A stretch of DNA of 24,357 nucleotides, from positions 1 to 24,357 of IMG/VR virus record IMGVR_UViG_3300048836_000570; one strand, given 5' to 3'. A model generated the notes under the pieces. It had not been told where the DNA came from. It ran no database searches and saw only the letters and a list, made by a program, of their open reading frames with translations. The first letter of the stretch is position 1, and the number at the start of each line of letters is the position of its first letter. The translations under genes were made by a program, and so were the position numbers. This stretch comes from a virus. Shown here piece after piece: positions 1 through 24,357 of this stretch.

Positions 1-518
1 GGCTCGGCGGGGACGTCGACGGTCTGGGTCTCGGGGTCGTACGCGGCCAGGCCGGAGGCGGCCACCACGCCGGGCTCACCCTGGGGGCCGGTAGCACCCG
101 CATCCCCTGCGGCCCCAGCGGGTCCGGTGGGTCCTGCGGGGCCTTGGGGGCCCGGCTCTCCTTGGGGGCCGGTGCCGACCTCGACGATGTCCACGCTGAC
201 CGTGGTGCCGGCGTCGGCGACCTCGATGGTGAGCTCGTCGCCGTCGGGGGCGCCGTCGGCCGGTGGGCGGGTGATGAGCGGTCCGGAGATTCGTTCCTGG
301 CCGCCGTGGCACAGGGCCCACAGGTGGCCGACGGCGGAGGCGGGGAAGGTCGCAGCGATCGACGTCTGCCCGTTACCGGCTGCGATCTGCTCGCCGGCAG
401 CCACCACGGTCCACGTGTTGTCGACCGGCGTCGCGAACGTGAAGGTGACCGAGCGGGCGGTGCCGTCGGCGGGCATCTCGATCACCACGCCGGGAACGTG
501 GAACGGGACGGTGGCCAT
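1..518 (-). CDS. Collagen-like tail protein (partial, 3' end outside window)
   Basis: The frame opens with ATG at 518, three bases after the stop of the upstream gene, and runs off the left edge after 172 codons. Residues 1-110 are a beta-rich, signal-less domain without a recognised family. Residues 117-149 form 11 uninterrupted Gly-X-Y triplets (GPQ GEP GPQ GPA and so on), the collagen-like pattern common in phage tail fibres and receptor-binding proteins, where it forms a trimeric stalk. The visible sequence after it (ASGLAAYDPETQTV) looks like the start of another domain. Its place at the distal end of the tail module supports a fibre or adhesin role. The fibre role is inferred from the repeat and its position; the missing C-terminus would carry any receptor-binding head. 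Confidence 0.8.
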   Translation of the reverse strand, partial: MATVPFHVPGVVIEMPADGTARSVTFTFATPVDNTWTVVAAGEQIAAGNGQTSIAATFPASAVGHLWALCHGGQERISGPLITRPPADGAPDGDELTIEVADAGTTVSVDIVEVGTGPQGEPGPQGPAGPTGPAGAAGDAGATGPQGEPGVVAASGLAAYDPETQTVDVPAE

Positions 519-521
519 GGG

Positions 522-935
522 TCAGCTCCCGAGCTGGAAGATGCGGCCAGTCCCGTTGGAGAACGAGAAGGTCATGCTGCCCGAGCTGTCGACGAGCCGG
601 CCGATCGCCGTGGTGTTGGCGTAGGTGTCGGCGTACCAGATCAGGTCGTTGGTGGCTGCGCTGCCGACCACCCGCACGATGGCGAAGCGGGCCACAGTGA
701 GCCCGGGGGTCATGCCGGTGATGGTCGGGTCGGCCGCGTCGGCCCAGCCGTAGTCGAGGGCGACCTCGCCACTCAGGTTGACCGAACCGAGGATGCCATC
801 CAGGTCGTCCTCGAACTCGTGGCCCGCCGAGTAGGTGTAGCTGGCGTCCATGGCGACGGCCTTGAACGTGTCGCTCTCCCAGGCGATGTCGCCCTTGAGG
901 AACTTGGTCCGGGCCTTCGGGTAGGTGGTCTGCAT
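522..935 (-). CDS. Small tail-module protein, unknown function (137 aa)
   Basis: The ORF begins with ATG at 935, preceded by an AGGAG-type ribosome site, and starts MQTTYPKARTKFL. It is soluble, beta-rich and acidic, with no signal peptide, membrane segment or cysteine. Proteins of this general look (a Lys-rich start, then D/E-rich strands and an 'LIWYAD'-like core near residue 98) occur among the distal tail genes of many siphoviruses, where they are probably virion-associated, but I cannot name the family. It lies 13 bp after its upstream neighbour and 3 bp before the collagen-like gene, so it is probably co-transcribed with both. A tail-fibre base or decoration protein is possible, but this is inference only. 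Confidence 0.72.
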   Translation of the reverse strand: MQTTYPKARTKFLKGDIAWESDTFKAVAMDASYTYSAGHEFEDDLDGILGSVNLSGEVALDYGWADAADPTITGMTPGLTVARFAIVRVVGSAATNDLIWYADTYANTTAIGRLVDSSGSMTFSFSNGTGRIFQLGS

Positions 936-948
936 GGTGGTCTCCTGC

Positions 949-1356
949 TCAGGCCCACGTGCCGTGGGGGGTGACGGTGAGGGTGGGCTTCGGGTCCTCG
1001 GGGTGCCAGGTGGCCAGCCCGCCGTTGTGGACGACGGCCACCGTCGCCCCGGCCGAGAGGGCCACCGGCAGCGTGAACCCGTAGCCGACGGCCAGCTGGG
1101 CGGCGATGGCCCGCTTCTCGCCGGCCGGGACGATCGCCTCAGCGACGGCCTCGAACAGGTCGTTGTTGAGGCGCCGGACCCACAACTGCACGACCAGGTC
1201 GAAGTCGAACCCGACGAAGGTCTCCCCGGCGGCGGTCGGCACTGAGGACTCCATCGACGCTTCCAGCCAGCCCAGCATGTAGGGGCGCTGGATCTGCCAC
1301 AGCGGCTCCATGAGCGCAGCGGCCGGGTCGCCGTCGAGGTTCGTGGTGACCGGCAT
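949..1356 (-). CDS. Tail-module protein, unknown function (135 aa)
   Basis: I chose the ATG at 1356 because its A overlaps the TGA of the previous gene (TGATG coupling); the frame stays open upstream only inside that gene. The product starts MPVTTNLDGD and is mixed alpha/beta with no signal peptide or membrane helix. An aromatic segment near residues 19-36 (LWQIQRPYMLGWLE) is followed by a Val/Ala-rich second half. I do not recognise the family. Its position directly after the hub genes suggests a minor tail or baseplate component. The existence of the gene is well supported by coupling and neighbours; the function is open. Confidence 0.7.
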   Translation of the reverse strand: MPVTTNLDGDPAAALMEPLWQIQRPYMLGWLEASMESSVPTAAGETFVGFDFDLVVQLWVRRLNNDLFEAVAEAIVPAGEKRAIAAQLAVGYGFTLPVALSAGATVAVVHNGGLATWHPEDPKPTLTVTPHGTWA

Positions 1357-1847
1357 CAGGCGTCGTTGTTCTCGAGGGTGGCCCGCCATGTGAACTGCGG
1401 GATCGACGTGTCGATCGGGTCGGCGGTCTTGATCTCGGGGTACGGGCTGGCCCACTCGGACTGCACCGCGGTTCCAGCCCGGGCGATGCGTCGCTCCACC
1501 TCGTCGAGGCGGATGCGCAGCGGGTCCCCGAGCTCGGGCGTGACCACCGTGTAGCCCTCGCCGTCCATGCCGATGCTGATGGACTGCACGGGCTGACCGG
1601 CCATCTTGTCGCCGACGTAGAACCCGTCGCCGGGCTGCTGAGAGCCGTTCCAGACATGGCCGGTGACTGCCGTCGTGCCCCGGGTCCCGGCGTAGGCGGC
1701 CAACAGCTCCTCGCCCAGGGCGATGGCGTCGTCGCGGTTGGTGATGCCCCTGACCTCGATGTAGCGCTCCCGGCCGCCGGCGGTCTCGGGGACCGCCACG
1801 AACCCGTCGGCCCACCGGATCAGCACGGTGTCGATATGGCCGAACAT
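1356..1847 (-). CDS. Probable tail hub C-terminal component (163 aa)
   Basis: The ATG at 1847 overlaps the TGA of the 1090-aa hub gene by one base (TGATG), implying translational coupling; a GTG one codon upstream is an alternative. The protein starts MFGHIDTVLIRW. Its middle (about residues 28-115: RYIEVRGITNRDDA, then VTGHVWNGSQQPGDGFYV, then a 'VVTPELGDPL' segment) resembles the terminal beta-domain of tail hub and late-control-type proteins in actinophages, where the pattern 'PGD...V..I....D..GY.V.PE' is common. I infer that the hub is split between this gene and the one before it. There is no signal peptide or membrane helix. Confidence is high for the gene and moderate for the role. Confidence 0.75.
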   Translation of the reverse strand: MFGHIDTVLIRWADGFVAVPETAGGRERYIEVRGITNRDDAIALGEELLAAYAGTRGTTAVTGHVWNGSQQPGDGFYVGDKMAGQPVQSISIGMDGEGYTVVTPELGDPLRIRLDEVERRIARAGTAVQSEWASPYPEIKTADPIDTSIPQFTWRATLENNDA

Positions 1848-4800
1848 CACCGGCCCCCGACTTCGGTGGCGAGCGACTCGGCGTGCACCGTCGGCGCCCA
1901 CGGCTGGCTGACCGCACCCCCGCCCTGGTCCTTCTTGTAGAGGTGCAGCGTCTTGCCAGCCGGGCTCGGGTGGAAGTCGACCAGCGACTCGGCCGCCTGG
2001 TTGAGGACGTCCCACATGGTCTGGCCGGTGCGCTGCACGAGCAGCACGTCCTGGTCCCATGCCCGACCGGCCGAGTCGGCCTCGTCGGTGAAGGCGCAGG
2101 TCCAGTCGCCGGCGGGCGCGCCCCGGGCCGCGGCCTCACGGACGAGGCGGCGGATCACCTTGCCGACCGGGGCCCGCAGCGACTTCTCCGGGTAAGCGAG
2201 GACCTTCCAGCCGCCCCGGCTGTTCATGGCCGGCTGGGCCAACCCGGAGCCGTCGGCGTGGTGCTGCATCACCGAGCACATGACCCCGGCCGGGCCCTGC
2301 TCGTTCCAGGCGGCGATCGCCAGCAGGTGGTAGTCCCAGTCGAACTCAACGTCGAAGCGGACGGTCTGACCGGGGGTGGTGACCTCGGCGATCAGGGCGC
2401 CGTCGATCCACATCTTGGCGTAGTCCCAGGCGTTCAGGAAGCACGCGTACTTGCCAGGCCAGGATCCGAACGCCACCCGGAAGTAGCACCAGCCCTGCGG
2501 CTGGCTAGGTGTGTCGGGTGAGGTGTCCCACATCCATCGGGCCGTCGAGTCCGGCCAGTTGTCCGGGATCGGCAGCACCTCGCCGGGAGTGCCGTAGAGG
2601 CTGTCGTCGTTGGCCACCGACGGCACCAGGTCGGCCTCCTGTTCGGCGGTCAAGATGCCGTTCATCGGCCACCCAAACTCCCGGTCGTCCTGTGGCGGCG
2701 CGCCGAGACGGATCGGCTCGAAGGCCCCGAAGTCGGGCCAGACCACCGTCTCGGACCAGTCGATCGACAACAGGCACGGCGTGACCACCGTTACGAGCTG
2801 GCCGGCCTCCTCGTTCTGGTCGCGCTCGACGGTGGTGATCCGATCGGCGTAGCCGCTGAACACCGGCCCACCGCCGGAGTGGTAGACGACGACGTCGCCG
2901 AGCGCCGGCCCAGGCGGGACCACGGTGAACGACCCGGAGCCCGCACCGTTCATGGTCGGCCAGCACGACGCCGCGGTGCGCTTCGGGAAGCCGGCCACGG
3001 TCAGGTCGGCGGGCGGCGCCCCGACCCCGGCCCACACGAACGGCTCACCGACCGGCGGAGTCGCCGGGGTCCCGTTGGTCCAGATCGTCCGGATGCCGCC
3101 CACCTGGGCCACCCCGGGCGACGACCCGAGGTAGACAGGTCCTCCGTGGCGGTCGATGTCGTCGGGGGCCATGAGCCCACCCGCCTGCGGCCCCTGGGTG
3201 GACGAGCCGAGCTCCACGCCGTCGAAGGCGTCGAAACGGAACAGCAGCCCGCCGACCTGGTCGCCCAGGGCGGCCTGGCCGAGCCCGTCCGGTTCGAGTA
3301 GAGCCAGGTCGAGCACTCGGCCGCCGGCCTGGGTGCCGAGCGCGGGCACCCCGCCGAGGTCGGCGTCGCCGGTGGTGACGATCGCTGGCACCCCGTCGAC
3401 CCACACCGTGACGTCGCGGGCCGGCGGTGCCGGCGGGGCGTCGGGGTCCTGTTCGACCACGTCACCGAGCTGGAACCGGACCAGTGCTGCGCCGGCCGAC
3501 AGGTCGACGGTGACGTCGAGGCCGGCACCGTACCAGGACCCGTCACCCGACGTGGTCGAGATGTTCACGGTGCCAGCGCCGAAGTCGACGTAGGCGCCGA
3601 TGAACTCTGACCCGTCCCACAGGCCGACAGCGACGACCCCGCCGACCCCGCCATCGTCGACGTTGGCTTCGACGCCGAGGATCAGCCCGGCCGGTGCGGG
3701 CCCGTGTGTGTCCTCGAGGTACGACACCCGGCTGGCGGTTGCCGCGTTGGAGGTGATCGCGCTGGTACCGGCCACGTCGGCCCACGGCAGCGACTGGAGG
3801 CTGCTGTTGCCGAGGGCCCCGTTGGCCCGGTCGAAGTCGTCGACCACGCAGGCCGGCAGCAGGGGGGGTGTCAACAGCAGGTAGTGGTCGAGCAGCTGTG
3901 CCGGGGTGAGCGCCACGTCGTACACGGCGATGGTGCCCACCTGCTGGGTCGGGTCGGGTGACGACACCGTGATGTCAGCCGGGGTGATCGAGCCCGACGT
4001 GGGGTTGACCGTGTCCCGGGCCACCCCGTCCACCACCAGGACCAGCTCGTTCCCCGTGTCATCCCAGGTGACGGCGACGAGGTGCACCCGATCGTCCTGG
4101 GTGGTGCTCCATGTCACGGTGTCCGCACCGATGGTCGCGCTGTAGGAGGAGGTGCCCAGCGAACCGATGGCGGTGACCGAGATGTCGCCGCCATCACCCA
4201 ACTCCACCGGGCTCACCCCGGCACCGGTGGCCCGGAACGCGAACTCGATGGTGAAGGTCGTGGCGTCCGGCGTCGCGCCCAGATCCCAGTCACTACCGGC
4301 CAGCGAAAAGCCGAAGCCCTCGTCGGCCACCGGGGTGATGAAGCCGGCCCCGCTGTCGAGGGTGGCGTCGCCGCTGGTGCCGGTCTGGTCGACGATGGCG
4401 TCCCCGTCGCCGGTGGGCACGGTCCACACGCCGACAGCGACGTCGGCTTCCATGGCGTCGGCGACAGCCTGGGCGGTGTCGCCCAGCACCGGGGCCCCGT
4501 AGGTGTGGACGTTGACCCGGAACGGCGACAGGGCCCAGTCGAACACGGCGATCTGGCCGCGTCGGGCCCCGGTGCCGGAGTCCCACTCCTCGAGCACGAC
4601 CGGGCCGCCGGTGGCGGCATCCCCGGCACCCGAGCCGACCATGGTCCCGTCGACGTACAGCTCGACGGTGCCGCCCGAGCAGATGGCCACAGCGGTGACG
4701 ACCCGGTTCTCGATCGGGCTGTAGTAGGCGCCGGGCTCCCACTCGGCCGCACCACCACCCTCGTCGCCACCGGAGGTGAACAGGCCCCGCCACGGCTGGC

Positions 4801-5119
4801 CCAGGCCGGTGGTCCGCAGCCACGCCAACCCGGCCCCGGTCGGCACCAGCAGCCCACCGCCTCCGTCGCCGTCGCCGACCACCCAGCCGCCCCGTCCGGA
4901 GTAGTAGCCGGTGTTCACATCGGCCCGGACCGTCCAGTCCCCCGAGCCGAGGTCGGCGGTCGATGCGAACGCCCCGCCGCAGAGCATCCCGTACTCCCAG
5001 ATGAACTCGCCGGCGGTGCGCACCAGGTGGTGCCCGTTGCCGGACTCGTCGTCGAGTGACCCGTCGAGCGGCCAGTACGCGACCGGCCCGTCGGCGAGGA
5101 TCTCGGCGTTGATGCTCAC
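1847..5119 (-). CDS. Large minor tail protein / hub with LamG-like jelly-roll domains (1090 aa)
   Basis: The chosen start is GTG at 5119, whose bases form GTGA with the stop of the Dit-like gene. The first residues, SINAEILADGPVAYWPLDGS, are the classic opening of a LamG/concanavalin-like domain. At least two such domains are apparent (about residues 1-205 and 220-415; the second ends 'IAVYDVALTPAQLLDHY'), followed by a third jelly-roll-like unit starting 'VVDDFDRANGALGNSSL' (about 426-610). The C-terminal 390 residues lack this pattern and look like the structural hub (aromatic, 'FSGYADRITTVERD'). They include a PA14- or carbohydrate-binding-like strand set (WCYFRVAFGSW to LLAIAAWN). The likely role is the tail-tip hub with glycan-binding modules for host attachment. 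The gene order Dit, then hub, fits. Glycan binding is inferred from fold resemblance only. Confidence 0.85.
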   Translation of the reverse strand: MSINAEILADGPVAYWPLDGSLDDESGNGHHLVRTAGEFIWEYGMLCGGAFASTADLGSGDWTVRADVNTGYYSGRGGWVVGDGDGGGGLLVPTGAGLAWLRTTGLGQPWRGLFTSGGDEGGGAAEWEPGAYYSPIENRVVTAVAICSGGTVELYVDGTMVGSGAGDAATGGPVVLEEWDSGTGARRGQIAVFDWALSPFRVNVHTYGAPVLGDTAQAVADAMEADVAVGVWTVPTGDGDAIVDQTGTSGDATLDSGAGFITPVADEGFGFSLAGSDWDLGATPDATTFTIEFAFRATGAGVSPVELGDGGDISVTAIGSLGTSSYSATIGADTVTWSTTQDDRVHLVAVTWDDTGNELVLVVDGVARDTVNPTSGSITPADITVSSPDPTQQVGTIAVYDVALTPAQLLDHYLLLTPPLLPACVVDDFDRANGALGNSSLQSLPWADVAGTSAITSNAATASRVSYLEDTHGPAPAGLILGVEANVDDGGVGGVVAVGLWDGSEFIGAYVDFGAGTVNISTTSGDGSWYGAGLDVTVDLSAGAALVRFQLGDVVEQDPDAPPAPPARDVTVWVDGVPAIVTTGDADLGGVPALGTQAGGRVLDLALLEPDGLGQAALGDQVGGLLFRFDAFDGVELGSSTQGPQAGGLMAPDDIDRHGGPVYLGSSPGVAQVGGIRTIWTNGTPATPPVGEPFVWAGVGAPPADLTVAGFPKRTAASCWPTMNGAGSGSFTVVPPGPALGDVVVYHSGGGPVFSGYADRITTVERDQNEEAGQLVTVVTPCLLSIDWSETVVWPDFGAFEPIRLGAPPQDDREFGWPMNGILTAEQEADLVPSVANDDSLYGTPGEVLPIPDNWPDSTARWMWDTSPDTPSQPQGWCYFRVAFGSWPGKYACFLNAWDYAKMWIDGALIAEVTTPGQTVRFDVEFDWDYHLLAIAAWNEQGPAGVMCSVMQHHADGSGLAQPAMNSRGGWKVLAYPEKSLRAPVGKVIRRLVREAAARGAPAGDWTCAFTDEADSAGRAWDQDVLLVQRTGQTMWDVLNQAAESLVDFHPSPAGKTLHLYKKDQGGGAVSQPWAPTVHAESLATEVGGR

Positions 5120-5580
5120 GCCAGGCCTCCGGCCGGGAACGACAAGGTGAGCACGGCCCGCCACACGCCGAGCTCCTGGTCGCCGGTGTGTAGCGACACG
5201 TGCGCAGCCCCGGTCAGCGTCGGGCCAGCAGCCGGGGTGGTGAGTGACACCGACCGGGTGCCGTTGCCCGACGACACCGGGTCGGTGACGTTCTGGCGGA
5301 GCCAGAGCAGGTTGCGCCTGTAGCCATCGCGGAAGTCCGCATACGGGACATCAGAGCGCGACACAGACCCGTCGATCTCCATCGGCAGCATGAACACCGT
5401 CTTGTCGGCCCGGCGTGGCATCGCCAGCCGGCCGGCCGCCCCGGGGATCAATACGTCCTCGCCGCGCTCGTCGGGCCCGGCCCACAGCTGGTGCACGTCG
5501 TAGACCACCCACGCCGGGCAGTGCATCGACACCGCCCCGATGGTGAGCGTCCCATCCCACGTCGTCGACTCCCACTCCAT
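5116..5580 (-). CDS. Distal tail (Dit-like) minor tail protein (154 aa)
   Basis: The ATG at 5580 overlaps the TGA of the tape measure gene (TGATG), and the end overlaps the next gene by four bases (GTGA). The product starts MEWESTTWDGTLTIG. The central 'DVLIPGAAGRLAMPRRADKTVFMLPMEIDG' region (about residues 41-70, cited in part) matches the pattern typical of Dit/N-terminal tail proteins of siphoviruses: an 'IPG..G..A.PR..D' turn and then beta strands. Dit forms the hexameric ring joining tail tube and hub. The position immediately after the tape measure and before the hub is the standard place for Dit. Family assignment is by pattern and synteny. Confidence 0.8.
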   Translation of the reverse strand: MEWESTTWDGTLTIGAVSMHCPAWVVYDVHQLWAGPDERGEDVLIPGAAGRLAMPRRADKTVFMLPMEIDGSVSRSDVPYADFRDGYRRNLLWLRQNVTDPVSSGNGTRSVSLTTPAAGPTLTGAAHVSLHTGDQELGVWRAVLTLSFPAGGLA

Positions 5581-8500
5581 CAGACCGGCACCGCCGACGG
5601 CTCCAGCCACATCGCCGTCCTCACACCCCGGATGAGGTCGAGCGCCTGCCGCGGACCGGTGGAACCCTTCGGGAGCACGATGTCCCCGGTGAACTGCACA
5701 CCACCGACCTCAGCGCCGGTGGCGGTGGCCGGGGCCGGGCCGGCGATGCCACCGAGCGCCATCGGCGTGGCCCGCTTCGGGACCAGTTGGTAGCCGTACC
5801 AGGAGGACGCCTGCTGGAGGATGGCCGTGGACCGGGCCCGGTTGCCGAGGCGGGGAATGTAGGCCTCGCCGCCCGTTGAGGGTTCGGCGTAGCGGATCCG
5901 CTCACCGCGCTGGACGTGGGCGTTGATCCCGCCCGTTGCGTAGGAGGTGATGGCACCCTTGGCGAACTCGAAGCCCGGCAGGAACTTGCCGAGGATGTCC
6001 CCCACCGCACCGGTCAGGTTGGCCTTGACGTCGATCTGAGCGGTTCGGCGGCGCTCGGCGTCGTCGAGTTGACCGTTCAGTCCCTCAACGAGCCCGGTGG
6101 CGCCCTCGATGCTGGTGGAATCGATGAGCAGCTGGAGCGTGTCGGGGGTCATGCCCATCTGGTCGAGAAGGGCACTGATCTCGTCGCCGGTGAGGCCTGC
6201 GGCCTTGCCGGTCTCGATGATCTGCTGGCGGGACGACTCCAGGACCATGGCGGCGGCGTCGATGCCGTAGGCGTCGCCGTAGGCGCCGACCCGAGCCTTC
6301 GCTGCGTCGATCGCCCCCGCGAGGACGTCGATGTTCTTGCGGCCCTCCTCGCTCGTGGCGTCGAGGGTCTTGATCCAAGATCCCGAGAGCTGGGTCTGCA
6401 GCGAATCCAGGGACTCCTCGAACCCGGCGGTGCTGGTGACGATGTCCTTCTTGACACCGAGTGCCCTGTCGACGGCGTCCTTCCATGCGTCGAGCTTCTC
6501 GGTGGCGGTGGCGGTCTCCTCGGCGAGGGTCGCGTACGACTCGGCCAGCGAGTCGGTGAGCGGGGTTCCGTTCCTCGCAGCGTTCATCCCATCCCGGATC
6601 GCCGCCGAGACGGCCTGCTGGTCGTTGAGGACCTCCGGCGGCAGGTCGAGGGCCCGGGCCCACCGGTCCATGGCGTCGGCCTCCGCGTAGTACTTGGAGA
6701 GATCGCCACCGAGCAGGACAGCCCGGTAGTAGTCGAGCTGGCGGGCGGAATCGTTGACCGCGTCCGTCACCCCGAGCCAGTAGCCGGTGGCAGATGCGAG
6801 TGCCCGCTGGTTGTCCCGGAGGGCGTCGCTGGTCTCGTTCACGGCCTGGTGAGCGTTGACGACCGAGTTACCGAACGGCGTCATCACCTCGATCCCGCCC
6901 TTGATGTCGGACTGCCACCCCTGGTGGGCCTTTCCGGCTTCCACCACCTTCGCATGGTGGCCCACCAGTTCGTTGTTGTACGCGACCAGGCCACCGATCG
7001 ACTTGTCGTCGAACCCTTCCGGCTTGAGCGCGTCCAGGTCCCGCTTTGCATCGGATGCGGCCTTCGAGAACGCCGAGCCGATCAGCAGCGCACCGGCCAC
7101 CACACCCATGGCAGCCATCGAGAGCAGCCCGAGGCCAGTCGTCCCCTGGACCACGGCCACCCCGAGCATCCTCGCTCCAAGCTGGGCGTTGGTGCCCATG
7201 GTGAACATGGCGGTGCCGACCGCGGTCGCCCGAAGCGCCGCTACCTCGAGGTGGGCGCCGATGGTGAGCAAGGCCGTGGTTGCGGCACTGAAGAGCGCGC
7301 TGATCCCCGCAGCCGCCTTGAGGCCGAGCCAGGCACCGGCCGCCACAGCCAGAACCTCGGAGTGCTCGGCGAGCAGCCCGGTGGTCCGCTCCAAGGCGTC
7401 GGCCATCACGGTGAGCCCGGCGGCGACCCCGGCTGCACCGAGCTTCGCTCCGAACTCGGCGAGCGGCCGGCCGGCGGCCACCAGGTCCCCGAAGATGTCG
7501 ACGAGGTGCTCGCCGGCGCCCAGCAGGTCCCGGCCGGCGGACAGGAGTGGGTCGAAGAACCCATCGGGCGGGTTCGCTGCGAAGTTGGCGACGTCGGTGA
7601 GCCCGTCTGCGATTCCCCGTATCGCCGGGATGGCGACCGTGCCGGCCATGATCGCCAGGGTCTCGACTGATCCGGAGAGCTGCTCGAGCGACCCGTTGAG
7701 GTTGTCGAGCCGCTGGCGGGCCACCTCGGCCGCCGAGACCTTCTCCATCTCGGCGTTCATCTTGGCGATCCCGACCGCCCCCTGGTCGGCCAGCACGGCG
7801 GCCGCCCGGATGGCGTCGGCACCGAACAGGGTGTTGAGGGTGGCGAGCTTCTGCTGGTTGGTCTGGCCCTCGAGTGCCTCGGTGAGGACCCCGGAGATCT
7901 CGGCGAGCGACTTGGCTTCGCCGCGGGCATCGAAGAACTGATTGTTGAGTCCACCGGTGGTGATGCCGAGCTCGTCCATGGCCGTCTTGGCCCGGTCGGT
8001 CTGCGGCTCGAGGCGCATGAGCATGGTCTTCAGTGAGGTGCCGGCGTCGCTGCCCTTGATGCCGGCGTTACCCATGGCGGCGATGCCGACGGCGAGGTCC
8101 TCGAAGTCGAGGCCCACCAGGTTGGCGACGGCACCCGACATCTGGAGGCTGTAGGCGAAGTCCTCGACGCCGATGGCGCTGGTGTTCGCCGCACCGGCGA
8201 CCAGGTCGGCGATGCGGGGCATCTCGGCTGCGCTGAGCCCGAAGGCGTTCATGGCGTTGGCGGCCACCTCGGCCGCCGTCGTGAGGCTTACGCCGCTGGC
8301 CGCAGCCAGGGCCACGGTGGCGTCGGCTGCGCCGCCCAGGACGCCGTCGACGGACACCCCGGCCTTGACGAGCTCCTCCATGGCCGACGCCGCCTCGGAG
8401 GCACCAAAGGCGGTGTCGGCGCCGAGCTGGAGCGCCTTGGTGCGAAGCGAGTCCAAGGCGCCGCCGGTGGCACCCGAGACGGCACCAACGGCGGAGATCT

Positions 8501-8744
8501 GGGCCTCGAACTCGCGGGCCACGTTCAGCGTCTTGAGGAACGCCGTAGCCAGCACCGCCATGCCGCCACCTACCGCCAGGCCCCGCTTGAGCCCGGCCGA
8601 CAGGCCAGCGCCGAGCTGGGCGCCGGCCTGGCCGCCCACCTGGGGCATGATCCCAGCGAGCTCCCGGTTCATCATCGCCGTGACCCCCCGGAAGGAGGGG
8701 ATCACCTGCATCGTGGCGTAGCCCGTGTTGCCGGCGTTCGACAT
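5580..8744 (-). CDS. Tape measure protein (1054 aa)
   Basis: This is the second-longest gene, and it directly follows the frameshifted tail chaperones. The start is taken as ATG at 8744 because a perfect AAGGAGG lies 8 bases upstream; a GTG three codons earlier overlaps that site and is unlikely. An N-terminal Ala/Gly-rich helix (residues 34-70) is followed by a TP901-1-type tape measure domain (about 75-400) with the motif 'LGADTAFGASEAASAMEELVKAGVS' (residues 107-131, here cut to its hallmark). Hydrophobic segments follow in the middle (for example 'LLSMAAMGVVAGALLIGSAF'), and then a long helical region. It sets tail length and probably helps DNA enter the cell. Its tail end couples to the Dit-like gene. 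Confidence 0.95.
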   Translation of the reverse strand: MSNAGNTGYATMQVIPSFRGVTAMMNRELAGIMPQVGGQAGAQLGAGLSAGLKRGLAVGGGMAVLATAFLKTLNVAREFEAQISAVGAVSGATGGALDSLRTKALQLGADTAFGASEAASAMEELVKAGVSVDGVLGGAADATVALAAASGVSLTTAAEVAANAMNAFGLSAAEMPRIADLVAGAANTSAIGVEDFAYSLQMSGAVANLVGLDFEDLAVGIAAMGNAGIKGSDAGTSLKTMLMRLEPQTDRAKTAMDELGITTGGLNNQFFDARGEAKSLAEISGVLTEALEGQTNQQKLATLNTLFGADAIRAAAVLADQGAVGIAKMNAEMEKVSAAEVARQRLDNLNGSLEQLSGSVETLAIMAGTVAIPAIRGIADGLTDVANFAANPPDGFFDPLLSAGRDLLGAGEHLVDIFGDLVAAGRPLAEFGAKLGAAGVAAGLTVMADALERTTGLLAEHSEVLAVAAGAWLGLKAAAGISALFSAATTALLTIGAHLEVAALRATAVGTAMFTMGTNAQLGARMLGVAVVQGTTGLGLLSMAAMGVVAGALLIGSAFSKAASDAKRDLDALKPEGFDDKSIGGLVAYNNELVGHHAKVVEAGKAHQGWQSDIKGGIEVMTPFGNSVVNAHQAVNETSDALRDNQRALASATGYWLGVTDAVNDSARQLDYYRAVLLGGDLSKYYAEADAMDRWARALDLPPEVLNDQQAVSAAIRDGMNAARNGTPLTDSLAESYATLAEETATATEKLDAWKDAVDRALGVKKDIVTSTAGFEESLDSLQTQLSGSWIKTLDATSEEGRKNIDVLAGAIDAAKARVGAYGDAYGIDAAAMVLESSRQQIIETGKAAGLTGDEISALLDQMGMTPDTLQLLIDSTSIEGATGLVEGLNGQLDDAERRRTAQIDVKANLTGAVGDILGKFLPGFEFAKGAITSYATGGINAHVQRGERIRYAEPSTGGEAYIPRLGNRARSTAILQQASSWYGYQLVPKRATPMALGGIAGPAPATATGAEVGGVQFTGDIVLPKGSTGPRQALDLIRGVRTAMWLEPSAVPV

Positions 8745-8752
8745 GGCGATCA

Positions 8753-8759
8753 CCTCCTT
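8753..8759 (-). promoter_or_regulatory. Ribosome binding site of the tape measure gene
   Basis: A perfect AAGGAGG on the minus strand lies 8 bases before ATG at 8744 and only a few bases after the chaperone fusion stop at 8766. It decides the start against the upstream GTG at 8753, whose first base is itself part of the site. Confidence 0.75.
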
Positions 8760-8765
8760 GCGGGG

Positions 8766-9469
8766 TCAGCGGTTGTTGAACGACTCCGCCCGGCGTCGGG
8801 CCGCCTCGAGGACGGCGGCACGCTCGGCCGTGAGCGCCCGGGCCCGGCGGGCATGAGGCGACAGCGGATGAGGGGCGGGTTCCTTCACGCCAAGCGCCGC
8901 GGTCACGCACTGGCGGGTGTCGTCCACGAGCTGGTGCAGGACACCCCACTCCGGTTCGGTGGACGGGTGCACCGCGGCCTCGACGGCGCTGCCCGGGGGC
9001 AGGTGCCGCACGAGGACGAGGAGCCTCCGCAGCGACGGTCCGGACGCGTCACGGCCCGGGCCCGGCCGCCACCGCTCCGGGAGGTGCACCCCCGGGTAGG
9101 TGGCGAGGATCGATGCCTCCACCGCGCCGGGGTGAGCCCGGATCAGGCGGAGGAGGCTGGCTATTCCCCCGGGTTCTCCTCGCCGGTCCGGGACGTGATG
9201 GTGTTCATCAGATCCGCAGCGTCGCCGGCGGTGCGGCGGTTGCCCGCCTCGAAGCGGGCGAACTGGCGGCGGCCGAGCACGGCCCGCAGGAACGCGATAC
9301 CCCGGCCGTTCTCCAGGGCCTCGATCGCGGCGAAGTCCCACAGGTCGGGATCGGCCGGGACCTTCCAGGTCTGGTCGTTCCAGTCGATGTCGATCGTGGC
9401 GACCTCGACTTGGTCAGGTGTCCCATTTGGGACACCTGGGGTTTCGTCGGCGGTGTGGTTCTTGGGCAT
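8766..9469 (-). CDS. Tail assembly chaperone long form (-1 frameshift product, about 234 aa)
   Basis: This is a gpGT-type fusion made by a -1 ribosomal frameshift in the short chaperone gene. Reading starts at 9469 and runs to the Gly codon 9169-9167. It slips one base back at CCCGGGG (9173-9167) and continues as GIASLLRLIRAHPG to the TGA at 8766-8768, adding about 133 residues. The downstream frame is rich in charged helices (RRLLVLVRHLPP, ALTAERAAVLEAARRRAE) and has no own start close to the overlap that would give a sensible protein. The position between major tail and tape measure genes is where siphoviruses encode this pair. The long form is thought to bridge the tape measure and tail tube subunits during assembly. 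Confidence 0.8.
9161..9469 (-). CDS. Tail assembly chaperone short form (gpG-like, 102 aa)
   Basis: The ATG at 9469 has a GGAG ribosome site five bases upstream; the product starts MPKNHTADETPG and ends at TAG 9163-9161. A flexible N-terminus (1-20) is followed by 'VEVATIDIDWNDQTWKVPAD' and a helical domain with 'FAAIEALENGRGIAFLRAVLG', a pattern typical of actinophage tail assembly chaperones. The short form should be made in excess over the frameshifted form. The slippery site lies immediately before its stop codon, as in most gpG/gpGT systems. Confidence 0.9.
   Translation of the reverse strand: MPKNHTADETPGVPNGTPDQVEVATIDIDWNDQTWKVPADPDLWDFAAIEALENGRGIAFLRAVLGRRQFARFEAGNRRTAGDAADLMNTITSRTGEENPGE
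9167..9173 (-). other. Programmed -1 frameshift site CCCGGGG
   Basis: In the short-form frame the codons are AAC CCG GGG GAA TAG. The heptamer C CCG GGG has the X XXY YYZ form, so both tRNAs re-pair fully after slipping back one base (CCC GGG). The shifted frame then reads GGA ATA GCC and stays open to 8766. The site sits six bases before the zero-frame stop. I did not establish a downstream pseudoknot, although the following sequence is GC-rich. Confidence 0.75.
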
Positions 9470-9517
9470 GGCGACTCCATTCGCTTGTGGTGGTGGGTGA
9501 CTCCAGCGGTTGGGGGT

Positions 9518-9554
9518 GCTCCCGGCCGGCGTGGAGTCGGCGCCGGCCGGGAGC
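9518..9554 (-). terminator. Strong GC hairpin after the major tail gene
   Basis: Two perfect 13-base arms (9518-9530 and 9542-9554; one arm reads GCTCCCGGCCGGC) flank an 11-base loop, beginning six bases beyond the major tail protein stop in the direction of transcription. No U-tract follows, so it may act as a partial terminator or an RNA-stabilising hairpin. Either would raise major tail protein output over the downstream chaperones. A terminator in the strict sense is not proved. Confidence 0.55.
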
Positions 9555-9560
9555 GACCTG

Positions 9561-10340
9561 CTACGAGACGGTGACGGTCTCGGTGTCGTTCTGGCCGCCG
9601 TAGGAGGCGGTGATCACCGACGTGCCGGCGGCGATGCCCTTCACGAACCCGGCCCCGTAGGGCACGGTCGCCTTGGCCGGCGTCGCCGACGTCCAGTCCG
9701 CCGAGGCGGTCACATCGGAGGTCGAGGCGTCGCTGTACGTGGCGGTGGCCACCAGCGAGGTGATCTCGGCGACGGCGATCGTGTTGTCGCCGGTGATGGC
9801 GAGCGACACCAGGGTCGGGCCCCCGATGGCGGGCTGGCGGCGGATCAGCTCGAGGTCGGCGTTCGGGAAGAACGTGACCTCGAACTCCCAGGCCGTCACC
9901 TCGGACTCGGCGTCCTTCACCTCGCCGATCAGGTCGACCTCGGCCTGGTACTCGGTGATGAGCCGCTTCGTGGTGGACCCCTCGCGCATCTCGAAGGCCA
10001 CCAGCACCCGCTCGGGGGTCGGGACCTTGAGGACCTCGCCGTCCGAGCCGGGCCAGGCCAGGTCGAACACGACCTCGTTGCCGCCCTCGAAGGCGGTGAA
10101 CTTCTGGGTGAGCTTGAAGTTCTTGCGGGTGGAGCGGAGCAGGCCGCCACCCCAGAAGTACTTGTCGGACTTGTCGACCGAGCGGGCCAGCGGGAAGCCG
10201 GCGTCGCCGTCGAGGCAGCCGACGTACTTCCAGTCCACGTGCCAGGGGTCGTCGACGGTGGTGGGCACCGCGGTGCCGAGGGGGGCGATGAGCACGTCGG
10301 CGTTGGGCCACAGCTCTGCCTTGGACGGATCGTTGGCCAT
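9561..10340 (-). CDS. Major tail protein with C-terminal Ig-like domain (259 aa)
   Basis: The ATG at 10340 is preceded by AAGGAGG with a five-base spacer, the strong site expected for an abundant tube protein. Residues 1-170 form the tube domain: 'NADVLIAPLGTAVPTTVDDPWH' opens it and 'VTFFPNADLELIRRQP' closes it, a typical lambda gpV/actinophage major tail protein layout with cleanly beta character. Residues 176-259 resemble a bacterial Ig-like BIG2 domain (LVSLAITGDNTIAVAEITSL to GTSVITASYGGQNDTETVTVS). Such domains are known as optional tube decorations that may bind cell-surface sugars. Downstream is a strong hairpin; upstream is the tail terminator gene. Confidence 0.92.
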   Translation of the reverse strand: MANDPSKAELWPNADVLIAPLGTAVPTTVDDPWHVDWKYVGCLDGDAGFPLARSVDKSDKYFWGGGLLRSTRKNFKLTQKFTAFEGGNEVVFDLAWPGSDGEVLKVPTPERVLVAFEMREGSTTKRLITEYQAEVDLIGEVKDAESEVTAWEFEVTFFPNADLELIRRQPAIGGPTLVSLAITGDNTIAVAEITSLVATATYSDASTSDVTASADWTSATPAKATVPYGAGFVKGIAAGTSVITASYGGQNDTETVTVS

Positions 10341-10363
10341 GGTGGCCTCCTTGGTGGTGGGGC

Positions 10364-10411
10364 GCGCCGGGTGGGCCCGGCGCAGACGGGTTGATGGGGC
10401 CCGTGTCGGGC
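10364..10411 (-). other. Hairpin pair before the major tail gene
   Basis: The 78-bp gap between the tail terminator stop and the major tail start holds two inverted repeats. One has 8-base arms GCGCCGGG/CCCGGCGC with a TGGG loop (10364-10383); the other has 5-base arms with a TGT loop (10399-10411). They could end or process the upstream head transcript or protect the 5' end of the major tail message. No U-tract is visible and no clear promoter was found in the gap. Confidence 0.35.
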
Positions 10412-10418
10412 GGGGCCG

Positions 10419-10817
10419 CTATGGCAGCGGGGTCGAGCGGACGGTCACCCGCACGGCGAAGGACGCCAGCTCGGCGCCCGTGTCGGGGTCGCGGGCCGGG
10501 AGTACTCCGGTGGCCGGGCGGATCACCGTGATCGGCGGGGTGCCGTCGTGGGCGCACAGCCGGCCCTCAGCGGCGAGGGCGAGGGCCTTTGCCCGGCTGG
10601 TCGATGCGGCCCAGGCGGTGACCCGGATGAGCGCGGTGGCGGTGAGGCGGTGCGGCGGTACCCGGGTGCCGTCCCACGCCACCTGCATGTGGTCGGGGGA
10701 CTCGGCGCTCCAGTCGACCGGGACGCCGATGCCCACGGTCACGTCCGGGCTGGCGAGCAGCTCGGCGAGCAGGGCCCGGACGGCCTTCTCGGGGTCCGGG
10801 AACGTGACCGGGTCCAT
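10419..10817 (-). CDS. Tail terminator-like protein (132 aa)
   Basis: The ATG at 10817 overlaps the stop of the previous gene (TGATG). The product starts MDPVTFPDPEKAVRALLAELL and carries the layout of small tail terminator/completion proteins: an N-terminal helix 'PEKAVRALLAELLAS', a strand 'VTVGIGVPVDW', and a later helix 'TSRAKALALAAEGRLCAHDG' followed by strands. Its place just before the major tail protein and after the neck genes is the usual one. It would cap the finished tail tube and join it to the head. The assignment rests on layout and synteny. Confidence 0.8.
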   Translation of the reverse strand: MDPVTFPDPEKAVRALLAELLASPDVTVGIGVPVDWSAESPDHMQVAWDGTRVPPHRLTATALIRVTAWAASTSRAKALALAAEGRLCAHDGTPPITVIRPATGVLPARDPDTGAELASFAVRVTVRSTPLP

Positions 10818-11074
10818 CAGGGCCGCACGTCGAGGCCGGAGGTCATGGCGGCCCGGGTGAGAGTGCCGTGCTTGGCCTGGGTGGCGGCACCGGCCGGGTG
10901 GGCGATCGTGACGTCGGCCACGGCCCGATCGGTGGTTCGGTCGGTGACGGTGACCGGCATGTCGGTCGCCGAGCGGGCCCGGTCGGCCAGGTTGTCGGCG
11001 GCGTCGCGGACCAGGCCGCGAACGGTGTCGGACTTGAGGATCTGGGCGATACCGGCCCGGTCGAGCACGAACAT
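10817..11074 (-). CDS. HK97 gp10-like neck protein (85 aa)
   Basis: The ATG at 11074 lies two bases after the previous stop. The product (starts MFVLDRAGIAQILKSD) has an N-terminal helix with 'VRDAADNLADRARSAT' (residues 22-37) and a later 'VADVTIAHPAGAATQAKHGTLTRA' (52-75). This is the pattern of short head-tail joining proteins of the HK97 gp10 type in actinophages. It sits between the stopper-like and tail terminator-like genes, as expected. At 85 aa it is shorter than many relatives, and the family name is moderately sure. Confidence 0.72.
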   Translation of the reverse strand: MFVLDRAGIAQILKSDTVRGLVRDAADNLADRARSATDMPVTVTDRTTDRAVADVTIAHPAGAATQAKHGTLTRAAMTSGLDVRP

Positions 11075-11076
11075 GG

Positions 11077-11412
11077 TCAGCCCTCCGCCCGCTCGACCGC
11101 CACCTCGAGGCCACCGACACGGTGACCGGCCCACGGGCCCGGCTCGCCGGTGACCTTCCAGGTCTGCCCGTCGATGCGGAACAGGTCGTGGCGGGACACG
11201 TCGGTCCCGGCCGGGAAGTACAGGGTGAAGCCGACGACGACGCCGTTGCGGCCCCGGTCGTCGATCTCGCCGAGCGGCGCCAGGTCGGTGCGGGGCGCGA
11301 CGAGCACCCGGGTCACCTCGGTCTCGGTGCTGGTCGTGTCGACCGGGTCGCCGTCGGCGTCGAAGCCGGCGGCGGCCGGGCGGATCCGGGTGACAGACCG
11401 GGTGCGGAGCAT
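11077..11412 (-). CDS. Head-tail stopper-like protein (111 aa)
   Basis: The start is ATG at 11412, two bases after the adaptor stop; longer readings extend into the adaptor gene and are rejected. It begins MLRTRSVTRIRPA and is mainly beta: 'GVVVGFTLYFPAGTDVSRHDLFRIDGQTWKVTGEPGPW' (in part) matches the 'YFP.G.....D...I.G..Y.V.G.P' signature of siphovirus head-tail stoppers (SPP1 gp16/HK97 gp7-type). The stopper closes the portal channel after packaging. Neighbours on both sides are neck proteins. Confidence 0.8.
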   Translation of the reverse strand: MLRTRSVTRIRPAAAGFDADGDPVDTTSTETEVTRVLVAPRTDLAPLGEIDDRGRNGVVVGFTLYFPAGTDVSRHDLFRIDGQTWKVTGEPGPWAGHRVGGLEVAVERAEG

Positions 11413-11414
11413 GG

Positions 11415-12014
11415 TCACGGCACGTCTCGTTGGATCGGCACCGATGCGGGGCCGTCGACACCGCACAGCTGGTCGAGCAGCGCCACCGTGGAGGGGGTGA
11501 GCGCGAGGTTGGCGAGCTGGGCCTCGGCGAGCGTCGCCGAGAACGGGCCAGCCGTCTCCTGGACCAGCGCCGGGCCTCCCCCGGTGCTGAGGGCTGCCAC
11601 CACCATGGCCACCACCGCAGCGACGACCTGGCCGGGCACTCGGGCCCAGCCGGCCGTGTAGGTCACGGTGAGCTCGGGGACCATCCAGTAGTCGTCGATG
11701 CCGCTGCTGCGACGCACCAGCCGGGCCGGTCGCCGGTCACCGCCCTGCTCCCAGCGGTACCCGGTGGGGTCGATCGCGGTGGCGGTGTGGTCCAGGACCT
11801 CGGCCACCTCGGTGACGGGCCGCTGTGGCAGGTAAGCGATCCCGTCGAACGGGCGGACCGTGGCGGTCCGCTCAGCCGACACGATCAGCTGGCCGTGGGC
11901 CCCGGCGAGCACCGCATCCGACGCCATCTCCAACAGCCGGGCGACCCGGGTCGGGTCGGCCGGCGCAGAGCCGGTGATGGTCGTCCAGTCGTCGATGCTC
12001 GCCAGGGCAGCCAC
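11415..12014 (-). CDS. Head-tail adaptor protein (199 aa)
   Basis: The start is GTG at 12014, six bases after the previous stop. The product (AALASIDDWTTITGSA...) is mostly helical, with 'PADPTRVARLLEMASDAVLAGA' (19-40) and a mid-part of strands 'TATVRPFDGIAYLPQRPVTEV' and 'YWMVPELTVTYTAGWARVPGQVVAAVVAMV'. The 'PV..V..V' and 'YTAGW..VP..V..A...' motifs are characteristic of phage head-tail connectors (HK97 gp6/SPP1 gp15-like). These form the ring under the portal. It is the first neck gene after the capsid genes, as usual. Confidence 0.85.
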   Translation of the reverse strand: MAALASIDDWTTITGSAPADPTRVARLLEMASDAVLAGAHGQLIVSAERTATVRPFDGIAYLPQRPVTEVAEVLDHTATAIDPTGYRWEQGGDRRPARLVRRSSGIDDYWMVPELTVTYTAGWARVPGQVVAAVVAMVVAALSTGGGPALVQETAGPFSATLAEAQLANLALTPSTVALLDQLCGVDGPASVPIQRDVP

Positions 12015-12020
12015 GTCGGC

Positions 12021-12659
12021 CTACTCCCCGGCGCCGGGGGTGGCGGTGACCGGCTCGGACCAGTCGCCCAGCCCGGCCTCGGTGACGGCGCGGACCCGGA
12101 ACTGGTGGGCGACACCTTCCACGAGCTCCTCGACCACCAGGGTGGTGTCGGTGCACTCGTCGATGACGACGTCGGGGTCGGCCACGTCGGGGTCGAGCTC
12201 GATCGACTCGACCTCGAAGCCGGTGACATCGCCGTCGGGTGCCGTCCAGGTGACCGTCACCACGTCGGCGCCAGCGGTGGCCACCACATCGGTGGGCGCG
12301 GCGAGGGTGGAGCCGGCTGCGTTGTCCTCGGCGGCCGGGGTGGCCGGGCCGGTGCCCTCAGCGGCGGCGATCGCCGCCACCAGGTCGGCCTTGCGGGACA
12401 GGCCCGTCAGGTCGATGCCCTTCGCCTCGGCGTAGGCCCGCAGGTCCTCGACCTTCGGCTTGGCCGGCAGTACCGGAACGACCGCAGCCGGAGCCGGCGC
12501 CTCGACCGGCGCCGATGCGGCTCCGGTGTCGACCTGGTAGCCGTGGCGGCGGAAGTAGGCGAGGGCCCCGGGGTCGCTGGTGGTGGCGGCCCCCCCGACG
12601 AAGGGCACACCGACCACCAGGCCGGTGTACCCCTCGACGGGAGCGACGATCCGCGCCAT
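12021..12659 (-). CDS. HeH/SAP-like and fibronectin type III domain protein (212 aa)
   Basis: The ATG at 12659 overlaps the capsid gene stop (TGATG). The N-terminal 45 residues hold a 'VGVPFVGGAATTSDPGALAYFRRHGYQV' type segment (in part) seen in small phage proteins next to the capsid gene. Residues 69-98 (KVEDLRAYAEAKGIDLTGLS, then RKADLVAAI) form a helix-extension-helix (HeH/LEM/SAP-like) motif. Residues 120-208 look like a fibronectin type III domain (VTVTWTAPDGDVTGFEVE to FRVRAVTEAGLGDWSEPV). Pro/Ala-rich linkers join them. It may be a capsid decoration or neck-associated protein; HeH suggests DNA or protein contact and FN3 suggests surface display. Function is inferred. Confidence 0.78.
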   Translation of the reverse strand: MARIVAPVEGYTGLVVGVPFVGGAATTSDPGALAYFRRHGYQVDTGAASAPVEAPAPAAVVPVLPAKPKVEDLRAYAEAKGIDLTGLSRKADLVAAIAAAEGTGPATPAAEDNAAGSTLAAPTDVVATAGADVVTVTWTAPDGDVTGFEVESIELDPDVADPDVVIDECTDTTLVVEELVEGVAHQFRVRAVTEAGLGDWSEPVTATPGAGE

Positions 12660-13963
12660 CAGCGGACCCGGATCCGACGGAACACGGCCGCGGCCTTGGT
12701 CGCCTTGAGGGCGACCGACACCGGGCCGAGCTCCACCTCGCCCTTCTTCACCGCGCCGGGCTGGGCGAAGTCGGGCAGCCAGGTCTGCACGAGCGGCGAA
12801 CCGACCGTGGAGACGCCGTGGAACCCGTCGAGGGCAATGCGCACGGCGTACAGGTCGGTGAGGCCGCCGGTGTTGGCGGTCTCGGCGACGGTGACGTCCT
12901 CGGCGACGCCGCCGTCGGTCACGGACTGGTTGGAGACGGTGACGAGCATGTCGCTCCCGGCCAGGTCACCCGAGAAGGTGATGGTCCAGGGGCCGGTGCC
13001 GGTGGTGGTCCCGTTGCCGGCGCCGACGGTGTCGAGGGCCTCGACCGCGGCCTCGACGGTGGCGGCGTTGGCGTTCCAGGCGATGGCGGCGGTCTCGTCG
13101 CTCTCGCCGGTGGACACGTTGGTCACCGTGAGCTTGAAGGTGCCGCCGTCGGCGCCGTCGGGGTTGGTGACCACCCACACGCTGTTGTCCGGGTCGTACA
13201 CCGGGATGATCGGGTCGTTGGTCCCGGCCTTGTTGCCGGCGTCGGCGAAGACCACGCCGCCGTAGGACTCGCGGGTGATCGGCCGGCCGTTCGCACCCAC
13301 GAGGCCCTCGACGGGCTCCCGCACGTACATCGAGGACCGGCGGACGATCGCCCGCATCTTGGCCAGGGCGAGCTGGTTGCCGAACACCACGGTGGGCTCG
13401 CCGTCGAGGAGGCTCAGCCAGGTGTCGATGGCGTCCAGGGCGGTGTGCTTGGTGGCGGCGTTGGTGTCGAGGTCGGACCAGTCGACGACGCCGGTGGCGT
13501 TGTACTCGGTGTCCGACCCGGTGAGGGCCTTGTCGAGCCCGTCGAAGCCGTTGGCGTCCACGGCGGTGTCGCCGTTGATCACCTCGTCCTGGAACTTGGT
13601 GACGGTGGCCTTCACCTTCTGGCGGAGGTTGAGCGCCACCGCACCGGAGGCGGCGGGGCCGACTCGGGCCAGGACCCGGTCGATCTCGAAGCTGCCACCC
13701 ATCACGGCGAGCGTGGTGGTGTAGTGCTCGGTGGTCACCTCGGACGGGGTGTACTCGCTGTTGATGGCGCGGGTGGCTGCGGTGGGCTGGGTGACCAGCC
13801 GGCGGTACCCGTAGGTGAGGGTCGCACCGCCGCCGGCGGGGTTCACCGCGTCGTCGAAGGTGAGGGCGTCGAGGATCGCCGATTCCTTGCGGAACTCGTC
13901 GATCACCTGGACGTCCAGGTCGGTCTGGGCGTTCTTGGACGCCTCGGTCAGGGAGGTGGGCAT
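12659..13963 (-). CDS. Major capsid protein with inserted beta domain (434 aa)
   Basis: The ATG at 13963 is preceded by AAAGGGG. The product (starts MPTSLTEASKNAQTD) shows an HK97-fold capsid pattern: an N-terminal arm; an E-loop-type region ('GGGATLTYGYRRLVTQPTAATR', then 'EVTTEHYTTTLAVMGGSFEIDRVLAR'); a spine helix ('LNLRQKVKATVTKFQDEVING', about 111-131); and a P-domain end 'VVFGNQLALAKMRAIVRRS'. The C-terminal A-domain strands are 'LYAVRIALDGFHGVSTVG' and 'VELGPVSVALKATKAAAVFRRIRVR' (in part). Residues about 273-362 ('GTFKLTVTNVSTGESDETAAIAW' through 'WTITFSGDLAGSDMLV') interrupt the A domain. They look like a repeat domain of the 'GTF.L....T..I.....A..V..AL..L..IG.GN' type. It is presumably displayed outward. 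There is no protease gene next to it. Confidence 0.93.
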   Translation of the reverse strand: MPTSLTEASKNAQTDLDVQVIDEFRKESAILDALTFDDAVNPAGGGATLTYGYRRLVTQPTAATRAINSEYTPSEVTTEHYTTTLAVMGGSFEIDRVLARVGPAASGAVALNLRQKVKATVTKFQDEVINGDTAVDANGFDGLDKALTGSDTEYNATGVVDWSDLDTNAATKHTALDAIDTWLSLLDGEPTVVFGNQLALAKMRAIVRRSSMYVREPVEGLVGANGRPITRESYGGVVFADAGNKAGTNDPIIPVYDPDNSVWVVTNPDGADGGTFKLTVTNVSTGESDETAAIAWNANAATVEAAVEALDTVGAGNGTTTGTGPWTITFSGDLAGSDMLVTVSNQSVTDGGVAEDVTVAETANTGGLTDLYAVRIALDGFHGVSTVGSPLVQTWLPDFAQPGAVKKGEVELGPVSVALKATKAAAVFRRIRVR

Positions 13964-13990
13964 GAGAGCCCCTTTCTGGTGGTTGGGCGG

Positions 13991-14647
13991 CTACTTCGCC
14001 GGGTTCAGTGCGGCGGCCACCGCTCCCTCGAGGGAGGTGGCCTTGGTCGGCTTGTCGCCGCCACGGGGACCACCGTCAGCGGAGCCGGAGCCCTGCTTGG
14101 TGATCGCCTCGTACTTCTTGGCGTGGGCCTCGACCTTGTCGGCGTCGACCTCTCCGCTGTCGTCGAGGAACTTGGTCAGGTCCAGGTCCTCGACGAGATC
14201 CTTCGGAACGCCTGCCGCCTTCAGTTCGGCGGCGGCGAGCTTGGTGGCCGAGGCCTTGGCCGCCTCGGCCCGGCCCGCCTCACGGGCCTCCTCGATCGCC
14301 TTGTCCTGGTCGGACAGGCCGGCCTTGCGGAGCTTGTCGAGCTCGGCGGCGTTCGCCTTGGACTGGCGCTCGTGCTTACGGGCCAGCGCCTTCCACTTGG
14401 CCGCCTCCGCAGCGGCGGCGTCGTCGGTGCCGGAGCCCTCGGAGTCCTCGCCGTCGGTGCCGGTCCCCTCGTCATCTCCACCGTCGGTCCCGCTGTCGTC
14501 GTCGCCCCCGTCGTTGTCGCCGCTCCCGTCATCGTCGGCGCCGCCGGCGATGCGGACGGCGAGCGTGCCGTCGGGATTGAAGAACCTGCCCACCACCGGC
14601 GAGCCGGCGAGGTGGGCGAAGGGATGGTCGAGGTCGACGTTTGGCAT
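13991..14647 (-). CDS. Scaffold protein (218 aa)
   Basis: The ATG at 14647 starts MPNVDLDHPFAHLAGSP, a short N-terminal part followed by a Gly/Asp-rich disordered acidic stretch (about 35-75: DDDGSGDNDGG, DEGTGTDGEDSE). Next comes a coiled-coil of charged helix (about 80-145: KWKALARKHERQSKANAAEL, then DKAIEEAREAGRAEAAK). The C-terminus is basic and Gly-rich (GPRGGDKPTKATS), the usual capsid-binding end of scaffolds. It lies directly before the major capsid gene. It guides procapsid assembly and leaves or is digested later; no fused protease is visible. Confidence 0.88.
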   Translation of the reverse strand: MPNVDLDHPFAHLAGSPVVGRFFNPDGTLAVRIAGGADDDGSGDNDGGDDDSGTDGGDDEGTGTDGEDSEGSGTDDAAAAEAAKWKALARKHERQSKANAAELDKLRKAGLSDQDKAIEEAREAGRAEAAKASATKLAAAELKAAGVPKDLVEDLDLTKFLDDSGEVDADKVEAHAKKYEAITKQGSGSADGGPRGGDKPTKATSLEGAVAAALNPAK

Positions 14648-14670
14648 GGGTGCTCCCGTGTCGGGTTGGT

Positions 14671-14684
14671 GCCCCTGTCGGGGC
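14671..14684 (-). other. Small hairpin between MuF-like and scaffold genes
   Basis: The 43-bp gap contains a perfect 5-base stem GCCCC/GGGGC with a four-base loop. No U-tract follows. It may slow or process the transcript before the scaffold-capsid genes, but it is short and could be chance in such GC-rich DNA. Confidence 0.25.
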
Positions 14685-14690
14685 GGGGTC

Positions 14691-15506
14691 TCAGGCGAGC
14701 CGGTGGGTGCCGGTGTCGAGCAGGCGCAGCCGTTCGTCGGCGCGCTCGGCTCGGGTCTCCCACTCCTGCTCTCGGATCGACAGCCGTTCCCGTCGGATCG
14801 GGTCGGTCTCGGTGATCTGGTCGAGGCGGGCCTGCTCGGAGCGCTTCCGGGCCGTGGAGGCCTGCCGGCGCAGGTTGGTGCGGTGGTGGCGCTGGCGGTA
14901 CTGGGTGGCCGCCTGGTCGTCCCAGCCGGCGGCTTTGCGGGTGGCGGCGTTGCGGGCCGCCCCGGTGGTGGTGGGCACCGGTACGCAGTCGCACTTGGCG
15001 TGGCCGAACGTGGCGGCCGAGGCGGAGAAGAACTCGACGCCGGAGAGGTTCATGCACCAGTTGCAGGACTTCCCGGTGACGAGCCGCACCCAGCTGGTGA
15101 ACGTGCCGGCGGGCACCACCTCGGCCATGGTGTGGCGGGCCGTGCGGTACACGGCGTCGTGGCCAACCGAGGAGGCCACGCTGCGGGCCCCGGCGGCGGC
15201 CTGGGCCGGGTCGGTGCCGGCGAGACGGGCGTAGCGGTCGAACGGGTCGAACAGGTGGGCCACCGCGTCGTCGACGATCAGCTCGGACGGGTCGGCCAGC
15301 TGGTCGGTGAGGGTGGCGGCGTAGGCGGTGGTGAGGTCGATCGACGCAGTCGCGGTGGCCCGCACCACCGGGGCGGCCTGGCGGTGGAACTCGAGTGAGT
15401 CCTCGATCGACTGCCCAGGGAGGGCGGCCCAGATCCGGGTGAGCGAGGCCGAGCTCCTGGCGGAGAGCCGGGCGAGGGCTGTGGCGTAGCGGTCAGTCGC
15501 CGCCAC
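14691..15506 (-). CDS. MuF-like minor head protein (271 aa)
   Basis: I prefer the GTG start at 15506, which overlaps the portal end by 14 bases. An ATG at 15545 would overlap it by 53 and encode a Pro-rich extension. The N-terminal half is helical (ALARLSARSSASLTRIWAAL, residues 10-29). Residues 148-174 contain C-x2-C ('KSCNWCMNL') and H-x2-C-x-C ('HAKCDC'), a zinc-type cluster typical of Mu gpF-like minor head proteins, which sit near the portal. The C-terminus is highly charged helix (RRQASTARKRSEQARLD). No toxin or polymorphic effector domain is visible, unlike in some MuF fusions. Confidence 0.85.
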   Translation of the reverse strand: MAATDRYATALARLSARSSASLTRIWAALPGQSIEDSLEFHRQAAPVVRATATASIDLTTAYAATLTDQLADPSELIVDDAVAHLFDPFDRYARLAGTDPAQAAAGARSVASSVGHDAVYRTARHTMAEVVPAGTFTSWVRLVTGKSCNWCMNLSGVEFFSASAATFGHAKCDCVPVPTTTGAARNAATRKAAGWDDQAATQYRQRHHRTNLRRQASTARKRSEQARLDQITETDPIRRERLSIREQEWETRAERADERLRLLDTGTHRLA

Positions 15507-16944
15507 TGTCCGCCCCCGGGTCGGGCTCGGGGTCGGCCAGGGCATCGTCGAGCAAACGTGACGCCCGGTTCTGCTGCACCCACCGTCGGGCCTCGGCCTG
15601 ATCGACGCCCGGGAGCATGGCGAACACCACGTCGTCGGGGGCTCCGAGCGCCTTCGTCTGCACGGCCAGGTTGGCCTGCTCGGTGGCGGTGCGCTGCTCG
15701 AACTCGCCCCACACCGTGGTGATCGTCGGGTCCCGGTACTTCTCGTTGCCCTCGATGAGGAGTGCGAGGCGGATGATCTCGCCGGCGTCTGCCCCCAGGC
15801 CCCGGGCGAGCGACTGGACCTTGCCGGTCAGGACGCCCTCGATGCGGGCCATCGAGTCGGCCGCCACGTTGATCATGTCCCCGAGCAGGAACGCGTAGGG
15901 CGGGGTGCCGCTGGTGGAGGCGATGACCTTCACCCACATGAGCACCGCGTCGATGAACGGCCGGAAGTCGGCCTGGGAGAACTCACCGACCTGAAGCTTC
16001 TCGGCGTCGGCGCCGCCCTCGGCGGTGAAGGTCCACAGGCGCCCGGCGGCTGCCTTGTGGACGGCTGCCCGGTCCGGGGTGCCGTCGGGCAGCGTCGGGT
16101 AGTCCCAGCCGGACACCCAACGCTGCCGGAACGCCTGGTAGTCCATCGTGACGAGCATGTTCATCACGGTCTGGTTGATGCGGCGCTGCTCGTTGAGCTG
16201 CTTGGCGAACTGGGGGCGGCCGCCGCCGTAGAGCGACGCCTTCAGCGGTGCGTTGGCCCGCACCTCGTACACGGGCACCACGGCGTAGGGGTTCGGGAGC
16301 GGCCACTCCTCGCCGGGCACGTCTCGCTTCTCCCACGACCCGACCCAGCTCGTCGGGCTCAGGACCAGCCCGGAGGTGGCCGAGGACTTCGATCGGTACT
16401 TGTAGATCGCGTGGCGGGTGTAGACGGTGGCGTAGGTGTAGCCGTCCTCGTCGACCCAGCGCTTCAACGCCGCCCGGCGCTCCCGGCGCGAGCCCGCCTC
16501 GTACAGCACGATCACCTGGGCCGGGTCCTCGATGGTGATCTCGGCCCGCTCGTCGGCGCCGGGCCAGACGATCACGGCGGCCTGGCCGGTCTGGACCGCG
16601 GCGTTGGTGAGCATCGGCCAGTCGCCGTCGAGGTGGTTGCGGGTCCAGATCGTCCAGGCGTCCACGTCGGTCGAGGTGGGCGACTCGGAGAACCGGAAGC
16701 CCTCGATCCCGAGCTTGTCGGCCGGCACGTCGCAGACCGGCGGCAAGAAGTTCGTGATGGCCAGCTTCGACATGGCGGCGAACGCCACGTAGGACTCCTG
16801 GTCCACGGCGGCCGATGTGTTCGGTGGCGGGGCGGGGATCGGGTGGTTGCCCTCGTACCAGTCGGTCGCCTCCTTGACGGCCTTGGCCCGCTTGTCGAGC
16901 TCGTCGGAGAGCTTCTTGAGGAGGATCAGCGGGTCATCGGCCAC
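15493..16944 (-). CDS. Portal protein, SPP1 gp6-like (483 aa)
   Basis: The start codon is GTG at 16944, with a GGAAGGGGG-type ribosome site upstream. The length and order of segments fit gp6-type portals: an N-terminal helix (ILLKKLSDELDKRAKAVKEA), 'DWYEGNHPI' (28-36), 'CDVPADKLGIEGFRF', a wing 'AAVIVWPGADERAEITIEDP', and a 'NQTVMNMLVTMDYQAFRQRWV' helix. The clip and stem region is 'AEKLQVGEFSQADFRPF', followed by 'AFLLGDMINVAADSMA'. It forms the dodecameric DNA gate at the capsid vertex and docks the terminase. The C-terminus is Asp/Pro-rich. The place between large terminase and MuF-like protein is standard. Confidence 0.93.
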   Translation of the reverse strand: MADDPLILLKKLSDELDKRAKAVKEATDWYEGNHPIPAPPPNTSAAVDQESYVAFAAMSKLAITNFLPPVCDVPADKLGIEGFRFSESPTSTDVDAWTIWTRNHLDGDWPMLTNAAVQTGQAAVIVWPGADERAEITIEDPAQVIVLYEAGSRRERRAALKRWVDEDGYTYATVYTRHAIYKYRSKSSATSGLVLSPTSWVGSWEKRDVPGEEWPLPNPYAVVPVYEVRANAPLKASLYGGGRPQFAKQLNEQRRINQTVMNMLVTMDYQAFRQRWVSGWDYPTLPDGTPDRAAVHKAAAGRLWTFTAEGGADAEKLQVGEFSQADFRPFIDAVLMWVKVIASTSGTPPYAFLLGDMINVAADSMARIEGVLTGKVQSLARGLGADAGEIIRLALLIEGNEKYRDPTITTVWGEFEQRTATEQANLAVQTKALGAPDDVVFAMLPGVDQAEARRWVQQNRASRLLDDALADPEPDPGADSGGD

Positions 16945-16966
16945 GGGGTCCCCCTTCCAGGTCGGG

Positions 16967-18541
16967 TCAGAAGAACGCCCCTCGGTGGAGGCGCCGGCGC
17001 TTCAGGGCGCCCTTGGCCACCGCGTCGGAGGCGGCGGTGTGGGCGAGGATCCCGGCCATGCGGGCGTCGATCTTGAGCGGCGACTTCGGTGAGCGCTTCT
17101 GGATGATCCAGAGGAACTTGCCCTTGTCGTCTCGGAGGCCGGTGATCTGGCGTTGAGCGTTGAGGTGGTGCCCGGTGAGGATCGGGTCGCCGTCGTGGGT
17201 CATGCCGCCCGGCCGGAGCTGCATGTCGAACGCCCTGATCGCCTCGGCCATCGGCCGGGGCCGGTTCGTCCACCACTTGCGCACCCGCCCGTACTGGCCG
17301 TCCCAGCGGTCGACCACGTCCTGCCAGTAGGGCGGGTCGCAGTAGGCCAGCTCCACCCGCCAGGTGTCGAAGGCCCGCACCATGGCGGCGTCGACCTCGG
17401 CCTCGGGGACTTCCCAGTCGTCGTCGTCGACGTCGGTCGGCTTCTCCCACGCCTGGATGAGGAACTCGTGGCGGTCCTCGAGGCGCACACCGACCAGGGC
17501 GGTCGAGTCGTGGAAGCGGGCGCCGTCGAAGCCCACGGCGATCTGGTCCTTGTCGGGTGGGAGCACCAGGCCTTCGGGGTGGCGGAGCGCCGTCCACTGC
17601 GGGGCTTCCCAGGCTGCGTCGGAGCCGGCCCACACCTCGTTGAGGAAGAACCGGCGGAAGTCGGCCTCGGTGGTCTCGGGGTCGTCGATCTCGTCGAGCT
17701 GGCGGTCCAGGTTCACCCACTCGGCGTCGACGTACACCTTGCGGAGCGCGGTGCGAACCGAGCGGCGGTTCCGGAGGCTCTTGACGTGGCGGGCCTGGGG
17801 CTTCCACTGGTAGACGCCGTCGGGATGGTGCTTGGTGACCCGCTCGTCGGTGATCTGGGCCACCGAGTTGAGAGCCGGGTCGTAGGCGTTGGTGGTCTCC
17901 AGCGTGGAGCCGTCCATCTTGGCGGTGTTGCGGTTGATGGTGCGGGAGAGCTGGCGGCCGCCGTTGGTGGGCAGCCACAGGTGGGTCTCGTCCTTCACGG
18001 CGAACACGACGGGCTGACCCTCACGGGCGCCGGCGGAGGCGGTCACCTTGTCGATGCGGGCCCGGTGGTTGTCCCGGCGGAGCGTGCGGGTGTCGCCCAC
18101 GTCCAGGCCGTGCAGGTCGGCGGCTGCGCCGTCGTCCTCCGAGAGCAGCTCGAGGAGGGCGCCGTAGGTGTTGTCGGTCTGGTCGAGGCTGACGGCTGCG
18201 ATCTGGACCAGCGGGGTCGGCTTCACCCACGGCCGGCCGACCGGGTCGCCGTGGGCGTCCCACCCGTCGAACACCACGTCGAGGCACAGCTCGGCGATGG
18301 CGAACTTGGCGGCCTCGGGTGACTTGCCCACACCCTTGGGGCCCATGAACTGGCCACGGCGGATCGCCCGCCGGTTCCGGGCCGGGTCGATCCGGTAGAA
18401 CTCCACCAGCTTGCGGACCTGCTCGTCGGTGCAGGCCATCCACGGGAAGATCTCGTCGAGCTCGTCGGCCAGCGCCCACCCCAGAGACGGGAACCGGTCC
18501 TCGAGTAGGTCGGACCCCTCGACGGGGCCACGCCACGGCAT
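16967..18541 (-). CDS. Terminase large subunit (524 aa)
   Basis: The ATG at 18541 directly abuts the small-terminase stop. The N-terminal ATPase half carries Walker A 'GPKGVGKS' (residues 67-74), an Ala-rich next helix and Walker B 'VVFAVKDETHLW' with D184/E185. The conserved 'AAVSLDQTDNTY' segment sits at about 115-125. The C-terminal RNase H-type nuclease half has candidate metal-binding acids D339 ('GFDGARFHDSTAL'), D402 ('AYCDPPYW') and D506 or D492 near the end ('IDARMAGILAHTAASDAVA'). It cuts concatemeric DNA and pumps it into the procapsid through the portal. The basic tail 'KRRRLHRGAFF' may contact DNA or portal. Confidence 0.96.
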   Translation of the reverse strand: MPWRGPVEGSDLLEDRFPSLGWALADELDEIFPWMACTDEQVRKLVEFYRIDPARNRRAIRRGQFMGPKGVGKSPEAAKFAIAELCLDVVFDGWDAHGDPVGRPWVKPTPLVQIAAVSLDQTDNTYGALLELLSEDDGAAADLHGLDVGDTRTLRRDNHRARIDKVTASAGAREGQPVVFAVKDETHLWLPTNGGRQLSRTINRNTAKMDGSTLETTNAYDPALNSVAQITDERVTKHHPDGVYQWKPQARHVKSLRNRRSVRTALRKVYVDAEWVNLDRQLDEIDDPETTEADFRRFFLNEVWAGSDAAWEAPQWTALRHPEGLVLPPDKDQIAVGFDGARFHDSTALVGVRLEDRHEFLIQAWEKPTDVDDDDWEVPEAEVDAAMVRAFDTWRVELAYCDPPYWQDVVDRWDGQYGRVRKWWTNRPRPMAEAIRAFDMQLRPGGMTHDGDPILTGHHLNAQRQITGLRDDKGKFLWIIQKRSPKSPLKIDARMAGILAHTAASDAVAKGALKRRRLHRGAFF

Positions 18542-19057
18542 CTACACCGCCTTCAGTGCACGACGGCCTCGGCCGGGTCGCCCCTTCCCTTCGTCGGTCT
18601 CCGGTTCGGGGTCGGCCACGATCTTCCAGCGCAGCTGCGCGAGGCCCTTCGGGGTCAGGCCGAGGCGGTCGTCGATCTGGCGCATCTCACGTTCGACCGA
18701 CAGCTTCCCGCCGGCCAGACCCTTCAGCAGGGCGATCAGCCCTTCGAGCTTCTTGGCGGCCTCGGACGGTTCTTCACCGACCAGCTCGGCCAGGTCGACG
18801 GCGATGTGCTCGATGGCGTGCTTGTCGTCCTCAAGCTGGGCGCGCCGGGCGGTGATGAACAGCGCCCCGTCGTCCCAGGCGCAGGCCTGCGGGGTGGTCC
18901 ACGCCCAGTCCCACCAGGCCCGACCATTCTCGCCGAGCGGGTAGGTCTCCGGAGGATCCGGAACCGGGCCAGGCCGGCCCGACACGGGCAGCGCCGTGGT
19001 CGGGATCGTCGGCTTGTTCCGGCGGAGTGAGTTCTCTTCGGGCAGGGGTCCAGGCAT
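18542..19057 (-). CDS. Terminase small subunit (171 aa)
   Basis: The ATG at 19057 has a perfect AAGGAGG four bases upstream (19062-19068), which decides the start over a longer in-frame opening. The protein starts MPGPLPEENSLRRNK; a Pro-rich N-terminus precedes 'GRAWWDWAWTTPQACAWDDGALFITARRAQLEDD' (in part), a signature of actinophage small terminases, then helices 'AKKLEGLIALLKGLAGG' and 'LGLTPKGLAQLRWKIV'. The C-terminus is basic (GKGRPGRGRRALKAV). It probably binds the packaging-start site, perhaps in the adjacent non-coding region, and hands DNA to the large subunit. Assignment is by pattern and synteny. Confidence 0.88.
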   Translation of the reverse strand: MPGPLPEENSLRRNKPTIPTTALPVSGRPGPVPDPPETYPLGENGRAWWDWAWTTPQACAWDDGALFITARRAQLEDDKHAIEHIAVDLAELVGEEPSEAAKKLEGLIALLKGLAGGKLSVEREMRQIDDRLGLTPKGLAQLRWKIVADPEPETDEGKGRPGRGRRALKAV

Positions 19058-19245
19058 GTCGCCTCCTTCACCGCCGAGCGCATGCCGCGCCAGGCGAAAG
19101 CCCTGGTAGATCAACAACTAACCCGTACAGATGGGGCCGTGGGCCACGATCCGGCCAGCACGCCCGATCCCCCGATTCCGCCAATCCCGTACAGATTTCG
19201 AATGCCTAACCGCTACGGGTTCCAAGCGGGGTGGGGGGAGGGGCC
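19058..19245 (-). other. 188-bp non-coding region, candidate cos/terminase-binding site
   Basis: There is no convincing ORF between the HNH stop and the small terminase start. The region holds two direct copies of CCCGTACAGAT, a nearby inverted AACCCGTA, a short hairpin (arms CCAGG/CCTGG at the terminase end), a G-run cluster on the plus strand and the small-terminase ribosome site. Many cos phages cut DNA next to the terminase and HNH genes, so this is the best candidate packaging-start region. A promoter was not recognised. Confidence 0.45.
19122..19196. repeat. Direct repeat pair CCCGTACAGAT
   Basis: Copies of the 11-mer lie at 19122-19132 and 19186-19196, 64 bases apart, about six helical turns. 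A related inverted copy (AACCCGTA on the minus strand) is at 19214-19221. The flanking bases differ, so the repeat is not part of a longer duplication. This looks like a protein-binding site set. Confidence 0.6.
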
Positions 19246-19593
19246 CTACCGGGGGTGCCGTCGAGCCCGACCCCGAGCGGCCTCGGCCGCTGACTTCTCC
19301 CGGTGGCACGGCTCCGGGTGGATCGGCGCCAGATTCGACACCTCGTCGGGGCCGCCCTCAGCGAGCGGGACCACGTGATCCACCACCGTCGCACCCGGCA
19401 GGCTGCACACGTGGCAGACACCACGGTGGGCCCGGATCACCTTGGCGTTGCGGGCCTGGAGCTTCCGGCCCGACATGGCGTCAGGCCGGCGCTGCTCCCG
19501 GCCGGCCCACGCCGGGCGGACATGAACCGGGCACGGCTGATCGAGCACGCAGCCCGTCACCGCACACACCGCCGGGGCACGATGACGAGCCAT
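19246..19593 (-). CDS. HNH endonuclease beside terminase (115 aa)
   Basis: The ATG at 19593 has AGGAGG seven bases upstream. Residues 60-97 give a complete HNH pattern: C60-x2-C63 (VCHVCS), D72-H73 ('VVDHVVPLAEGG'), N87 ('VSNLAPIHPEPCH') and C96-H97. The N-terminus has more cysteines (C10, C15, C21, then H24: 'CPVHVRP') that could form another zinc site. Small HNH proteins next to terminase genes are required for cos cutting in HK97-type phages (HK97 gp74), so a role in packaging is likely. The C-terminus is basic (ARGRARRHPR). Confidence 0.9.
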   Translation of the reverse strand: MARHRAPAVCAVTGCVLDQPCPVHVRPAWAGREQRRPDAMSGRKLQARNAKVIRAHRGVCHVCSLPGATVVDHVVPLAEGGPDEVSNLAPIHPEPCHREKSAAEAARGRARRHPR

Positions 19594-19648
19594 CCGGCCA
19601 CCTCCTGCCCACAACGGGAAGAGCCGCCCCGGTTCACCAGGACGGCCC

Positions 19649-19678
19649 ATTAAACAGAAGTATGCACGTTCGGGTGAA
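19649..19678 (-). promoter_or_regulatory. Possible promoter ahead of HNH and terminase genes
   Basis: In the 100-bp gap between the resolvase and HNH genes, the minus strand reads TTCACC (19678-19673), an 18-base spacer and TTTAAT (19654-19649). The AT content here is clearly higher than in the surroundings. The boxes fit a sigma-70-type pattern loosely. A late or packaging promoter is plausible, as this is the only real gap between the early cluster and HNH. Confidence 0.35.
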
Positions 19679-19693
19679 CATGGTGGTGGATGG

Positions 19694-20152
19694 TCAGCGG
19701 ATCTCGTCAGCTGGAGGGTTGATGAGGTAGTCGTACGCCCGCTCCAGGAGGTCGGGGTCGTCCCGCAGGAACCCGATCCCGATGTTGCAGTGCATGCACA
19801 GCAACCCTCTCGCCTCGCCTGACTCATGGTCGTGGTCGAGGTGGAGAACTTGGTCGGCGTCGGGTGGGCAGTCGCAGATGGCACAACGGTTCTGTTGCGC
19901 CTCGGTCAGCGCCCTCAGCTGCTCGCGGCTGAAGTTGTACTTGTGGCCTCGCCGCTCCTGGATCAGCACCCGAGTCCGCTCCGCACGAAGCGATTCGACC
20001 AGCTCCACCGCAGCCCGGACCTTCGCCAACCTCGACCCCGGGCGAGCGTTCAGGACAGCCAGCTCGTCCTGGATGGTCCGACACCGCCTGCACAGGTGGT
20101 AGCCCTCGAACTGGGGCTCCGGCAGCGTCCTCCCGCAGCGATTGCACTTCAA
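19694..20152 (-). CDS. Recombination endonuclease VII-like protein (152 aa)
   Basis: The start is TTG at 20152, forming TTGA with the previous stop; a GAAAGGGAAG ribosome site precedes it and no ATG or GTG is available near the motif. The N-terminus has a C-x2-C...C-x2-C zinc knuckle (C3, C6, C21, C24). The catalytic part starts at C90-x2-C93 ('RCAICDC'), then 'LHLDHDHESGEARGLLCMHC' (residues 103-122) with the D-H-D-H motif, followed by 'NIGIGFLRDDPDLLERAYDYL', the endonuclease VII (T4 gp49) signature. Such enzymes resolve Holliday junctions and branched DNA before packaging; here it lies beside the packaging module. Confidence 0.93.
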   Translation of the reverse strand: MKCNRCGRTLPEPQFEGYHLCRRCRTIQDELAVLNARPGSRLAKVRAAVELVESLRAERTRVLIQERRGHKYNFSREQLRALTEAQQNRCAICDCPPDADQVLHLDHDHESGEARGLLCMHCNIGIGFLRDDPDLLERAYDYLINPPADEIR

Positions 20153-20847
20153 CTCGTCCGCTTCCCTTTCTTCTTGCCTCGCGCATGGATCTCTAGCCGG
20201 GCACGCTCCATCATCCCCGCCGTCACGCGGTCACCGCGGTGACGGCGCTCGACCAGCCAGGTGGGCGGCTCGCCGCCCAACTCCTTCGAGGCCTGACCGC
20301 ACCAACGGCAGAGGCCCTTGTACCAGGCGGATCCGTTCGGTCTGCGAGACACGGGCTCGCAGTACTTGTTGTCTTTCCAGCAAGAGCGGCACCAGTCGTC
20401 ACCGGCAGTGGGCACCAGGATCTCGGAGGTCAGATGCTCGACGGCGTATGGGGCTGTGGTCTTGACCATCCGTGAGAGCAGCACCTGGAGCTGCTCGACC
20501 TCGCGGCGCAGCCGCCGGTAGTCACCCGCTGCCCGGTCACCGCCCACGGCGGCGTTGCCGGTGGGATCGGACGGCCCGGCGAGCAGTTCGCCAGTGCAGA
20601 GCAGGCCCTCCCGGTCGCACTCGACGGTCGTGCGCTCGTGCGTCCAGCACCACGCCGAGGGGCCGTCACCGGAGCCCCGCCGCGGCGCCTGGGGCTGGCC
20701 CGACATTCCGTCGCGCATCACGTGCAGCACAGCGGGGAGCTTGAGCGAAAGCTGCCGGGCCTGTTCGATCTCGTCGGCCAACTGCAGCACGAGCTCCTGG
20801 TCTCCCTCGGCTAGATGTTGTCGGGACTCGGTCGAGATCCAGGTCAT
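20149..20847 (-). CDS. Cys-rich, probably zinc-binding protein of unknown function (232 aa)
   Basis: The ATG at 20847 overlaps the previous stop by four bases (ATGA). The N-terminal 45 residues look helical (LVLQLADEIEQARQLSLKL). A first Cys group is at C67-W-T-H70, C77 and C84. A short charged coiled segment follows (DYRRLRREVEQLQVLLSRMV, 109-128). A second group has C153-x2-C156, C163 and C180-x2-C183 ('WCRSCWKDNKYCEP', 'GLCRWCGQ'), suggesting a zinc ribbon. The C-terminus is very basic (HARGKKKGKRTS), consistent with nucleic-acid binding. Its neighbours are nucleases. The family is not recognised; a DNA-processing accessory or regulator is possible. Confidence 0.75.
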   Translation of the reverse strand: MTWISTESRQHLAEGDQELVLQLADEIEQARQLSLKLPAVLHVMRDGMSGQPQAPRRGSGDGPSAWCWTHERTTVECDREGLLCTGELLAGPSDPTGNAAVGGDRAAGDYRRLRREVEQLQVLLSRMVKTTAPYAVEHLTSEILVPTAGDDWCRSCWKDNKYCEPVSRRPNGSAWYKGLCRWCGQASKELGGEPPTWLVERRHRGDRVTAGMMERARLEIHARGKKKGKRTS

Positions 20848-21908
20848 GTGCTCGGGTCCTCCGCGGTTGAAGCTGCAGCAAGCGTTCGGTCGGGTGGTGG
20901 GTCTGGGGTGCCGCCTGACGGCGGCTCCCGAAGCGAGCCGTGCCCGACCTGACCGAACCCGACAGGGCCGTTCCGAGCCGGACCGAGCAGGGCCGAGCCG
21001 AGCCCAGCCGGGCCGAGCCCAGCCGAGCCAGGACCCGAGCCAGTTCCGAGCCGGGACCGAGCCGGTTCCGGACCGAGTTGCGCGCTACGCGAGGGAGGAA
21101 CCGGCTCTGGACCCTGCTCTGAGCCGGTTCCGACGCTGCTTGGTACCGGCTCTGAGCCGGTACCGGTACCGGCTCTGGTACCGGCTGGTACCGGCTCTGG
21201 TACCGGCTCGGAACCGGCTCCCTGGGCGGTCTGGAACGGCCGGCCGCCCGGCGGGCACTGGGGCGCCACACCGGGCTCTGGGGGCGGCAGGAGGCGCATG
21301 CCAGCCTCGGCAGGGGTGCGCTCGCCCTTGTGCTGGTTGCAGCCTCGGCAGGACGTGACGACGTTCTCGAGCGTGTTGTCGCCGTCGGGGTCGATGTGGT
21401 CGTAGGTGAAGCCGTCGGCGGAGGTGTGGTCCGACATGGTGACCCGGAACGCGCAGTACCGGCAGTAGCCGCGGTCGCGTCTCCGGATCTGCTCCTTAAG
21501 GGTGGACAGCTTCTTGAGGCGGCGTTTGCGGTTCGCCTTGAACGCCTTGGCTGGGTCGGTCTTGTCGTCCCGCCGCGGGTTGTGGTCGTTCCAGTTGTGC
21601 ACGCAGTACTCGCCCGGCTCGAGCTGCTCGAACTCGGCGAGGCAGTCCTCGCAGGATCCGATCGTTGTGTGGTCGTGCCACAGCTTCACGGCCACCAGGC
21701 GCTTGATGGCCTTGTTCTGTCGGGCCCGAGTGTCGAGGTAGGCCGAGGTGAACATCGATCGGAGCCGCCCGGGCTTGATGACCCCGTCGGTCTCGGCCTG
21801 CGAGCACGACAGGTTGGCCACCACCCAGAGCGTGAACGCGTCCTGGGAGTCGAGCTCGATGATCTTGTCGTTGGCGAGCAGTTCGGAGTCGCCTCTCCAC
21901 CACTGCAT
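20844..21908 (-). CDS. Replication-initiator-like N-terminus fused to HNH nuclease with repetitive tail (354 aa)
   Basis: The ATG at 21908 overlaps the previous stop (TGATG). Residues 1-110 ('WWRGDSELLANDKIIEL' to 'YCVHNWNDHNPRRDD', in part) have the 'KI..L....A..LW......DG.I...' and 'VH.W..HNP' signatures of winged-helix N-termini in phage replisome organizers. Residues 149-190 form an HNH nuclease: C149-x2-C152, 'YDHIDPDGDNTLENVVTSC' with D170-H171 and N-x2-N, and C187-x2-C190 followed by 'NQHKG'. Residues about 220-354 are Gly/Pro-rich, repetitive (GSEPVPEPVP, GTGTGSEPVP) and probably unfolded. The DNA under this tail has short palindromes and repeats. It may be a mobile-type HNH insertion into a replication gene or a site-specific nicking initiator; both are inference. 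Confidence 0.85.
   Translation of the reverse strand: MQWWRGDSELLANDKIIELDSQDAFTLWVVANLSCSQAETDGVIKPGRLRSMFTSAYLDTRARQNKAIKRLVAVKLWHDHTTIGSCEDCLAEFEQLEPGEYCVHNWNDHNPRRDDKTDPAKAFKANRKRRLKKLSTLKEQIRRRDRGYCRYCAFRVTMSDHTSADGFTYDHIDPDGDNTLENVVTSCRGCNQHKGERTPAEAGMRLLPPPEPGVAPQCPPGGRPFQTAQGAGSEPVPEPVPAGTRAGTGTGSEPVPSSVGTGSEQGPEPVPPSRSAQLGPEPARSRLGTGSGPGSAGLGPAGLGSALLGPARNGPVGFGQVGHGSLREPPSGGTPDPPPDRTLAAASTAEDPST
20941..21070. repeat. Imperfect tandem CCGAGCC-type repeat tract inside coding sequence
   Basis: The plus strand reads many variants of CCGAGCC, CCGAGCCG and GCCGGG in a row (for example from 20975 to 21066), unlike the surrounding genes. It lies under the disordered tail of the HNH fusion protein. 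The tract may be a slippage-prone low-complexity region or hold binding sites. Confidence 0.6.
21142..21204. repeat. Six GGTACC palindromes in 63 bp
   Basis: GGTACC occurs at 21142, 21159, 21165, 21177, 21187 and 21199, separated by short CCGGCTCTG-like words. Between 21142 and 21164 it forms a perfect inverted repeat with 11-base arms (GGTACCGGCTC) around a single T. More CCGG(T/C)TC words flank it (21105-21136 and 21210-21222). It is coding for Gly-Thr/Pro-rich repeats. The dense dyads suggest an iteron-like binding array. Confidence 0.7.
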
Positions 21909-22156
21909 CAGAGGGCCTCGACGAGCAGCGACCGGGGAACGATCAGGTTCCAGCTGTCGTCGATGCGGCGGAGCTCGACCGTGTACTTCATGGCGGCCCG
22001 TTCCGCTGTGGCGGGGGTGGCCTTGCGCTTGGGGACGGTGGCGACGAGGGCGGCGTGGAGGCAGCGCTGCACCTCGAGCGGCGAAGGCGGGACTGTGGTG
22101 ATCTCGACGGCGAAGAGGTCGCCGTCGAGGTCGGTGACCGTGCGGGGGGTGGACAT
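21908..22156 (-). CDS. Conserved-type small protein of unknown function (82 aa)
   Basis: The ATG at 22156 overlaps the previous stop (TGATG); longer frames reach into that gene. The product starts MSTPRTVTDLDGDLFAVEIT. It is compact and soluble, with strand-like segments ('LFAVEITTV', 'YTVELRRIDDSWNLIVPRSLL') and a basic stretch 'VPKRKATPATAERAAMK'. It has no cysteines after C32, no membrane helix and no recognised motif. It lies in the tightly coupled early cluster just before the HNH fusion gene. An accessory or anti-host factor is possible but not shown. Confidence 0.68.
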   Translation of the reverse strand: MSTPRTVTDLDGDLFAVEITTVPPSPLEVQRCLHAALVATVPKRKATPATAERAAMKYTVELRRIDDSWNLIVPRSLLVEAL

Positions 22157-22437
22157 CAGGCCGGGCTCCTCTCGCCGAGGAGCGACGCGATGTGCTGGCG
22201 GGCGTTGATGAGTCGCCACTCGTACCTACGTCGTCGCTCCGCCACCACCAGGGCCACCGCTGCGGCGGAGGTCAGGCCGATGAGGGAAAGCCATGCCAGG
22301 ACGCCCAGAGCGGGTAGCAAGCCGGCGTGACTCCATGTCCAGGCCACTGCGGTGACAGCGCCGGCGGCGGCGGAGCGACGAACTACGCCGATGTGATTTC
22401 GAGTCGGCGTAGGTAGTGGTGCGAGACGGCGGAGCAC
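22156..22437 (-). CDS. Small membrane protein (93 aa)
   Basis: The start is GTG at 22437, six bases after the previous stop; the end is coupled to the next gene. After a basic N-terminus (LRRLAPLPTPTRNHIGVVRR) come two hydrophobic stretches (about residues 24-40 and 43-66, the second reading LGVLAWLSLIGLTSAAAVAL), then a positively charged tail 'ERRRRYEWRLINARQHIASLLGERSPA' (in part). This predicts one or two membrane helices with the tail in the cytoplasm. It resembles small membrane proteins of actinophage early regions, of unknown role, perhaps superinfection exclusion. The function is inferred only from topology. Confidence 0.68.
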   Translation of the reverse strand: MLRRLAPLPTPTRNHIGVVRRSAAAGAVTAVAWTWSHAGLLPALGVLAWLSLIGLTSAAAVALVVAERRRRYEWRLINARQHIASLLGERSPA

Positions 22438-22443
22438 GGGCGC

Positions 22444-22713
22444 TCAGACCTCCTGAGGGGCGCATGGCGCGAGCGGGGGAAGGTGGACGGGACGGGGTGG
22501 GAACGCTCCGGCTCCGCAGTCGAGGCAGACGCCGTCGGCGTTGGGGCGGTGCTGGCCCGGGAGGGCCCGGCAGAGGATCGAGGAACGGAGGGGCGGGCGC
22601 GCCGGTGCGGCCGGCCTGGGGAGGCCGGCCCCTTCGAGCTCGGAGACGACTTGCGGGCTGGCTGGCCAGCGCCGTTGGTCGGCTCGCGTGCGGACGGGCG
22701 CCCGGGTGGTCAC
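22444..22713 (-). CDS. Small Cys-containing protein of unknown function (89 aa)
   Basis: The GTG start at 22713 overlaps the upstream stop (GTGA). The product is Pro/Arg-rich and probably poorly folded at its N-terminus. Residues about 48-67 hold 'CRALPGQHRPNADGVCLDCG', a C-x6-H-x7-C-x2-C arrangement suggesting a small zinc site. I do not recognise the family. The composition is biased and there is no membrane helix, so the call rests mostly on coupling and the Cys/His group. Confidence 0.55.
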   Translation of the reverse strand: MTTRAPVRTRADQRRWPASPQVVSELEGAGLPRPAAPARPPLRSSILCRALPGQHRPNADGVCLDCGAGAFPPRPVHLPPLAPCAPQEV

Positions 22714-22922
22714 AGGTGGCCCTTCGCTGCCCGGACGGTCGGCCGGCCCCAGCGGTCCCGGCCGACCTGCTCGAGCATGCCGATGGTGAGCAGCCGGTCC
22801 GCAGTGCGGGCGTCGATCACCCCGGACTCGGCCGAGGTGCGGTTCGACACCGCCGCGTACCCACGGGCGCGCACGATGTCCATGGCCAGTCGCTGGGTCG
22901 GCGTGAGCCGGGGCGCCGTCAC
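22710..22922 (-). CDS. Small winged-helix-like protein (70 aa)
   Basis: GTG at 22922 forms GTGA with the previous stop; upstream extension would lie in another gene. The sequence 'TPTQRLAMDIVRARGYAAVSNRTSAESGVIDARTADRLLTIGMLEQVGRDRWGRPTVR' (in part) has the rhythm of a helix-turn-helix with a wing: two helices, a recognition-like helix 'DARTADRLLTIGML' (43-56), then a beta wing 'VGRDRWGRPTVRAA'. It could be a small DNA-binding regulator of the phage. Domain identity is inferred; a search against HTH profiles would settle it. Confidence 0.65.
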   Translation of the reverse strand: MTAPRLTPTQRLAMDIVRARGYAAVSNRTSAESGVIDARTADRLLTIGMLEQVGRDRWGRPTVRAAKGHL

Positions 22923-23038
22923 CGGTCCCTCCGGTCCACCCACCGCTCCACCGTGATCGCCGTGGCGATCACCAGCGGGACGGCCAGGTGGAAGAACACG
23001 GCACCGAACCAGTTGGTGACGGTGATCGCCGCGGTCAC
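22919..23038 (-). CDS. 39-aa single-pass membrane peptide
   Basis: GTG at 23038 overlaps the ASCH gene stop, and the end overlaps the next gene; both are GTGA-type. The peptide 'TAAITVTNWFGAVFFHLAVP' continues 'LVIATAITVERWVDRRDR', i.e. one hydrophobic helix (about 6-30) followed by a charged end. The tight coupling on both sides supports it as a real gene despite the size. Its role is unknown. Confidence 0.62.
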   Translation of the reverse strand: MTAAITVTNWFGAVFFHLAVPLVIATAITVERWVDRRDR

Positions 23039-23448
23039 GGCGCACCGTCCAGGTACCGCCACTCGATACGCCGGCACTCGATCTGACGGAACTCGGGCGT
23101 CTCCACCCACGCGAGCACGTCGTCCGGGCCGAAACCCCGGGGCGAGCGGTAGCCGTGCGAGGCCGCCCACCACGCCCGCCACAGGGCCGGCTCGAAGCCA
23201 GGGAAGCCCTCAGCGATGCACTCCTCGACGGTGACGAGACCCAGCGGCTCCACGCGGACGTCGACGACCTCGACCTCGGCCACCACCACCTGGCGGGCGC
23301 CCTTCGGGAGCCCCATCCCCTTCTCGATCAGCGTGAGCCGTTCGCCGGCAGCGAGGTGGCGCCAGGTGTCGACGTGGCGGCGGGTCACCGTCTTGGTGCG
23401 GGCCCGGACGGCATCGAGGGTCATCGAGACCGACATGCGGCGGGCCAT
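23035..23448 (-). CDS. ASCH-domain protein (137 aa)
   Basis: The ATG at 23448 overlaps the previous stop (TGATG). The N-terminus 'MARRMSVSMTLDAVRARTKT' continues 'VTRRHVDTWRHLAAGERLTLIEKGMGLPKGA' (in part) and then strands 'QVVVAEVEVVDVRVEPLGLV'. This is the ASCH (PUA-like) beta-barrel pattern common in actinophages, with the 'R.KTVTRR' and 'G.....G..' elements. Later helices 'ECIAEGFPGFEPALWRAWWAA' follow. ASCH proteins bind RNA or modified nucleotides, and some are linked to translation or anti-defence roles. The phage role is not known. Confidence 0.85.
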   Translation of the reverse strand: MARRMSVSMTLDAVRARTKTVTRRHVDTWRHLAAGERLTLIEKGMGLPKGARQVVVAEVEVVDVRVEPLGLVTVEECIAEGFPGFEPALWRAWWAASHGYRSPRGFGPDDVLAWVETPEFRQIECRRIEWRYLDGAP

Positions 23449-24036
23449 CAGCTGGCCTCGTTGCCGGGCAGGGCGAGGGTGACCTGCTTGCCGTCACGGG
23501 TGCGGGTGATGGTGCCCTTCGCGACGGCCTTGGTGAGGAGTTGGCGCAGGGCGCCGTAGCTGCAGTCGACGTCGGACGCGATCTCCTCGAGCGTGCCGGT
23601 GAGCGGCCCGTCGGCGAGTAGGTCGAGCAGCCGGGTCTGCGCTGAGTCCCTTCGGGCGCCCTTCGGCGTGGCGCGGCTGGGGCGGGCGGGTGGTCGGGTG
23701 GCCCGGTTGGTTGGGGCGGGTGGTGTGGGGGGGGCGGGGTGTTGGGGGGGGGGTGGGTGGGGGGGCCGGGGAGCCGCTGCTCTCCCCGGCCGTGTCGTGT
23801 AGCTGGTCCCCGTCGGCGATGGCCTCGCCCTCTCCGGTGTCGGTGGAGGACTCGGGGGCAGGGGCGGCGGACGTGGAGAGGCTGCCTCGGTGGCCCTTGT
23901 CGACCAGCGTGGCGATGACCGCGAGGGTGAAGCGCTGCTGGTGGGTCAGGTCGGTGAGGTCGGCTTCGGTGATGCTGGCGGTGATCTCGACTCCGGGCGC
24001 GGTGTAGGTGGCGTGGGCGTCGATGTGGCCGGTCAC
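23448..24036 (-). CDS. Winged-helix protein split by a frame change at C-tracts (about 195 aa if joined)
   Basis: The N-terminal frame starts at GTG 24036 (GTGA with the previous stop): TGHIDAHATYTAPGVEITAS, then helix 'DLTHQQRFTLAVIATLVDKG', then a Ser/Pro-rich linker. This frame runs through C7, C10 and C8 tracts (RNA sense) and ends at 23494 in meaningless Arg/His-rich sequence. A different frame, open to TGA at 23448-23450, encodes a clear winged-helix domain: 'QTRLLDLLADGPLTGTLEEI', 'ASDVDCSYGALRQLLTKAVA', 'KGTITRTRDGKQVTLAL'. That frame has no ATG, GTG or TTG in this region, so the two halves most likely belong to one gene joined by a +1 shift (or a one-base error) in the linker. The role is probably DNA binding or regulation. 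Confidence 0.7.
23727..23771. repeat. Homopolymer G cluster on the plus strand (G8, G10, G7 runs)
   Basis: Runs of 8 (23727-23734), 10 (23744-23753) and 7 (23759-23765) guanines sit close together, with further GGGG and GGG runs between and after them. In the gene above this is a poly-C/Pro linker. Such tracts are prone to slippage in replication and sequencing and can form a G-quadruplex on the plus strand. Confidence 0.85.
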
Positions 24037-24182
24037 TTCCGGCCTCCCCGGGCCGTGGCGGTCGCGTAGTTGGGGCTGGTGCAGTGGTCTCGGCCGCAGG
24101 ATCGGGTGCGGCCGGCGAGGACGTCTGCTGCGGGGACCGTGAGGTAGTTGGCCTCGCACCAGCAGGTGGTGAGCAGGTCCAT
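24033..24182 (-). CDS. 49-aa Cys-rich protein
   Basis: ATG at 24182 has an AAAGGAAC-type ribosome site upstream and overlaps the previous stop (TGATG). The product 'MDLLTTCWCEANYLTVPAAD' continues 'VLAGRTRSCGRDHCTSPNYATATARGGRK' (in part). It has C7, C9, C34 and C39, a C-x-C ... C-x4-C arrangement like the tiny zinc-type proteins found in many actinophage early regions. The function is unknown. The longer in-frame opening into the upstream gene is rejected because of the ribosome site and coupling. Confidence 0.7.
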   Translation of the reverse strand: MDLLTTCWCEANYLTVPAADVLAGRTRSCGRDHCTSPNYATATARGGRK

Positions 24183-24357
24183 CAGGACGGGTTCCTTTCG
24201 GAGTGGGAGCGGTCGTAGCGGCGATCGCCGGCGCGGTCGACAAGGCGGCCGATCCGTTCGACCAGCCACGCAGCGGCGAACAGCGGCCACGCCAGGCCGA
24301 CGCAGACGGCGAGGACGGCGATGTCGATCCGCCACTCGGAGCCGGTGGGCCGTTCGC
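24182..24357 (-). CDS. Membrane protein (partial, 5' end outside window)
   Basis: An open frame enters from the right edge and ends at TGA 24184-24182, coupled to the next start. The visible 57 residues read ERPTGSEWRIDIAVL, then one hydrophobic helix (AVCVGLAWPLFAAAWLV), then a charged tail (ERIGRLVDRAGDRRYDRSHSE). This looks like one membrane helix with a cytoplasmic Arg-rich tail. The start is not in the window, so the full length is unknown and no function can be given. Confidence 0.6.
   Translation of the reverse strand, partial: ERPTGSEWRIDIAVLAVCVGLAWPLFAAAWLVERIGRLVDRAGDRRYDRSHSERNPS

Follow-up and report, generated by a model that had tools for sequence, protein, structure and literature searches.

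This locus poses the question of why a single viral gene joins an initiator-type N-terminus, an HNH nuclease domain and a long repetitive tail, and whether that tail matters as protein or as DNA. The window analysed here is the whole stretch of 24,357 nucleotides that makes up positions 1 to 24,357 of IMG/VR record IMGVR_UViG_3300048836_000570. We consider it probable that the gene encodes a replication initiator and that its own 3' third is the replication origin, as in lambda O, in a variant fused to an HNH domain. An origin inside the gene had been guessed at in the original prediction, and this guess is now supported by repeats that appear to be shaped at the DNA level and by their recurrence in relatives, this arrangement being present, with a recurrent G-rich repeat, in the corresponding gene of numerous actinobacterial viruses. 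The gene and its protein domains are as follows.

20844-21908, minus strand: initiator-HNH fusion gene, 354 aa with an ATG start (open reading frame and profile matches)
21555-21908, minus strand: N-terminal initiator-type domain, residues 1-118 (phrog_2447/phrog_3926, HMM, model)
21276-21476, minus strand: HNH domain, residues 145-211 (Pfam HNH_5 and HNH, conserved residues, Cas9-HNH-like segment in the model)

The predicted combination of N-terminus, HNH domain and repetitive tail is indeed encoded in one minus-strand frame, whose 354 codons run uninterrupted to a stop that overlaps the start of the next gene as ATGA. Codon-position GC changes along the gene: GC3 is 0.93-0.95 over the first half and drops to 0.58-0.69 at the end, where GC at second positions climbs to 0.71-0.78. 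Single genes with the same order of parts occur in Gordonia phages (Bunker, Eyes, Hedwig, Kiko, Nyceirae), in Arthrobacter phages (Cole, Popper, Gusanita, QuinnAvery) and in Actinomyces phage xhp1; further fusion genes were found in IMG/VR contigs, and there are matches in Rhodococcus, Arthrobacter and Glutamicibacter genomes. Since these relatives have N-terminus and HNH in one uninterrupted gene, a frameshift artefact affecting two separate genes, a case raised together with the prediction, is ruled out. Nor did the idea of a one-off capture of the HNH domain in the window hold up, as an existing family, phrog_15463, has the same fusion. This family spans the fused genes at full length and is annotated only as 'HNH endonuclease', with no reference to replication or an origin. 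The window protein matches it over residues 27-211 (E 4.6e-24), with N-terminal domain and HNH in one gene, and judged from its sequence it is a divergent relative of this family. No close relatives of the window protein were found in viral_contigs, and the plasmid matches among those listed cover the HNH part alone. The Cys-rich C-terminus of the Gordonia/Arthrobacter members of phrog_15463 is missing in the window, Nyceirae and xhp1. A short Cys/His-rich C-terminal motif, CPxH...PCxxC, was seen in fused and some HNH-less relatives (L106, L137, L015, L002-L008) and is missing in the window protein.

Profile searches bear out the replication-type N-terminus that had been proposed. It matches phrog_2447 (E 1.7e-7) and phrog_3926 (E 2.4e-7), both annotated 'replication initiation protein', and an HMM made from HNH-less relatives only recognises it at E 6e-15; as the families matched are replication families, an origin of this part in some non-replication family fell away. 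By homology, the gene therefore has the initiator-related N-terminal domain of the lambda O type, with origin binding as its putative role. All 27 members scanned match phrog_2447, and some additionally match O-like, replisome-organizer, primosomal or DnaT families. Among relatives that share this N-terminus without an HNH, those of Shoya, Ribeye and Zitch carry the annotation 'replication initiation protein', and those of Raleigh and Darolandstone are unnamed or called 'mucin-2'. In the predicted structure of residues 1-218 (mean pLDDT 82) the N-terminal domain is mostly helical with short strands; a PDB fold search with this model gave no significant match covering the domain, so that the 'winged-helix-like' character suggested earlier is plausible but unproven. 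The model of one HNH-less relative contains two confident domains with a low-confidence linker between them; a PDB fold search with it returned no significant solved structure, and replisome organizers are among its neighbours in a comparison with predicted viral structures. In three complete fused genomes, the gene is the only initiator-like ORF found. Most likely, the gene product is a DNA-replication initiator protein with a built-in HNH domain.

The HNH domain itself matches Pfam HNH_5 (8.7e-7) and HNH (3.8e-6), both past the cut-off, and C149/C152, D170/H171, N182 and C187/C190/N191 are invariant in an eight-sequence alignment. With the zinc cysteines and the catalytic D-H and N residues of the HNH superfamily present, nuclease activity is predicted. 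The best PDB fold matches of the window model are Cas9-type HNH domains, none of them at E 0.001 or better.

Beyond this domain, the protein continues for 143 residues (212-354) in a repetitive tail rich in Gly, Pro, Ser and Arg. The Gly/Pro-rich character had been recognised before, and we now read the tail mainly as DNA, in view of half-sites in both orientations and in all three frames. Its elements are listed here.

21037-21220, both orientations: putative iterons, 12 half-sites GAGCCGGTNCC of 11 bp, 9 of them exact and all with at most one mismatch (sequence and shuffles)
21154-21175, no strand assigned: 22-bp perfect dyad GAGCCGGTACC/GGTACCGGCTC, formed by two half-sites (sequence)
20953-21032, no strand assigned: tract with a 5/10/20-bp period and G2 rather than G3 runs, putative second origin element (lag signals)

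Neighbouring half-sites in this array, which together occupy all three reading frames, are mostly 10-12 bp apart. The window contains 21 matches to GAGCCGGTNCC as against 6.8 +/- 2.4 in shuffles (largest 13), and 12 of the 21 fall within 184 bp. Not one of 500 synonymous and 500 codon-order shuffles of the tail reached 12 half-sites, the excess over the protein alone being only about two-fold because synonymous shuffles, which keep the repetitive protein, average 6.7. Iteron-like repeats inside the initiator gene, a further feature of the lambda O type, are thus present and non-random, and their role as binding sites is putative. At lag-5, lag-10 and lag-20, the window has its strongest signal in the tract, whose cleanest 5-bp stretch (20992-21029) adjoins the half-site array. 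Taken together, and in line with the drop in GC3, these results make it most likely that the tail repeats form a DNA element whose sequence is shaped as DNA rather than as a protein feature. CG-alternation before the tract was dropped as a candidate element, being found in 5/9 of the window's group and near background elsewhere.

The relatives comprised 116 genes, or 82 after removal of near-copies (67 HNH-less, 9 with the window's HNH type and 6 with that of Nyceirae/xhp1); lag score, domain cut-offs and controls were our own choices. A lag-5 tract in the tail above the 99th percentile of controls, which were equal-length segments out of the same loci, recurs in 76% of the 82 non-redundant relatives, a percentage that, like the others given here, describes this sample since relatives were collected on the basis of their similarity to annotated members. 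Lags of 10, 15 and 20 go along with lag 5, and lags of 9, 18 and 27 do not. Read on the coding strand, the repeat unit is for the most part CCCNN where HNH is absent and, where it is fused, GGGNN or a mixed 5/6-bp G3 repeat, the G3/C3 triplet being nearly fixed while the two spacer bases vary. Four spaced G3 runs are found in 69 of 82 tails versus about 0.5% of control segments, and a G3-repeat tract in 13 of the 15 fused genes, the window having instead a 5-bp period with G2 runs. In 59 of 62 genes, no more than 1% of synonymous resamplings attained the period actually seen. All five complete genomes (Shoya, Nyceirae, xhp1, Popper, Raleigh) have their strongest lag-5 tract in this gene; GC-skew extremes were not informative as an origin marker. 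In genes without HNH, the tract is preceded by dyads and repeats, which are most frequent 80-20 bp ahead of it, and is followed by 20 bp with 56% AT, compared with about 36% in the surroundings; according to the model of one HNH-less relative, dyads, tract and AT-rich patch sit in the low-confidence linker between the two folded domains.

As a separate observation, G3 runs are on the template strand when HNH is absent and on the coding strand when it is fused, a single gene departing from this in the relaxed pattern; the link between G3 strand and HNH is suggestive only, because few independent events underlie it. The window's own tail has no G3 runs or G3 G-quadruplex and no AT-rich patch (AT at most 0.37 per 30 nt), and beyond the HNH the protein has only repetitive sequence, with no recognisable C-terminal (helicase-loader-recruiting) domain and without the C-termini, helical or Cys-rich, that relatives have. 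On sequence grounds, this copy is a divergent one, devoid of G3 runs, AT-rich patch and a recognisable C-terminal domain. The strongest G-quadruplex-type score in the window lies at 23727-23776, outside the initiator gene.

If the gene carries its own origin, the 11-bp half-sites and the 22-bp dyad in its DNA would be the binding sites of the N-terminal domain, and the 5-bp-period tract would serve as a second origin element for strand opening or loading. In most relatives, the tract would be a G3 repeat able to form a G-quadruplex on one strand, and the protein tail might act as a flexible linker whose sequence is mostly dictated by the DNA. More speculatively, the HNH domain, set between DNA-binding domain and linker, might act on the origin DNA, and origin nicking is a possible form of this action.

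A special form of this explanation, in which the HNH cuts one strand at the in-gene origin and thereby starts, or switches to, rolling-circle replication, seems to us conceivable but rather unlikely. It would fit with HNH residues conserved in all fused relatives, with the position of the domain next to the DNA-binding domain, and with its closest solved relatives, the Cas9-type HNH domains, which cut a single strand. However, origin elements of this kind are also present in relatives devoid of HNH, which means that cutting cannot be a general requirement; a cleavage site could not be recognised, and HNH enzymes are also capable of double-strand breaks. We also regard as unlikely the wider proposition that a broad group of actinobacteriophages shares an in-gene origin of iterons and a conserved G-quadruplex-capable G3 repeat, on opposite strands in fused and HNH-less genes, and that the HNH nicks this origin in the fused branch.

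Could the repeats instead be a matter of the protein, namely a Pro/Gly-rich linker extended by replication slippage and free of any origin function? GC-rich slippage-prone repeats and Pro/Gly linkers are common, and the cyclic peptide encoded by a perfect 5-bp repeat is identical in all frames. Frame use alone therefore does not exclude a low-complexity protein tail, and frame use of the perfect CCCGA tracts was dropped as proof of DNA-level selection. We nevertheless find this explanation quite unlikely, as it is at odds with half-sites in mixed orientations and with dyads, with a period that is lost on synonymous resampling and a triplet that is kept while spacers vary, and with a tract that is unique in the genome. 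Moreover, the peptide is Pro-rich in HNH-less and Gly-rich in fused proteins, which corresponds to a G strand on opposite strands.

That the initiator gene has picked up a homing-type HNH domain which plays no part in replication is very doubtful. HNH genes are common mobile elements, and the fused genes do not form one group in the N-domain tree, in which the window is the longest branch, so that the number of HNH gains is not fixed by it. Against such a capture, domain position and catalytic residues are kept across divergent phages of several host genera, and no close relatives were seen with and without HNH at the same site. An origin-directed weapon like ICP1 Odn, in which an initiator DNA-binding domain steers a nuclease to the origins of competing phages or satellites, has the same design of initiator-type DNA-binding part and nuclease (PMC8263062) but is highly improbable here, since the gene itself carries the repeats and the weapon would hit its own genome, since the three complete fused genomes are without a second initiator-like ORF, and since the gene is located in the early/replication region.

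The genomic surroundings bear on possible partners of the proposed initiator; two neighbouring genes are of note.

20149-20847, minus strand: next gene, 232 aa, Cys-rich, without family match (Pfam/PHROG search)
19694-20152, minus strand: endonuclease VII-like gene (Pfam 3.3e-22)

Downstream of the initiator gene follow the 232-aa gene, the endonuclease VII-like gene, another HNH gene and the terminase genes. As a guess, the 232-aa neighbour might possibly be a partner of the initiator; it has no homologues among the relatives' loci compared. No helicase-loader gene was recognised near the gene within the 24-kb virus fragment, and as the record is a fragment of this size, partner genes may lie outside it. 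The relatives, too, have this gene towards the end of the early/replication region; a resolvase gene often follows it, and beyond the genome ends come the packaging genes. In the window, a stretch of 2.7 kb upstream of the terminase genes (19246-21908) holds three genes of the HNH/endonuclease VII type. Elsewhere in the window, at 23449-24035 on the minus strand, an N-terminal frame beginning with MTGHIDAHATYTAPGVEITASITEAD and an HTH-like C-terminal part ending in EEIASDVDCSYGALRQLLTKAVAKGTITRTRDGKQVTLALPGNEAS before the stop are in different frames flanking a long G run (about 23748-23757), and this split could be an assembly error, a phase-variable tract or a programmed frameshift.

In the full-text literature outside subscription papers and preprints, we found no description of an origin in this family or of its tract, and the same accessible literature yielded no report of mapped lytic origins for these actinobacteriophages. 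Given a sequence rule that singles out one gene and, within it, a tract of 30-50 bp, the origin could be tested directly in dozens of phage isolates, with new plasmid origins for actinobacteria as a possible yield. Starting replication with an initiator that contains its own nuclease would be unusual, and a conserved G-quadruplex-type tract within a coding region would be a new origin element.

Origins within or near initiator genes have precedents: lambdoid origins lie in the middle of gene O (PMC7466680), and in RepA mycobacteriophages, with another initiator type, an origin was suggested within or beside the initiator gene (PMC7157519). The window's gene shares with lambda O and ori-lambda an initiator-type N-terminus and repeats inside the initiator gene (PMC7466680), and HNH-less relatives resemble them further in having an AT-rich flank and, past the linker, another folded domain, their element order being that of lambdoid origins with the exception of the tract (PMC7466680). 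Unlike lambda O, the window has a fused HNH and the extra 5-bp-period (mostly G3) tract, and we do not assign it to the lambda O type because its copy has neither the AT-rich flank nor the recruiting domain. ICP1 Odn (PMC8263062) likewise combines an initiator-type DNA-binding domain with a nuclease, but it attacks the origin of another element, its nuclease is of the GIY-YIG type rather than HNH, and the Odn gene is not an origin. Actinobacteriophage members of PHROG 15463 (for example Gordonia phages Eyes and Nyceirae, Actinomyces phage xhp1) have N-domain, HNH and tail in one gene as the window does, which differs from them by the absence of G3 runs and of the conserved C-terminus. Members of PHROG 2447 (Arthrobacter phage Shoya, Gordonia phages Ribeye and Zitch) have no HNH, carry C3 instead of G3 on the coding strand and possess a helical C-terminal domain, but they share the N-terminal domain with the window's protein, and their repeats and tract occupy the corresponding portion of the gene.
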